DNA from: Pectobacterium brasiliense
GTDB lineage: Bacteria; Pseudomonadota; Gammaproteobacteria; Enterobacterales; Enterobacteriaceae
Reading direction: 5' to 3'
NCBI RefSeq assembly: GCF_013449685.1
Contig: NZ_JACDSF010000033.1
Location: 183 to 64,182 of the forward strand
DNA length: 64,000 bases
Part shown: positions 1-64,000 of the stretch, in pieces
Layout: every line of letters starts with the position of its first letter
Numbering within the stretch: the first letter of the stretch is position 1
Notes under the pieces: generated by a model
Seen by the model: the letters and a program-made list of their open reading frames with translations, nothing else
Databases searched by the model: none
What the model was told of the DNA's origin: nothing
Translations under genes and position numbers: made by a program

Positions 1-413
1 CAGACCTCGCGAAAAAACGGCATCCATTGCGCAAAAAGTGATTTCAACCAGAAAGTGAGCAAGAAGTTGCGCAGAATGCGCAGTTATGCTGAAAGTTTGC
101 GTTAGTGATAAATTATTCAAAGGAATAACCAATTTAAATGTGTTGTTTTGATAGGCTAATGGTAAATGAGGCGATAATTTGCTCAATTTTGATTAGCGTG
201 TAAGTGAGTAATTACTTATGTATATAATGCAAAATATGCACGGGCTTGATTTCATCAGCCAACCTATAACCGACCAAATTTTCTACTAAACTAAAAGCAT
301 ATGCCTGTTCCTGCGAGGGATCACGTGGCTCTATGTCCGTGATATGAACAGGTCGCCCATCCAGTTAACCCTATGATACTTTTATGGATTAACGGATATA
401 AAAGGAGAATGAG
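1..413. other. Intergenic/leader region upstream of dkgA
   Basis: No convincing coding sequence is visible in the first 413 bases. The left 250 bases are AT-rich. The 3' part looks like a structured leader: CCTGTTC (304-310) can pair with GAACAGG (346-352), and inside that ATCACG (320-325) with CGTGAT (338-343), giving a two-stage hairpin. A weaker GTTAA/TTAAC pairing (364-368 with 389-393) lies just before the AGGAG ribosome binding site. The upstream gene lies outside the window. Confidence 0.5.
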
Positions 414-1241
414 ATGACGCAACCGAAAGTTAAGCTGGCGGACGGCAATATCATGCCCCAGTTGGGCCTTGGTGTCTGGCGAGCAAGCAATGAGGACACG
501 GTGATCGCCGTGACTGAAGCATTGTCCATCGGTTATCGGGCGATCGATACCGCCGCGATTTATAAGAACGAGGAGGCCGTTGGTCAGGCACTGAGTTCCG
601 CGAACCTGCCGCGTGAAGAGGTGTTCATCACCACCAAGCTCTGGAATGGCGATCACACCGATCCCCAAAAAGCGCTGGAAGAGAGCCTGAGAAAACTTCG
701 GTTAGATTATATCGATCTCTACCTGATCCACTGGCCGCTCCCGCAACAGAACACCTTTGTGGATGCCTGGCGCGGACTCATCAAACTCCAGGAACAGGGT
801 CTGGCGAAAAGTATCGGCGTCAGTAATTTCCATATTCACCACTTACAGCGGCTAAAAGAAGAAACGGGCGTATTGCCGGTCATCGATCAGGTCGAGCTAC
901 ATCCTCTTCTCCAGCAAAGACAGCTCCATGCCTGGAATGCTATCCACCATATCCAGACGGAATCCTGGAGCCCGCTAGCGCAGGGCGGCGAAGGCGTTTT
1001 CGACCATCCCATTATCCGTAAACTGGCGACAAAATACGGCAAAACGCCGGCACAGATCGTGATTCGCTGGCATCTGGACTGCGGGTTGGTGGTGATTCCT
1101 AAATCAGTCACGCCGTCGCGTATCAAGGAAAACTTCGAGGTGTTTGATTTCCGTCTGGATAAAGACGAGCTCAGTGACATTGCCAAGCTGGACTGCGGGA
1201 AACGTCTGGGATCAGACCCTGACGAACCGAGAAACGACTAA
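414..1241 (+). CDS. dkgA: 2,5-diketo-D-gluconic acid reductase A (aldo/keto reductase)
   Basis: NADPH-dependent cytosolic aldo/keto reductase. In E. coli, DkgA reduces 2,5-diketo-D-gluconate to 2-keto-L-gulonate and also methylglyoxal and beta-keto esters. The 275 residues match the family length exactly. Visible AKR features are the N-terminal MPQLGLGVW strand, the catalytic-region Asp/Tyr in AIDTAAIYKNEEAVG (about residues 44-58), LIHWP (about 105) for the catalytic His, and the cofactor motif VIPKSVTPSRIKENF near residue 230. An AAAGGAG ribosome binding site sits 7-8 bases before the ATG. It is monocistronic, with a terminator directly downstream and a long, possibly structured leader. Some Erwinia relatives use such reductases in ketogluconate catabolism, but no such genes flank it here. 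Confidence 0.93.
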   Translation: MTQPKVKLADGNIMPQLGLGVWRASNEDTVIAVTEALSIGYRAIDTAAIYKNEEAVGQALSSANLPREEVFITTKLWNGDHTDPQKALEESLRKLRLDYIDLYLIHWPLPQQNTFVDAWRGLIKLQEQGLAKSIGVSNFHIHHLQRLKEETGVLPVIDQVELHPLLQQRQLHAWNAIHHIQTESWSPLAQGGEGVFDHPIIRKLATKYGKTPAQIVIRWHLDCGLVVIPKSVTPSRIKENFEVFDFRLDKDELSDIAKLDCGKRLGSDPDEPRND

Positions 1242-1251
1242 TCTACCTTCG

Positions 1252-1283
1252 ATGCCAGCCTTCACTGAGCTGGCATTTTTCTT
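1252..1283 (+). terminator. Rho-independent terminator of dkgA
   Basis: Stem ATGCCAGC (1252-1259) pairs perfectly with GCTGGCAT (1269-1276), followed by a T-rich run TTTTTCTTC. It lies 11 bases after the dkgA stop and in front of the convergent GntR gene. Confidence 0.85.
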
Positions 1284-1288
1284 CTCAT

Positions 1289-2026
1289 CTAATCAGCGAA
1301 CTGAATCTCATACACATCGCTACGGCAATGTGCTTCGCTGTATTCCAGCAGTTCACCCCGTTCGTTATAAACATGCAGTTGGCAATACAGCACTGGAGCC
1401 CCCGCCGCAATACCAAGAAGCGCAGCGATTTCTGCCGTACAGGCCATCGCTTTGAAACGATAGCGCTTTTTGTCGGGCGTGATGCCACGCGTCACCCAAT
1501 ATTGATAGAGAGACTGCTCAAGCGCTTCGGGGTCGGGTAGAAATTCTTGCGGTATCCAGGTCGTTTCCAGCGAAACGGGCTCACCATTGCTGAGCCGGAC
1601 GCGTCGCAGATAGGTGACAGCCTGACCTTCCGGCAGAGACATTTTCGCAGCAATGGCAGCGGGTGGAACCTGTATTGCCTTTTCTAACCAGAGACTGCCA
1701 GCGACACCGCCTTGTTTCAATATCAACGCAGTGAACCCTTCATCCTCGGCGCTCAGTGCGTAGTTAAGCCGTTGAGCCACGCGGGTTCCCACCCCTTGTT
1801 GGCGCACAATCAGCCCTTTTTCTTCCAGCAGTGACAGGGAACGGGAAACCGTTACGCGTGATAATCCCAACTGCTGCGCAATCAGTCTTTCGGCGGGTAA
1901 GAACTGGCCGGATAACGTCTTACGGCGGCCGATTTCTGATTCAAGCAACGACGCGAGCTGCATGTACCGAGGCGCCGACGGCGCTCCAGCCAGTTGATCC
2001 CTGACCCAAAGCAGTAATTCCCGCAT
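1289..2026 (-). CDS. GntR-family transcriptional regulator, HutC/UTRA subfamily
   Basis: Cytosolic one-component repressor of the GntR family with a C-terminal UTRA effector domain. The N-terminal winged helix-turn-helix is at about residues 18-85, with FLPAERLIAQQLGLSRVTVSR carrying the recognition helix. The UTRA part follows from about residue 100 (TYLRRVRLSNGEPVSLETTWIP, then LLGIAAGAPVLYCQLHVYNERG and the terminal YSEAHCRSDVYEIQF). These proteins usually sense a sugar phosphate, histidine derivative or phosphonate and control an adjacent gene. Here no catabolic operon is adjacent: dkgA is convergent and ftsP lies upstream on the same strand, so the target is unknown. An N-terminal extension (MRELLLWVRDQLAGA) precedes the usual start of the wHTH. 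Specific function not assigned. Confidence 0.85.
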   Translation of the reverse strand: MRELLLWVRDQLAGAPSAPRYMQLASLLESEIGRRKTLSGQFLPAERLIAQQLGLSRVTVSRSLSLLEEKGLIVRQQGVGTRVAQRLNYALSAEDEGFTALILKQGGVAGSLWLEKAIQVPPAAIAAKMSLPEGQAVTYLRRVRLSNGEPVSLETTWIPQEFLPDPEALEQSLYQYWVTRGITPDKKRYRFKAMACTAEIAALLGIAAGAPVLYCQLHVYNERGELLEYSEAHCRSDVYEIQFAD

Positions 2027-2411
2027 AGTGCAGCCTTTTTAGTGGCGCAGCGTTCTGGCTGCGTACAGGTTAAAACAGAAAGTGAAGCTGATTTCATAGC
2101 GAAACGAAACGCTCGGACGCTGACATTGTTGTAATAAAAAATGTTCTGTTAGTAATAATCAGGTCCGGAACAGTGCGCGACGCAAAACGCAATTCACCCT
2201 TAATTAATAGCAACATCAATATATAAGGTATCGTCCGCGCGGCTCTGCATCTTTAATTTTGGTTTGTCTGAATAGAGGTGGATCACATTAAGAAACAGAT
2301 GGGGATCGGGAACATTGCCGTCTGACGAGCAGGCTGCGCATCAGACGCACGGCCGTTACCTTTGTCACGGCAAAGGGGGAGCGCGGAGAAGCTGGCAAGC
2401 TATAGGTTGGT
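2027..2411. other. Intergenic region between ftsP and the GntR gene
   Basis: This stretch must hold the ftsP 3' end signals and the promoter of the downstream GntR gene, both on the minus strand. A small perfect hairpin CCTTTG-tcacgg-CAAAGG (about 2359-2376) follows ftsP but lacks a T-run. The centre (2130-2290) is AT-rich. I found no open reading frame resembling a known protein. Confidence 0.4.
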
Positions 2412-3827
2412 TTACATCCCAGACTGTACGATGAGCTGTCCTGTCGAGCCGCGATCGGCCAGCTCTAGCGTCTGGCTGTAATACAGGAAGGGGAACGCCA
2501 TTGAGGAAGGCTGCGTGAAATAAACCAGCAGCTCGACATCGTTATCCACCCACACCGTATCTTTCCAGCCGCTGTCTTCCACCGCCGGTGGCCGACCATT
2601 CGCGCTGCGCACCAGAAACTTGACGCCCTGAATGTGGAAAGCCTGCGGCGTGTCGGCGTGGATAATCCAGCGTTCACAGCGGCCAAGCTGGGTTTGTACA
2701 TCGGCACGCGTCATGTCCCACATCGCGCCGTTGATGCCGGGCAGACTATCACCCAGACGGAATTCGCGCGTGCGACTGATGCTACCTTCAATGATGTTGT
2801 CGGCCAGCAAACGCATCGGCAGGTTATCCGTGACTAATGGCAACAACCCCGTCGGCTTCAGCGTAAGTATTTGCGTCGAAATCAGGATGCTGGAAGGCTC
2901 AAACAGCCCGCGCAGACGATCCATAATCCCAGCGGACTCACCTGCCGTCAGCGTCACTTCCTCACCTTGTGACATGTCGATCAGAATTTCACGCCGTTCA
3001 CCAGGCGCGAGAGAAAGCTGGTTCACGGCCATCGGAGCCGGTAACAGCCCTTGATCGCTGGCAATCACATGCATCGCTCGCCCATCGCTCAACCGCATCA
3101 CGTAACGCCGAGAGTTCGACGCGTTCAGCAATCTCAGGCGAACCCAGCCACGGGACACGTCAACAAAGGGGTTTTGCACGCCGTTAACGAGCAACGAGTC
3201 GCCCACGAACCCACCGTTAGAAGGCGGGTTATAGAGAGGGACACCAAAGTTATCCAGTCGTTTATCCTGAATAATCAGTGGGAAATCATCAACACCGTAG
3301 TGATTGGGCAGCGGTAGGGATTTACTGGCGCTGTCTTCCACCAGCCATAGTCCAGCCAACCCGTTATAGATATGCGGAGCCATGCGGTTCGGCGTATTCG
3401 CATGATACCAGCAGGTCGCCGCTGGTTGACGAACGGGCAACACCGGTGACCAGTCGGTTCCTGGAGAGATGATGCGAGCCGCACCGCCCATCAGTGGCCC
3501 CGGCACCTGCAAGCCACCGATCGTCATCGCGACAGGCTCATTCAGGCGGTTACTGTAAATCAGCTTAACGTCATCGCCGTCATAGACCCGCACCGTCGGT
3601 CCTAAATAGCGGCCATTGATTCCCCAAATGGAGGTTTTACGGTCACCGGAGAATGCCCAATGGGCACGCTGCATGGTCAGAAAAAGCGGCTGGCCTCGGC
3701 GCGACTCCAGTAATGGCGGTATCGGCAATGCGGCGGGATTCCCACTGGCTTTAGCTGCCAGTGGCGTCATACCCGCACATAACGCAAGGCCCGATGCCTG
3801 AATAAACTGACGTCGGCTGAGTGACAT
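2412..3827 (-). CDS. ftsP: Cell division protein FtsP (SufI), Tat-exported cupredoxin-fold protein
   Basis: Periplasmic divisome-stabilising protein of multicopper-oxidase fold that protects septation under stress in E. coli, where it is a classic Tat substrate. The 471 residues match E. coli (470). The N-terminus reads SRRQFIQASGLALCAG, a twin-arginine signal peptide, with cleavage expected near residue 27-30. An upstream in-frame ATG 11 codons earlier was not chosen because the ATG at 3827 has a GGAG ribosome binding site and gives the proper Tat leader. Three cupredoxin domains are recognisable, but the copper-ligand His clusters of true laccases are not evident, as is known for FtsP. It lies downstream of plsC, 102 bases away, as in related enterobacteria. 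Confidence 0.95.
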   Translation of the reverse strand: MSLSRRQFIQASGLALCAGMTPLAAKASGNPAALPIPPLLESRRGQPLFLTMQRAHWAFSGDRKTSIWGINGRYLGPTVRVYDGDDVKLIYSNRLNEPVAMTIGGLQVPGPLMGGAARIISPGTDWSPVLPVRQPAATCWYHANTPNRMAPHIYNGLAGLWLVEDSASKSLPLPNHYGVDDFPLIIQDKRLDNFGVPLYNPPSNGGFVGDSLLVNGVQNPFVDVSRGWVRLRLLNASNSRRYVMRLSDGRAMHVIASDQGLLPAPMAVNQLSLAPGERREILIDMSQGEEVTLTAGESAGIMDRLRGLFEPSSILISTQILTLKPTGLLPLVTDNLPMRLLADNIIEGSISRTREFRLGDSLPGINGAMWDMTRADVQTQLGRCERWIIHADTPQAFHIQGVKFLVRSANGRPPAVEDSGWKDTVWVDNDVELLVYFTQPSSMAFPFLYYSQTLELADRGSTGQLIVQSGM

Positions 3828-3929
3828 AATGACTCCGTAAATCCAATAAACCGTAAGCAAAGTTTATCTTCCGATTCGCTCTTGAATAGACAATCGGAAG
3901 AAATAATCGCGTAACTCGATGGGGTAAGT

Positions 3930-4667
3930 TTATTTTTTGTCTGCGGCTTCGCGCGCCGCGACTTCCGCATCCAGCTCCGAAATCTTGGCCGCCATCACAT
4001 CATGACAGTGTGCAGCCAGCTCGCGAACCTGATCTTTGGTATATGCGCCGGTATCAATAGGCGGCAACATTTCTACGATAACGAGCCCGTTATTCCAGCG
4101 GTTCAACTTCACTTTGTTGCTGGTCGTAGAAACGCAAATCGGCACAATCGGCACGTCTGCGCTAATCGCGGCATGAAAGGCACCGGTTTTGAATGGCAGC
4201 AGGCCGCGTCCACGGCTGCGCGTACCTTCGGGGAACATCCAGATAGACGTGTTGCGCTCTTTAATATGCTTCACGACCTGGGCAATGGTGCCATGCGCTT
4301 TAGCGCGGTTTTCACGGTCAATCAGCAAGTTACCTGTCAGCCAATACAGTGGCCCGAAGAACGGGATCCACAGCAGGCTTTTCTTGCCCACGGTAACGGT
4401 ACGAGGCTGAACCGCGCTGGATACCGTGACCATGTCGTAGTTGTTCTGATGATTAGCGATATAGATGCAGTTGCCGTAATGCGCAGCTTCTTCCGGTATC
4501 CGCATTTCTACTTTCAGGCCAAACACCACGGACAAACGGCCAAAAAGATGGCCGAAGGTCGCGACATGGCGGGGATTTCGAGGGCTGAACAGGCAGTAAA
4601 ACAAGCCAAAAATACAGATCAAAATCGAAAAGATAACGACAATAAAAAAACGCAAAATGGATAACAT
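3930..4667 (-). CDS. plsC: 1-acyl-sn-glycerol-3-phosphate acyltransferase
   Basis: Inner-membrane enzyme that acylates the sn-2 position of lysophosphatidate to phosphatidate in phospholipid synthesis. The 245 residues equal the E. coli length. A hydrophobic N-terminal membrane segment (about residues 2-27) is followed by the catalytic HX4D motif in IANHQNNYD (about 72-80) and the substrate-binding FPEGTRSRGRG motif (about 145-155). An internal VPIVPICVS block completes the acyltransferase signature. It sits between parC and ftsP on the same strand, the parC-plsC-ftsP order found in E. coli. The C-terminal tail is rich in Ala/Glu/Lys, which is normal. Confidence 0.96.
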   Translation of the reverse strand: MLSILRFFIVVIFSILICIFGLFYCLFSPRNPRHVATFGHLFGRLSVVFGLKVEMRIPEEAAHYGNCIYIANHQNNYDMVTVSSAVQPRTVTVGKKSLLWIPFFGPLYWLTGNLLIDRENRAKAHGTIAQVVKHIKERNTSIWMFPEGTRSRGRGLLPFKTGAFHAAISADVPIVPICVSTTSNKVKLNRWNNGLVIVEMLPPIDTGAYTKDQVRELAAHCHDVMAAKISELDAEVAAREAADKK

Positions 4668-4764
4668 AGCAACCTCATTAGCCGACAGCCGCCGCTAGTA
4701 TAGCGATTTCGCGCTAAAACACACGGTGATTCAATTTGCTGCAAGATGGCAACCGGAAACTAAA

Positions 4765-4789
4765 GAAAGGCGGTATGACACCACCTTTC
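4765..4789 (-). terminator. Terminator downstream of parC
   Basis: Imperfect stem GAAAGGcGGT (4765-4774) with ACCaCCTTTC (4780-4789). Read on the minus strand it is followed by TTTAGTTT. It lies 29 bases after the parC stop. Confidence 0.6.
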
Positions 4790-4817
4790 TCAACATGCAC
4801 ATAACAATATGGAGGAC

Positions 4818-7082
4818 TTATTCTTCGCTGCTGCTAATCTGCTGTGGTGCATCCACCTCAATGCGGTCAATACCTTTTAACCCACGCAGCAACGTGCCTT
4901 TCAGTCCGCGTTTGCCCTGATAATTCTGAAGATCATTGGGGCGTAGCAACTGCTTGCGCTTACCCACGTACAGCGTGACAGAAGCCTGCGGCGGTAATAG
5001 AAGCAACTGAGCCAGACGATCTTTACCTTCCGCAAAATCAGCCGAGGAGATGGACACAATCTTGTTGCCCTTGCCTTTCGACAGCTGTGGCAGATCGGAA
5101 ACGGGGAACAGCAGCATTCTGCCTGCGGCGGTGATCGCCATCAGCAGGTTATCGTCACCTTTGATCTCGATCGGTGCCAGCGCCTTCGCGTTATCCGGCA
5201 GCGTAATAATCGCTTTACCCGCGCGGTTACGCGCCACCAAATCGTTGAAGGTACAGACAAAGCCGTAGCCCGCATCGGATGCCATCAGCAACGGCTGATC
5301 GTCTGCGGCCATCAGTACTTGTTCAATCGTCGCGCCCGGCGGCGGCGTGAGTTTGCCTGTCAGCGGCTCACCCTGACCACGTGCAGAAGGCAGCGTGATC
5401 GGATCCAGCGCATAGCTGCGGCCAGTGGAGTCAATGAACACCACCGGCTGATTGCTCTTGCCTTTCGCGGCGGCGCGGAAGCTATCGCCCGCTTTATAAC
5501 TCAATCCGGCAGGATCGATGTCATGCCCTTTCGCGCTGCGCACCCAGCCCATTTCTGACAGCACAATGGTAACCGGTTCGGACGGCACAAAGTCGTGCTC
5601 GCTCATCGCTTTCGCTTCGCCACGCTCACGCAGCGGCGAACGACGTTCGTCACCATAGGCTTGCGCATCCGCCTGAATTTCTTTCTTAATCAGGTTGCTG
5701 AGCTTACGGTCTGACGCCAGCAGCGCTTGAAGCTGATCGCGCTCTTTTGCCAGATCGTCCTGCTCACCGCGGATTTTCACCTCTTCCAGCTTGGCCAAAT
5801 GACGTAATTTCAGCTCCAGAATCGCTTCAGCCTGTGTTTCACTCAGGCTAAACTGGCGCATCAGAACGGGCTTCGGCTCATCTTCCGTGCGGATGATATG
5901 AATGACTTCATCGATATTCAGGAACGCAATCAGTAAACCTTCAAGGATATGCAGACGCTTGAGCACTTTTTCCAGACGGTAATTCAGACGGCGGCACACG
6001 GTATCGCGACGGAAGACCAGCCACTCGCTCAGGATCTCGACCAGCCCTTTCACACTCGGTCGACCATCCAGACCGATCATGTTCATGTTAACGCGATAGC
6101 TTTTTTCCAGATCGGTCGTAGCGAACAGGTGGTTCATCACCTGATCCATATCGATCCGGTTTGAGCGTGGCACCAGCACCAGACGGGTTGGATTCTCGTG
6201 ATCGGATTCATCACGCAGATCTTCGACCATCGGCAGCTTCTTCGCACGCATCTGGCTGGCAATCTGCTCCAGCACTCTGGCACCGGAAACCTGATGTGGC
6301 AGCGCGGTAATCACGACATCACCGTCTTCTTTCTTCCACACCGCACGCATACGCACGGAACCACGGCCATTCTGGTAGAGTTTGCGCACTTCATCGCGTG
6401 GCGTGATGATTTCAGCTTCCGTCGGGAAATCCGGTCCTTGAACATGCTGCAATAACTCGTCCAGCGAGGCTTTCGGGTTTTCCAGCAGCATCACTGCGGC
6501 GGCGGCGACTTCACGCACGTTGTGCGGCGGTATGTCCGTGGCCATCCCTACGGCGATTCCGGTGGTGCCGTTCAGCAGAATATTCGGCAGACGCGCAGGC
6601 AGCATCTTCGGCTCTTGCATCGTGCCGTCAAAGTTCGGGGTGTAATCGACCGTGCCCTGCCCGAGTTCGGACAGCAGCAGTTCCGCATATTTGGACAGCC
6701 GCGATTCGGTATAACGCATGGCGGCGAAGGATTTCGGGTCGTCCGGTGCCCCCCAGTTCCCCTGACCATCCACCAGCGGATAGCGGTACGAGAACGGCTG
6801 CGCCATCAGCACCATTGCTTCATAGCAGGCGCTGTCGCCGTGCGGATGGTATTTACCCAGCACGTCACCCACGGTACGGGCAGATTTTTTGAATTTGGCG
6901 CTGGCATTCAGTCCCAGCTCGGACATCGCATACACGATGCGACGCTGCACAGGCTTCAGGCCATCGCCAATGAACGGCAATGCCCTGTCCATGATGACGT
7001 ACATGGAATAATTCAGGTATGCATTTTCGGTAAACGTGCGCAGCGCAAGGCTTTCTGCGCCGTCATGAGTCATCTCACTCAT
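4818..7082 (-). CDS. parC: DNA topoisomerase IV subunit A
   Basis: DNA-cleaving subunit of topoisomerase IV, the decatenase that separates replicated chromosomes; it works as ParC2ParE2 with the subunit encoded at 10.2-12.1 kb. At 754 residues it is close to E. coli (752). The quinolone-resistance region reads [14 protein letters not shown] with the Ser and Glu of sensitive enzymes (residues 84 and 88 here, offset +4 from E. coli S80/E84). The active-site Tyr is in [10 protein letters not shown] (residue 124). The GyrA-type beta-propeller repeats occupy the C-terminal third, from about residue 490. A second ATG three codons in is an alternative start. parC and parE are separated by a broken TonB receptor and a regulator relic. 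Confidence 0.97.
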
Positions 7083-7576
7083 TTATCTCACTTCCCTCAC
7101 ATCGCGGCGCGATGGTTACGCTTTCCGGCACGCCATAGCGGCGGTATGTTTGGCGAGAATAGTACCTTATCTAATGAGGTGATGTCACAGGGAACCATTC
7201 GCAGGGAACCGCGCCACAGGAGTGAGTCACGTACTTCTTTAGCCGGTATCCAGAATGAGTCCGGGTACTCGCGGTTAAGCGCTTCATCATCGTCCAGCTC
7301 GTAGTGTTCGGTTTCATAAGTCAGTCATTTCATTACGCCTCATTGAGGCATAGCCAGTCGCTTTCATTTTGATAGCAACCATCCCGTTTCATTAAGAATT
7401 ATTCATCATCGTTGCAACATCAGATGATAATGCTTAGCATATTGATAATGGTTATCATTACCACATGATAATTAATGTTATTTGCCGTTTTGCATTTCCC
7501 TTGCAGACGTTAGCGACCAGCACGCCATGTTTCCCCAACGCCGCTGGCCAGAACAACCTTATAGCAGAGTATCATT
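7083..7576. other. Divergent promoter region between parC and the TonB receptor
   Basis: This 494-base region holds the parC promoter (minus strand) and the iron-regulated promoter of the broken receptor (plus strand; Fur box listed separately). On the minus strand, roughly 7322 down to 7084, one frame is open without an ATG near its start and contains a protein-like stretch with YPDSFWIPAKEVRDSLL; I do not recognise it and treat it as a possible gene relic. A small hairpin GCCTCA/TGAGGC lies near 7336-7349. Confidence 0.4.
7444..7462 (+). promoter_or_regulatory. Fur box
   Basis: GATAATGGTTATCATTACC agrees closely with the 19-base Fur consensus (GATAATGATAATCATTATC), differing at 4 positions. 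It is 115 bases before the receptor start codon. A second GATAAT lies at 7425-7430, so an extended Fur-binding region is possible. It supports iron-repressed expression of the receptor gene. Confidence 0.8.
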
Positions 7577-9938
7577 ATGTTAATTAACAAGAATTTAAAT
7601 AAAATTCTTCTCACCGGCATCTTGACTGGCGTTGCGCTGAACGGGATGGCAGCGGATAGCACCACAGGTAACAACGCACTCAACGTGAAGAATCAAGACG
7701 ATTCGGCGTCGAAAACGGGACAGACTGACGATGTGATGACGGTTCACTCGCCAAAAGTCGAGAAAAAAGCCGGTTCAATTACGACGCTGACTGCCGCAGA
7801 CATGCAAAGAGAAGGCGGCAACAATTTCGGCACGATCATGCGCTATCAACCTTTGGTGAGCGCAACAGGATCCAGCGGCGGCAGCAATACAGGGAAAAGC
7901 GGCTTCGACCGCGGCGGTTACACGGGCTACAACATTCGCGGCATTGAAAGCAACCGTGTAGCGATCGATACCGATGGCATCGCCCTGCCTAATGCCACGG
8001 GCCGCAGCTACGCCAGCCGTGCCGGATTCAATACCTTCGGCATGGGACGGGACTATATCGACCCTTACGTGTACAGCAGCGTCGATATTGAGTCGGGCGG
8101 TCTCCTTTCGGCCAAAATCTGCCGATGACTATCTGAAAGCAGGCAAGCAGGACTACTTCGGTTTTCAGAGCGACTACGACTCTGCCAACCATGGTTGGCA
8201 TAATGGCATCACCGCAGCAGGCGGTGATGACGAATTGCGCGGTGTGGTCGTATTTAGCCGCCGTGACGGCCAGCAAACGCGTAATAACAGCGACGAGATC
8301 GCCGCGTACCCCGCCAACTGGCACTCTAACGCCATTTTGGCGTCCGGCATTTGGCAGGTTAACGACGAGCATCAGCTCACCGGTACGCTGGATTATTACC
8401 ATAGAACCAACCATACCCATTATGACTACTGGGGTAGTCTGCCAAGCGGCAACAACACCATTTACGGCACGGCACAACAGAGCAGCGAGACACGCCGTTG
8501 GACCGCCAGCCTGAAAGATCGCTGGACACCCGTTAACAACACGCTGGTCGATTTGGTTGATAGCCGCATTTACTTCCAAAACAGCGAATCACACGACAAT
8601 ACCTGGCTGCCCGCAACTACAGGAATAGCGGCAGCAGATAGCCACCGCGTCTATTCCGACTACAATGTCACCACCTATGGATTCGATACCCATATGGTGA
8701 AAAGCTGGGATCGCCACGAGTTCAGTTGGGGCCTTAACGCCAGCCAAAGCAAAACAGAGCGTCCGTTCAGGCAGTCGCCTAACCAAACGGGTGCCAACAA
8801 CATCATGCAGCCGGAAGCCGATAGCAATAGCTACACCGTCGGCGGCTTTGTGCAGGACACCGCTACGTGGGATCTGGCGGGGCACGCCTTCTCGGTTGTC
8901 CCTGCCGTGCGCGCCATCCATCAGCGTACCAAACCGACCAACACGGTTCGCCTGAGCGGTGACGGTAGTGTCATCAGTGAATCCGATGTCAACAGACTGT
9001 ACGGCAAAGCCAACAGCGATACGCAAGTCCTGCCGTCTCTGAGCTTCCTCTACGACATCACGCCGACGCTGACAACCTATTTGCAATACCGTCGTGGCGC
9101 ACAGTTCCCGGATGCCAGCCAGCTTTATGGCAGCACCAACCTGGATTCTAACTTTGCCGGGCCGTTCCAGTATGCCTTTATCGGCAATAGCGACCTCAAA
9201 ACGGAAACCAGCAACAACGTAGAGTGGGGATTAAAAGGGGAAGCGACGGAGGGGGTCACCTTCCGTACCGCGCTGTTCTACAACACGTATAAGAACTTTA
9301 TCGCCAATACCCGCTACCGTCGTAGCGCCAGCCCCGATAAATTCGTCAATGTGCCAAGTAATATCAGCACGATATTCCAGGCGGAAAACCGCGATAAAGC
9401 CTACATCTACGGTGGTGAGGTCAGCAGCAAAATACAGCTAGGCACCTGGTTCCCAGCAGTTGATGGGCTCAGCACCACGCTGGCGTTTGGCTACACCAAA
9501 GGCCAATCGCAATCGCACTACCTCGGCGACCGCTATGTCGATCTCGACAGCGTGGCCCCGATGAAAGCCGTGATAGGTATCGCCTACGACGATCCTTCCC
9601 AGCGCTACGGTGCCGCCGTGACGTCTACCTTCCAGAAAGGGAAACAGGCGAAAGATACCAGCCGTGAAAGCTACACCAATGCAGGCAACGCGATCGCCAC
9701 CTCGAATGTCGAATATATGCGCATTCCCGGCTATGGCATGGTTGACCTGACCGCCTACTATCGCGTGACCAAAAACGTGAAAATCAACGGCGGCGTGTAT
9801 AACCTGACTGACCGTAAATACTGGGATTACCTCAGCAGCCGCCAGATTGAGACCAACGATCGGCAAGGGCAGTATGACCGCGCCCTCTCCGTGCAGCCTG
9901 GTCGAACCTTCCAACTGGGTGTGAACGTGGACTTCTAA
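7577..9938 (+). pseudogene. TonB-dependent haem/haemoglobin-family outer-membrane receptor, frameshifted
   Basis: Outer-membrane beta-barrel receptor of the haemoglobin/transferrin/lactoferrin (HasR/HemR-like) TonB-dependent family, energised by TonB-ExbBD. A signal peptide (MLINKNLNKILLTGILTGVA...GMAA), a TonB-box-like DDVMTVHSP and the plug domain are encoded at 7577-about 8098. The barrel continues in another frame from about 8097 to 9938 and ends in the expected aromatic residue (LGVNVDF). The barrel shows GNSDLKTETSNNVEWGLKG, typical of haem receptors. At the junction the first frame reads VDIESGG and then runs to a stop at 8126-8128, while the second resumes with AVSFRPKSADDYL. About 12-16 residues that family members carry between these motifs (the LYGSGALGG-type plug strand) are missing, so this is a deletion rather than a single-base slip. 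Both halves otherwise look well conserved, suggesting recent inactivation. Fur box upstream. Confidence 0.85.
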
Positions 9939-10030
9939 TCAATAGTGTTATGCGCGAACACACATTTTGCTGATTAACGCAGGCACCTGGACGAACACTT
10001 TGCCAGATCGACGTTTTAGGTACCTTTCTA

Positions 10031-10056
10031 CCGCTGTGGGCAACGCCTCACAGCGG
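10031..10056 (+). terminator. Hairpin downstream of the receptor gene
   Basis: Perfect 8-base stem CCGCTGTG (10031-10038) / CACAGCGG (10049-10056) with a 10-base loop, followed by ATTTTCC. The T-run is short, so this is a weak terminator candidate. It overlaps the stop codon of the lysR relic on the other strand. Confidence 0.45.
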
Positions 10057-10179
10057 ATTTTCCGTGAGTTCCTCGCTCATAAAATCGAGAAAGCAGGTAA
10101 TGCGCACCGCTAGCTGACTATTGCGATAATACACCGCGTGACTTTCATAAACGAATCTACCCGCCGTCGGTGAAGCATT
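10048..10179 (-). pseudogene. C-terminal relic of a LysR-type regulator
   Basis: On the minus strand, from about 10179 to the stop at 10048-10050, the frame reads ...GRFVYESHAVYYRNSQLAVR then ITCFLDFMSEEL and a stop. The pattern (aliphatic/aromatic strand, V-Y-Y-R-N-S, V-R-x-x-x-F-L-D-F) matches the last 40 residues of LysR-type transcriptional regulators, where YPSRRHLSxKVRxFIDFL is typical. There is no start codon, no helix-turn-helix and no room for the rest of the gene, since parE ends at 10190. I read it as the surviving 3' end of a regulator, inferred from pattern only. Confidence 0.5.
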
Positions 10180-10189
10180 TAACCGAGCG

Positions 10190-12121
<1,932 letters not shown>

Positions 12122-12171
12122 TTAACGAACCGCTTTCGGCGCTTCGTTTTTCAATGCCTATGTGTGGTGAT

Positions 12172-12753
12172 TCAGTCTGTCGTGAGCCCTAAAAAATTCA
12201 CAATCGGTGCGAAAAAGTGCTCAAATCCGACAAAGGCATGATTGCCCCCTGACTCCACAGTTTGACGGCAGGCCGTGTAATACGCGACTGCCTGACGATA
12301 GTCCAGAACTTCATCCCCTGTCTGCAACAGCAGCCAGAGCAAATCCGGCGATTCCAGTCGGTCAACCTGCATGACCTTCAGATCGTAAACGTGCCGAGAC
12401 TCTAGCACATATTTTTCACCGGTGTAGGGGTTCTGATATTCGCCCAGATGGTCCAGCAACAGTTCAAACGGCTTCACCGCAGGGTTCACCACCACGGCAG
12501 GCAGCATAAAACACTGGGATAGCCAGGTGGCATAATAACCACCGAGGGAAGAGCCAACAATGCCCACCGGACGACCGGCCCGCTCCATAATCAGCGACTC
12601 CATCATCTCGGCCGCTTCCGACGGATACGGTGGAAGCTGGGGAATCACCATGTCAATTTCAGGGTGCCGCTCTGCCAGCCACGTTTGCAGAGCCGTCGCT
12701 TTTGCCGACTGTGGCGTACTGTTGAAGCCGTGCAGATAAAGAAGCGTTGGCAT
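12172..12753 (-). CDS. yqiA: Esterase YqiA (alpha/beta-hydrolase fold)
   Basis: Small cytosolic esterase of the UPF0227 alpha/beta-hydrolase family (193 residues, E. coli also 193); E. coli YqiA hydrolyses short-chain acyl-CoA and ester substrates in vitro. The nucleophile elbow is [10 protein letters not shown] (about residues 65-74), preceded by [14 protein letters not shown] as the oxyanion-side loop; the catalytic His is probably in [10 protein letters not shown] near residue 172. Its ATG overlaps the cpdA stop (TAATG-type, one base), indicating translational coupling inside the nudF-parE operon. Physiological substrate unknown. Confidence 0.9.
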
Positions 12754-13580
12754 TAGTAACCGTCCGAATCCATGTCAGGCAGGAATTCGCTGCCTGACAG
12801 ACGATAGACCTCGGTTTCCAGACGGCCATCTGGCAGCAGGTCCAGATAGCGCCAGCCCGGCGCCACGTCATCAATGGTGAAGTTAGTGCAGTGCGGTTTG
12901 AACTGTACGCAGGTCGACGGCGTGGCCAGCAAGCGGCGGCCGTGCCAGTCAAAATCCATCTCCTGATGAATATGGCCACACAGCACGGTGTTCACCTGTG
13001 GATAGCGATCCAACACCGCAGACAGATTATGTGCGTTGCGCAAGCTATGCTGATCGAGCCAGGTACAGCCAGAAGGATGCGGATGATGGTGCAGCAGCAG
13101 CAGCGTAAAGCGATCGGGCTGACTTTTCAGACTGCGCTCCAGCCATTCAAGCTGGTATTCGCTCAGCTCGCCGTGTGGGACGCCAAATACCTGACTGTCC
13201 AACAGGATGATTTGCCACTTGTCGCCCAGCAGCACATGCTTGGACGGCGCAATACCGGCGTCAGCCAGCGCATCGACCATCGCCGGCTGGAAATCGTGGT
13301 TACCCGGAAGCCATACGCAAGGTGCAGGGATCTGCGCAATCCCGCGTGAGAAATGGTGGTAGGCTTGCAGCGTGTGATCCTGTGCCAAATCGCCCGTCGC
13401 GACGATCAAATCAAACGCATCCTGCCGAGCCTTGATGGCATTCAGCACAGCGTGATAGCTACGATAGGTGTTGATACCCAGCAAGGTTTCATGCTCGCCC
13501 GCAAAAAGATGGGTATCTGTTATTTGTAAAATCCTGACTCTGGCGCCACTCGCCACAGGCAGTGTCAACAGGCTTTCCAA
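12753..13580 (-). CDS. cpdA: 3',5'-cyclic-AMP phosphodiesterase
   Basis: Cytosolic metallophosphoesterase hydrolysing cAMP to 5'-AMP, so it tunes CRP signalling. The 275 residues match E. coli. The five calcineurin-like metal motifs are present in order: DTHLF (about 22), GDLAQD (about 63), GNHDF (about 93), HHHPHP (about 163) and GHIHQE (about 204). Translationally coupled to yqiA downstream. Between its start and yqiB lies an 87-base palindromic repeat (13611-13697). Confidence 0.95.
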
Positions 13581-13610
13581 ATGGTGTCCTTGGTTACGTA
13601 AATCTGTCTC

Positions 13611-13697
13611 TACCCGTCATCTTTCAAATTGCAGAATACGCTGCTTTCCCTTGTTGGCTCGACTGTCGCCGTCCTGCGTCTTGAAATCTATTGGGTA
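13611..13697. repeat. Intergenic palindromic repeat, short variant, overlapping the yqiB stop
   Basis: TACCCGTCATCTTTCAA at the left end is an imperfect inverted copy of TTGAAATCTATTGGGTA at the right end (reverse complement TACCCAATAGATTTCAA). Inside, read on the minus strand, GCAGGACGGCGAC and AGCCAAC recur. The same building blocks (GCAGGAAGGCGGC, AGCCAACG, and TTGAAGTATGACGG at the end) occur in the longer element at 57107-57234, so the two look like members of one repeat superfamily. The right arm supplies the last codons and TAG stop of yqiB. Confidence 0.65.
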
Positions 13698-14119
13698 TCA
13701 AAAACCGGTATCGACATCGAACCATACGCCAAACAATACTTTAGCCAATCAGCAAGAAACTGATTAATTTGATGCTTTTCATCACGTTGATGTAACTTCT
13801 TATTCGGATAATCATAACGTGCTTTGAAACGAAAGATCTGCTGGCTGGCACACACTTCCGCAACCAACGCATCATGATACAACCTAACGCTCATCATTGG
13901 CAGGCTCCAGTAGCTGACAGTGGGCGCTGTCTGCTTAATTTCCACCAATGAGGTATAGCGAGTAGACTCAAGAATCGTCAGTTGATAGACCGCATTATTG
14001 ACGTGATAAACCGCGATTTCACCGACTTCATCAATTTTTGGCAACAAACGCCGCAATTGCATGAAGTTGGTTTCACATAGCCTCATCATGGCAGGGAAAT
14101 CCGGAGTATAACGTTTCAT
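13688..14119 (-). CDS. yqiB: DUF1249 protein YqiB
   Basis: Conserved gammaproteobacterial protein of unknown function (DUF1249), 143 residues against 140 in E. coli. The start at 14119 ([12 protein letters not shown]) was chosen over an in-frame ATG seven codons upstream because homologues start with MKRYTPDFP and it avoids a 17-base overlap with nudF. The protein has no visible signal or membrane segment. Its last residues (FDTQ) and TAG stop are encoded by the right arm of the palindromic repeat at 13611-13697, so the C-terminus probably changed when the element inserted. Second gene of the nudF-parE operon. Confidence 0.9.
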
Positions 14120-14123
14120 AAAT

Positions 14124-14756
14124 TCAATCCACCCACTCACGTTTCAGTTCTTCATGGTGCAACGCCAACCATTGCAAGGCAATGACAGACGCGGCGTTAT
14201 CAACGATGCCTTCTTCAACCCATTGATAACTTTGTTGACGGCTCACCACATGTACGCGGATATCTTCATTCTCTTCCGCCAGACCGTGAATCCCTTTCGC
14301 CGTAAGTGTATCCACCTCGCCCACCATCACTGCCATACGCTCGCTGGTGCCGCCGGGACTCGCAAGATAGTTGATTATCGCTCGGCAACGGCCAACCCTT
14401 AATCCGGCTTCTTCCTCTGCTTCGCGCCGCGCCACCTCTTCGTGGCTTTCTCCTGGCTCAATCATGCCAGCCACCAGCTCAAACAGCCAGGGAGATGCAC
14501 TGGTGTCATAGGCCGCAATACGAATCTGTTCGATTAATACCACTTCATCACGTACCGGATCGTAAGGCAGTAACACCACGGCATGGCCACGTTCGAAGAT
14601 CTCACGGCTGACCTCATCGCTCATGCCGCCATTAAACAGGCGATGACGGAAACGGTAACGCTCCAGCGAAAAAAAACCGTCGTACAACGTTTCGCGTGCA
14701 ATAATTTCTACATCATCTTTGGTGAAAGTAACCGGACCGGATACGGAAGACGCCAT
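14124..14756 (-). CDS. nudF: ADP-ribose pyrophosphatase
   Basis: Cytosolic Nudix hydrolase splitting ADP-ribose to AMP and ribose 5-phosphate; in E. coli it also affects glycogen metabolism by hydrolysing ADP-glucose. 210 residues (E. coli 209). The Nudix box is intact: [20 protein letters not shown] followed by AGL (about residues 96-118), with the REAEEE metal-binding glutamates. First gene of nudF-yqiB-cpdA-yqiA-parE, divergent from tolC across a 337-base region. Confidence 0.95.
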
Positions 14757-15093
14757 AGCTTTACTCCTGTAACAAGTATTAATGGAATCCGGTATTGTAT
14801 GGTGGAATCCGCTGTCATTATACTCATCATTGTTTTTGAACGTTTGTTAGGCGTGGCATCGGCCAAGTGAGGGGGGGTCTCACCCATCGCATCACTTTTC
14901 GGTGCCTGACTGAACAGCAAAACGCCGCACTGAATCATCCAACAGGTCAATTTACCTGACCTTGTGGGCATATTCCGCTGAAAGATGGCACGTTCAGCTA
15001 CCTTATCCTATTGGCAGATTCTGATAGAATCGACAATTATTCGTCTACAGACAGCGCTACCATAGCGAGATTGCTGCACAACAAGGAATGCAA
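14757..15093. other. Divergent nudF/tolC promoter region
   Basis: Carries promoters of the nudF operon (leftward) and tolC (rightward). The tolC extended -10 is listed separately. GCACTGAATCATCC (about 14927-14940) resembles half of a MarA/SoxS/Rob box, but its second half deviates, so I do not call it. No gene is seen. Confidence 0.4.
15022..15030 (+). promoter_or_regulatory. Extended -10 element of tolC
   Basis: TGATAGAAT fits the extended -10 pattern TGnTATAAT with one mismatch in the hexamer. It lies 64 bases before the chosen tolC ATG. The -35 is poor, as expected for an extended -10 promoter. As I recall, E. coli tolC has a similar TGCTAGAAT element. Confidence 0.5.
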
Positions 15094-16485
15094 ATGAAGA
15101 AATTGCTCCCTCTTCTGATTGGTCTGAGCCTGGGCGGTTTTAGCGCCATGAGTCAGGCGGAAAACCTGTTACAAGTCTACCAACAGGCAAAAAGCACCAA
15201 CCCTGATTTACGCAGCTCTGCGGCAACCCGCGACGCCGCGTTTGAAAAAATTAACGAATCACGTAGCCCGTTACTGCCGCAGTTAGGAATCAACGCCGGT
15301 TATACGTATAACAAAGGTTACCGTGACAGCAATGGCGTCAACAACAACGAGAAAAGCGCGACATTGCAGTTAACCCAGACGCTGTTCGACATGTCCAAAT
15401 GGCGTGCGCTGACGTTGCAGGAAAAACAAGCGGGTATTGAAGACGTTACCTATCAGACCGCTCAGCAAAACCTGATGCTGAACACGGCAACCGCCTATTT
15501 CAACGTTCTGCGTGCCATTGACTCGCTGTCTTACATCAATGCGCAGAAGCAGGCGATTTATCGCCAGTTGGATCAGACAACACAGCGCTTCAACGTGGGT
15601 CTGGTTGCGATTACCGACGTCCAGAACGCCCGGGCACAGTATGACAGCGTGCTGGCAAATGAAGTGCTGACCCGTAATACGCTGGATAACGCGCTGGAAT
15701 CACTGCGTCAGATCACCGGCAATTTCTACCCACAACTGGCCAGTCTGAACATCGAGCGTTTCTCTACCCAGAAACCTGAAGCGGTTAATAACCTGCTGAA
15801 AGAAGCGGAAAATCGCAACCTGAATCTGTTGTCCGCACGTTTGAGCCAGGATTTGGCGCGTGAGCAGATTCGTTCAGCAGAAACGGGCTATATGCCGACG
15901 TTGGATCTCACCGCATCAACGGGCGTGAGTGATACTCGTTACTCCGGTTCACGGACGAATAGCGGCAACTTCAATGACACTGACGCAGGGCAACACCGAG
16001 TGGGCATTAACTTCACTCTGCCACTGTATAGCGGTGGCGCGACCAATTCTCAGGTGAAGCAAGCGCAGCACAGCTATGTTAGCTCGAGTGAACTGCTGGA
16101 AAGCGCACACCGTTCTGTCATCCAAACGGTACGTTCATCGTTTAACAATATTTCCGCGTCTATCAGCAGCATCAACGCTTACAAACAGGCTGAAGTGTCT
16201 GCACAAAGCTCTCTAGATGCAATGGAAGCCGGTTATCAGGTGGGTACGCGCACCATCGTTGATGTACTGGATGCCACCACTACGCTGTATAATGCCAAAC
16301 AGCAGCTCTCTAGCGCTCGTTATGATTACCTGATCAATCAGTTAAACATCAAATCCGCGCAAGGGACGCTGAATGAAGCCGATCTGCAGGCACTGAATGC
16401 ATCACTGGGCCAGCCGGTATCCACCACGCCAGCCGTAACCGACAACACCGCTCCGCAGGCCACTACCGCCTCGGCGCAGCGTTAA
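15094..16485 (+). CDS. tolC: Outer-membrane channel TolC
   Basis: Trimeric outer-membrane/periplasmic duct used by AcrAB-type efflux pumps and type I secretion systems; in soft-rot bacteria it also exports proteases. 463 residues with an N-terminal signal peptide (MKKLLPLLIGLSLGGFSAMSQA). The two OEP repeats are seen as Leu/Ala/Gln-rich helical halves, each with a strand turn, for example GYTYNKGYRDSNG and its counterpart TGVSDTRYSG. The ATG at 15094 is preferred to one at 15088 because AAGGA ends 6 bases before it and homologues begin MKKLLP. The Ser/Thr/Ala/Pro-rich C-terminal tail is variable in this family. ygiB and ygiC follow as in E. coli. Confidence 0.96.
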   Translation: MKKLLPLLIGLSLGGFSAMSQAENLLQVYQQAKSTNPDLRSSAATRDAAFEKINESRSPLLPQLGINAGYTYNKGYRDSNGVNNNEKSATLQLTQTLFDMSKWRALTLQEKQAGIEDVTYQTAQQNLMLNTATAYFNVLRAIDSLSYINAQKQAIYRQLDQTTQRFNVGLVAITDVQNARAQYDSVLANEVLTRNTLDNALESLRQITGNFYPQLASLNIERFSTQKPEAVNNLLKEAENRNLNLLSARLSQDLAREQIRSAETGYMPTLDLTASTGVSDTRYSGSRTNSGNFNDTDAGQHRVGINFTLPLYSGGATNSQVKQAQHSYVSSSELLESAHRSVIQTVRSSFNNISASISSINAYKQAEVSAQSSLDAMEAGYQVGTRTIVDVLDATTTLYNAKQQLSSARYDYLINQLNIKSAQGTLNEADLQALNASLGQPVSTTPAVTDNTAPQATTASAQR

Positions 16486-16516
16486 TCGATAGCCGCGTTT
16501 ACACGCATCAAATACA

Positions 16517-16538
16517 GGGGAACCACGGTTCCCCTTTT
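16517..16538 (+). terminator. Terminator downstream of tolC
   Basis: GGGGAACC (16517-16524) pairs with GGTTCCCC (16527-16534), followed by TTTT. It sits 31 bases after the tolC stop, so ygiBC may be transcribed partly by read-through and partly from their own promoter. Confidence 0.75.
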
Positions 16539-16754
16539 CATACCTATGTCTTTTCCACAAAATAGCGCGACAGCACCAGAACACAGGAACCACCTTCTTT
16601 CGCTATAAAGCGAAACGTTGCACAACAGAATGTATAGCAACGTAAAGACACCTTCCGTTACACCTATTGCCGCTTTAAATTCAAGCAGCGTTCCCCTATT
16701 CTTAGGCACACTTATTGGTTATTGGCCGTGATGCTTTGCTCTGGGATAAACACG

Positions 16755-17429
16755 ATGAAACGTACAAAAAATATTAATCAGGAAACGTTCCGCAAGGAAT
16801 GGCGGACGCACCGTCTTGCGCCTGTTGCTTTGGCCGTCAGCGCCGTATTTTTCCTCGCGGGCTGCGAGCAAACTGATGAAACCGTCTCCCTCTACCAGAA
16901 TGCGGATGATTGTTCTTCCGCTAACCCGTCCATGGCTGCCCAGTGCACCACTGCATACAATAATGCGTTAAAAGAAGCAGAAAAAACGGCACCGAAATAC
17001 GCAACGAAAGAAGACTGCGTAGCAGAATTCGGCGAAGCGCAGTGTACTCAAACGCCTGCACCAGCACAGGCTGGTATGGCAGCAGAATCTCAGCAGGGCG
17101 GCGGTATGTCCTGGATGCCGTTGATGGCCGGCTACATGATGGGCCGAATGATGGGTGGCGGTGCCGGTTTCGCACAGCAGCCGCTGTTCAGTCCAAAAAC
17201 ACCAGCCAGCCCGGCCAATGGCCAGTTCGTTGATGCCGCTGGTAAAAACTACGGCAACGCGACAACAGGCCGCACGATGACCGTGCCGAAAACCGCTCTG
17301 GCACCGAAGCCTGCAACGACCTCAACCATCACGCGTGGTGGCTTTGGTGAAACCGTCGCGAAGCAAAACAGCATGCAGCGCAGCAGCGCCAGTTCAAGTT
17401 CCAGCGCTTCCCGTAGCATGGGCGGCTGA
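16755..17429 (+). CDS. ygiB: DUF1190 lipoprotein-like protein YgiB
   Basis: Conserved protein of unknown function (DUF1190), 224 residues, close to E. coli YgiB. The start at 16755 ([12 protein letters not shown]) matches homologues; an upstream ATG adds 11 unlikely residues. A hydrophobic segment ending in FFLAGC (Cys 37) looks like a lipoprotein lipobox, although the pre-region is long and basic. The C-terminal half is Gly/Met-rich ([14 protein letters not shown]) and ends in a Ser-rich tail. It forms an operon with ygiC, 11 bases downstream, after tolC. Confidence 0.88.
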
Positions 17430-17440
17430 GGACGTATTAG

Positions 17441-18601
17441 ATGAAGCGGATAGATATTACAGCGCGTCCTGACTGGCAGGAAAAAGCCACCGAATTTGGT
17501 TTTCGTTTCCACACCATGTATGGCGAGCCCTACTGGAGCGAAGAGGCTTACTACCAGTTCACGCTGGCTCAGATCGAAGAGCTGGAAGAAGCCACCGCCG
17601 AGCTGCACCAGATGTGTCTGCAGGTGGTGGAAAAAGTCGTCAACAGCGACGCGCTGCTCGCCAAATTCCGTATTCCCAAACACACCTGGGAATTCGTCAG
17701 ACATTCATGGCGCACCAATCAGCCTTCGCTGTATTCACGCCTCGATCTGGCGTATGACGGCAAATCTCCAGCCAAGCTGCTGGAGAACAATGCGGATACG
17801 CCGACATCGCTGTACGAAGCGGCCTTTTTCCAGTGGCTCTGGCTGGAAGATCAAATCAACGCCGGAAACCTGCCGCAGAATTCAGACCAGTACAACAGCA
17901 TTCAGGAAAAGCTGATCGAACGCTTTGAAGAGCTAAAGCTCAATCACGGCTTCGGCCTGCTGCACTTCGCCTGCTGTCAAGATACGGAAGAAGATCGCGG
18001 CACGGTGCAATACCTTCAAGATTGCGCGCTGGAAGCCGGTCTGCCGAGCGAGTTTCTGTACATTGAGGAAATTGGCCTCGGTGAGAAAGGCCAGTTTACC
18101 GACCCTGAAAATCAGGTAATTGGTAATCTGTTCAAGCTGTATCCGTGGGAGTTCATGCTGCGCGAGATGTTTTCCACCAAGCTGGAAGATGCCGGCGTGC
18201 GCTGGCTGGAACCGGCCTGGAAAAGCATTATTTCCAATAAAGCGTTGCTGCCAATGCTGTGGGAAATGTTCCCAAACCACCCCAACCTGCTTCCTGCCTA
18301 TTTCGCAGAAGATGAACACCCTGAACTAGACAGCTACGTCATTAAGCCGCTGTTTTCACGCGAAGGGGCGAACATCCAGATCGTCGAAAATGGCAAAGAG
18401 ATTGCGTCAGCCGATGGCCCTTACGGCGAAGAAGGGATGATCGTCCAGCAGTACCATCAACTGCCAAAATTCGGCGACAGCTACACGCTGATTGGTAGCT
18501 GGCTGGTAAACGATCAACCTTGTGGTATCGGCGTACGTGAAGATCGCGCACTGATCACTCAGGATCTCTCGCGCTTCTATCCGCATACCATTCTGGATTA
18601 A
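17441..18601 (+). CDS. ygiC: Glutathionylspermidine synthase-like ATP-grasp protein YgiC
   Basis: ATP-grasp family protein related to the synthetase half of glutathionylspermidine synthase (GSP_synth domain), 386 residues as in E. coli. E. coli YgiC lacks clear glutathionylspermidine synthetase activity, so its substrate is unknown. Visible features are [20 protein letters not shown] (about 110-130), which supplies metal and ATP ligands, [13 protein letters not shown] (about 302-314) and the [14 protein letters not shown] lid region. Co-transcribed with ygiB. Confidence 0.92.
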
Positions 18602-18618
18602 GCCGCAAAATTGAAACT

Positions 18619-18648
18619 AATAAGGCACGGTTTTCACCGTGCCTTATT
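18619..18648. terminator. Bidirectional terminator between ygiC and ygiD
   Basis: Perfect 12-base stem AATAAGGCACGG (18619-18630) / CCGTGCCTTATT (18637-18648) with loop TTTTCA. It serves two convergent genes. Confidence 0.85.
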
Positions 18649-18670
18649 CATTACTGACGCCAAAAGCGGA

Positions 18671-19462
18671 TTACCCCACCTGTACCGACAACATACTCAG
18701 CGAACCCATTTCAAGCCCATCGACAGGAATGCCGATCGCCTCTTTACCGTCCCAGCTTCCCAGCACATAGAGCAGCGGGAAATAGTGATCGGGTGTTGGG
18801 TTGGATAATGCGGCACCATCATGCTGCATAAAATTAACCAGCGGATGGTCGTCGCCCTGATAAGTCAGGTTATCACGCACAAATTGATTGAACGAAATGG
18901 CCCACGGATACGGCTCAGCGTCGCCATCCCATTTCACCATCCGCAGGTTATGCACGACGTTGCCACTCGCCACAATCATGAAGCCTTCATCACGCAGGGC
19001 TGCCAGCTTGCGCCCTAATTCGTAGTGATACGCGGCAGGCTGCGTACCGTCCACGCTCAGTTGCACAACGGGAATATCCGCATCGGGATACATCTTGATC
19101 AGTACGCCCCAGGAGCCGTGATCCAAACCCCATTGGCTTTGATCGGCGGTAACGGGATACGGTGCCAACACCTGTTGGATCCTCGCCGCCAATTCAGGCG
19201 AACCGGGTGCCGGATACTGGGTATCAAACAGCGCCTGCGGGAAGCCGCCAAAATCATGGATGGTGCGCGGGTTTTCCATCGCCGTCACAGCCGTACCACG
19301 GGTATACCAGTGGGCAGAAACCGCGATAATCGCCTTCGGACGCGGCAGCGTCTCACCCAGCGTTTGCCATGCCTGCGTATACACATTGTTTTCCAACACG
19401 TTCATCGGGCTACCGTGGCCGAGGAACAGTGCAGGCATCCGGGAAGTGTTGTTCATAGTCAT
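18671..19462 (-). CDS. ygiD: 4,5-DOPA-extradiol-dioxygenase family protein YgiD
   Basis: Zinc/iron-dependent member of the LigB extradiol dioxygenase family. E. coli YgiD cleaves L-DOPA to betalamic acid-type products in vitro; its physiological role is unknown. 263 residues. Metal-ligand histidines are visible in FLGHGSPMN (about 13-21), SAHWYTRG (about 50-57) and GSGNVVHNLR-type IVASGNVVHNLR (about 166-177). Convergent with ygiC. Confidence 0.92.
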   Translation of the reverse strand: MTMNNTSRMPALFLGHGSPMNVLENNVYTQAWQTLGETLPRPKAIIAVSAHWYTRGTAVTAMENPRTIHDFGGFPQALFDTQYPAPGSPELAARIQQVLAPYPVTADQSQWGLDHGSWGVLIKMYPDADIPVVQLSVDGTQPAAYHYELGRKLAALRDEGFMIVASGNVVHNLRMVKWDGDAEPYPWAISFNQFVRDNLTYQGDDHPLVNFMQHDGAALSNPTPDHYFPLLYVLGSWDGKEAIGIPVDGLEMGSLSMLSVQVG

Positions 19463-19634
19463 ATCCTCTGAAAGATGTCAGCGAGCGTGCAGCCGCACGC
19501 GATGGCCTTACTTTACGCGCTTTATGACACAGAAAAAGTCAGAGTTATGTGATGGAGAACATCAATTAATTTGAAAGGTATGACACGCGGCAAGAAAAAC
19601 TACCGACAAGGGATGGAACTCGCAAAAGACCAGA

Positions 19635-19922
19635 TTAAGCAGAGCGACCTTTCGTATCAGAATAAATCTGGCTACCTTCGCGCTTTCCAACTCCCATAAC
19701 CATCACAGTAATGGTCTCATCCTGAACCAAATACACCAGCCTGTAGCCAGCGGACTTCAGTTTAATTTTATACTGGTCTTTACGGCCATGAAGCTGGGCT
19801 GAAGGAACACGAGGATTTTCCAAACGCTCAACCAGCTTTTTCTTGAACTGCTCACGGACAGGATGCCCTAGCTTTTTCCATTCCTTCATTGCAGAAGGCA
19901 CAAATTTTAACTTATAGGTCAT
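19635..19922 (-). CDS. RelE/StbE-family type II toxin
   Basis: Predicted translation-dependent mRNA interferase of the RelE superfamily, 95 residues. The compact fold is visible: YKLKFVPSAMKEWKKL (first strand and helix), then YKIKLKSAGYRLVYLVQDETI with the basic Lys/Arg residues expected for catalysis (about 50-70) and VMVMGVGKREGSQIYSD at the C-terminus. Its start overlaps the antitoxin stop by 11 bases, so translation is probably coupled. Closest in character to StbE of plasmid and chromosomal stbDE modules. Activity cannot be shown from sequence. Confidence 0.88.
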   Translation of the reverse strand: MTYKLKFVPSAMKEWKKLGHPVREQFKKKLVERLENPRVPSAQLHGRKDQYKIKLKSAGYRLVYLVQDETITVMVMGVGKREGSQIYSDTKGRSA

Positions 19923-20166
19923 CGAGCGAAATCTCTTCCGCGTCAGCTAGCTCTGACATCCGATCATCAACGGTACGCCCCAGCTCTGCATCTTCAGCCA
20001 ATTCCATTAAATAAGCGAATACGGCAGGAGGCACACAGTAGAACGCCGGCTCATTCCGGTTCAGTATAGCGATAGTTTCACCTTCAGCAGCCCGTACCGT
20101 CCCCATCGGGTCACGTTTCAACTCAGTAATACTGGCGGCTGTGTTAGTTAGGATGTTGAAAGCCAT
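19912..20166 (-). CDS. StbD/Phd-type antitoxin
   Basis: Antitoxin of the Phd/YefM (StbD) family, 84 residues. It binds the toxin with its acidic C-terminus (DDRMSELADAEEISLDDL) and DNA with its N-terminal Phd fold (FNILTNTAASITELKRDPMG). The start MAFNILTNTA at 20166 matches family members; an ATG at 20178 in frame would add four residues. Conditional autoregulation is likely: an imperfect 36-base palindrome (20211-20246) lies directly upstream. The module sits between ygiD and the rnpB 3' repeats. Confidence 0.88.
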   Translation of the reverse strand: MAFNILTNTAASITELKRDPMGTVRAAEGETIAILNRNEPAFYCVPPAVFAYLMELAEDAELGRTVDDRMSELADAEEISLDDL

Positions 20167-20210
20167 AATTTCATTCACTCAATTCAGTTAGTCAAAAGCG
20201 ACTTAAACAC

Positions 20211-20246
20211 ACTAATAATAGCACTTTTAAAAGCACTTATTATAGT
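20211..20246 (-). promoter_or_regulatory. Palindromic operator candidate of the stbDE-type module
   Basis: An imperfect palindrome centred near 20228 on CTTTTAAAAG, with flanks TAATAATAG and CTTATTATAG. GCACTT also occurs as a direct repeat (20221-20226 and 20233-20238). It is 45 bases upstream of the antitoxin ATG, where toxin-antitoxin complexes normally bind to repress their own promoter. The TATTAT within it could serve as part of the -10. Confidence 0.55.
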
Positions 20247-20340
20247 ATCTCCTAAGCATCACTTCACACTGGCCGTTAAGCCGCTTTCTTTCATCAAAAG
20301 CGTCGTGGACAGTCATTCATCTTACCTGCCCCCATAAAGC

Positions 20341-20364
20341 AAAACCCCGCCGAAGCGAGGTTTT
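20341..20364 (-). terminator. Second rnpB-repeat terminator (T2)
   Basis: AAAACCCCGCC-gaagc-GAGGTTTT, the same hairpin as T1 but with one stem mismatch (GAGG instead of GGGG). It lies exactly 109 bases further from rnpB. Confidence 0.8.
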
Positions 20365-20449
20365 ATGATGAAGGGCGTTGACCGTTAAGCCGCTTTCTTT
20401 CATAAAAAGCGTCGTGGACAGTCATTCATCTTGCCTGCACCCATAAAGC

Positions 20450-20473
20450 AAAACCCCGCCGAAGCGGGGTTTT
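20450..20473 (-). terminator. Primary rnpB terminator (T1)
   Basis: AAAACCCCGC (20450-20459) pairs with GCGGGGTTTT (20464-20473) around a CGAA loop; on the minus strand it ends in TTTT. It lies about 9 bases beyond the mature RNase P RNA 3' end. Confidence 0.9.
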
Positions 20474-20481
20474 ATGATGAA

Positions 20482-20857
<376 letters not shown>

Positions 20858-20882
20858 GGCGCGGATGATAGGGCAAATCGCC

Positions 20883-21770
20883 CTACTTGTCATCCTCCGA
20901 TTCACCGCTATCGCCTTCTTGCTCCAGCCCATAGCGGTAAAGCGCGTTTTTCTTCACGCCGTGAATCTCTGCAGCCAGCGCCGCCGCTTTCTTCAACGGT
21001 AGCTCGGCACGCAATAGCGTCAGCGTGCGCAGCGCTTCCGCCGACAGCGCGCTGTCGTCAACCTGATGCCCTTCCACAATCAGCACCATTTCCCCTTTGC
21101 GCCGGTTTTCATCTTCTTTCACCCAGGCCAGTAGTTCGCCCACCGGCGCACCGTGAATCGACTCCCAGGTTTTGGTGATTTCACGTGCCAGCACCACGTA
21201 GCGCTCAGCTCCCAGCACCTCGCTGATATCCTGCAGGCTGTCCAAGAGACGATGTGTGGATTCGTAGAAAATCAGCGTGCGGGTCTCTTCCCCTAGCTCA
21301 CGCAGCTTATCCTTGCGACCTTTGGTTTTGGCGGGCAGAAAACCTTCATAGCAAAAACGGTCAGACGCCAGACCGGACGCGGAGAGCGCCGTTATCGCCG
21401 CACAAGCGCCCGGCAGCGGCACCACGCGAACGCCTGCTTCACGGCAGCGTCGAACCAAATGGTAACCGGGATCGTTAATCAGCGGCGTGCCCGCATCTGA
21501 AACCAGTGCAATGCTTTGTCCTGACTGCAATTTAGCCAGCAACACATCCGCTTTTTGTTGTTCGTTGTGATCGTGTAATGCGAACAGTCGCGCATTAATC
21601 GCAAAATGTTGTAACAGCAGACCGGTATGGCGGGTATCCTCTGCGGCGATCAGATCAACGCTCGCCAATACCGCTAGCGCACGCTGCGTGATGTCGCCCA
21701 GATTGCCGATTGGCGTGGGGACAATGTAGAGGGTAGATGCAGAAATGTCTGCTTGTTGGTCTTGATTCAT
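20883..21770 (-). CDS. rsmI: 16S rRNA (cytidine-1402-2'-O)-methyltransferase
   Basis: SAM-dependent tetrapyrrole-methylase-fold enzyme that 2'-O-methylates C1402 in the 16S rRNA decoding centre, acting with RsmH. 295 residues. Characteristic motifs are [15 protein letters not shown] (about 14-28), [12 protein letters not shown] (about 43-54), [15 protein letters not shown] (about 85-99) and [17 protein letters not shown] (about 118-134), all part of the cofactor pocket. The C-terminal HTH-like domain ([26 protein letters not shown]) is present. It transcribes away from lpoA. Confidence 0.95.
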
Positions 21771-21833
21771 TGTTTCATCCGGGTTGCCGATTTAATATTG
21801 AGCATCTTTTTAAAAAAAATCACTGGATACAGT

Positions 21834-23813
21834 ATGCTTCCCTTTCATTTCGTCCGTACCCAGGCAGGGCGTGTTATCCCTGTTTTGTTAGCGGCACTGT
21901 TTCTCGCAGGCTGTCCAAGTCATGCACCGCAGAGCCCGCCACCCGAGGTTCAGGGCAAAGCCGACGCATCATCCGATTATTATCTGCAACAGATGCAGCA
22001 AAGTAGCGATAATAACAAGGCTGGCTGGCAATTACTTGCTATTCGTTCCCTGTTACAGGAAGGGAAAGCCCCTCAAGCAAGCCAGCAGTTCAATGCACTG
22101 CCAGAAAAATTAAGCGCAGCGCAAAAGCAAGAACAGCAGTTACTCAGTGCGGAACTGTCCGTTGCCCAAAACAATATGGATGCGGCTAAAGCCGCGCTGA
22201 GCCAGCTTGATGTGGGCGCACTTTCCAATGAGCAAAAGCAGCGTTACTACCAGACGCAGATCAAAACCGCACAAGGTCGTCCGTCCATTGAGCTGCTGCG
22301 AGCCTATATCGCTCAAGAGCCACTGCTGAAAGGCGACGAGCACCAGATGAACCTCGATCAGACCTGGCTGGCGTTGACGCAAATGTCGCCACAGGAGTCG
22401 AACTCGCTGCTGATTAATGCGAATGAAAATGTGCTGCAAGGCTGGGTCGATCTGCTTAATAACTATCAGGATAACCGGACTTCTCCCGATCAGTTAAAGA
22501 GCGCGATTCAGGATTGGCAAACCCGCTATCCGCACCATCCTGCTGCAAAAACGCTGCCTACGCAGTTGAATCAGGTCATTAACTACCAGCAGTCATCGGT
22601 GAACAGCATCGCATTGCTGTTGCCACTCAATGGCCAGGCGCAAGTTTTCGCCAATGCCATCCAGCAAGGCTTTAACGCGGCAAAGAACGGTCAGATAGCC
22701 GCCGCAGCCCTATCTGCCCCAGCCGCACCGTCAGCGGACGCCACGCAAGTCGAACAGGTCACCCCATCGTCAGAGGGTCAGAAGTCCCAATCGCCTACAC
22801 CGGAAGCACAGGCCACAAGCGCGGGGTTGTCCAGCTCACTCCCAGTCAAAGTGTATGATACGTCTTCACAACCGCTGGCGAATATTCTCACACAGGCACA
22901 GCAAGATGGCGCTTCGCTGGTCATCGGTCCGCTGCTGAAAAATGAAGTGGATCAGTTGGTGAACAGCCAGTCACCGCTGAATATTTTGGCGTTGAACCAG
23001 CCGGAACACGTCGAAAATAGCCCTAACATCTGCTACTTCGCCCTCTCTCCAGAAGATGAAGCCCGAGACGCAGCAAAATTTATCCACCAGCAGGGGAAGC
23101 AGCAGCCGCTGGTTCTAGCCCCCCGCGGTGCACTGGGCGACCGTATCATTAACGCATTCGCTCAGGCCTGGAACCAGCAAAGCGGCACCAGCGCTCTGCA
23201 ACAGCGCTTTGGCAACACGGCGGAGTTAAAACAGGCGATTAATAGTGGCGCAGGCTTAAGCCTGAGCGGTCAGCCTGTTAGTGTGTCGCAGCAGCAGGCA
23301 CAGTCAGGCACTACCATCGGTGGCCTGACCATCCCGTCACAGGTTCAACCGACGACCAGTTCGTCTGTCAGCGGTAATATTGATGCGGTCTATATCATCG
23401 CAACGCCAGACGAGTTGTCGCTGATTAAACCGATGATCGACATGCGCACCACCTCACGTGCACGTCCGGCGCTCTACGCCAGCTCACGTAGCTTCCAGGC
23501 CGGATTAGGTCCTGACTTCCGCCTCGAAATGGAAGGGTTGCAGTTCAGCGATATCCCGCTGTTAGCCGGTGCTAACCCAGCGCTGATGCAGCAGGTCAGC
23601 AGCCAGTTTAAAAACGATTACTCGTTAGTCCGCCTGTATGCCATGGGGATGGATGCCTGGACGCTCGCCAGCCACTTTGGTGAAATGCGCCAGATTCCGG
23701 GCCACCAGATTCCTGGGGCAACAGGAATGCTGAGTTCAGGGCCGGATTGCACCATCAATCGGCAGCTCACCTGGCAGCAATATAGTCAGGGCCAACTGGT
23801 ACCTGTGCTCTGA
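21834..23813 (+). CDS. lpoA: Outer-membrane lipoprotein LpoA, activator of PBP1A
   Basis: Outer-membrane lipoprotein that reaches through the peptidoglycan to stimulate PBP1A transpeptidase. 659 residues (E. coli 678). The start at 21834 gives a classical lipoprotein signal ending [10 protein letters not shown] (Cys 27); an ORF extension of 27 codons upstream would bury it. The N-terminal half is TPR-like alpha-helical; a low-complexity Ala/Pro/Ser/Gln linker (about 295-345) precedes a periplasmic-binding-protein-like C-terminal domain ([41 protein letters not shown]). It heads lpoA-yraN-diaA-dolP, and its stop overlaps the likely yraN start. Confidence 0.95.
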
Positions 23814-24166
23814 ATCAGCGAGCGGCTGGTGCAGTTTACGAACAACAGGCTCGGCGTTATCTCGAACGCGCGGGCCTAACCTTCACTGCCGCAAATGTTA
23901 CGCTACGCGGCGGTGAACTGGATTTGATCATGCGCGATCGCCATATTTGGGTGTTTGTCGAAGTGCGCTATCGGCGCAACGCCCATTTTGGTGATGCCGC
24001 AGCCAGCGTCACCCGACGCAAACAGCAGCGGTTGTTGCATGCCGCCGCCGTGTGGTTGGCACAGCGAGGTGCCAGCTTTGACACAGTGGATTGCCGTTTT
24101 GACGTGCTGGCAATTACAGGCGAACAGTTCGACTGGCTCCCTAACGCCTTTGCCGCACAGGGATAA
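23810..24166 (+). CDS. yraN: UPF0102 nuclease-fold protein YraN
   Basis: Conserved protein with a restriction-endonuclease-like (PD-(D/E)XK) core; function unknown. The core is plain: [15 protein letters not shown] (about 10-24), [20 protein letters not shown] with the E..D..E-V-R catalytic pattern (about 35-54), and [14 protein letters not shown] near residue 95. The frame is open back to a stop at 23783, but the only plausible initiator ahead of the conserved helix is CTG at 23810, overlapping the lpoA TGA as CTGA; there is no ATG, GTG or TTG. A TTG at 23924 would delete the first 38 conserved residues. The CTG start is therefore an inference. With it the protein is 118 residues (E. coli 131). 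Confidence 0.8.
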
Positions 24167-24229
24167 CATTTTTATCACTCAGGGAGATCTTATCCTTGAT
24201 GGCCTTCAATTTACGTAGGTTAATTCAAC

Positions 24230-24820
24230 GTGCTGGATAGAATAAAAGTTTGTTTTACCGAGAGTATTCAAACGCAGATTGCAGCGGCAGAAGCCTTGCC
24301 AGACGCCATTTCCCGTGGTGCGATTGCGATGGTGCAGTCTCTGCTAAACGGCAACAAAATTCTGTGCTGCGGTAACGGAACATCTGCAGCCAATTCGCAA
24401 CATTTTGCCGCCAGCATGATTAACCGCTTTGAAGCAGAGCGCCCCAGCTTACCGGCTATCGCACTTAATGCGGATAATGTGGTCTTAACTGCGATAGCGA
24501 ATGACCGCTTGCATGAAGAGGTCTATGCCAAACAAGTCAGAGCGTTAGGTCAGGCTGGCGACGTACTGCTGGCCATTTCAACCCGTGGCAACAGCCGCGA
24601 TATTGTTAAAGCCGTAGAGTCTGCCGTTACCCGCGACATGACGATTGTCGCGCTGACCGGCTACGATGGCGGAGAACTGGCCGGGCTGCTCGGGCCGCAG
24701 GATGTGGAAATTCGCATCCCGTCACACCGCAGCGCCCGTATTCAGGAAATGCACATGCTGACAGTAAATTGCCTGTGCGATTTAATTGATAACACACTTT
24801 TTCCACACCAGAACGATTGA
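24230..24820 (+). CDS. diaA: DnaA initiator-associating protein DiaA
   Basis: Cytosolic SIS-domain protein that binds DnaA as a tetramer and promotes initiation complex assembly at oriC. 196 residues with a GTG start at 24230, the same length as E. coli and nearly identical ([20 protein letters not shown] at about 43-62 and [18 protein letters not shown] at about 107-124). It is also related to phosphoheptose isomerase GmhA but carries the DiaA-type DnaA-contacting N-terminus. Third gene of lpoA-yraN-diaA-dolP. Confidence 0.96.
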
Positions 24821-24831
24821 AGGAGCACTAC

Positions 24832-25404
24832 ATGAGGATAAGTTCTGCATTTGCCGTGCTGTCTATCGCCCTGCTGCTACAAGGCTGTGTTGGGGTTGTT
24901 GCTGTTGGCAGTGCCGTGGCAACCAAAACGGCCACGGACCCGCGTACCGTAGGCACGCAGGTTGACGATGGCACACTGGAAGTTCGCGTGACGAATGCAA
25001 TCAGCAAAGACGAGCAACTGAAAAAAGAGGCTCGTATCGTTGCAACGGCTTATCAGGGGAAAGTATTGTTAACAGGGCAAGCACCGAGCACAGAAATGGC
25101 AAGCCGGGCTAAACAAATCGCCCTCGGCGTGGACGGGGCCGCCGAAGTCTACAACGAGATACGCCAAGGCACGCCGGTTTCAATGGGGACCGCTTCTATG
25201 GATACCTGGATCACTACCAAAGTGCGCTCACAGATTCTGGCAAGCGACACGGTTAAATCCTCTAACGTCAAAGTCACAACGGAAAACGGCGAAGTCTTCC
25301 TGTTAGGCTTGGTGACACAGCGTGAAGGCACCTCTGCCGCAGAGATCGCCAGTAAAGTTAGCGGTGTGAAGCACGTAACAACGGCCTTCACCTACCTGCA
25401 ATAA
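24832..25404 (+). CDS. dolP: Division- and outer-membrane-stress-associated lipoprotein DolP (YraP)
   Basis: Outer-membrane lipoprotein with two BON domains that binds anionic phospholipid at the division site and supports envelope integrity; a sigma-E regulon member in E. coli. 190 residues. Start at 24832 has AGGAG six bases upstream and yields a signal ending IALLLQGC (Cys 19); the in-frame TTG at 24817 is not credible. BON1 is at about 45-110 and BON2 at about 120-188 (WITTKVRSQILASDTVKSSN, GEVFLLGLVTQREG). A strong terminator follows. Confidence 0.95.
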   Translation: MRISSAFAVLSIALLLQGCVGVVAVGSAVATKTATDPRTVGTQVDDGTLEVRVTNAISKDEQLKKEARIVATAYQGKVLLTGQAPSTEMASRAKQIALGVDGAAEVYNEIRQGTPVSMGTASMDTWITTKVRSQILASDTVKSSNVKVTTENGEVFLLGLVTQREGTSAAEIASKVSGVKHVTTAFTYLQ

Positions 25405-25426
25405 CGCACTTTTTTCTTTAAAAAAT

Positions 25427-25461
25427 AAAAAACCGCTGATAACAACATCAGCGGTTTTTTT
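25427..25461. terminator. Bidirectional terminator after dolP
   Basis: A 14-base stem AAAAAACCGCTGAT (25427-25440) / ATCAGCGGTTTTTT (25447-25460) with loop AACAAC and flanking T-run. It can serve dolP and the convergent lyase gene. Confidence 0.93.
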
Positions 25462-25529
25462 ATCTCTGCACTTTTTATCCCGATTCAGGGACACGTATCT
25501 TTGCCCGATGAGGCCGCGGATCAAGAAAA

Positions 25530-26825
25530 TTATGGCGTAACCGGATTCAGCAGCCAGAGCTCACGGCGGGTTTCAACGCTGATGTAACTCGGTTCTTTAT
25601 CGCGCACACCAGCCTCACCGGTGAGCAATTCCGCAAAGCCCGCCTGCCTGATTTGCGTCTGATAACGCGGCGTTTTCAAACCACGATCCGCCTGCAATAA
25701 CAGCGGGATAAGACGGCTGCTTTGTCTGTCTATCGTTTTGCGCGGCCACGCCTTGCTTTCATCCAGATACGGCGCCATAAAATCCAGTGCCTTTATCACA
25801 CTGCTTCCCTTCAGCGTGTGGTACTGCCAGATATTCTCGCCGACGCGGGAAGCCAGCATCGCCATATCCGTTATCGCCTGAAGGTTGAAGTAGCTGTAAT
25901 GGAAAGAACGGGTACGCGCCAGCTCTTCCGGCTGAGCCCCATCCGGTTGCAGTTGGTGATCCAATTTTTCCCGCTGTAACTGCGCCATGGATTTCACCAC
26001 GTTGATTTTCCCCAGATACCAGGCGATCCCTGCAACCTGTACCGTATACCAGCTACCGTGGTTGTTCTGGGCCGTTGCCTCTTTTTTCCCCAGTTTGCTG
26101 GTTTGTAGCCAGTGCAGATAATCGCTCATCCATGTCTGCATGTGCTGTTCATCCTGCGCAGTCCAGCCCGGCGCGTGACGCAGCATAATCAGCGAATCGA
26201 CGATGCGGGTGGAAAAATAGCGCCCGTCCAGCACACCCGATCCCCTGCCCGGCGCAATACCCGGCACGCCCTGCGCGAAGTCGAGGTTAGGATTCATGCG
26301 CGTAGCGGGGTCGATAAACCAGGTACGGATCATCGACATGGCTTTGTCGGCATAAGCCTGTTTGCCAGAGAAATACCACGCCAGCGTCAACGCCTGCGTT
26401 TGGGCAGTAAATTTTGCCAGTCTTACCCCATCGGTCTCCTCATCCTTGCTGGCAGGGTTTACCTGCCCATCACGGCGAATCCAAGGTAAACCATCAGCTT
26501 TGTCGGGATCGGGCCACCAGTAGGCGCTGAGGCTCAAATAATCATGCTTTGAACCACTGGGTGGCGTAGATTTCTTTTCCGTCACAGTGGGATTATTTAT
26601 TTTCAGCGCGCGGTCGGCTTCCGAAATAAGCTGCTCGTAAGCCATTCGCGTCTGCGGCTTTTCTGTTTTCTGCTGTAGCTGCTGTTTTACTGCGGATAGC
26701 TGAGACTGCTGCAAGAAGGCATAAGGATTATCGGGGGATGACGCTTTAGGCTCCGCGTCCGCACGGGCAACGGAAGCCACACAACACAATGCAACCAGTA
26801 AACCTGACCAATAACGTAACCGCAT
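25530..26825 (-). CDS. Alginate-lyase-family (PF05426-like) periplasmic protein
   Basis: Predicted exported polysaccharide lyase with an (alpha/alpha)-barrel, of the alginate lyase (PL5-type AlgL) family. 431 residues starting at 26825, where AGGAG precedes the ATG; signal peptide RLRYWSGLLVALCCVASVARA. The family's catalytic NNHGSWY motif is present (about residues 240-246), as are KHDYLSLSAYWWPDP (about 92-106) and GVLDGRYFSTRIVDS (about 180-194). An N-terminal linker of about 70 residues is Gln/Lys-rich. No alginate biosynthesis genes are nearby, so the substrate could be alginate, an alginate-like exopolysaccharide or another uronic-acid polymer. It is a single gene between dolP and mtgA, bounded by the shared terminator. 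Family assignment is firm, substrate is not. Confidence 0.82.
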   Translation of the reverse strand: MRLRYWSGLLVALCCVASVARADAEPKASSPDNPYAFLQQSQLSAVKQQLQQKTEKPQTRMAYEQLISEADRALKINNPTVTEKKSTPPSGSKHDYLSLSAYWWPDPDKADGLPWIRRDGQVNPASKDEETDGVRLAKFTAQTQALTLAWYFSGKQAYADKAMSMIRTWFIDPATRMNPNLDFAQGVPGIAPGRGSGVLDGRYFSTRIVDSLIMLRHAPGWTAQDEQHMQTWMSDYLHWLQTSKLGKKEATAQNNHGSWYTVQVAGIAWYLGKINVVKSMAQLQREKLDHQLQPDGAQPEELARTRSFHYSYFNLQAITDMAMLASRVGENIWQYHTLKGSSVIKALDFMAPYLDESKAWPRKTIDRQSSRLIPLLLQADRGLKTPRYQTQIRQAGFAELLTGEAGVRDKEPSYISVETRRELWLLNPVTP

Positions 26826-26914
26826 ACTTTCTCCTGATGTCGAAAACACGAGCGTTAACGCGAAAATCTCTCGGTATAGTAAACGAACAAGGCGAATTAA
26901 TTCAGATTGTTATC

Positions 26915-27649
26915 TCATAACAGATCGTTATCTCGCAAAAATGCGTCGCCGCCCATCTGCCTCATCTGGTGCAAAATCCACTGCTGGCGTTGAATAACAT
27001 AGCCGGAGGGCGCATTCGCACGGAAGCGAATGGGGTTTGGTAGCACTGCCGCGAGCAAAGCGGATTCACTTGCCGTCAGCCTGCTGGCTGATTTGTTGAA
27101 ATAACGTCTGGCGGCCGCTTCCACGCCAAAAATCCCAGGGCCAAATTCGGCGATATTCAGATACACGGTCAGAATTCGCCGTTTCGTCCAGACCAGCTCA
27201 ACCCCAGTGGTAATACCCGCTTCAAGCCCTTTGCGCACCCAGCTACGTCCATCCCACAGGAACAAGTTCTTCACCATCTGCTGCGACAGCGTAGAGGCTC
27301 CACGAATCCGCTGCGTGTTGCGCTCGTTGTGCTTCAGTGCCTGACCAATCGCATCCAGATCGAAGCCCCAATGCTGAGGGAATTTTTGGTCTTCCGCCGC
27401 TATTACCGCCAGCGCCATTTCCGGTGCAATCGCCTCCATCGAAACCCAGTCAGAATGAGCAATGTAGGAGAATTCGCCTTTCAGCCATGCGCTGATCTGC
27501 CTGTCGGCCATCACCGCAGAGAACGGCACAGGCAGGAAGGAAAACAGCAGGATGCCAGCCAACCACGTACCGATGACAACCAACAGACTCCGAACAATCA
27601 GGCGCTTCAGCCACGTGAATAAGCCTCCACGCCCTCGGTTCCACCTCAT
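26915..27649 (-). CDS. mtgA: Monofunctional peptidoglycan glycosyltransferase
   Basis: Inner-membrane GT51 enzyme polymerising lipid II into glycan strands at the septum. 244 residues. One N-terminal transmembrane segment (about 16-42) is followed by the GT51 motifs [12 protein letters not shown] (about 91-102, with the catalytic Glu), [17 protein letters not shown] (about 117-133), [20 protein letters not shown] and [20 protein letters not shown] (about 160-180). Its ATG overlaps the elbB stop by four bases (ATGA type), coupling the two. Confidence 0.95.
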
Positions 27650-28299
27650 TCGGTGAGATCCAATACGCGAGCAACGAGCTTATCAATGCCTTGTGCCGCT
27701 TCGCTGATGGAATTAGCCAGCATATAGGCCGGTGTGGTCACGATTTTATGTTCCGCATCGACCACGATATCATCGACCGGACAAACCACGTGGATACCGC
27801 CCATCTCGTCGACGGCTTCAGCGGTATCAATATCGTTACCAATGGTTACGCGAACAGGTACACCCAAAATCGTCGGTAGCAGTGCGGGTGAGATGCAAAT
27901 AAAACCAATTGGTTTATTTTGCTTATAAATTTCCTGTGTGAGCAATTGCAGCGTTTCATCAATCTGACACGCCGTTCCCTGCATCGCAAAGTCACTTAAA
28001 TTTTTCGCCGCACCAAAACCACCCGGCACAATCAGCGCATCTAAATCTTGCGCATTCGCCGTAGAAAGCGGCTGGATTTTTCCTCTGGCGATCCGTGCTG
28101 ATTCTACTAAAACGTTGCGATTCTCATCAGTTACGTCACCCGTAAGGTGATTAACCACCTGTAATTGTGGCTTATCTGGCGCAAAGCAAACCGCTTGTGC
28201 GCCCGCACGATCCAACGCAAGTAACGTCAACACAGCTTCATGAATCTCGGAACCGTCATAAACACCACAGCCACTAAGGACAATGCCGACTCGTTTCAT
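27646..28299 (-). CDS. elbB: Glyoxalase/DJ-1 superfamily protein ElbB
   Basis: DJ-1/PfpI-fold protein; E. coli ElbB has glyoxalase activity and was historically linked to isoprenoid synthesis. 217 residues from the ATG at 28299, equal to E. coli; a directly preceding ATG at 28302 is also possible. [17 protein letters not shown] (about 6-22), [16 protein letters not shown] (about 87-102) and [20 protein letters not shown] (about 188-207) are diagnostic. Where many DJ-1 proteins have a nucleophilic Cys in the elbow, the motif here is ICISPALLP. First gene of elbB-mtgA, with arcZ encoded divergently upstream. Confidence 0.94.
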
Positions 28300-28801
28300 C
28301 ATCTTTTCCTTCATTTCATTACATCAACTAATTGATTTTTTAATTGACAAACACTAATCTACATCACACATTTTAATGATTCTTGTAACAAAGATTTCTA
28401 TATTTGCTATTTTGTTGCTTGATGAAGATGTACAGTAGCGAGGTTTTAGTCGCTGTTGTAAGTTGTAGTTGTTAGGAACATAGTTAAGACACGAATATCC
28501 GCACTTGCGAGTTTACAAACCCTGAGATCTAAATGCAGGTGCATGTTTTCCCTGGTGTTGGCGCATAATTCGCGCACCCCGGCTTCGGTCGGGGTCATTT
28601 TTTTCTACCGTATGAAAACGTGCAAAGCCCTCGCATCTCCATCCCCCCTAGAATCGTAAACACCACTCAATCTGCCGCCGCTGGCACTTTTTGCATGATA
28701 GCGCGTGAGACGAAAAACATTGTCTACCCGTTTTACTCGCCACGTCCCTGTGGCCGCCATAGACGATATCAACGCAACAATCCATATCAGGATAATCCGT
28801 A
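28300..28801. other. Intergenic region elbB-arcZ-arcB
   Basis: Contains the elbB promoter, the arcZ sRNA and the arcB 3' flank. From 28605 to 28801 I see no gene; ATCAGGAT occurs twice (near 28788 and 28801), just after the arcB stop on the minus strand. A minus-strand ORF overlapping the arcB end (28605-28832) has no recognisable similarity. Confidence 0.4.
28490..28604 (+). ncRNA. arcZ: Hfq-dependent small RNA ArcZ
   Basis: Trans-acting sRNA that base-pairs with rpoS, flhDC and other mRNAs and forms a loop with ArcA/ArcB. The 3' processed form is recognisable almost base for base: TTTCCCTGGTGTTGGCGCA (from 28547), ATTCGCGCACCCCGG, then a terminator CCCCGG-cttcgg-TCGGGG followed by TCATTTTTTT (ends about 28604). 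It sits between elbB and arcB, on the strand opposite arcB, exactly as in E. coli. The 5' end is estimated from a TTGTAA/CATAGT promoter-like pair (28456-28461 and 28479-28484), so it may be off by several bases. The unprocessed 5' half is poorly conserved, which is usual. Confidence 0.88.
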
Positions 28802-31171
28802 TCAGGATTCTTTTTCTGCTTTTGCTACCCAATCACGCAGTACTTGAACGTCATGACGCCAGTCGTGCTTCAGCTCATCAACCCATTCCTGCACGTTATC
28901 CCACCATGCCGGTAGCGATGAGGTCTGAATCTGCTGGGCAACTTGTTGCAGATGCCGTAATCCAACGGAACCCGCCGCCCCCTTGATTTTGTGCCCTTCT
29001 TCCGTAATGCCTTTCTGGTCGCGCGCCGTCATGTTGGAATCCAGAATTGCCAGATAACCCGGCATCATCTGTTCAAACATCTCCAGACTCTGGTGGATCA
29101 ATTTCGGCCCCACCAAATCCAGATACTGTTCCAGCATCGGGATATCCAGCAGATCGTCTTCTGCATTTGCCATGTCATCCTCCTCCTCAACCACCGGTTC
29201 TTCCGCCCACACCGTATGCGTGTCCCAGAACTGTTTGATGACAGCCGTCAGCGCAGGCACCGACAGCGGCTTACTGAGCACGTCGTCCATACCCGCATCC
29301 AGATATTCACGTTTATCTTTCAGTACGTTCGCCGTCAGCGCCACCAGCGGCGGCATGCTGCGTTTGCCATAGCGTGAACGCAACTGACGCGCCACGTCCA
29401 GACCGGTCATATCCGGCAGTTGAATATCGAGCAGCACCAGGTCGAACTCATCGGGATCGAACATATCCAACGCTTCCTGCCCAGTCATGGCGACATCCAC
29501 GCTATTACCCAGTTTTTCCAGTACCGAACGCGCGACCACGACGTTGAGCTCAATATCCTCCACCAGCAGAACGTGCAGCGCTGGTAACGGCAAATCATCG
29601 TCGTCTTCCAGACCGCTTCCCGCTTCATCGACGCTCGGTGCCGTCACAGTCAGGGTGAAGCAGGAACCCTTGCCTTGCGTGCTGGAAACCTGGATATCGC
29701 CCCCCATGTTCTGTGCCAGACGCTTCGACACCGCCAGACCGATTCCCGTGCCCGTTGCGGGCTTTCCACCATGCTGGTCTTTGACCTGATAATACATGGC
29801 GAAGATTTTTTCCAGCTCATCCGCCGGAATGCCCATCCCAGAATCTTCCACTTCAAAGCGCAGGCGATCGCCTTTTTCATGCCAGACGCGCACCACGATT
29901 TCGCCTTTTTTGCCGTTCTCACCCTTCGGCGTGAATTTCACCGCGTTACTAAGCAGGTTCCACAGAATCTGCCGCAGGCGCGTGCCGTCAGTAATGACTT
30001 TCTGCGGCAGAGGCTGATGCTGATCCATAATCAGCTTCAGGCCTTTCGGTTCCGCCAGCAGGCCGCCGAGGTTTTCCAGATCCACCAGAAAACCGGTGAA
30101 ATCAATCGGCTGATTATCCAGTTGCACCTTGCGGCGCTCCTGTTTGTCCATCTCAATCACGTCGTTAAAGATATTGCCCAGCGTGATCGCGCTGACGTGA
30201 ATGGTTTTCAGGTATTTTTGCTGTTCAGGGTCAAGCTGCGTATCCAGCAGGATGCGACTTAACCCGACAATGCCATTAAGCGGCGTACGAAGCTCGTGGC
30301 TGATTGTTGAGATAAAAGTGGTCTTCTCCCTACTGGCGTTCTCTAACGCGTCCTGGTAACGCTTACGCTCCGTTATATCGCGTCCAAATCCCATCAGCCC
30401 GTGACGCTTGCCCATCCGATCATAAAACGGCACCTTGCGCAGCTCAAAACAGGCTTTACGGCCATCGGGATACACCAGCCATTGTTCGTAGGTCAGAGAA
30501 ACGTTGTGGCGGAACACTTTTTCGTCCGTCTCCATCACTTTCTCGGCAATCTCGGGGGAATAAACATCCTGTGGCGTCAGACCAATGAGCTGCTTCTGGC
30601 TTTTGCCCACAAGGAGTTCCATCGCACGGTTGCAGCCTGAGAATTCTTTATCTTCATTACGGTAGTAAACCAAATCCGGCGAGGCATCGAGGAACGAACG
30701 CAGCAGCGCAGATTGCTGCTCCAGCTCAATTTGCGCCTGTTCACGGCGAGACATCTCTTCTTTGAGTCGGCTCATCACCAGCACACGCGCCTCTTCCGCT
30801 TTGATACGATCGGCGATTTCCTGATTGAGCTGCGCGATGTTTTCCTGAAGCTGCGCATTCAGCTCCAGATCTCGATGGCGCATTTCTTCCAGCTTCGCTA
30901 CCAGCTTCGCCAGCCGCTGGCGCGACTCTTCAAGCTGCTCCACCACCACGGAGAGGAAATAAACGGCCCAGGGCGTAATCAACAACCCGAAGAAAATGGA
31001 GCGGACCACGTCGATATTTTCGACTTCCCCGCTGAGCAACAGGGTGACGGCCATTTGCACCACCATCGCCAGCAGCACCAATACCGAGGCCAGCAGCAGT
31101 GAAAAACGAACAAGCCCCAGTTTTACCATCAAATCAACATAGTACTGCGCCAACAGACGAATTTGCTTCAT
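28802..31171 (-). CDS. arcB: Aerobic respiration control sensor histidine kinase ArcB
   Basis: Tripartite hybrid sensor kinase of the inner membrane that senses quinone redox state and phosphorylates ArcA. 789 residues (E. coli 778). Two transmembrane helices (about 22-47 and 57-77), a coiled coil, and a PAS domain with both redox cysteines (FSGCNRAM and GRKACFEL, near 180 and 241) are seen. The H-box STISHELRTPLNG (His about 292), N/G boxes, receiver LVLLDIQLPDMTG (Asp about 583) and HPt domain EEGHKIKGAAGSVGLRHLQ (His about 724) follow. A small insertion in the ATPase domain (PKGENGKKGEI) and a longer receiver-HPt linker account for the extra length. All phosphorelay residues are intact. 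Confidence 0.97.
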   Translation of the reverse strand: MKQIRLLAQYYVDLMVKLGLVRFSLLLASVLVLLAMVVQMAVTLLLSGEVENIDVVRSIFFGLLITPWAVYFLSVVVEQLEESRQRLAKLVAKLEEMRHRDLELNAQLQENIAQLNQEIADRIKAEEARVLVMSRLKEEMSRREQAQIELEQQSALLRSFLDASPDLVYYRNEDKEFSGCNRAMELLVGKSQKQLIGLTPQDVYSPEIAEKVMETDEKVFRHNVSLTYEQWLVYPDGRKACFELRKVPFYDRMGKRHGLMGFGRDITERKRYQDALENASREKTTFISTISHELRTPLNGIVGLSRILLDTQLDPEQQKYLKTIHVSAITLGNIFNDVIEMDKQERRKVQLDNQPIDFTGFLVDLENLGGLLAEPKGLKLIMDQHQPLPQKVITDGTRLRQILWNLLSNAVKFTPKGENGKKGEIVVRVWHEKGDRLRFEVEDSGMGIPADELEKIFAMYYQVKDQHGGKPATGTGIGLAVSKRLAQNMGGDIQVSSTQGKGSCFTLTVTAPSVDEAGSGLEDDDDLPLPALHVLLVEDIELNVVVARSVLEKLGNSVDVAMTGQEALDMFDPDEFDLVLLDIQLPDMTGLDVARQLRSRYGKRSMPPLVALTANVLKDKREYLDAGMDDVLSKPLSVPALTAVIKQFWDTHTVWAEEPVVEEEDDMANAEDDLLDIPMLEQYLDLVGPKLIHQSLEMFEQMMPGYLAILDSNMTARDQKGITEEGHKIKGAAGSVGLRHLQQVAQQIQTSSLPAWWDNVQEWVDELKHDWRHDVQVLRDWVAKAEKES

Positions 31172-31282
31172 AGCGATTTCCCTTAGTCACCCACCCGCGC
31201 ATCATAACGTAAAACGACGGCTTATACGGTGCTGCCGCACAGATTCACGGCACAGCATCAGCCACCAATGCCCCGCGGCACA

Positions 31283-32212
31283 TTACCTATCAGCATAGCG
31301 GTAAGGCGTTCCCAAGGCGGAACCCTGTACGCCATGCGTTTGCAGATAGCGATCCAGCTCCACCATGCCCGTCCAGCGGTTTTCACACCAGAGCGGTGCC
31401 AGAAGCGTCGGGCGGCGGGCGCTGGCGGAAATGCGGTGATAAATCACCTCAGGCGGCGTATGGCGGATCATCTCTCCCGCGATCTCCACGTAGCGATCCA
31501 GCGCCAGCTCGGGCAGCCTTCCCGCTCGCCAGGCCTTCGCCATCGTACTGCCCTCCACGATATGGAGAGGGTGAAGCTTAATGCCCTCCACGCCGGTTTC
31601 AACCACCTGCTCCAGCGTCGATAAGCAGTGCTGTGCGTCCTCTCCCGGTAAACCCACGATCAGATGACTACACACTTTCAGACCGCGCTCACGCGCACGG
31701 CGGGTGGTTTCCTGATAGCAGGCGAAATCATGACCGCGATTAATCCGGTGCAGCGTTTTGTCACACGCGCTTTGCAGACCCAGTTCCAGCCAAACCTCGT
31801 AGCCCTGTTCATGGTAGCGGGACAGCAAATCCAGTACCGCATCGGGCACGCAGTCGGGGCGGGTGCCCACGCAAAGCCCCACCATTTCGGCCTGCTTCAA
31901 CGCTTCCTGATACATGCTTTCCAGCACCTGAACCTCGGCATAGGTGCTGGTATACGCCTGAAAATACGCCAGATAGCGTTTGGCTCGGTTCACCTTTCCC
32001 GCTTGCGTTTCCAACTGCTGCGCGATGCTGCGTTGCTGCATCTGCTCATCGGCAAACGAGGCAACATTACAGAACGTGCAGCCACCCCGCCCCAGCGTGC
32101 CATCACGGTTTGGGCAGTTAAACCCGCCGTGCAGCGTCAGCTTGTGGATCTTCTCGCCATAGCGACGTTGAAGATTTCCGCCAAACATATTGATTAATTT
32201 TTGCAATTGCAT
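31283..32212 (-). CDS. yhcC: Radical SAM protein YhcC
   Basis: Radical-SAM family protein (TIGR01212-type, Elp3-related core) of unknown substrate, 309 residues as in E. coli. The Fe-S motif is the unusual spaced form FNCPNRDGTLGRGGCTFCNV (about 28-47). Other marks are YFQAYTSTYA (about 84-93) and GTRPDCVPDAVLDLL (about 118-132). Encoded divergently from gltB, as in E. coli. Confidence 0.93.
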   Translation of the reverse strand: MQLQKLINMFGGNLQRRYGEKIHKLTLHGGFNCPNRDGTLGRGGCTFCNVASFADEQMQQRSIAQQLETQAGKVNRAKRYLAYFQAYTSTYAEVQVLESMYQEALKQAEMVGLCVGTRPDCVPDAVLDLLSRYHEQGYEVWLELGLQSACDKTLHRINRGHDFACYQETTRRARERGLKVCSHLIVGLPGEDAQHCLSTLEQVVETGVEGIKLHPLHIVEGSTMAKAWRAGRLPELALDRYVEIAGEMIRHTPPEVIYHRISASARRPTLLAPLWCENRWTGMVELDRYLQTHGVQGSALGTPYRYADR

Positions 32213-32863
32213 ATTCTAACCTGCTCCCTTGAGAAACAGCAGACTACCTTTCTCTCGCCCCCTTCGCGATGACCGCGATCAATCACACACATCCCAATGA
32301 AATGCATTTTTATTCGCTTTTAGTGAAAATAAACTCACGTCGGTGCTAATTAATTTTTCTTATCCCGCATGCTCGCTTAATGAAAAGATGAAGCAATACT
32401 TAAAAATAGTTTCATGAAATCTAAAAGTAGTCATATACAGCATAATATGCTACGACGCAGAGATAACGCAGCATGGATAAGGGCTCCCGCGCTTTTGTAT
32501 AGTGATACAGCTCACACTTCAATTAAACCCCATATTCATTTATCGAGATAGTTTTTCTAAAAAAATCATTATCTTTCATAATCATAATTAAAAACTATCG
32601 CTTATCAGCACATTTTACACTGGTATTTGACCTGAACAGGCTTTCTCGCTAATTTGGGGATCCGCTGGAAGCTTTCCTGACGGGTCCATGATTCGTCATA
32701 TTTATGCAGTAAATGAAGACTCCCTCTAAAAACAAGTCATTTACCACTTGTGAGACCGTCACGAGAGGCCGAAGAAGAGAGCGTAATACTAGCCGCTCAA
32801 CGCCACGGTGCTTTCTCGCAGTAGGTTGTGAGAGTCACACAGAGCCTGGGGAGGTTCACTAAC
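32213..32863. other. Long divergent yhcC/gltB control region
   Basis: 651 bases without a recognisable gene, strongly AT-rich in 32310-32620. E. coli has a similarly long region bound by Lrp, IHF and other global regulators. I can point to a plausible gltB promoter (listed separately), giving an untranslated leader of about 200 bases. A-tract-rich stretches (for example TTTTTCTAAAAAAAT near 32545) are compatible with Lrp/IHF/H-NS binding, but I cannot assign exact sites by eye. Confidence 0.45.
32627..32655 (+). promoter_or_regulatory. Candidate gltB promoter
   Basis: TTGACC (32627-32632) and TAATTT (32650-32655) are separated by exactly 17 bases. Transcription from it would give a leader of about 200 bases before the gltB ATG at 32864. 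Confidence 0.4.
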
Positions 32864-35800
32864 ATGTTGTACGATGCATCCCAAGAGAGAGATAACTGTG
32901 GTTTCGGATTAATCGCCCATATAGAAGGTGAGCCAAGCCATAAAGTAGTGCGTACTGCCATTCACGCACTCGCACGCATGCAGCACCGTGGCGCAATCCT
33001 TGCTGACGGCAAGACTGGCGACGGCTGCGGTTTATTACTTCAGAAGCCCGATCGTTTCTTTCGTCTGGTGGCGGAAGAGCACGGCTGGCGTTTAGCCAAA
33101 AACTACGCCGTTGGCATGATGTTTCTCAATCAGGACGAAGAACTGGCTCGCGCCACACGTCGGATTGTAGAAGAAGAGTTGCAGAACGAAACGCTGTCCG
33201 TACTCGGCTGGCGTGAAGTTCCGACCAACCCGGATGTACTGGGGGAAATTGCCCTGTCATCCATGCCGCGTATTGAGCAAATTTTCGTTAACGCCCCGGC
33301 CGGCTGGCGTCAGCGTGATATGGAACGTCGCCTGTTCATGGCGCGTCGCCGTATCGAAAAGCGCATTGAAGATAAAGAGTTCTACGTTTGTAGCTTCTCC
33401 AATCTGGTCACGATCTATAAAGGTCTGTGCATGCCGGCGGATCTGCCGCGCTTCTACCTCGATCTGGCCGATCTGCGTCTGGAATCGGCAATTTGCCTGT
33501 TCCACCAACGTTTCTCAACCAACACCGTTCCACGCTGGCCGCTGGCGCAGCCGTTCCGCTATCTGGCGCACAACGGCGAGATCAACACCATCGCCGGTAA
33601 CCGTCAGTGGGCACGCGCGCGTGCTTACAAGTTCAAAACGCCACTGATCCCGGATTTGCAGGATGCCGCGCCGTTCGTCAACGAAACCGGTTCTGACTCC
33701 AGCTCACTGGATAACATGCTGGAACTGTTCCTGAGCGGCGGGATGGATATCATCCGTGCCATGCGCCTGCTGGTTCCGCCAGCCTGGCAGAACAACCCGG
33801 ATATGGATCCTGAACTGCGCGCCTTCTTCGACTTTAACTCCATGCACATGGAGCCGTGGGATGGCCCGGCCGGTATCGTGATGTCCGACGGGCGCTATGC
33901 TGCCTGTAACCTGGATCGTAACGGCCTGCGCCCTGCGCGCTACGTCATCACCAAAGACAAGCTGATCACCTGTGCGTCTGAAGTCGGTATCTGGGATTAT
34001 CAGCCAGATGAAGTGGTTGAAAAAGGCCGCGTCGGTCCGGGCGAACTGATGGTGATCGACACCCGCAGCGGCCGAATCCTGCACTCTGCCGAGACCGATG
34101 ACGATCTGAAAAGCCGCCACCCTTACAAAGAGTGGATGGAGAAAAACGTTAAGCGTCTGGTGCCGTTTGAAGAGTTGCCAGACGATCAGGTCGGCAGCCG
34201 TGAATTCGACGATGAGCTGCTGGAGACCTTCCAGAAGCAGTACGGTTACAGCAGCGAAGAACTGGATCAGGTCATCCGCGTGTTAGGCGAGAACGGTCAG
34301 GAAGCTACGGGGTCGATGGGCGATGACACGCCGTTCGCCGTGCTGTCCAGCCGTCCACGCATCATTTATGACTACTTCCGTCAGCAGTTCGCGCAGGTGA
34401 CCAACCCGCCGATCGATCCGCTGCGTGAAGCGCATGTGATGTCGCTGGCGACCAGTATTGGTCGCGAGATGAATGTCTTCTGTGAAGCAGAAGGTCAGGC
34501 TCACCGTCTGAGCTTTAAATCGCCGATCCTGCTTTACTCCGACTTCACCCAGTTGACGTCGCAGGATGAACTGCACTATCGCGCCGACACGTTAGATCTG
34601 ACGTTTGATCCGTCGCAGCAAACGCTGCAACAGACGATCGAGAAACTGTGTGACGAAGCAGAAAGCAAGGTCAGAGACGGTGCCGTGCTGTTGGTGCTCT
34701 CCGACCGTGGCATTAGCGAATCACGCCTGCCAGTTCCTGCGCCGATGGCGGTGGGTGCCGTTCAGCGCCGTCTGGTCGAAAAGAGCCTGCGCTGTGATGC
34801 CAACATCATTGTCGAAACCGCCAGCGCGCGCGATCCGCACCACTTTGCCGTGCTGTTAGGCTTTGGTGCGACGGCTATCTACCCTTACCTCGCCTACGAA
34901 ACGCTGGCGCGGATGGTGGATAACCACACCATCGACAAACCTTATCGTGCCGTGATGCTGAACTACCGTAACGGCATCAATAAAGGCCTGTACAAGATTA
35001 TGTCCAAAATGGGCATCTCGACGATTGCGTCTTATCGCTGTTCCAAGCTGTTTGAAGCCGTGGGTCTGCATAAAGATGTGTCGACGGAATGCTTCCTGGG
35101 CGTCGTCAGCCGTATCGGCGGTGCAAACTACAGCGACTTCGAACAGGATCTGTTGAACCTGTCTAAGCGTGCCTGGCTGAAACGTAAAACGCTGGAACAG
35201 GGCGGCCTGCTGAAATTTGTTCACGGCGGCGAATACCATGCCTACAACCCGGATGTCGTCACCACGCTGCAAACCGCGGTGAAAACCGGGGAGTACAGCG
35301 ATTACGAGCAATACGCCAAACTGGTTAACGAGCGTCCAGCCGCGACCTTACGCGACCTGCTGGCACTGAAACCGCAAGAAGGCGCGGCCATCGCGATCGA
35401 CAGCGTTGAACCCGCTTCTGAAATGTTCAAACGCTTCGATACCGCGGCTATGTCCATCGGTGCGCTCAGCCCTGAAGCCCATGAATCGCTGGCAGAGGCG
35501 ATGAACGGACTGGGCGGCTTCTCCAACTCCGGTGAAGGCGGCGAAGATCCAGCGCGTTACGGCACCAATAAAGTGTCCCGTATCAAGCAGGTTGCGTCTG
35601 GCCGCTTTGGTGTGACGCCAGCCTATCTGGTTAACGCCGATGTGATTCAGATTAAAGTGGCGCAGGGCGCGAAGCCGGGCGAAGGCGGTCAGTTACCGGG
35701 TGATAAAGTCACGCCGTACATTGCTCGTCTGCGTTATTCCGTGCCGGGCGTGACGCTAATTTCACCACCGCCGCACCACGATATTTACTCTATCGAAGAT

Positions 35801-37324
35801 CTGGCACAGCTGATTTTCGATCTGAAGCAGGTCAACCCGAAAGCGATGATTTCGGTAAAACTGGTGTCCGAACCGGGCGTCGGAACTATCGCGACGGGCG
35901 TTGCCAAAGCGTACGCCGATTTGATCACCATTGCTGGCTACGACGGCGGCACGGGTGCCAGCCCGCTGTCCTCCGTGAAATACGCGGGATGCCCGTGGGA
36001 GCTGGGTCTGGTTGAAACGCAACAGGCTTTGGTCTCCAACGGTCTGCGTCACAAAATCCGCCTTCAGGTGGACGGTGGCTTGAAAACCGGTCTGGATATC
36101 GTCAAAGCGGCGATTCTGGGTGCAGAAAGCTTCGGCTTCGGCACCGGACCAATGGTTGCGCTGGGCTGTAAATACCTGCGTATCTGTCACCTGAATAACT
36201 GTGCGACAGGTGTTGCAACGCAGGATGAGAAGCTGCGCCGCGATCACTACCACGGCCTGCCTGAGCGTGTAACCAACTACTTCCACTTCATCGCGCATGA
36301 AACTCGCGTGCTGATGGCAGAACTGGGCGTCAGTCGTCTGGTGGATCTGATTGGTCGTACCGACTTGCTGGTTGAGCTGGACGGTTTCAGTGCGAAACAG
36401 AACAAGCTGGATCTGTCGCCGCTGCTGCACGCGGCACAGCCTCAGCCGGGCAAAGCGCTGTACTGCACTGAAAGCAATCTGTCGTTCGATAAAGGTTTGT
36501 TGAACAAAGAGCTGCTGGCGCAGGCACAGTCGCACATCGATGCGAAACAGGGCAAAGCGCTCTACTTCGACATCCGCAACACCGATCGCTCCGTCGGCGC
36601 GACGCTGTCCGGCGCGATTGCCGAGAAACATGGCGATCAAGGGCTGGCAGGCGATCCAATTAAAGCGCACTTCTCCGGTACCGCAGGACAGAGCTTTGGC
36701 GTCTGGAACGCCGGCGGCGTAGAGCTGAAATTAACCGGTGATGCCAACGATTACGTGGGCAAAGGCATGGCGGGCGGCAGTATCTCCGTGCGTCCTCCAG
36801 TCGGTTCTGCCTTCCGCAGCCACGAAGCCAGCATCATCGGTAACACCTGCCTCTACGGCGCTACCGGCGGTAAGCTGTTTGCCGCGGGCCGTGCAGGTGA
36901 GCGTTTCGCCGTACGTAACTCCGGCTGTATCACCGTGGTAGAAGGCATTGGCGATAACGGCTGTGAATACATGACAGGCGGGATCGTCTGCGTACTGGGT
37001 CGTACCGGCGTGAACTTTGGCGCAGGAATGACCGGTGGATTCGCCTACGTGCTGGATGAAGACGGTGAATTCCGCAAACGCGTTAACCCGGAACTGGTGG
37101 AAGTGCTGGATGTCGAAGAACTGGCTATTCATGAAGAACATCTTCGTGGCCTGATCACCGAGCACGTGCAGAATACCGGTTCACACCGCGGAGAAGAGAT
37201 CCTCGCTAACTGGCCGACCTGGGCACCGAAGTTTGCTCTGGTGAAACCGAAGTCAAGTGATGTGAAGGCATTGTTGGGTCACCGTAGTCGTTCCGCAGCC
37301 GAGCTGCGGGTTCAGGCGCAGTAA
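32864..37324 (+). CDS. gltB: Glutamate synthase (NADPH) large subunit
   Basis: Large subunit of GOGAT, which with GltD converts glutamine plus 2-oxoglutarate to two glutamates. 1486 residues from the ATG at 32864, where GGGGAGG lies nine bases upstream; a start 12 codons earlier is rejected. Residues 1-11 (MLYDASQERDN) are the propeptide and Cys12 (CGFGLIAHIEG) becomes the N-terminal nucleophile of the class II glutaminase domain. The FMN-binding synthase domain covers about 780-1200. The 3Fe-4S cysteines are in GCKYLRICHLNNCATGVA (about 1105-1122). The C-terminal GXGXG beta-helix follows. Overall nearly identical to E. coli. Operon with gltD, nine bases downstream. Confidence 0.98.
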   Translation: MLYDASQERDNCGFGLIAHIEGEPSHKVVRTAIHALARMQHRGAILADGKTGDGCGLLLQKPDRFFRLVAEEHGWRLAKNYAVGMMFLNQDEELARATRRIVEEELQNETLSVLGWREVPTNPDVLGEIALSSMPRIEQIFVNAPAGWRQRDMERRLFMARRRIEKRIEDKEFYVCSFSNLVTIYKGLCMPADLPRFYLDLADLRLESAICLFHQRFSTNTVPRWPLAQPFRYLAHNGEINTIAGNRQWARARAYKFKTPLIPDLQDAAPFVNETGSDSSSLDNMLELFLSGGMDIIRAMRLLVPPAWQNNPDMDPELRAFFDFNSMHMEPWDGPAGIVMSDGRYAACNLDRNGLRPARYVITKDKLITCASEVGIWDYQPDEVVEKGRVGPGELMVIDTRSGRILHSAETDDDLKSRHPYKEWMEKNVKRLVPFEELPDDQVGSREFDDELLETFQKQYGYSSEELDQVIRVLGENGQEATGSMGDDTPFAVLSSRPRIIYDYFRQQFAQVTNPPIDPLREAHVMSLATSIGREMNVFCEAEGQAHRLSFKSPILLYSDFTQLTSQDELHYRADTLDLTFDPSQQTLQQTIEKLCDEAESKVRDGAVLLVLSDRGISESRLPVPAPMAVGAVQRRLVEKSLRCDANIIVETASARDPHHFAVLLGFGATAIYPYLAYETLARMVDNHTIDKPYRAVMLNYRNGINKGLYKIMSKMGISTIASYRCSKLFEAVGLHKDVSTECFLGVVSRIGGANYSDFEQDLLNLSKRAWLKRKTLEQGGLLKFVHGGEYHAYNPDVVTTLQTAVKTGEYSDYEQYAKLVNERPAATLRDLLALKPQEGAAIAIDSVEPASEMFKRFDTAAMSIGALSPEAHESLAEAMNGLGGFSNSGEGGEDPARYGTNKVSRIKQVASGRFGVTPAYLVNADVIQIKVAQGAKPGEGGQLPGDKVTPYIARLRYSVPGVTLISPPPHHDIYSIEDLAQLIFDLKQVNPKAMISVKLVSEPGVGTIATGVAKAYADLITIAGYDGGTGASPLSSVKYAGCPWELGLVETQQALVSNGLRHKIRLQVDGGLKTGLDIVKAAILGAESFGFGTGPMVALGCKYLRICHLNNCATGVATQDEKLRRDHYHGLPERVTNYFHFIAHETRVLMAELGVSRLVDLIGRTDLLVELDGFSAKQNKLDLSPLLHAAQPQPGKALYCTESNLSFDKGLLNKELLAQAQSHIDAKQGKALYFDIRNTDRSVGATLSGAIAEKHGDQGLAGDPIKAHFSGTAGQSFGVWNAGGVELKLTGDANDYVGKGMAGGSISVRPPVGSAFRSHEASIIGNTCLYGATGGKLFAAGRAGERFAVRNSGCITVVEGIGDNGCEYMTGGIVCVLGRTGVNFGAGMTGGFAYVLDEDGEFRKRVNPELVEVLDVEELAIHEEHLRGLITEHVQNTGSHRGEEILANWPTWAPKFALVKPKSSDVKALLGHRSRSAAELRVQAQ

Positions 37325-38752
<1,428 letters not shown>

Positions 38753-38770
38753 GAACGACCCACTCCTCTT

Positions 38771-38800
38771 AAGGGCAGCGTAGGCTGCCCTTTTCTTTTT
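38771..38800 (+). terminator. Terminator of gltBD
   Basis: AAGGGCAGC (38771-38779) pairs with GCTGCCCTT (38784-38792), followed by TTCTTTTT. It lies 18 bases after the gltD stop. Confidence 0.88.
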
Positions 38801-38826
38801 CCGTCGTTACCTGACATTTCGGCTAA

Positions 38827-39036
<210 letters not shown>

Positions 39037-39068
39037 CCGCATAGCCAGCGAACAACGGGAATAAGAAA

Positions 39069-39087
39069 GGGCACCACAAGGATGCCC
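39069..39087 (-). terminator. Weak terminator downstream of sspB
   Basis: GGGCA (39069-39073) / TGCCC (39083-39087) with a short extension; on the minus strand it is followed by TTTCTTATT. Short stem, so modest confidence. Confidence 0.5.
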
Positions 39088-39094
39088 TCAAACA

Positions 39095-39598
39095 TTACTT
39101 CACGACCCGTAGCGACGGTCGGCCACCTTTAGGTGGCTGTGGTGGTTCATCATCAAAACCCGAGCCATCGTCAGGCGCTTCAAAATCAGGTGAGCTATCG
39201 ACAATCGACATGACCGTCCCTGAAGCGAGTACGCCTTCCTGAAAGTCTTCATGCTCACTTGCAGATTCGTAAGCAGGTTCGGACTCAAACATCGTTCCAG
39301 CACCGTTCTCACGTGCATAAATCGCCATGACGGCCGCCATCGGTACATAAACCTGACGTGGTACGCCGCCAAAACGGGCATTGAAACGAACGCTGTCATC
39401 AGCTAACTCAAGGCCGCCAACAGCGCGCGGTGCGACATTCAGCACGATCTGGCCGTCACGGGCGAACTCCATCGGCACCATAACATCCGGCAGAGTGACA
39501 TCTACCACCAGATGAGGCGTTAATTGGTTATCCAGTAACCAATCATAAAAAGCCCGTAATAAATACGGACGACGCGGAGACAGTTGAGACAACGCCAT
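39095..39598 (-). CDS. sspB: ClpXP specificity-enhancing factor SspB
   Basis: Adaptor that tethers ssrA-tagged proteins (and RseA fragments) to ClpX. 167 residues (E. coli 165). The substrate-binding domain occupies residues 1-110 (SQLSPRRPYLLRAFYDWLLD, GQIVLNVAPRAVGGLEL, VRFNARFGGVPRQVYVP). An acidic flexible linker follows, and the extreme C-terminal RPSLRVVK is the ClpX-docking tail. Operon with sspA, five bases upstream. Confidence 0.96.
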   Translation of the reverse strand: MALSQLSPRRPYLLRAFYDWLLDNQLTPHLVVDVTLPDVMVPMEFARDGQIVLNVAPRAVGGLELADDSVRFNARFGGVPRQVYVPMAAVMAIYARENGAGTMFESEPAYESASEHEDFQEGVLASGTVMSIVDSSPDFEAPDDGSGFDDEPPQPPKGGRPSLRVVK

Positions 39599-39603
39599 AC
39601 GGT

Positions 39604-40245
39604 TTAACCTCGGGTTTGCAAACGCATTTCACGTTCCACTTCCGTCAGGGAAGCCAGGAACGCATCACGCTCAAAGACGCGAGTCATGTAGCCTTTCAAC
39701 TCTTTCGCGCCCGAACCACTCAGTTCAATGCCTAACTGCGGCAGACGCCACAGCAGCGGAGCTAGATAGCAATCCACCAGGCTGAACTCTTCGCTCATGA
39801 AATAAGGTGCTTCATTGAACACGGGCGCAATGGCCAGCAGTTCTTCACGCAATTGCTTACGCGCGGCGTCTGCTTCCTGAGCGCTGCCGTGCGTAATTTT
39901 CTTCAGCAAAGAATACCAATCGCTCTCAATGCGGTGCATCATCAGGCGGCTGTTACCGCGCGCAACCGGATAGACAGGCATTAACGGCGGATGAGGAAAA
40001 CGTTCATCCAGATACTCCATGATAATACGTGATTCATAGAGCGTCAGTTCACGATCGACTAACGTTGGCACGGAACCGTAAGGATTGAGGTCAATAAGAT
40101 CCTGAGGCAGATTATCCATGTCTACCTGCTCAATCTCGACACTCACACCCTTTTCCGCCAATACGATGCGGACCTGATGGCTAAAAATGTCGGACTGACC
40201 AGAAAACAGCGTCATTACCGAACGTTTGTTGGCAGCGACAGCCAT
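39604..40245 (-). CDS. sspA: Stringent starvation protein A
   Basis: GST-fold RNA-polymerase-associated protein that changes promoter choice in stationary phase and lowers H-NS. 213 residues from the ATG at 40245 with GGAGG upstream (E. coli 212). The thioredoxin-like N-terminal domain (VMTLFSGQSDIFSHQVRIVL) and all-helical C-terminal domain are intact, as is the surface PHP-containing segment DERFPHPPLMPVYP (about 81-94). In E. coli it directly follows rplM-rpsI; here 5.8 kb of foreign-looking sequence separates them, so sspA must rely on its own promoter in the 40246-40661 interval. Confidence 0.96.
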   Translation of the reverse strand: MAVAANKRSVMTLFSGQSDIFSHQVRIVLAEKGVSVEIEQVDMDNLPQDLIDLNPYGSVPTLVDRELTLYESRIIMEYLDERFPHPPLMPVYPVARGNSRLMMHRIESDWYSLLKKITHGSAQEADAARKQLREELLAIAPVFNEAPYFMSEEFSLVDCYLAPLLWRLPQLGIELSGSGAKELKGYMTRVFERDAFLASLTEVEREMRLQTRG

Positions 40246-40661
40246 GAAAACCTCCAAGTTTATTGAGAATAATATGGCGAATAACTACGCAGTGAATAAC
40301 CTGCAAACCGCTATTCGAAATTCTGCTCGCCAATGTGTAAACGTCACCTGATAAAATCCATCGTTTTAAACGACTACGCGATAGCTGGCACACAGGCATA
40401 AAATCGGCGGGTAGCTTATCAGATTTTGTTCGTTTTGTGGGGGAATAAGCGGAAAATCTTATTTAACAAAATGATAAATAAGTGTTTTTTTATTAAATAC
40501 AAATTTTTCATTTGCAATCGCGAAGTCTAAACAACGCTGCCAGAGAATAATCTATCCTCGGAATTAGCCTGCGCTGAACCGTCAGATCCCTGGAAGCCGA
40601 CGAGGGCCGTCGGCTTCTAAGTAAGCGAAATTAAAGCATATTGACGCCGTTAAGCCAGCGG
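40246..40661. other. sspA upstream region and 3' flank of the sugar-acid block
   Basis: AT-rich around 40440-40520, which fits the native sspA promoter (minus strand). The left boundary of the accessory block probably lies within this interval. One strong hairpin (40593-40617) follows the rspA-like gene. No gene is seen. Confidence 0.4.
40593..40617 (-). terminator. Hairpin downstream of the rspA-like gene
   Basis: A perfect 10-base stem GAAGCCGACG (40593-40602) / CGTCGGCTTC (40608-40617) with a 5-base loop, 45 bases after the stop. The following T-run is missing, so it may act with Rho or stabilise the 3' end. Confidence 0.55.
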
Positions 40662-41918
40662 TTAAGGTCGTGCCGCCGTGCCATCCGGCAAGCGTGCATT
40701 CGTCCATGACGGCAATCCACCTTCAACAGGGAATTGCTTCGCTTTTTGCTCATCAATATCAATCCCTAATCCTGGCTTATCGTTCAGGTACGCGTATCCG
40801 CCTTCAATATCCGGGCAGCCGGGGAAAACGTCCCGTAGCGCTTCATTCATCGGCGTATATTCTTGAATACCCAGATTAGTAATGCTCATATCAATGTGCA
40901 TATTCGCGACTACACCGACGGGTGAGATATCCCCTGGCCCATGCCAGGCGGTTCTCACACCATGAAATTCGGCGAGTGTCGCCAGTTTTTTGGCTGGCGT
41001 AATCCCACCGATCATACTGATATGGCAGCGAATAAAATCAATCAGATGATTGGTTATCAGGTGCTTGTATTCGGCAACATGAACAAACAGTTCTCCCATG
41101 GCGATTGGGGTGGATGTTTGTTGGCGCATCACGCTAAGGAAATCAACATTCTCTGGAGCAACGGGGTCTTCAAGATAAAAGAGCTTGTAATCTTCCAAAG
41201 ACTTCGCCATTTGCAACGCGGTAACCGGCGATACTCGCTCATGAACATCATGAATAAATTCAACATCAAACCCAATCTTATTGCGCAGATGATCGAAAAA
41301 AGCCGGAATGCTTCTGGCATAAGCATCAGGATCGAAATAAATGCCGGGCGTCTTCGTTCTTGGTGAGCGCTTCGGCGTGATATTGGCTTTATCCAACTGA
41401 GTGGCAATCAGTTTGAGGTCTTCCGTCCCGGCTCCACCGTACATGCCCATCTGACAACGAACATACTGATACCCTTCTTCTATCGCCGCACGGATGTTAT
41501 CTTCCGCCGCAACCGCATCCGCACCATCGCAATGACGATAAAGCGGAATACCGTCACGGCATTTGCCGCCCAGCAATTCATAGACCGGCAGGTTAGCGAC
41601 TTTACCCTTGATATCCCACAGCGCCATATCGATAGCCGAGATCGCATTGTTCATCACCGGCCCATTGCGCCAATAGCCGCTCACGACGGAGGACTGCCAG
41701 ATATCTTCAATACGAGAAGGATCTTTCCCGATCAGGAAAGGCTTCATGTACTCATTAATGGCCGCTTCAACCGCGAAAATACGTTGGGTGAAGGTTGCAC
41801 ATCCCAAACCATAAAGCCCCGGCTCGTTGGTTTCTATCTTCACGACCACCAGATCAATGCCACCAGGCGCCGTCAGAATCGTTTTTACGTTTGTGATTTT
41901 CAGGTTACTCACTTTCAC
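40662..41918 (-). CDS. RspA/D-mannonate dehydratase-family enolase-superfamily protein
   Basis: Enolase-superfamily acid-sugar dehydratase-like protein of the RspA/ManD subgroup, 418 residues. The N-terminal capping domain (1-120) is followed by a TIM barrel. Mg ligands and catalytic His are recognisable: FIHDVHERVSP (Asp and His, about 215-225), FYLEDPVAPE (about 241-250) and AMGELFVHVAEY (about 266-277). TAWHGPGDISPVG (about 319-331) carries the barrel His. From what is known of this subgroup, high-activity mannonate dehydratases tend to have Ala where low-activity or other members have Pro; here it is Pro (HGPGD). It may thus have weak mannonate activity, dehydrate another aldonate, or do something else. 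Divergent from an SDR and MFS gene of the same cassette. Confidence 0.85.
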   Translation of the reverse strand: MKVSNLKITNVKTILTAPGGIDLVVVKIETNEPGLYGLGCATFTQRIFAVEAAINEYMKPFLIGKDPSRIEDIWQSSVVSGYWRNGPVMNNAISAIDMALWDIKGKVANLPVYELLGGKCRDGIPLYRHCDGADAVAAEDNIRAAIEEGYQYVRCQMGMYGGAGTEDLKLIATQLDKANITPKRSPRTKTPGIYFDPDAYARSIPAFFDHLRNKIGFDVEFIHDVHERVSPVTALQMAKSLEDYKLFYLEDPVAPENVDFLSVMRQQTSTPIAMGELFVHVAEYKHLITNHLIDFIRCHISMIGGITPAKKLATLAEFHGVRTAWHGPGDISPVGVVANMHIDMSITNLGIQEYTPMNEALRDVFPGCPDIEGGYAYLNDKPGLGIDIDEQKAKQFPVEGGLPSWTNARLPDGTAARP

Positions 41919-41980
41919 TCCTCAACTCAGCGAATTTACCGCATGTCATACCGTTGTGGATAACATTCCATACTTGTAAG

Positions 41981-41991
41981 TTGTCCTACAA
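41981..41991 (-). promoter_or_regulatory. GntR(FadR-type) operator candidate 1
   Basis: Minus strand TTGTAGGACAA fits the FadR-subfamily pattern TNGTNNNACNA at every fixed position. It lies 63 bases upstream of the rspA-like ATG. The wider GTCCTACAAATTA (41983-41995) matches 12 of 13 bases with site 2. Confidence 0.6.
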
Positions 41992-42042
41992 ATTAGGTGT
42001 GTTATATCACGGTTTTTTTTACAGAGTACCGTTGCGTTCTCC

Positions 42043-42064
42043 ATTATGTGATAGAGATCAAATT
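42043..42064 (+). promoter_or_regulatory. CRP-cAMP site
   Basis: Core TGTGA (42047-42051), six bases, TCAAA (42058-42062), against consensus TGTGA-N6-TCACA; the flanks are AT-rich. It lies between the two operator candidates, suited to activating one or both divergent promoters. Confidence 0.6.
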
Positions 42065-42213
42065 GTCACCCATTTAAAAAATAAACCATTAATATTTAAT
42101 ATCTTATTTTAATTTAAGCGATAACCATACAGAGATGTTTGTGATCCTTGTTGCAAATTTATGGGTAAGATATTGATTTTATCAAGGCGAAAATCCAACC
42201 TTAAATAAGACAG

Positions 42214-42224
42214 TCGTCATACAA
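42214..42224 (-). promoter_or_regulatory. GntR(FadR-type) operator candidate 2
   Basis: Minus strand TTGTATGACGA fits TNGTNNNACNA fully. It lies 22 bases before the SDR start codon, a repressing position. Confidence 0.6.
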
Positions 42225-42246
42225 ATTAAACGAGTGAGGAAACAAC

Positions 42247-43014
42247 ATGACCGCTTTATTTGATTTAACTGGGAAAACGGCGCTGGTAACGGGCTCTGCA
42301 CGTGGACTGGGCTTTGCCTACGCAGAGGGCCTTGCCGCTGCGGGCGCACGGGTCATCTTGAATGATATTCGCGACACGCTGCTGGTCGCATCAGTGGATA
42401 CGCTAACAAGCAAAGGCTACGATGCACACGGTGTCGCTTTCGACGTCACCAATGAACAGGCGATTGAGGAAGCTTTTAGCAAACTCGATGCAGAAGGGAT
42501 CAGTGTCGACATCCTGATCAATAACGCTGGAATTCAGTACCGCAAACCGATGGTCGAACTGGAGTTGGAAAACTGGCAGAAGGTAATCGACACCAACCTG
42601 ACCAGCGCATTCTTGGTCTCTCGCACTGCGGCGAAACGGATGATTGCACGCAACAGTGGCGGCAAAATCATTAATATCGGCTCACTCACCAGCCAGGCGG
42701 CCCGCCCGACCGTTGCCCCGTATACGGCGGCAAAAGGTGGCATCAAAATGCTAACCTGCTCGATGGCCGCAGAATGGGCGCAGTTTAATATCCAGACCAA
42801 CGCCATTGGGCCCGGCTACATTCTGACAGACATGAACACCGCACTTATCGAAGACAAGCAGTTCGATAGCTGGGTGAAAAGCAGTAATCCTTCTCAGCGT
42901 TGGGGTCGTCCTGAAGAGCTCATCGGCACCGCCGTCTTCTTATCATCCAAATCGTCAGATTATATCAACGGGCAAATTATTTACGTTGATGGCGGCTGGC
43001 TCGCAGTACTGTAA
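42247..43014 (+). CDS. Short-chain dehydrogenase, gluconate 5-dehydrogenase (IdnO)-like
   Basis: Cytosolic NAD(P)-dependent SDR, 255 residues, most like IdnO/5-keto-D-gluconate 5-reductases. The cofactor motif TGSARGLGFAYAEGL (about 15-29), NNAG (about 91-94), catalytic Ser (INIGSLTSQ, about 145) and YTAAKGG Tyr/Lys (about 158-164) are intact. The C-terminus shows WGRPEELIGTAVFLSSKSSDYI and the VDGGW end. In this cassette it probably interconverts an aldonate or ketoaldonate that enters through the MFS permease; the exact sugar acid is unknown. Its promoter region holds an operator candidate 22 bases upstream. The next gene follows after a hairpin. Confidence 0.85.
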   Translation: MTALFDLTGKTALVTGSARGLGFAYAEGLAAAGARVILNDIRDTLLVASVDTLTSKGYDAHGVAFDVTNEQAIEEAFSKLDAEGISVDILINNAGIQYRKPMVELELENWQKVIDTNLTSAFLVSRTAAKRMIARNSGGKIINIGSLTSQAARPTVAPYTAAKGGIKMLTCSMAAEWAQFNIQTNAIGPGYILTDMNTALIEDKQFDSWVKSSNPSQRWGRPEELIGTAVFLSSKSSDYINGQIIYVDGGWLAVL

Positions 43015-43022
43015 TTTATATC

Positions 43023-43051
43023 TACTGCCATTCGTTAAGTGAGTGGCAGTA
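43023..43051 (+). other. Intercistronic hairpin between SDR and MFS genes
   Basis: TACTGCCA (43023-43030) pairs perfectly with TGGCAGTA (43044-43051). No T-run follows, and the MFS start is only 19 bases away. This looks like an mRNA-stabilising or processing stem within the operon rather than a terminator. Confidence 0.5.
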
Positions 43052-43069
43052 ATTAAACGGGAAAACATC

Positions 43070-44356
43070 ATGAATCAAAACATACAAAAACAGTTAGCAC
43101 CGATTCGCTGGCGTAAGTTAATTCCACTGGCGTTTATTACCTATAGTCTTGCCTATCTCGATCGCGCTAATTATGGATTTGGCGCAGCTTCCGGTCTCGC
43201 TGAGGATCTCAATATCACACCAGGGATTTCTTCACTACTAGGCGCTTTGTTCTTCCTTGGGTATTTTTTCTTTCAGGTGCCCGGTGGTATTTACGCTGAA
43301 AAAAGAAGTGCCAAGACGCTTATTTTTTGGAGTTTAATTCTCTGGGGAATATTAGCAACGGCGACCGGCATGGTCCACGACGTTAAGGTGCTGGCAGTCA
43401 TTCGCTTCCTGCTTGGTGTGGCTGAAAGTGTTGTGATGCCTGCCATGCTTGTTTTTTTAAGTCATTGGTTTACTAAGAAAGAAAGGTCAAAAGCCAACAC
43501 CTTCCTTTTTCTTGGCAACCCCATCACCGTACTTTGGATGTCAGTGCTGTCAGGCTATCTCGTGGAGGCCTTTGGCTGGCGCGGTATGTTTATTATCGAA
43601 GGTGTCCCCGCCATAATCTGGGCGGCTATATGGTGGTTTGTTTTTGTTGACCGCCCCACGGATGCGAAATGGTTAACAGAACAAGAAAAAGAAGATATTG
43701 AAGCAGCACTGGCAGCAGAACAAACCAATATTAAAGAAATTAAAAATTACAGCGAAGCATTTCGTTCCAGCAAAGTCTTATCACTCTCCTTTATACATTT
43801 CTTCTGGAATATTGGGATGTATGGTTTCATTATGTGGCTACCCTCTATTTTGAAATCAGCATCTGGATTGAGCATCGTAGCAACAGGTTGGCTATCTGCA
43901 GCACCCTACTTATTAGCTGTGCCACTTATGCTGGGTGCGTCTTGGTATTCAGATAAATTTCTAAACCGTAAAATCATTGTTCTTCTGTTTTTAGGATTGG
44001 GCGCAATCTGCTTTATTGGGTCGTTTACCGTTGGAGCATCCAATTTCTGGCTCTCATATGTCTTGTTGATGGTTGCCGGTGGCGCGATGTATACCCCTTA
44101 CGGACCATTCTTTGCCGCAATACCGGAAATGATCCCGCGTAATGTGATGGCTGGTGCGATGGCATTTATCGTAAGTTTCGGCGCTCTAGGTTCGTTCGTC
44201 GGCTCATGGATTGTCGGTTATCTGAATGGCTTAACGGGTGGCCCAAGTGCTTCTTATGTCTTCATGGGGACCTCACTGGTTGTGGCAGTGCTACTCACCT
44301 CACTCACCTCATTTAGCACTAAAAAATCCACGGCAGCAAAAATACAAACTTGTTAA
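43070..44356 (+). CDS. MFS transporter, anion:cation symporter (ACS) family
   Basis: Inner-membrane secondary transporter of the ACS family (hexuronate, galactarate, tartrate and phthalate permeases), 428 residues with 12 predicted transmembrane segments. Family marks are AYLDRANYGFGAASGLAEDL (about 29-48, replacing the usual DR-x-N signature), GYFFFQVPGG (about 71-80), FLLGVAESVVMPAML (about 115-129) and WLPSILKS (about 260-267). The start at 43070 follows a weak GGGA ribosome binding site; an ATG nine codons upstream is less likely. The gene is visibly more AT-rich than the flanking housekeeping genes. Likely substrate: the sugar acid handled by the cassette. Confidence 0.87.
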   Translation: MNQNIQKQLAPIRWRKLIPLAFITYSLAYLDRANYGFGAASGLAEDLNITPGISSLLGALFFLGYFFFQVPGGIYAEKRSAKTLIFWSLILWGILATATGMVHDVKVLAVIRFLLGVAESVVMPAMLVFLSHWFTKKERSKANTFLFLGNPITVLWMSVLSGYLVEAFGWRGMFIIEGVPAIIWAAIWWFVFVDRPTDAKWLTEQEKEDIEAALAAEQTNIKEIKNYSEAFRSSKVLSLSFIHFFWNIGMYGFIMWLPSILKSASGLSIVATGWLSAAPYLLAVPLMLGASWYSDKFLNRKIIVLLFLGLGAICFIGSFTVGASNFWLSYVLLMVAGGAMYTPYGPFFAAIPEMIPRNVMAGAMAFIVSFGALGSFVGSWIVGYLNGLTGGPSASYVFMGTSLVVAVLLTSLTSFSTKKSTAAKIQTC

Positions 44357-44362
44357 GATCAG

Positions 44363-44388
44363 GCGCCCGCCTGGGCGCTTTGATTTTA
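44363..44388 (+). terminator. Terminator after the MFS gene
   Basis: GCGCCC (44363-44368), loop GCCT, GGGCGC (44373-44378), then TTTGATTTT. It separates the SDR-MFS operon from the regulator gene. Confidence 0.8.
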
Positions 44389-44399
44389 AAAGTGATATA

Positions 44400-44410
44400 T
44401 TGTATGACGT
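44400..44410 (+). promoter_or_regulatory. GntR(FadR-type) operator candidate 3
   Basis: TTGTATGACGT: the first ten bases are identical to site 2 in the divergent region. The last position deviates from TNGTNNNACNA. It lies 27 bases before the start of the regulator gene, suggesting autoregulation. Confidence 0.5.
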
Positions 44411-44436
44411 TTCTAAACTGACTACGGATACCTATA

Positions 44437-45195
44437 TTGAGCATAAAATCCATTCAAAAACAGAATGTTGTAAATGAAATTTATGATCAGATAAGCGGAA
44501 AATTGCTGGATGGTAGTTGGGCGCCAGGTAGCCGTTTACCCTCAGAAGCCGAGCTCGCCACCTCATTTAACGTCAGCCGAGTCAGCGTTCGCAGCGCGGT
44601 GCAACGTTTTCGTGATCTGGGAATTGTTGTGACCCGGCAGGGCAGCGGCAGCTATGTGAGCGAAAACTTCACGTCTCAGATGTTGAGTAACGATCCCCGC
44701 CCGATCATGCATCTTAGCCGCGAAGAGTTTCACGATATGATGATTTTCCGTCAGACAGTGGAGTTCAAATGCGTGGAGCTCGCAGTTACACACGCCACCG
44801 CTGACGACATCCGCCAGCTAGAAGACGCACTGAACAGTATGCTGATCAACAGAGGCGACTACAAAAAGTATTCGGAAGCGGACTACGAGTTCCATCTGGC
44901 GATTGTCAGGGCATCGCACAACAGCGTTTTTTACAACGTGATGAGCTCGATTAAAGACATCTATTACTACTACCTTGAAGAGCTTAACCGTGCGCTCGGT
45001 ATCACCCTCGAGAGTGTGGAGGCTCATATCAAGGTCTACATGTCGATCAAAAATCGTGATGCCAGTACGGCGGTAGAAGTGCTCAATGAAGCAATGTCAG
45101 GAAATATTATTGCCATCGAAAAAATCAAATCAACAGATACAGCAGCTATAAAAGATCCGCCAGTTGCAGACTCAACTGGCGAAATGAATCAGTAG
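44437..45195 (+). CDS. GntR-family regulator, FadR (FCD) subfamily
   Basis: Cytosolic repressor, 252 residues. The wHTH occupies about 10-75 (LLDGSWAPGSRLPSEAELAT, then FNVSRVSVRSAVQRFRDLGI as the recognition region). The all-helical FCD effector domain follows (FRQTVEFKCVELAV; DYEFHLAIVRASHNSVFYNV; SVEAHIKVYMSIKNRDASTA). The Asp and His residues expected to bind a metal and an acidic effector are visible (FHLAIVRA and EAHIKVY). Only a TTG start at 44437 is available ahead of the conserved domain. The Pro/Asp/Ser tail (residues 232-252) is unusual. It presumably controls the neighbouring dehydratase, dehydrogenase and permease genes, responding to a sugar acid. Confidence 0.87.
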   Translation: MSIKSIQKQNVVNEIYDQISGKLLDGSWAPGSRLPSEAELATSFNVSRVSVRSAVQRFRDLGIVVTRQGSGSYVSENFTSQMLSNDPRPIMHLSREEFHDMMIFRQTVEFKCVELAVTHATADDIRQLEDALNSMLINRGDYKKYSEADYEFHLAIVRASHNSVFYNVMSSIKDIYYYYLEELNRALGITLESVEAHIKVYMSIKNRDASTAVEVLNEAMSGNIIAIEKIKSTDTAAIKDPPVADSTGEMNQ

Positions 45196-45216
45196 GCAGT
45201 ACCTAACGGATAAAAG

Positions 45217-45966
45217 GGTTCTGTTGCATTAAGCGTTAGCTCAGGTAATATGCTGTTTTTTCACAATGTTGCCTGACCATGTCTCTGATCAAAAGATCCT
45301 TTAAACGCCTGCATTACCCCGTCGATGTCATTGCTCAGTGTGTTCGCTTGTATCTGGCTTATGCCCTGATCCCCGCGATCTGGAAGAGATGATGGCTGAG
45401 CGCGGCATCCTCGCTGACCATTCCACACCTCATCGTTGGGTTATCCGCTTGGTGCCACAACTGGACCAGGCCTTTCACCGTCATAAACGTCCCGTGGGAC
45501 GCCGCTGGCGAATGGATGAGACATACATTAAAGTTAAAGGGCAATGGAGATACCTGCACTGGGCAGTGGGCCAGACGATTGATTTTCTGCTGACGGCGAA
45601 ACGGGATACTGCAGTTGCACTGAGCTTTTTCAAAAAAGCCATACATCACCATGGCGAACCGGAAGTCGTCACCCTTCATAAAAGTGGCGCTAATATACAG
45701 CGGCTCTGACCACACTCAATAGCGATAAAGCGGATGAAGAGACCATTACGGTCAAGCAGTGTAAATGCCTGAATAACTTTGTTGAGCAGAAGCACCGAAA
45801 CATCAAACGTCGAACACGCTCGATGCTGGGATTCAAATCGTTTCGATGGGCACAGACAATTCTGGCTGGCATCGGGCTGCTCCACATGATAGGTAAAAGG
45901 CAATATCAACATCCGGAAGGTGATGGAATGTCACCTACAGAACAGTTTTATTTACTGGTGGCCTGA
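45217..45966 (+). mobile_element. Decayed IS6-family (IS26-like) insertion sequence
   Basis: A left end GGTTCTGTTGCA at 45217 resembles IS6-family inverted repeats. The transposase relic follows (45279-45966). No matching right repeat (TGCAACAGAACC) is found before the rpsI terminator, so the right end is lost. It marks the right border of the accessory block between the GntR regulator and rpsI. Confidence 0.8.
45279..45966 (+). pseudogene. IS6-family DDE transposase, multiply disrupted
   Basis: Starts SLIKRSFKRLHYPVDVIAQC at 45279, then a shift near 45370-45385 replaces the expected YALSYRDLEEMM. It continues LEEMMAERGILADHSTPHRW and RRWRMDETYIKVKGQWRYLH with the first catalytic Asp. The expected DTDGQTIDF is shortened to VGQTIDF, a 9-base deletion. 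A 2-base insertion near 45695 ends the frame at SGANIQRL; the remainder (LNNFVEQKHRNIKRRTRSML, then GDGMSPTEQFYLLVA and stop) continues in another frame. At least two frameshifts and one deletion show that the element is dead. Confidence 0.88.
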
Positions 45967-46023
45967 ACAATCGACAACGCCAATTTTTGCTGGCTTGCCC
46001 CCGCTAATGCGACAAAGCCAAAT

Positions 46024-46054
46024 AAAAAACCCGGTGACCAGCACCGGGTTTTTT
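46024..46054 (-). terminator. Terminator of rplM-rpsI
   Basis: Perfect 13-base stem AAAAAACCCGGTG (46024-46036) / CACCGGGTTTTTT (46042-46054). It is symmetrical and could terminate both strands. It lies about 30 bases after the rpsI stop and may have become the operon end after the block inserted, or is native. Confidence 0.9.
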
Positions 46055-46084
46055 GCATTGATTTCGCTGCAAAGCAGCCAGAAA

Positions 46085-46480
<396 letters not shown>

Positions 46481-46492
46481 CTATAATCCCGA

Positions 46493-46939
<447 letters not shown>

Positions 46940-47044
46940 TTAGTTACACGTTGGTGAACACCCAAACGCTCGAAAACAGTTGAGGCTCACACGACCATCA
47001 AGTCCAGCAAACCTACCCCTTCGAATAGCCATTGCCGGCACTAT

Positions 47045-47067
47045 AAAGTTTTTGGGAAAAAAACTTT
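47045..47067 (-). promoter_or_regulatory. Inverted repeat in the rplM leader
   Basis: AAAGTTTTT (47045-47053) pairs with AAAAACTTT (47059-47067) around a 5-base loop. On the minus strand it lies about 20 bases after the probable -10 and about 125 bases before the rplM ATG, so it would be near the mRNA 5' end. It may be a leader element for L13 autocontrol; this is inference. Confidence 0.4.
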
Positions 47068-47088
47068 GTTGTAACGTGGGGTCGCAAG

Positions 47089-47094
47089 ATTATA
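47089..47094 (-). promoter_or_regulatory. Probable -10 of the rplM-rpsI promoter
   Basis: Perfect TATAAT on the minus strand, in the context CTCTATAATCTTGCGACCC, which resembles other ribosomal operon promoters. No good -35 hexamer is evident at 16-18 bases. Confidence 0.5.
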
Positions 47095-47158
47095 GAGAAG
47101 TCATTCTCAAAGATCGACCTTTTTTCACACGCAAATGACTAAAAAACCGCAGCCTGCG

Positions 47159-48316
47159 TTACGCCAAATGCGGCTGCCGTAAGTACTCTTCGCTTTGCAT
47201 TTCCTGCAAACGGGATAAACAGCGCTGGTATTCAAATTTCAGGTGATCTCCCTGATAGATCTCAAACATCGACGCCTGCGCAGAAATAATCAATTTGATA
47301 CGGCGATCGTAGCACTCGTCCACCAGTGCCAGAAAACGGCGAGCGGTGTTCTCTTCCTTCGTTTCCATCACCGTCACATTGTGCAACAGCATCGTGTGAT
47401 AGAGGCGCGACAGTGCGATGTAATCATTCTGGCTACGCGCTTCGGTGCACAGCGTGTGGAAATCAACCGCCAGCACGCCGTCACTCGCGCCAAGTGTCGA
47501 TAACGGACGATGATTGATCTCCAGCACTGGCCCCGGCGTCTGCCACGGTTTCCCGGTCAGACGGGTAAACATCTGCTGCATCACAGCATCCGTCTCTTCA
47601 TTCAGCGGCGAGAGATAAAGGTGTGCCTGCGTCAGCGTACGCAGACGATAATCGATACCCGCATCAACATTACGCACTTCGCAATACTGCTTAATCAGCT
47701 CAATCGCAGGCAGAAAACGCGCGCGTTGCAGTCCATTACGGTAGAGGTCGTCTGGCGGAATATTCGACGTCGCCACCAGCGCAATACCACGAGCAAACAG
47801 CGCTCGCAACAGCTCAGCCAGCAGCATCGCATCGGTAATGTCAGAGACGAAAAATTCATCGAAACACAGCACATCCGTTTCGGCTTTAAAACCGTCGGCC
47901 ACTTTCTCCAGCGGATTTTCCTGTCCCTGAAACTGGTTCAGTTCTTCATGCACACGCAGCATAAAACGATGAAAATGCAGGCGCATCTTGCGTTCGGCAG
48001 GCAAGCTGTGGAAAAACATATCCATCAGCCAGGTTTTACCGCGCCCGACGCCGCCCCACATGTACAGCCCTTGAACCGGCGCGGATTCCCGTTTATTACG
48101 CCGCCCCAGCCAGCTACGCCATTTCCCCACGCGCTCGGATGCGCCCGCATCGCCATCAGCAGCGCGTTCACATAACGCCTGATGTATCGCCTCCAGTCGC
48201 ACAACGGTTTGCCGCTGCACCTCGTCCGGCTGATATTCACCAGCGGAAAGCGCCTGCTGATAAAGCGCCAAGGGTGTTGTTTGCTGTTGTGTTGTCTGTG
48301 GAATAACCATAGCCAT
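47159..48316 (-). CDS. zapE: Cell division ATPase ZapE
   Basis: AFG1-like P-loop ATPase (formerly YhcM) that associates with the Z-ring and modulates FtsZ during constriction, and is needed under low oxygen or heat. 385 residues (E. coli 375). Walker A is GGVGRGKTWLMD (about 88-99), Walker B CFDEFFVSDITDAMLL (about 151-166), and sensor 1 LVATSNIPPDDLYRNGLQRA (about 183-202). Gene order zapE-rplM-rpsI with zapG divergent is as in E. coli. Confidence 0.95.
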   Translation of the reverse strand: MAMVIPQTTQQQTTPLALYQQALSAGEYQPDEVQRQTVVRLEAIHQALCERAADGDAGASERVGKWRSWLGRRNKRESAPVQGLYMWGGVGRGKTWLMDMFFHSLPAERKMRLHFHRFMLRVHEELNQFQGQENPLEKVADGFKAETDVLCFDEFFVSDITDAMLLAELLRALFARGIALVATSNIPPDDLYRNGLQRARFLPAIELIKQYCEVRNVDAGIDYRLRTLTQAHLYLSPLNEETDAVMQQMFTRLTGKPWQTPGPVLEINHRPLSTLGASDGVLAVDFHTLCTEARSQNDYIALSRLYHTMLLHNVTVMETKEENTARRFLALVDECYDRRIKLIISAQASMFEIYQGDHLKFEYQRCLSRLQEMQSEEYLRQPHLA

Positions 48317-48531
48317 CGCAATCCCTGAGAAAAAAGTTAGTCGTGTTTTGCTGTGTGTTGTCGTCGATTTAAGCCGTAATCGTCGCAGTTAACAACCTTG
48401 ATGTCTGCGGTAGGTCAACATTCCTTTCTGTCATCGAGTATCAGGATTCCACTCAGGCAAGGTTAACGGTTATAGTGACTATTATTAAGTGAAAAACCCT
48501 ACGGGACAACGACGTCAAAATAGGAGCTATT

Positions 48532-48936
48532 ATGACTTGGGAGTATGCGCTGATAGGTTTAGTTGTAGGTATTATTATTGGTGCTGTAGCCATGCGCTTT
48601 GGTAACCGTAAGCTGCGGCAACAGCAGGTATTGCAGAATGAGCTGGAGAAAAGCAAAACCGAACTGGAAGATTATCGTCAGGAATTGGTGGGTCACTTCG
48701 CCCGCAGTGCGGAGCTGTTGGATAACATGGCGGATGATTATCGTCAGCTTTATCAACACATGGCGAAAAGCTCCAATAACCTGTTACCTCATGTTCCCGG
48801 TCAGGATAATCCGTTTAAATATCGTCTGACCGAATCAGAAGCGGATAACGATCAGGCGCCGGTGAACATGCCGCCGCGCGATTATTCCGACGGTGCATCA
48901 GGCCTGCTGCGGGGCGAACGCACGATTCGCAAGTAA
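48532..48936 (+). CDS. zapG: Z-ring-associated inner-membrane protein ZapG (YhcB)
   Basis: Inner-membrane DUF1043 protein that links cell division, envelope growth and LPS/peptidoglycan balance. 134 residues (E. coli 132). One N-terminal transmembrane helix (ALIGLVVGIIIGAVAMRFG, about 5-23) is followed by a cytoplasmic coiled coil (about 28-80) and a disordered acidic tail ending in LLRGERTIRK. An AGGAG ribosome binding site precedes the ATG. Confidence 0.95.
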   Translation: MTWEYALIGLVVGIIIGAVAMRFGNRKLRQQQVLQNELEKSKTELEDYRQELVGHFARSAELLDNMADDYRQLYQHMAKSSNNLLPHVPGQDNPFKYRLTESEADNDQAPVNMPPRDYSDGASGLLRGERTIRK

Positions 48937-49196
48937 TTCATTCAATTACCTTAAGCGTGGGGCTTTCTGTCTCACGCTTTCCCCTCTCTTGTTCTACGCT
49001 TAAAACGCTTGTACGTTTAAGATGCGTACCGCAGGCTGCCATCGTCCGATCACGCATTAAAAACGCGATAGTTACAATATGCTGACGAAACAGCAGTGAA
49101 CTTTACACATTGATCGCCAGTCTGACTCTTCACCGTGTCTTTAAGTTTATATATCATCGTTTTATTCATCCGCAGGCCGTGAGAGAGTTAATAACA

Positions 49197-50567
49197 ATGA
49201 AAAAAACATCATTACTATTTAGTGCACTGGCAATGAGTATAGGTTTGACCCTGTCCACGCTTCCCGCTGCAAATGCTGCGCTGCCTGCCGTGGTTCAAGG
49301 TCAACAGATGCCAAGTCTGGCCCCGATGCTGGAGAAAGTCTTGCCAGCCGTCGTCAGCGTGCATGTTGAAGGTACACAGGTACAGCGTCAGCGCGTACCG
49401 GAAGAATTCAAGTTCTTCTTTGGCCCTAACTTCCCGACGGACAAACAAAATTCTCGCCCGTTTGAAGGACTGGGCTCTGGCGTCATTATTGATGCCGCAA
49501 AAGGTTACGTGCTCACCAACAATCACGTGATCAATAACGCCGACAAGATCCGCGTCCAGCTTAATGACGGACGTGAGTATGAGGCGAAATTGATTGGGCG
49601 TGATGAGCAGACCGATATCGCCCTGCTACAGCTGAATGACGCCAAGAATCTGGTCTCTGTAAAAATGGCCGATTCCGATCAACTGCGCGTCGGTGATTTT
49701 GCCGTTGCTGTGGGCAACCCGTTCGGCCTTGGTCAGACTGCGACGTCTGGTATTATCTCCGCACTGGGACGTAGCGGCCTGAATCTTGAAGGGTTAGAAA
49801 ACTTCATCCAGACCGATGCGTCCATCAACCGCGGTAACTCCGGTGGTGCGCTGGTTAACCTCAACGGTGAGCTGATCGGTATCAACACCGCGATCCTAGC
49901 GCCGGGCGGCGGAAACATCGGTATCGGTTTCGCGATCCCTAGCAACATGGCCCAGAATCTGGCGCAGCAGTTGGTTGAATTTGGCGAAGTGAAACGCGGG
50001 CTGCTGGGCATTAAAGGCAGCGAGATGACGTCAGAAATGGCGAAAGCCTTCAACGTCGACGCGCAGCGCGGTGCCTTCGTCAGTGAGGTCTTACCGAAAT
50101 CTGCCGCAGCCAAAGCCGGTATCAAGGCGGGCGATGTGTTAACAACGCTGGATGGTAAATCCATCAGCAGCTTTGCCGAACTGCGGGCCAAAGTCGGCAC
50201 CACCGCGCCGGGCAAGACCGTGAAAATCGGCCTGCTGCGTGATGGTAAACCGCAGGAAGTTTCCGTCGTGTTGGATAACAGCTCATCGGCATCAACCAGC
50301 GCTGAAACGCTTTCACCGTCATTGCAGGGAGCTTCTCTGACTAATGGCCAATTGAAAGACGGCAGCAAAGGTGTACAGATCGATAACGTTGCTAAGGACA
50401 CCCCTGCGGCACAGGTCGGTCTGCAAAAAGGCGATGTCATCATCGGCGTGAACCGCGAGCGTATTGAAAACATCACGCAACTGCGCAAACTGCTGGAAGC
50501 GAAGCCTTCCGTTCTGGCCTTGAATATCGTCCGAGGCGAAGAAACGATTTATCTTCTGCTACGTTAA
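49197..50567 (+). CDS. degQ: Periplasmic serine protease DegQ
   Basis: HtrA-family periplasmic protease/chaperone, 456 residues (E. coli DegQ 455). The start at 49197 gives a signal peptide KKTSLLFSALAMSIGLTLST...ANAA; an ORF extension of 29 codons is rejected. The triad is seen in LTNNHVINN (His), DEQTDIALLQL (Asp) and NRGNSGGALVN (Ser, about 215). Two PDZ domains follow (about 255-350 and 365-455). The short LA loop between strands and adjacency to degS mark it as DegQ rather than DegP. Confidence 0.95.
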   Translation: MKKTSLLFSALAMSIGLTLSTLPAANAALPAVVQGQQMPSLAPMLEKVLPAVVSVHVEGTQVQRQRVPEEFKFFFGPNFPTDKQNSRPFEGLGSGVIIDAAKGYVLTNNHVINNADKIRVQLNDGREYEAKLIGRDEQTDIALLQLNDAKNLVSVKMADSDQLRVGDFAVAVGNPFGLGQTATSGIISALGRSGLNLEGLENFIQTDASINRGNSGGALVNLNGELIGINTAILAPGGGNIGIGFAIPSNMAQNLAQQLVEFGEVKRGLLGIKGSEMTSEMAKAFNVDAQRGAFVSEVLPKSAAAKAGIKAGDVLTTLDGKSISSFAELRAKVGTTAPGKTVKIGLLRDGKPQEVSVVLDNSSSASTSAETLSPSLQGASLTNGQLKDGSKGVQIDNVAKDTPAAQVGLQKGDVIIGVNRERIENITQLRKLLEAKPSVLALNIVRGEETIYLLLR

Positions 50568-50615
50568 TCGCTTGCCGTCTTTTTCGGCAGCTTAACTGGC
50601 CAGAACATCGCTAAT

Positions 50616-50646
50616 GTTAAAAAATTTCTGGGAGAAATTTTTAACG
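50616..50646 (+). other. Long AT-rich inverted repeat after degQ
   Basis: GTTAAAAAATTTCT pairs with AGAAATTTTTAAC around GGG with one bulge; outside it, GCTAATG and CATTAGC extend the symmetry (about 50610-50656). The degQ stop is 50 bases upstream. It could act as a terminator-like or processing stem. Confidence 0.45.
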
Positions 50647-50703
50647 TTGCATTAGCAACGGCCCGTAAAGGTGGCAGCCAAGGATGGCACGCCATAAAAA
50701 ATT

Positions 50704-50726
50704 GGACACCGAGCCATGCGGTGTCC
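50704..50726 (+). other. Hairpin upstream of degS
   Basis: GGACACCG (50704-50711) / CGGTGTCC (50719-50726) with loop AGCCATG; no T-run follows. It may terminate degQ transcripts imperfectly or lie in the degS leader. Confidence 0.45.
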
Positions 50727-50781
50727 GAACTTCTCGTGATATCCTCCTCTTATCTCCCTTTTTCCACAGTAAATCACGGCT

Positions 50782-51879
50782 ATGCTTGCTAAGTTATTAC
50801 GTTCAGCGCTCTTTGGTGCCCTCGTCGCCGGTATTATTCTGGCCGTACTGCCCTTTGTTGGGTCTGGCACGTCGTTTCTGAAAGGCAATGACAAAAATAG
50901 TGATGGTTTGCCCATAAGTTACCATCAGGGAGTCAGCCATGCAGCGCCTGCTGTGGTGAACGTTTATAACCGCGTTGCAAAAGAGGGGAAACCCAATGAA
51001 GTCGCCATTCATCCTCTCGGATCCGGCGTCATCATGAATGAAAAAGGGTACATTTTAACCAACAAGCATGTGATTAATAACGTGCAACAAATCCAGATAG
51101 AGCTATCAGACGGCAGGCTGTACGAAGCCCGCGTGATCGGTTCCGATAGCCTGACTGATCTGGCCGTGTTGCAAATTGACGGCATCAATCTGCCCGTTAT
51201 TCCGATAAATCCAGACCGCATACCGCACGTCGGCGATGTCGTGATGGCAATCGGCAACCCTTATAATCTGGGGCAAACCGTCACGCAGGGCGTCATCAGC
51301 GCCACTGGCCGCGTCAGCCTTAGCACTTATGGTCAGCAAAGAAGCCAGGTAGGACGCCAAAACTTACTGCAAACCGATGCGTCAATTAACCACGGGAATT
51401 CCGGTGGTGCGCTCGTCAATACGCTCGGTGAGTTGGTCGGTATTAACACCCTCTCGTTTGATAAAAGTAGCAACGGCGAAACGCCGGAAGGCATTAGCTT
51501 CGCCATTCCCGTGGCGCTGGCAACCAAGGTGATGGGCAAGCTCATCCGCGATGGCCGCGTGGTCCGTGGCTATATTGGCGTCAACGGCGTACAGATCGAG
51601 AATATTGAGAACAGCACGCTGACCAACAATCGTGATGCGCAGGATCGGTTAAGCGGGATTCTCGTTCAGACTATCGACCCCGGTGGACCGGCGGATAAAG
51701 CGGGTATTCGTGTCGAAGACGTCATCGTTAGCGTGAACAATAAGCCTGCGCGCTCGATTATTGAAACGATGGAACAGGTTTCGGAAATACGTCCCGGCAC
51801 TGTCATTCCGGTCACGATTGTGCGTGATAAAAATCAAATCACACTACAAATGACGATTCAGGAATTCCCTACCCAATAG
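50782..51879 (+). CDS. degS: Sigma-E stress-response site-1 protease DegS
   Basis: Inner-membrane-anchored periplasmic protease that cleaves RseA when misfolded porin C-termini bind its PDZ domain, starting sigma-E activation. 365 residues (E. coli 355). An N-terminal membrane anchor (ALFGALVAGIILAVLPFVG, about 9-27) is not cleaved. Triad: LTNKHVINN (His), SDSLTDLAVLQI (Asp) and NHGNSGGALVN (Ser, about 208). A single PDZ domain covers about 270-360. SspB and ClpXP act later in the same pathway. Confidence 0.96.
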   Translation: MLAKLLRSALFGALVAGIILAVLPFVGSGTSFLKGNDKNSDGLPISYHQGVSHAAPAVVNVYNRVAKEGKPNEVAIHPLGSGVIMNEKGYILTNKHVINNVQQIQIELSDGRLYEARVIGSDSLTDLAVLQIDGINLPVIPINPDRIPHVGDVVMAIGNPYNLGQTVTQGVISATGRVSLSTYGQQRSQVGRQNLLQTDASINHGNSGGALVNTLGELVGINTLSFDKSSNGETPEGISFAIPVALATKVMGKLIRDGRVVRGYIGVNGVQIENIENSTLTNNRDAQDRLSGILVQTIDPGGPADKAGIRVEDVIVSVNNKPARSIIETMEQVSEIRPGTVIPVTIVRDKNQITLQMTIQEFPTQ

Positions 51880-51926
51880 CGGCAGTCAGGTCGGTGATAA
51901 AGTCACATCGGCAGGTAAACAAGAAA

Positions 51927-51946
51927 CCGGGTGGGAACCCACCCGG
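51927..51946 (-). terminator. Terminator of murA
   Basis: Perfect stem CCGGGTGGG (51927-51935) / CCCACCCGG (51938-51946); on the minus strand it is followed by TTTCTTGTTT. It lies between convergent degS and murA. Confidence 0.85.
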
Positions 51947-51985
51947 CTGACAAACCTAATTGTGAAGATAAACCAGCTAAAACGC

Positions 51986-53260
<1,275 letters not shown>

Positions 53261-53331
53261 TCAATGTCTTAATGCAATATGTCGTCACACTGATACCGGT
53301 AGTTTATTCCCACTTGCACGGGGAACAATAC

Positions 53332-53586
53332 TTAGAAGCCGTTCAGTTTACGGTCGCGTTGCCACTCTTCCGGCGTATAAGCCTTGATCGACAACGCATG
53401 AATACGGTTATCCGCGATGTACTCCATCAGCGGCGCATAAACGGCCTGCTGTTTTTTGACTCGGCTCATTCCAGCAAAAAGTCCGCCCACTACGATGACC
53501 TGAAAATGACTGCCATCACCAGAAACATGGGCTTCTTCCAGTGCTAATGCGTTCATCAGCACGTCTTTAATTTCGTTATTTTCCAT
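53332..53586 (-). CDS. ibaG: BolA-family protein IbaG
   Basis: Small BolA-fold protein (formerly YrbA) linked to acid stress and Fe-S trafficking with Grx4-type monothiol glutaredoxins. 84 residues as in E. coli. The BolA signature is [20 protein letters not shown] (about 21-40) followed by [13 protein letters not shown]; the His in GSHF and the C-terminal [13 protein letters not shown] are typical. Confidence 0.93.
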
Positions 53587-53701
53587 CGCTCTCGATTTCT
53601 ATGTCAGGGGGAGATGATTTACAGGGAGGTATCTTAGATGAATATGACGCTATCTTAAACAAAGATTACGCCCCTTCAGACGATGCCTAAAGGGGGGAAT
53701 C

Positions 53702-53719
53702 CGGTAACCCGCGTTACCG
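53702..53719 (-). terminator. Hairpin directly after mlaB
   Basis: CGGTAAC (53702-53708) / GTTACCG (53713-53719), adjoining the mlaB stop. There is no clear T-run, so its terminator function is uncertain. Confidence 0.35.
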
Positions 53720-53720
53720 T

Positions 53721-54011
53721 TTAAGACACAGGAATGATTTCATTCAGGTTATAGAGCGCAATGAGCGTTTTTAGCCGATCGCTGGCACCGACAATCGTTA
53801 TCTCTCCGCCTGAAGACGGTTGCTGATAAACGTGCATCAGCAATGCTAACCCAGCAGAATCAACACGGTTTAATCCAGACACATCCAGCGTCGTTTTACC
53901 CGCCAGCAACGATTCACGCTGCTGCCAAAACGGTAACAACGTTTCACGATCCAGATCGCCCGTTAACGCCAGCGTTGATTCCTGTGCCTGCCAGTTCAAT
54001 GCGTTCGCCAT
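53721..54011 (-). CDS. mlaB: Mla retrograde lipid transport STAS protein MlaB
   Basis: Cytosolic STAS-domain subunit that stabilises and activates the MlaF ATPase within MlaFEDB. 96 residues (E. coli 97). Start at 54011 (ANALNWQAQESTLALTGDLD) matches homologues; a TTG four codons upstream is less likely. The STAS core reads TTLDVSGLNRVDSAGLALLM (about 39-58) with the conserved Ser/Thr at the helix start. Last gene of mlaFEDCB. Confidence 0.93.
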   Translation of the reverse strand: MANALNWQAQESTLALTGDLDRETLLPFWQQRESLLAGKTTLDVSGLNRVDSAGLALLMHVYQQPSSGGEITIVGASDRLKTLIALYNLNEIIPVS

Positions 54012-54024
54012 GTTCGTACCCAAA

Positions 54025-54654
54025 TTACTTTTTCTGATCCAACGTGATGGTCTGCTTCGCCGAGGATTCCAGCTGTTTAGTCAGGCCATCCACGCCGTTC
54101 TGACGCAATATTGCCGCCCACTCGTTCTGCTTGGTGGTGATCATACTGACACCTTCGGCAATCATGTCGTACGCCTGCCAGTTACCGGTTTTACTGTTCT
54201 TACGCCATTGGAAATCCAGACGTACCGGGGGACGGCCGCCGTTATCAATGATGGTGACGCGAATAGAAACGATATCGGCATCGCCCAGCGGTTTCTCAGG
54301 GGCAATCTCATAGGTCTGCCCGTTATACATCGCTAGCGCCTGGCCGTAAGCCTGCTCCAGATAGGCTTCAAACGCTTTGAAATAGGCATCACGCTGTGCC
54401 GGTGTCGCATCTTTGTAGTAACGACCGAGAACCAGCGCACCGGCGTATCTCACCTGAACATACGGCAGCAGCTCTTCACGCACGACGGTACGCAAATAAT
54501 CGGGGTTTTGTTTGATATTTGGCTGTTCACTCTTTAAACGATCAAAGGTTTTTTCCGCCGTTTCGTTCATTAAACGATAGGGATTCGTTTGATCCGCCGC
54601 GTTGGCTAATGGCGCGACCACCAGTAAAGCCACCATCAGTAAACGTTTAAACAT
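54025..54654 (-). CDS. mlaC: Periplasmic phospholipid-binding protein MlaC
   Basis: Soluble periplasmic shuttle that carries mislocalised phospholipid from outer-membrane MlaA to inner-membrane MlaFEDB. 209 residues (E. coli 211). Signal peptide [18 protein letters not shown], then a Tol_Tol_Ttg2 domain ([59 protein letters not shown]). Confidence 0.95.
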
Positions 54655-54666
54655 GCAGATATCCTC

Positions 54667-55233
54667 TTATGGATGTGAAGGAACAGATTCGTTGTTGTGC
54701 TCAGGCATGGCCGCAGAATCGGCACCCGGTTCCGTACCCGATTGATCCGCATTATCCTCGCTATTGCCACCGCTCTTATATAGGAATTGACCGATGAGGT
54801 CTTCAAGCACCATCGCTGACTTGGTGTCCTGAATCACACCCCCGTCTTTCAGAATCGTCGTGCCCATATCCTCATCTTCAAACCCGATGTTCAATGCCAG
54901 ATACTGCTCGCCCAGCAAGCCAGAGGTACGAATAGCCAGAGAGCTGGTATCAGGAATATGATCGTAGCGCTGCTGAATATCCATCGCCACACGTGGCAGG
55001 TACGTTTTCTCGTCCAGTGAAATATCCGCTACGCGGCCAACCACGACGCCGCCAATGCGGATCGGAGAACGCGCTTTCAGCCCGCCAATGTTGTCAAACG
55101 TCGCATACAGACGATACGTCGGCTCGCTACCAATCGATTTAAGATCGGCGACTTTGAGGCATAAAAAGAGGATGGCAGCCAGCGCGATCAACATAAACAC
55201 ACCAACCCAGACTTCAGTTTTCTTTGTTTGCAT
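54667..55233 (-). CDS. mlaD: MCE-domain protein MlaD
   Basis: Inner-membrane-anchored MCE subunit forming a hexameric lipid channel. 188 residues (E. coli 183). Start at 55233 (MQTKKTEVWVG); the longer reading is rejected. Transmembrane segment about 9-27, MCE domain about 39-117 (YATFDNIGGLKARSPIRIGG and TSGLLGEQYLALNIG), then an acidic, Ser/Asn-rich C-terminal tail that differs from E. coli. Confidence 0.95.
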   Translation of the reverse strand: MQTKKTEVWVGVFMLIALAAILFLCLKVADLKSIGSEPTYRLYATFDNIGGLKARSPIRIGGVVVGRVADISLDEKTYLPRVAMDIQQRYDHIPDTSSLAIRTSGLLGEQYLALNIGFEDEDMGTTILKDGGVIQDTKSAMVLEDLIGQFLYKSGGNSEDNADQSGTEPGADSAAMPEHNNESVPSHP

Positions 55234-55237
55234 CGAC

Positions 55238-56020
55238 TCAGTTCCCAAACATCAGTGCTGTCAGCACAAAATCCAATCCCAGCACTGCTAACGACGAGTG
55301 CACGACGGTTCGGGTCGTTGCACGGCTGATCCCTTCAGACGTCGGGATCGCGTCATAGCCGTTAAACAGTGCAATCCAGGTCACGGTAATCGCAAATACG
55401 ATACTTTTAATCACGCAGTTCAAGACATCCTGACGCCAGTCAACCGCGCCCTGCATGGCAGACCAAAAGAACCCACTGTCGATGCCTTTCCAGTCCACAC
55501 CAACCAGCGCGCCGCCCCAAATACCCACCGCGACAAAAATAACCGCCAGCAGCGGCATGCTGATTAACCCTGCCCAGAAGCGCGGTGCGACAACGCGGCG
55601 CAGCGGATCGACCGCCATCATCTCCATGCTGGAGAGCTGCTCAGTTGCCTTCATCAGGCCAATTTCTGCCGTCAGCGCGGAGCCCGCACGGCCTGCGAAC
55701 AGCAATGCCGTCACCACCGGGCCAAGTTCACGCAGCAGCGACAGTGCCACCATCATGCCCAAGCTGGCCTCAGCGCTGTAAGTCGTTAGGACAAGATAGC
55801 CCTGTAACCCCAGCACCATGCCGATAAAGAGGCCGGAAACCATGATGATAAGCAGCGACTGCACGCCCACGCTGTAAAGCTGTTTCACCAACAGCGGCCA
55901 CTGTTTTCTGAATTCGGGTTTACCCACCAATGCATTAAACAGCATCAGCCCAGCGCGCCCAAACGAGGCACTGGTGGAGATTCCCTGACGCCCCAACGAC
56001 GCCAACGTCCGTAATAACAT
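55238..56020 (-). CDS. mlaE: Mla permease MlaE
   Basis: Inner-membrane permease (MlaE family) of the phospholipid ABC transporter. 260 residues as in E. coli from the ATG at 56020; 38 extra codons upstream would overlap mlaF. Six or so transmembrane segments; [20 protein letters not shown] and [20 protein letters not shown] (EQL/coupling region, about 124-170) are hallmark stretches. Four bases from mlaD. Confidence 0.96.
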
Positions 56021-56027
56021 GACTGCG

Positions 56028-56840
56028 TTAACCCCCTGAACCGAGCAGCGACGTTTTATAGTCGCCGGCTGGAAAACGGAAAGGTACTGGCCCGTCGGCG
56101 ATACCATCCAAGAACTGACGAACCTGCGGGTCACTGTTTGCCCTCAGTTGGTCCGCTGTCCCTTCCCCGATCACCCGCTTATCGGCCACGATATACGCGT
56201 AATCGGCAATGCTCATCACCTCCGGCACATCGTGAGAAACCACAATGCAGGTCACGCCCAATGCATGATTCAACTCATCGATGAGCTTCACCAGTGTCCC
56301 GAGCGTAATCGGATCTTGCCCGACAAAAGGTTCATCAAACATAATCAGTTGCGGATCGAGCGCGATGGCTCTCGCCAACGCCGCGCGCCGCGCCATGCCG
56401 CCGGAAAGCTCCGCTGGCATCAGTGTCGCCGCACCGCGTAGTCCCACCGCCTCCAGCTTCATCATGACGATGCTACGCAACAGTTCTTCCGGCAGTTTGG
56501 TATGTTCACGCAGCGGCCAGGCGACATTATCAAACACGTTCAAATCGGTGAATAACGCACCGGACTGAAACAACATGCTCATTTTCTTGCGCGCGTGGTA
56601 CAACTCACTGCGCGACAACGTCGGGATATTCTCGCCATCAAACCAGATTTCGCCGCTGTCCGGCGGTAGCTGTCCGCCAATCAGGCGCAACAACGTGGTT
56701 TTACCGATACCGGAAGGCCCCATGATCGCGGTGACCTTGCCTTTAGGCACATTCAACGTGATGTCCGTAAAAATCTCTCGCTCTCCGCGCCGAAAGCTAA
56801 GACCACGGATCTCGACCAGATTAGTTGCCTCATGGTTCAT
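56028..56840 (-). CDS. mlaF: Mla ABC transporter ATPase MlaF
   Basis: ATPase driving phospholipid transport in MlaFEDB. 270 residues. Walker [14 protein letters not shown] (about 40-52), Q-loop [10 protein letters not shown], signature [16 protein letters not shown] (about 145-160), Walker [15 protein letters not shown] (about 165-178) and H-loop VSHDVPEV. The ATG at 56840 has AAGGA nine bases upstream, while the ATG at 56849 would overlap that site, so the former is preferred. The C-terminal tail, which contacts MlaB of the adjacent half, is present (FRFPAGDY). First gene of mlaFEDCB. Confidence 0.96.
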
Positions 56841-57253
56841 TATTTCCATTCCTTACCCATCAGTACGCTCATAAAGAGATCTTTCGCTCCAGCCTAACGG
56901 CTGGCTTTCATCAAGGTGCGAGTTTTACAAAAACTTACCGTAAGTTCTTGTCCAAAATGGCGGCACAAATCGTTACTGGGTTTTACTTATCGCGACAGGT
57001 TTTACTTTTTCGCCAAGCACCGTCAGAATTAGCACTCATCACAGAAAATGCTTTTTGTGCGAAAATCGTCCAGAAATACTGACTTATTCGACAAGAGGCC
57101 GGTGATTATACACTAAATAATTCGAGTTGCAGGAAGGCGGCGGCGCAGTGAATCCTCAGGAGCTTACACCAGTAAGTGACTGAGGTGAGCGAGTATAGCC
57201 AACGCACATGCAGCTTGAAGTATGACGGTATATATCCTATTAAAGGACGCTGC
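56841..57253. other. Divergent mlaF/yrbG region
   Basis: 413 bases with the mla promoter on the left, AT-rich sequence to 57105, and a palindromic repeat element (57107-57234) occupying most of the right. No coding sequence is supported; the yrbG start lies only about 20 bases beyond the repeat. Confidence 0.5.
57107..57234. repeat. Intergenic palindromic repeat, long variant
   Basis: Ends TTATACACTAAATAATTC and TTGAAGTATGACGGTATA are imperfect inverted copies; further in, GAGTTGCA mirrors TGCAGCTT. The centre folds as CCTCAG-gag-CTTAC / GTAAG-tga-CTGAGG (57154-57187). This composition (TTCGAGTTGCAGGAAGGCGG ... GAGTG/GAGCGAG ... GCCAACGCA) is what I recall of short non-coding palindromic elements scattered through Pectobacterium, Yersinia and Serratia intergenic regions. 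It lies just before yrbG, so would be in its leader. Confidence 0.65.
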
Positions 57254-58219
57254 ATGCTTTTTGCAACACTACTCTTGTTCGTTGGTTTGCTATTACTGGT
57301 TTACGGTGCCGATCGTCTTGTCTATGGTGCCGCCGTGCTTGCGCGTTCTCTTGGCTTACCGCCCTTCGTTATCGGCATCACCATTGTCGGCTTCGGCACC
57401 TCGCTACCCGAGCTGATCGTTTCGGTTACCGCTGCGTTGAACGATCAGAACGATATGGCCGTCGGTAATGTTCTGGGTTCCAATATCACCAATATTTTAC
57501 TCATTCTCGGCAGCGCGGCACTCATTCGCCCGCTAACGGTACATTCGGCCATCCTGCGCCGGGAATTGCCGCTCATGTTATCCGTCACTGTATTGTGCGG
57601 CGTTTTACTGCATGATAGCTACCTGAGCCGCACCGACGGCATCATGCTGCTCTTTGCCGCTATTCTGTGCCTGGTGTTGATACTTCGCATGGCACAACGG
57701 GCGCAGCGGGAAGGCGGCGATAGCCTGACACGCGAACAACTGGCGGAACTCCCACAGGATGACAGCAGCCAGATGGTCGCCGTGCTGTGGTCGATTCTCG
57801 GCGTGATTATTTTACCCATGGCCGCTCGTATGGTGGTGGATAACGCTACCGTCATTGCACGCTACTTCGATATCAGTGAGTTGACTATCGGGCTGACCAT
57901 CTTGGCGATTGGTACCAGCTTGCCTGAGCTTGCTACCGCTATCGTCGGGACGCTGAAGAAAGAAGATGATATTGCGCTGGGCAACCTGATTGGCTCGAAC
58001 ATTTTTAATATTGCTATTGTGCTGGGTGTACCGGCTCTGCTCTCACCGGGCGCACTGAACCCTCAGGCTTTTCAGCGCGACTATTGGGTCATGCTGGCGG
58101 CGAGCGTGCTGTTAACCGCACTGTGCCTCAGCAAAAAACGCCGTATAGAACAAGGCGCAGGCGCATTATTATGCTGCGCGTTCATCGCCTATCTGACGGC
58201 TCTGTTCTTTTTTTCATAA
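57254..58219 (+). CDS. yrbG: Sodium/calcium exchanger-family membrane protein YrbG
   Basis: Inner-membrane Ca/Na antiporter family protein (CaCA), 321 residues. Two inverted-topology halves each carry an alpha-repeat: VGFGTSLPELIVSVTAAL (about 46-63) with AVGNVLGSNITNILLILG, and LAIGTSLPELATAIVGTL (about 215-232) with ALGNLIGSNIFNIAIVLG. Physiological substrate unproven. The start at 57254 has AAAGGA upstream; the extra 26 codons in frame overlap the palindromic repeat and are not credible. First gene of yrbG-kdsD-kdsC-lptCAB. Confidence 0.93.
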   Translation: MLFATLLLFVGLLLLVYGADRLVYGAAVLARSLGLPPFVIGITIVGFGTSLPELIVSVTAALNDQNDMAVGNVLGSNITNILLILGSAALIRPLTVHSAILRRELPLMLSVTVLCGVLLHDSYLSRTDGIMLLFAAILCLVLILRMAQRAQREGGDSLTREQLAELPQDDSSQMVAVLWSILGVIILPMAARMVVDNATVIARYFDISELTIGLTILAIGTSLPELATAIVGTLKKEDDIALGNLIGSNIFNIAIVLGVPALLSPGALNPQAFQRDYWVMLAASVLLTALCLSKKRRIEQGAGALLCCAFIAYLTALFFFS

Positions 58220-58272
58220 GAGCCTGTTTTTCATAAAATGCTCTGTTTTTCATCATAATCAGGACTATTGGT

Positions 58273-59364
58273 ATGTCACAGTTTGAACAAGATGCTCATC
58301 TAAAACAGCAGTCTGACCGTGCACTATCCGATCATACACCACGAGTCGATCATGGCTCACAAACCGGCCATAGGTTACAAAAGGCTCATGAACTACCAGC
58401 CGATTTCGACTTCCAACAAGCGGGCAAGCAAGTACTGAGTATTGAGCGCGATGGGCTTGCGCAATTAGACCAGTACATTGATGACAACTTTACACTTGCC
58501 TGCAAAAAGATATTCGATTGCCAGGGCAAAGTGGTCGTGATGGGAATGGGCAAATCCGGTCACATCGGCTGCAAGATTGCCGCAACCTTCGCTAGCACCG
58601 GTACGCCTGCTTTTTTTGTTCATCCAGGCGAAGCCAGCCACGGTGACCTCGGTATGGTGACGCCGCACGATATCGTGATCGCCATTTCCAACTCTGGCGA
58701 GTCACATGAAATTCTGTCGCTGATTCCGGTTCTGAAACGCCAGAAAGTGTTCCTGATCTGCATGACCAGCGCACCAGAAAGTTCGATGGGCAAGGCTGCG
58801 GATATTCACCTGTGCGTTCACGTCCCGCAGGAAGCCTGTCCGCTCGGTCTGGCACCCACCACCAGCACCACGGCAACGCTGGTCATGGGAGACGCGCTGG
58901 CGGTGGCGTTGTTACAGGCGCGCGGCTTTACTGCCGAAGATTTCGCCCTTTCTCACCCTGGTGGCGCACTCGGCCGCAAACTTTTATTGCGCGTCAGCGA
59001 TATCATGCATTCGGGTGATGAGATTCCCCATGTCCCACACGATGCCTCGCTGCGTGATGCGCTGGTGGAAATTACGCGCAAAAATCTGGGTATGACGGTA
59101 ATCTGCGAGGCGGATATGAAAATTCAGGGCATCTTTACCGATGGTGACCTGCGCCGCATCTTCGACATGAATATTGACTTGAACAGCGCGCGCATTGCTG
59201 ATGTGATGACCGCAGGCGGCATCCGGGTCGCACCGCAAACGCTGGCGGTGGATGCACTTAACCTGATGCAGTCGCGCCACATCACCTCAGTGCTGGTGGC
59301 AGAAAACGATCGTCTGGTCGGGATCGTCCATATGCACGATATGCTGCGGGCTGGCGTGGTTTAA
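58273..59364 (+). CDS. kdsD: D-arabinose 5-phosphate isomerase
   Basis: Isomerises ribulose 5-phosphate to arabinose 5-phosphate for Kdo synthesis. 363 residues against 328 in E. coli: an N-terminal extension of about 38 residues, rich in His, Gln, Ser and Asp, precedes the conserved DFDFQQAGKQVLSIERD. The SIS domain (VVMGMGKSGHIGCKIAATFA, about 87-106; ISNSGESHEILSLIPVLK, about 138-155; ALSHPGGALGRKL) and two CBS domains (VSDIMHSGDEIPHV and IADVMTAGGIRV) are intact. AGGA precedes the ATG at 58273 at normal distance, and no better start is visible near residue 38, so the extension seems genuine. Confidence 0.93.
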   Translation: MSQFEQDAHLKQQSDRALSDHTPRVDHGSQTGHRLQKAHELPADFDFQQAGKQVLSIERDGLAQLDQYIDDNFTLACKKIFDCQGKVVVMGMGKSGHIGCKIAATFASTGTPAFFVHPGEASHGDLGMVTPHDIVIAISNSGESHEILSLIPVLKRQKVFLICMTSAPESSMGKAADIHLCVHVPQEACPLGLAPTTSTTATLVMGDALAVALLQARGFTAEDFALSHPGGALGRKLLLRVSDIMHSGDEIPHVPHDASLRDALVEITRKNLGMTVICEADMKIQGIFTDGDLRRIFDMNIDLNSARIADVMTAGGIRVAPQTLAVDALNLMQSRHITSVLVAENDRLVGIVHMHDMLRAGVV

Positions 59365-59383
59365 AAAGAAAGGATAATAGTGA

Positions 59384-59950
59384 ATGAGTGAAGTCAGGGC
59401 GCAAACCGATACCTGCTATGGACCTGTCGATCAACAGGTACTGGATAAAGCCCGTGAGGTTCGCCTGTTAATTTGCGACGTTGACGGCGTGATGTCAGAT
59501 GGTCTGATTTACATGGGTAATCACGGCGAAGAGTTGAAGGCCTTTAACGTCCGCGACGGCTATGGCATTCGCTGCTTGCTGACGTCCGATATTGAGGTTG
59601 CCATCATTACCGGCCGTTCAGCAAAACTGCTGGAAGATCGGTGTAAAACGCTGGGCATTAACCATCTTTATCAGGGGCAATCGGATAAGGTTTTGGCCTT
59701 CAACGATCTGTTGGATAAACTGTCAGTAACAGCAAATCAGGTGGCGTATATCGGCGACGATATGATCGACTGGCCAGTGATGGCACAGGTCGGGCTAAGC
59801 GTTGCCGTGGCAGACGCCCATCCACTGCTGTTACCACGTGCAAATTATGTCACCCGCATTGCGGGAGGCCGTGGCGCAGTACGTGAGCTGTGTGATTTGA
59901 TTCTGTTCTCGCAGGACAAGCTGGAGCATGCCAAAGGGTTGTCAATATGA
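59384..59950 (+). CDS. kdsC: 3-deoxy-D-manno-octulosonate 8-phosphate phosphatase
   Basis: HAD-superfamily phosphatase releasing Kdo from Kdo-8-phosphate. 188 residues (E. coli also 188). HAD motif I LICDVDGVMSDG (about 30-41), motif II IITGRSA (about 75), motif III Lys in SDKVLAF, motif IV YIGDDMIDWPVM (about 125-136). The last four bases overlap lptC (ATGA). Confidence 0.95.
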   Translation: MSEVRAQTDTCYGPVDQQVLDKAREVRLLICDVDGVMSDGLIYMGNHGEELKAFNVRDGYGIRCLLTSDIEVAIITGRSAKLLEDRCKTLGINHLYQGQSDKVLAFNDLLDKLSVTANQVAYIGDDMIDWPVMAQVGLSVAVADAHPLLLPRANYVTRIAGGRGAVRELCDLILFSQDKLEHAKGLSI

Positions 59951-60513
59951 GTACAACCAAGCGTTGGCTCACCACTTTTCTGGCCCTGTTAGCGCTTATC
60001 CTCATCGGCTGGAATATTGCGGATAACGACAGGGTAACAGTACCGGATGAAAACGACCCCGCCGTGCCAGTTTATACCAGTGAAAAGACGAGTACGCAGG
60101 TATACAGCCCCGCGGGTAAGCTGAGCTACAGACTGATTTCGGAAAAAGCGGAGTATTTTAACGACGAGCAGTTGAGTTGGTTTACCAAGCCTGTTGCCAC
60201 GCTATTCAATGAACAAGGCACTGCAACCTGGTCAGTACGTGCCGATCGCGCCAAGCTGACCAAAGACAAGATGCTCTATCTGTACGGCAACGTTGAGGTG
60301 AATAGCCTGACGAAAGACGCACAGCTTCAGCGCATCACAACGAATAATGCCCAGGTGAATCTGGTCACGCAGGACATCTCTTCCGATGATGAAGTCACCC
60401 TGTACGGCGCCAGCTTCACGTCAAGCGGAATGAAAATGCGCGGAAATCTGCGTAACAAAACGGCCGAGTTGATCGAAAAGGTAAAAACCTCTTATGAAAT
60501 CCAAAACCAATAA
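59947..60513 (+). CDS. lptC: LPS export protein LptC
   Basis: Bitopic inner-membrane protein passing LPS from LptB2FG to LptA. 188 residues (E. coli 191). Single N-terminal transmembrane helix (about 7-24, WLTTFLALLALILIGWNIA), then a periplasmic OstA-like beta-jellyroll with KAEYFNDEQLSWFTKP and LYGNVEVNSLTKDAQLQ. ATGA overlap with kdsC and a 20-base overlap with lptA show tight coupling. Confidence 0.94.
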   Translation: MSTTKRWLTTFLALLALILIGWNIADNDRVTVPDENDPAVPVYTSEKTSTQVYSPAGKLSYRLISEKAEYFNDEQLSWFTKPVATLFNEQGTATWSVRADRAKLTKDKMLYLYGNVEVNSLTKDAQLQRITTNNAQVNLVTQDISSDDEVTLYGASFTSSGMKMRGNLRNKTAELIEKVKTSYEIQNQ

Positions 60514-61060
60514 TCTGATGCGTAACACCCTGATCGCCAGCTCGCTGTTCGCCGTCAGCGTTTCCGCCTTTGCCGTGACCGGCGATAGCAATCAACCTAT
60601 TCATATTGATTCAGCACAGCAATCTCTGGACATGCAGGGCAACACGGTGACCTTCACCGGTAATGTTGTCGTGAAGCAAGGCACGATTGAAGTAAAAGCC
60701 GACAAGGTCGTCGTGACGCGCCCACAGGGCACGCAAGGCAGTGAAGTGGTGGAAGGTTACGGCAACCCTGTGACGTTCTACCAGATGCAGGACAACGGCA
60801 AACCGGTAAAAGGTCACGCGCAGAAAATCCGCTACGAGCTGGCCACTGACTTTCTGGTGCTGACGGGCAATGCTTATCTGGAACAGCAGGACAGCAATGT
60901 CAAAGGTGATCGCATCACTTATCTGGTGAAGCAGCAGCAAATGGAAGCGACCAGCGACAAAGGAAAACGCGTGACGACGGTGTTGGTCCCTTCTCAGCTT
61001 CAGGAGAAAGAGAACAAGAGCAAGCCTTCTCGTTCTCAGCAACCACGGGTCACTGAATAA
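60494..61060 (+). CDS. lptA: Periplasmic LPS bridge protein LptA
   Basis: Forms the periplasmic beta-jellyroll bridge for LPS transport. 188 residues (E. coli 185). Signal peptide ending SVSAFAVTG, OstA domain with HIDSAQQSLDMQGNTVTFTG (about 37-56), FYQMQDNGKPVKGHAQKIRY and VLTGNAYLEQQDSNVKGDRI. Its first codons lie inside lptC. Confidence 0.95.
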   Translation: MKSKTNNLMRNTLIASSLFAVSVSAFAVTGDSNQPIHIDSAQQSLDMQGNTVTFTGNVVVKQGTIEVKADKVVVTRPQGTQGSEVVEGYGNPVTFYQMQDNGKPVKGHAQKIRYELATDFLVLTGNAYLEQQDSNVKGDRITYLVKQQQMEATSDKGKRVTTVLVPSQLQEKENKSKPSRSQQPRVTE

Positions 61061-61063
61061 GTT

Positions 61064-61789
61064 ATGGCAACATTAACCGCAGAAAATCTCGCCAAGGCGT
61101 ACAAAGGCCGTAAGGTCGTGGAAAACGTCAGTCTCACGGTGAATTCCGGTGAAATCGTCGGCCTGCTTGGGCCGAACGGTGCTGGCAAAACGACAACGTT
61201 CTACATGGTCGTGGGCATTGTTCCGCGTGATGAAGGACGTATCGTCATCGACGATGACGACATCAGCCTGCTTCCTTTGCACGAACGCGCGCTGCGCGGC
61301 ATCGGCTATCTGCCGCAGGAAGCCTCTATCTTCCGTCGCTTAAGCGTTTATGACAATCTGATGGCGGTGTTACAGATCCGTAAAGATCTGACGACCGAAC
61401 AGCAGGAAGATCGTGCCAATGAGCTAATGGAAGAATTCCATATTATTCATTTGCGCGATAGTCTGGGACAATCGCTGTCCGGTGGAGAAAGACGCCGCGT
61501 AGAGATTGCGCGTGCGCTGGCAGCGAATCCGAAGTTCATCCTGCTGGATGAACCGTTTGCGGGCGTAGACCCGATCTCCGTACTGGATATTAAAAAAATC
61601 ATTGAGCATCTGCGTGACAGCGGGCTTGGCGTGTTGATTACCGATCATAACGTCCGCGAAACGCTTGATGTCTGTGAACGAGCCTATATCGTGAGTCAGG
61701 GCAACCTGATCGCCCACGGTTCACCGACTGATATTCTGGCCGATGAACAGGTGAAACGCGTCTATCTGGGCGAAGGCTTCCGACTCTGA
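61064..61789 (+). CDS. lptB: LPS export ATPase LptB
   Basis: Cytosolic ATPase of LptB2FGC. 241 residues as in E. coli. Walker [15 protein letters not shown] (about 36-49), Q-loop [20 protein letters not shown] (about 83-102), signature [16 protein letters not shown] (about 138-153), Walker [15 protein letters not shown] (about 158-171), H-loop ITDHNVRE (about 193-200). Three bases after lptA. Confidence 0.97.
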
Positions 61790-61838
61790 TAGGGTAATAT
61801 CTTCTCTTTGCAGTACTTATGGGACGTTAGCGCGATTT

Positions 61839-63272
61839 ATGAAGCAAGGTTTGCAACTCAGGCTTAGCCAGCAACTGGCCATGACTCCACAGCTCCAACA
61901 GGCGATCCGCCTGTTGCAACTGTCCACGCTTGAATTGCAACAGGAGATTCAACTGGCGTTAGAAAGTAATCCGTTGCTCGAACAAACGGATCAGCACGAC
62001 GAAATCGAGTCATTTGAAAAGGCAGACAGCGATTCGCTGGATACCGGCGAAGCCCTTGAACAAAGAGATATGCCGGAAGAATTACCGCTCGATGCCACCT
62101 GGGATGAAATCTACTCCGCAGGCACGCCGTCGGGCACTGGCACCGACTATCGCGATGAAGAACTGCCGATTTATCAAGGTGAAACCACGCAAACGCTTCA
62201 GGATTACCTGATGTGGCAGGTTGAGCTAACGCCGTTTTCCGACACCGACGCGGCTATCGCGACCTCTATCGTCGATGCCGTCGACAACACCGGTTACCTG
62301 ACCGTACCGTTGCAGGACATTCTTGACAGCATCGGTGACGACGACGTGACGCTGGAAGAGGTTGAAGCCGTACTCAAACGCGTGCAGCGCTTCGATCCCG
62401 TTGGCGTCGCCGCTCGCGATCTGCGTGATTGTCTGCTGGTGCAGCTTTCCCAATTCGCCGACGACACGCCACGCCTGACCGAAGCGCGCCTGATCGTCAG
62501 CGATCATCTCGATCTGTTAGCCAACCATGATTTCCGCAGCCTGATCCGCGTTACTCGTCTGAAAGAAGAGGTGCTGAAAGAAGCGCTGGCGCTGATCCAA
62601 TCGCTCGATCCCCGTCCGGGACAATCGATCAACACCGGTGAATCCGAATACGTGATTCCTGACGTGCTGGTACGTAAAGTTCAGGGGATCTGGACCGTCG
62701 AACTGAACACCGACAGCATACCTCGGTTGCAGATTAACCAGCAGTATGCCGCGCTGGGTAACAGCGCACGCAACGACAGCGACGGGCAGTTTATCCGCAG
62801 CAATCTGCAAGAAGCCCGCTGGCTCATCAAAAGCCTGGAAAGCCGTAATGACACGCTGCTGAAGGTCACCCGCTGCATCGTCGAACAGCAGCAGGATTTC
62901 TTCGAGCAGGGCGAAGAATTCATGAAGCCCATGGTACTGGCAGACATCGCTCAAGCGGTGGATATGCATGAATCCACCATCTCACGCGTGACGACACAGA
63001 AGTTCCTGCACAGCCCGCGCGGCATTTTTGAGCTAAAATATTTCTTCTCCAGCCACGTTAATACCGATAGCGGCGGAGAAGCCTCGTCAACGGCAATCCG
63101 CGCGTTGGTGAAGAAGCTTATTGCAGCGGAAAACCCCGTGAAGCCACTGAGCGATAGCAAGCTTACGGCGCTGCTCTCCGATCAGGGCATCATCGTGGCA
63201 CGTCGAACCGTGGCAAAATACCGAGAGTCTTTATCTATCCCACCATCGAATCAGCGTAAACAACTGGTTTGA
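61839..63272 (+). CDS. rpoN: RNA polymerase sigma-54 factor
   Basis: Sigma-54, for enhancer-dependent transcription of nitrogen genes and, in soft-rot bacteria, of virulence regulators such as hrp genes. 477 residues as in E. coli. The Gln/Leu-rich region I (about 1-50), acidic region II (about 50-115), core-binding region and HTH ([20 protein letters not shown], about 367-386) are followed by the RpoN box [10 protein letters not shown] (about 454-463). Follows lptB by 49 bases; hpf and ptsN follow as in other Enterobacterales. Confidence 0.97.
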
Positions 63273-63295
63273 TCTCAACAGAGAAGGAAGACACT

Positions 63296-63583
63296 ATGCA
63301 GCTCAACATTACCGGACAACACATCGATATCACTGAACCACTACGTGATTTTGTGAATGGCAAGTTTGCCAAATTAGAGCAGTATTTTGACCGGATTAAT
63401 CAGGTCAATGTGGTATTGAGAGTGGAAAAAGTTCAGCAAATTGCCGAGGCCACGCTCCACGTAAATGGCGGCGAGCTGCATGCAACCTCAGAGGCGGTAG
63501 ATATGTACGCCGCAATAGATTTATTGATTGATAAGCTGGCGAGACAGCTCAATAAGCATAAAGATAAACTCAAGCAGCACTAA
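63296..63583 (+). CDS. hpf: Ribosome hibernation promoting factor (short HPF)
   Basis: Promotes 100S ribosome dimerisation with RMF in stationary phase. 95 residues from the ATG at 63296 with GAAGGA upstream, the size of short HPF. MQLNITGQHIDITEPLRDFV and HATSEAVDMYAAIDLLIDKL are conserved; the Lys-rich end KHKDKLKQH binds rRNA. Confidence 0.95.
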   Translation: MQLNITGQHIDITEPLRDFVNGKFAKLEQYFDRINQVNVVLRVEKVQQIAEATLHVNGGELHATSEAVDMYAAIDLLIDKLARQLNKHKDKLKQH

Positions 63584-63589
63584 TTTTCT

Positions 63590-63609
63590 CCTTTGCCATT
63601 TGGCAAAGG
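63590..63609 (+). other. Hairpin between hpf and ptsN
   Basis: CCTTTGCC (63590-63597) / GGCAAAGG (63602-63609) with loop ATTT, no T-run. It may be an intercistronic processing or stabilising stem, because ptsN has only a weak ribosome binding site further on. Confidence 0.5.
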
Positions 63610-63678
63610 ACAAACTCGGCCCATCCATCGGGTGGGTCGGGATCACCAGAAGTGAAAGCGTCGTTAAGTGAAAATAAA

Positions 63679-64000
63679 ATGAACCACGATCCCGTATTGC
63701 AGCTCAGCACCGTACTACGTCCTGAGTGCACCCGAAGCACCGTCCACTGCCAGAGTAAGAAACGGGCATTGGAAATTATCAGTGAGCTGGCCGCCAGGCA
63801 GCTTAACATTCCTTCGCAGATTATCTTTGATGCCATCCTGACCCGGGAGCGGATGGGCAGCACGGGAATCGGCGGCGGCATTGCCATTCCTCACGGTAAG
63901 CTGGAAGATGATAATGCGCTGGGTGCCATCGGTGTTTTCATCCAATTAGAGCAACCGATCGCTTTCGATGCCATTGATAATCAGGCCGTTGATCTGCTTT
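63679..64000 (+). CDS. ptsN: Nitrogen PTS enzyme IIA (PtsN), partial at the window edge
   Basis: EIIA-Ntr, the terminal phosphate acceptor of PTS-Ntr, regulating potassium transport and nitrogen-linked processes. 107 codons are visible of about 160. The phosphorylated His is in GIAIPHGKLEDD (about 70-81), following CQSKKRALEIISELAARQLN. The ATG at 63679 lacks a strong ribosome binding site. The 3' end lies beyond position 64000. Confidence 0.95.
   Translation, partial: MNHDPVLQLSTVLRPECTRSTVHCQSKKRALEIISELAARQLNIPSQIIFDAILTRERMGSTGIGGGIAIPHGKLEDDNALGAIGVFIQLEQPIAFDAIDNQAVDLL

Follow-up and report, generated by a model that had tools for sequence, protein, structure and literature searches.

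A mobile sugar-acid cassette of Pectobacterium brasiliense with two conserved predicted operators for its own FadR-type GntR regulator

Analysis of a 64,000-nucleotide stretch of Pectobacterium brasiliense DNA, hereafter the window, revealed a mobile sugar-acid cassette with two strong predicted operators that would cover the starts of its divergent structural transcripts. From these operators, their conservation, the gene order, a terminator-like hairpin and a recombination junction, we infer a model that we hold to be likely: the cassette's own FadR-type GntR regulator would bind both operators as a repressor, a hexonate would release it, CRP would help transcription, the regulator would have a separate transcript, and the cassette would be of hybrid origin. 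Related cassettes had been described before, one from an E. coli plasmid and one from Salmonella, with GntR and CRP control predicted for the plasmid; the operator assignment, the loss of the regulator's own site and the hybrid origin are new.

Four genes make up the cassette. The minus strand encodes an RspA-like, ManD-type sugar-acid dehydratase of the enolase superfamily (40662..41918), identified from the ORF list, domain and family profiles and matches to solved structures; its ORF starts at GTG 41918, and by inspection GTG 41912 has a better-spaced ribosome site. On the plus strand, the ORF list and family profiles place a gluconate 5-dehydrogenase-like SDR (42247..43014) and an MFS transporter (43070..44356), followed by the gene of a FadR-subfamily GntR regulator (44437..45195; family profiles and relatives), whose TTG start is also found in its close relatives. 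Between the last two genes, folding and a terminator scan revealed an intrinsic terminator-like hairpin on the plus strand (44353..44389; -21.5 kcal/mol, z -4.73), behind which the regulator gene would be transcribed separately. Since no cassette protein reached an NCBIfam cut-off among the families listed (best 25 each for the regulator, SDR and MFS), functions were assigned at the family level: the dehydratase lies below the ManD equivalog cut-off (416.6 bits versus 550), and the top match listed for the transporter is the D-galactonate transporter subfamily (245 bits versus a cut-off of 395). The closest solved chains of the dehydratase are 3tw9, 4ihc and 3t6c; we take 3tw9 and its relatives to be D-gluconate dehydratases. 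SEN1436 has been termed a putative D-gluconate dehydratase and is reported to have precipitated (PMC6458216).

The divergent dehydratase and SDR genes, with the MFS gene and a linked FadR-type regulator, form the arrangement of the pChiOTDR / SEN1432-6 type. The pChiA-pChiOTDR cassette of E. coli plasmid pChi7122-2 (NC_019037) shares the divergent dehydratase / SDR-MFS...GntR order and both operators, with an SDR and a regulator 96% and 93% identical to those of the window, but it carries idnD and another MFS gene, and its dehydratase is 80% identical. For this plasmid, a 2012 study predicted that independent CRP boxes serve two promoters, with a GntR regulator in opposition; growth with and without the plasmid did not differ significantly on the sugars tested, and the accessible part of the paper states no operator (PMC3251573). 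SEN1432-SEN1436 of Salmonella Enteritidis, compared by its published description, likewise has the dehydratase divergent from a putative gluconate 5-dehydrogenase/transporter/idnD operon and is termed a hexonate utilisation locus, part of a potential novel regulon; it includes idnD, unlike the window's cassette, and it was induced despite glucose (PMC5428311, in part). No idnD is found among the cassette ORFs of the window, and four-gene copies without it also occur at loci L087 and L088, which makes the window's cassette a variant of this type.

The earlier note on this DNA had proposed three shared operator sites, each given as an 11-mer. The exact coordinates and strands of all three were confirmed, the first two matching TNGTNNNACNA fully and the third with one mismatch; only the first two held up as operators. 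These are op1 (41978..41994, minus strand; core 41981-41991), predicted to control the dehydratase transcript, and op2 (42211..42227, plus strand; core 42214-42224), predicted to control the SDR-MFS transcript, both supported by conservation, matrix scores and genome matches and both described by the 17-bp consensus AAGTTGTCNTACAACTT. Each keeps its alignment position in all 16 divergons that share the window's architecture (the window, L009-L017, L020-L024 and L033), with regulators at 78-96% identity to that of the window, and op2 fits TNGTNNNACNA fully in 12 of them. Between the two operators, the spacer has diverged across the 16 divergons except for a CRP-like core, a second CRP-like element and the probable dehydratase -10. 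Six divergons of a second architecture (L025-L030) also contain op1, together with an op2-like GTCATACA near the SDR gene, and both operators are kept in three of three copies, two of them on plasmids, of E. coli and K. oxytoca, and one on an E. coli chromosome. The distance between op1 and op2 varies among relatives, and no clear helical phasing, as DNA looping would suggest, was apparent by eye.

To score such sites, a symmetric 17-bp matrix was built from distinct operator sequences, 12 for op1 and 9 for op2, leaving out the window and its nearest relative, L009. In the 64-kb window op1 ranked first (23.0) and op2 second (19.9), with the next position at 10.4; as the matrix was trained on orthologous sites, score and conservation are not independent. 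The genome-wide motif search proposed in the earlier note gave a divided answer. The short patterns alone were rejected as evidence, since neither is enriched: TNGTNNNACNA has 6 matches in the window versus 11.1 expected, and TTGTANGACNW has 32 in the 4.67-Mb genome versus 137 for the reversed control. The 17-mer AAGTYGTCMTACAAMTT, by contrast, is found with at most one mismatch at three genome places only, namely op1, op2 and one on contig C148. With up to three mismatches it yields 50 genome matches and its reversed control 146, so that weight can be given to the top ranks only. Among the loci fetched, which cover pattern matches only, the other genome matches scoring at least 9 lie mostly inside ORFs; apart from the cassette and C148, the highest-scoring intergenic match is AATTTGAATTACAAATT (L115:1501, score 15.9), 36 nt before an ORF.

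That op1 and op2 are chance or promoter-sequence matches with no regulatory role is barely credible: the missing enrichment of the 11-mer pattern in window and genome would agree with it, but both sites are conserved 16/16 amid a diverged spacer and rank at the top genome-wide. They are therefore very likely real operators, to judge from this conservation.

The positions of the two sites suggest how they could act. For the dehydratase promoter, a probable extended -10 lies at 42002..42007 on the minus strand (TGATATAAC), where TTATATCA was counted by eye in 11 of the 16 aligned divergons, and the alignment points to a possible -10 (TAAATA, 42202..42207, plus strand) for the SDR-MFS transcript. 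A promoter scan was uninformative, returning 4 sigma-70-like sites versus 8.5 expected. With these promoters, op1 would cover the dehydratase start site and op2 the SDR-MFS start site, and a regulator dimer sitting on AAGTTGTCNTACAACTT over each start would block RNA polymerase. Release would follow when a hexonate, such as D-gluconate, 5-keto-D-gluconate or a close relative, occupied the FCD domain, a suggestion that derives from the gene content. L-idonate is converted via 5-keto-D-gluconate and D-gluconate into 2-keto-3-deoxy-D-gluconate, and the gene set fits this route where idnD is present, the window's copy being the version without it.

CRP may also take part. The CRP consensus is TGTGA-N6-TCACA, and alignment and pattern counts revealed a CRP-like site 1 reading TGTGA-N6-TCAAA at 42044..42065 (core TGTGATAGAGATCAAA, 42047-42062). 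The earlier note had placed a CRP site between op1 and op2, one base out of register (42043-42064), and had overlooked a second, weaker but conserved CRP-like element at 42137..42158 (TGTGATCCTTGTTGCAAAT), seen in the alignment. Within the 16 divergons, the first core is conserved as TGTGA-N6-TC in all and as TGTGA-N6-TCA in 12, and the second element as GTGAT-N7-GCAAA in 13. The exact first core is absent from the six second-architecture divergons (0/6), four of which have a TGTGC variant. TGTGA-N6-TCANA occurs once in the 64 kb versus 0.45 expected, and at least once in 32 of 100 shuffles; since it is not rare, site 1 is supported by its position and conservation. It would lie about 60 bp upstream of the proposed dehydratase start site, and its distance from the proposed -10 is 2-3 bp off the class I geometry. 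CRP control of the cassette is plausible, and CRP would aid the dehydratase promoter. Induction of SEN1433-6 in glucose-rich egg white, where the authors saw no substantial catabolite repression (PMC5428311, in part), argues against a strong effect of this kind.

Family profiles bore out the regulator class claimed in the earlier note: a GntR winged helix-turn-helix at the N-terminus (PF00392, 63.0 bits versus a cut-off of 27) is followed by an FCD effector domain (PF07729, 77.3 bits versus 24.3). Among the best 25 of 28 NCBIfam families, the top match was NanR, at 98.9 bits where 260 are needed, and the regulator also stayed far below the LldR, PdhR, GlcC, UxuR and ExuR cut-offs. FadR-subfamily operators are palindromes in which 3 nt typically separate GT from AC (PMC4494728, in part), as in op1 and op2. 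A search of open-licence PMC papers yielded no operator for the linked regulator. The consensus AAGTTGTCNTACAACTT provides a concrete candidate operator for this uncharacterised regulator, whose cassette occurs on a conjugative plasmid and, according to the cited papers, in Salmonella. Relatives were found at 29 loci in a single scan of GTDB representatives; at E <= 1e-40, 26 of the 295 genomes sampled from the window's family, including the window's own, have a relative.

These relatives bear on site 3 (44400..44410, plus strand), through which the earlier note had the regulator control its own gene. The site is a weak match overlapping a probable extended -10 region of the regulator gene (TGATATATT, 44393-44401), and as an operator it is unsupported. 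Its matrix score of 4.4 ranks 27th in the 64 kb, a level reached at about 420 positions per Mb, and the chance of a match as good in its place is 0.034 for 100 nt and 0.11 for 300 nt. It is absent from the 50 genome matches within three mismatches. Nor is it conserved: L009, L020 and L014 have TTGTGTGGCGT, TTGTATAACGT and TTACCCGACTG at this place.

A wider comparison rested on the 49 distinct regulators left after L038 (the genome of the window itself), L033 and L054 (both with split matches) and the duplicate rows L027, L039-L043 and L045-L047, nine in all, had been dropped. A window clade was defined from the regulator tree (SH-aLRT 95). Scores of at least 11, a cut chosen after the scores were seen, were called strong; they occur in 0.7% of random 300-nt stretches drawn from the window with both operators included. 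Outside the clade, a strong site is present within 300 nt upstream of the gene for 26 of 32 regulators, in 13 of these 26 lineages about 30 nt before the start codon. A matrix derived from divergon sites thus finds the regulators' own sites, which ties the motif to the regulator. Inside the clade, only 2 of 17 have such a site, L018 and L019, in both of which the regulator gene is divergent from the dehydratase gene and neither of which has the window's gene order; none of the 15 members with the regulator gene at the cassette end does (0/15). The self-site looks ancestral and seems to have been lost or much weakened where the regulator gene stands at the cassette end, although the tree, a quick search with 19 open forks among 46 inner branches and long branches meeting, cannot by itself separate gain from loss.

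An arrangement with a third, autoregulatory operator at 44400-44410 appears improbable. It could draw on the core of site 3 (TTGTATGACGT), which is one base from that of op2 and identical in L015, on its overlap with the regulator's probable promoter and on the apparently ancestral self-site; against these stand its low rank, its divergence in close relatives, the lack of strong sites in clade members of the cassette-end type, and a core beginning 37 nt before the start codon rather than about 30. Taken alone, site 3 is likely a chance or promoter-sequence match. A weak half-site role is conceivable, as the left half recurs in L015 and L088. With this doubtful autoregulation site removed, two operators are kept and the regulator does not appear to be clearly autorepressed in this lineage.

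The remaining genome match to the 17-mer with at most one mismatch, AATTTGTCATACAACTT on C148, is flanked by an MFS gene (TIGR00893, 401.3 bits versus a cut-off of 395) and a glucuronate isomerase gene (713.1 bits, cut-off 387), adjoins an ExuR gene (531.6 bits versus 396), and is a candidate ExuR operator. It has one mismatch to the 17-mer pattern and, like op1, scores 23.0; unlike the cassette, it is linked to another regulator and to hexuronate genes. A second apparent C148 site (41873-41889) was rejected, being inside the glucuronate isomerase gene. Similar cores occur elsewhere. DgoR of E. coli is also a FadR-type repressor of a hexonate operon with promoter-overlapping inverted repeats and the core TTGTNNNACAA, its IR1 containing TTGTAGTACAA; it differs in having two closely spaced repeats at one promoter and an identified effector, D-galactonate (PMC12288454, in part). 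GntR1 and GntR2 of C. glutamicum, FadR-subfamily regulators of gluconate genes whose binding gluconate inhibits, have sites fitting TNGTNNNACNA with 1-2 mismatches, but in a distant organism and on distant genes (PMC2230225, in part).

Because FadR-type regulators share this core, others besides the linked one are candidate binders. We regard it as unlikely, though worth weighing, that op1 and op2 are shared with, or mainly bound by, another such regulator (ExuR, or one like UxuR or DgoR), wiring the cassette into hexuronate/hexonate control. The isolated match near ExuR, its CAT centre, the same as that of op2, and the core in DgoR IR1 speak for such sharing, whereas control by the linked regulator is favored by the motif's presence before the regulator gene itself in 26 of 32 relatives outside the clade and by an identity of about 26% between this regulator and ExuR (residues 15-212). 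Of the single regulon proposed in the earlier note, one predicted operator for each divergent structural transcript survives, while its exclusivity to the linked regulator is doubtful. Near-identical operators of several FadR-type regulators suggest a testable reason for the unexplained hexonate/hexuronate co-induction reported in Salmonella, known here from published work.

The cassette is inserted between sspA and rpsI, with an IS6-type (DDE_Tnp_IS240) transposase fragment at its right side (45338..45709, plus strand; ORF list and domain match). The gene called sspA encodes a GST-fold protein beside sspB, and its name is presumed from its position. Comparison of 25 genomes of the genus revealed another version at this place, type B, in five of them: idnD and an SDR divergent from a different regulator, then a dehydratase 97-98% identical to the window's. 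The hybrid cassette was found in the window and one further genome, G312 (apparently L009). Type A was found in G306 (apparently L015), without sspA or rpsI within the 11 kb covered, and the other 17 genomes hold nothing closer than paralogues, which do not exceed about 45% identity.

Analysis of 98 informative sites separating 8 type-A from 5 type-B dehydratase genes located a recombination junction inside the dehydratase gene, at 41768..41897. In the window these sites are of type B as far as 41768, mixed over 41822-41886 and of type A from 41897 on; in L009 type B extends to 41886, and type A again follows from 41897. The region upstream of the gene in the window also resembles type A, not type B. 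The promoter, op1 and start codon therefore belong to type A, and the dehydratase gene is resident type B almost throughout. The window genome has one regulator match at E <= 1e-40, with no separate type-B regulator among matches at this threshold.

A type-A part comprising promoter, operator, SDR, MFS and regulator would thus have been joined by recombination to a resident type-B dehydratase near its start codon, an example of a regulatory module capturing a resident enzyme gene. We lean slightly towards a broader history in which two cassette versions were exchanged at the fixed sspA-rpsI site near the first dehydratase codons, the mobile regulator-operator-transporter module taking over the resident enzyme with the help of an operator core common to type A, most type B and ExuR, and the self-site decaying in the mobile gene order to leave a repressor without feedback. 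This core reads TTGTCATACAA in four of the five type-B loci, and L141 has TTGTAATACAA instead.

The entire cassette lies between sspA and rpsI as an insertion (window 40400-45970). Analysis of the genus revealed that the same place is occupied by a different version of the cassette in 5 of 25 genomes. At its right side, a fragment of an IS6-type transposase was found at 45338-45709, and this remnant appears to extend to approximately 45961, the point where collinearity with the nearest relative, L009, resumes.

Within the dehydratase gene, a recombination junction between type-A and type-B sequence was located at 41768-41897; its tract is clean in L009 and patchy in the window.

Further copies of the cassette adjoin a Tn3 transposase on an E. 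coli conjugative plasmid (L086) and on a K. oxytoca plasmid (L088), while a third, in an E. coli chromosome, adjoins tRNA-Phe and an integrase (L087). Among 5426 complete E. coli genomes, any match to the query was detected in nine, and a match spanning 80% of it in one.

Regarding gene content, some relatives (L012, L025-L027, and L029) carry idnD, which the window's cassette lacks, together with both kinds of MFS transporter, L027 having a partial MFS match. Since both kinds and idnD co-occur in these relatives, a larger ancestral cassette is possible, and may have been the source of the four-gene and five-gene forms.

Elsewhere in the window's own genome, a sequence nearly identical to op1, the 17-bp predicted operator preceding the dehydratase gene (41978-41994), is present on contig C148 of G000 at 41481-41497. 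This site is probably an ExuR operator, and its near-identity to op1 suggests cross-talk between the cassette and hexuronate control.
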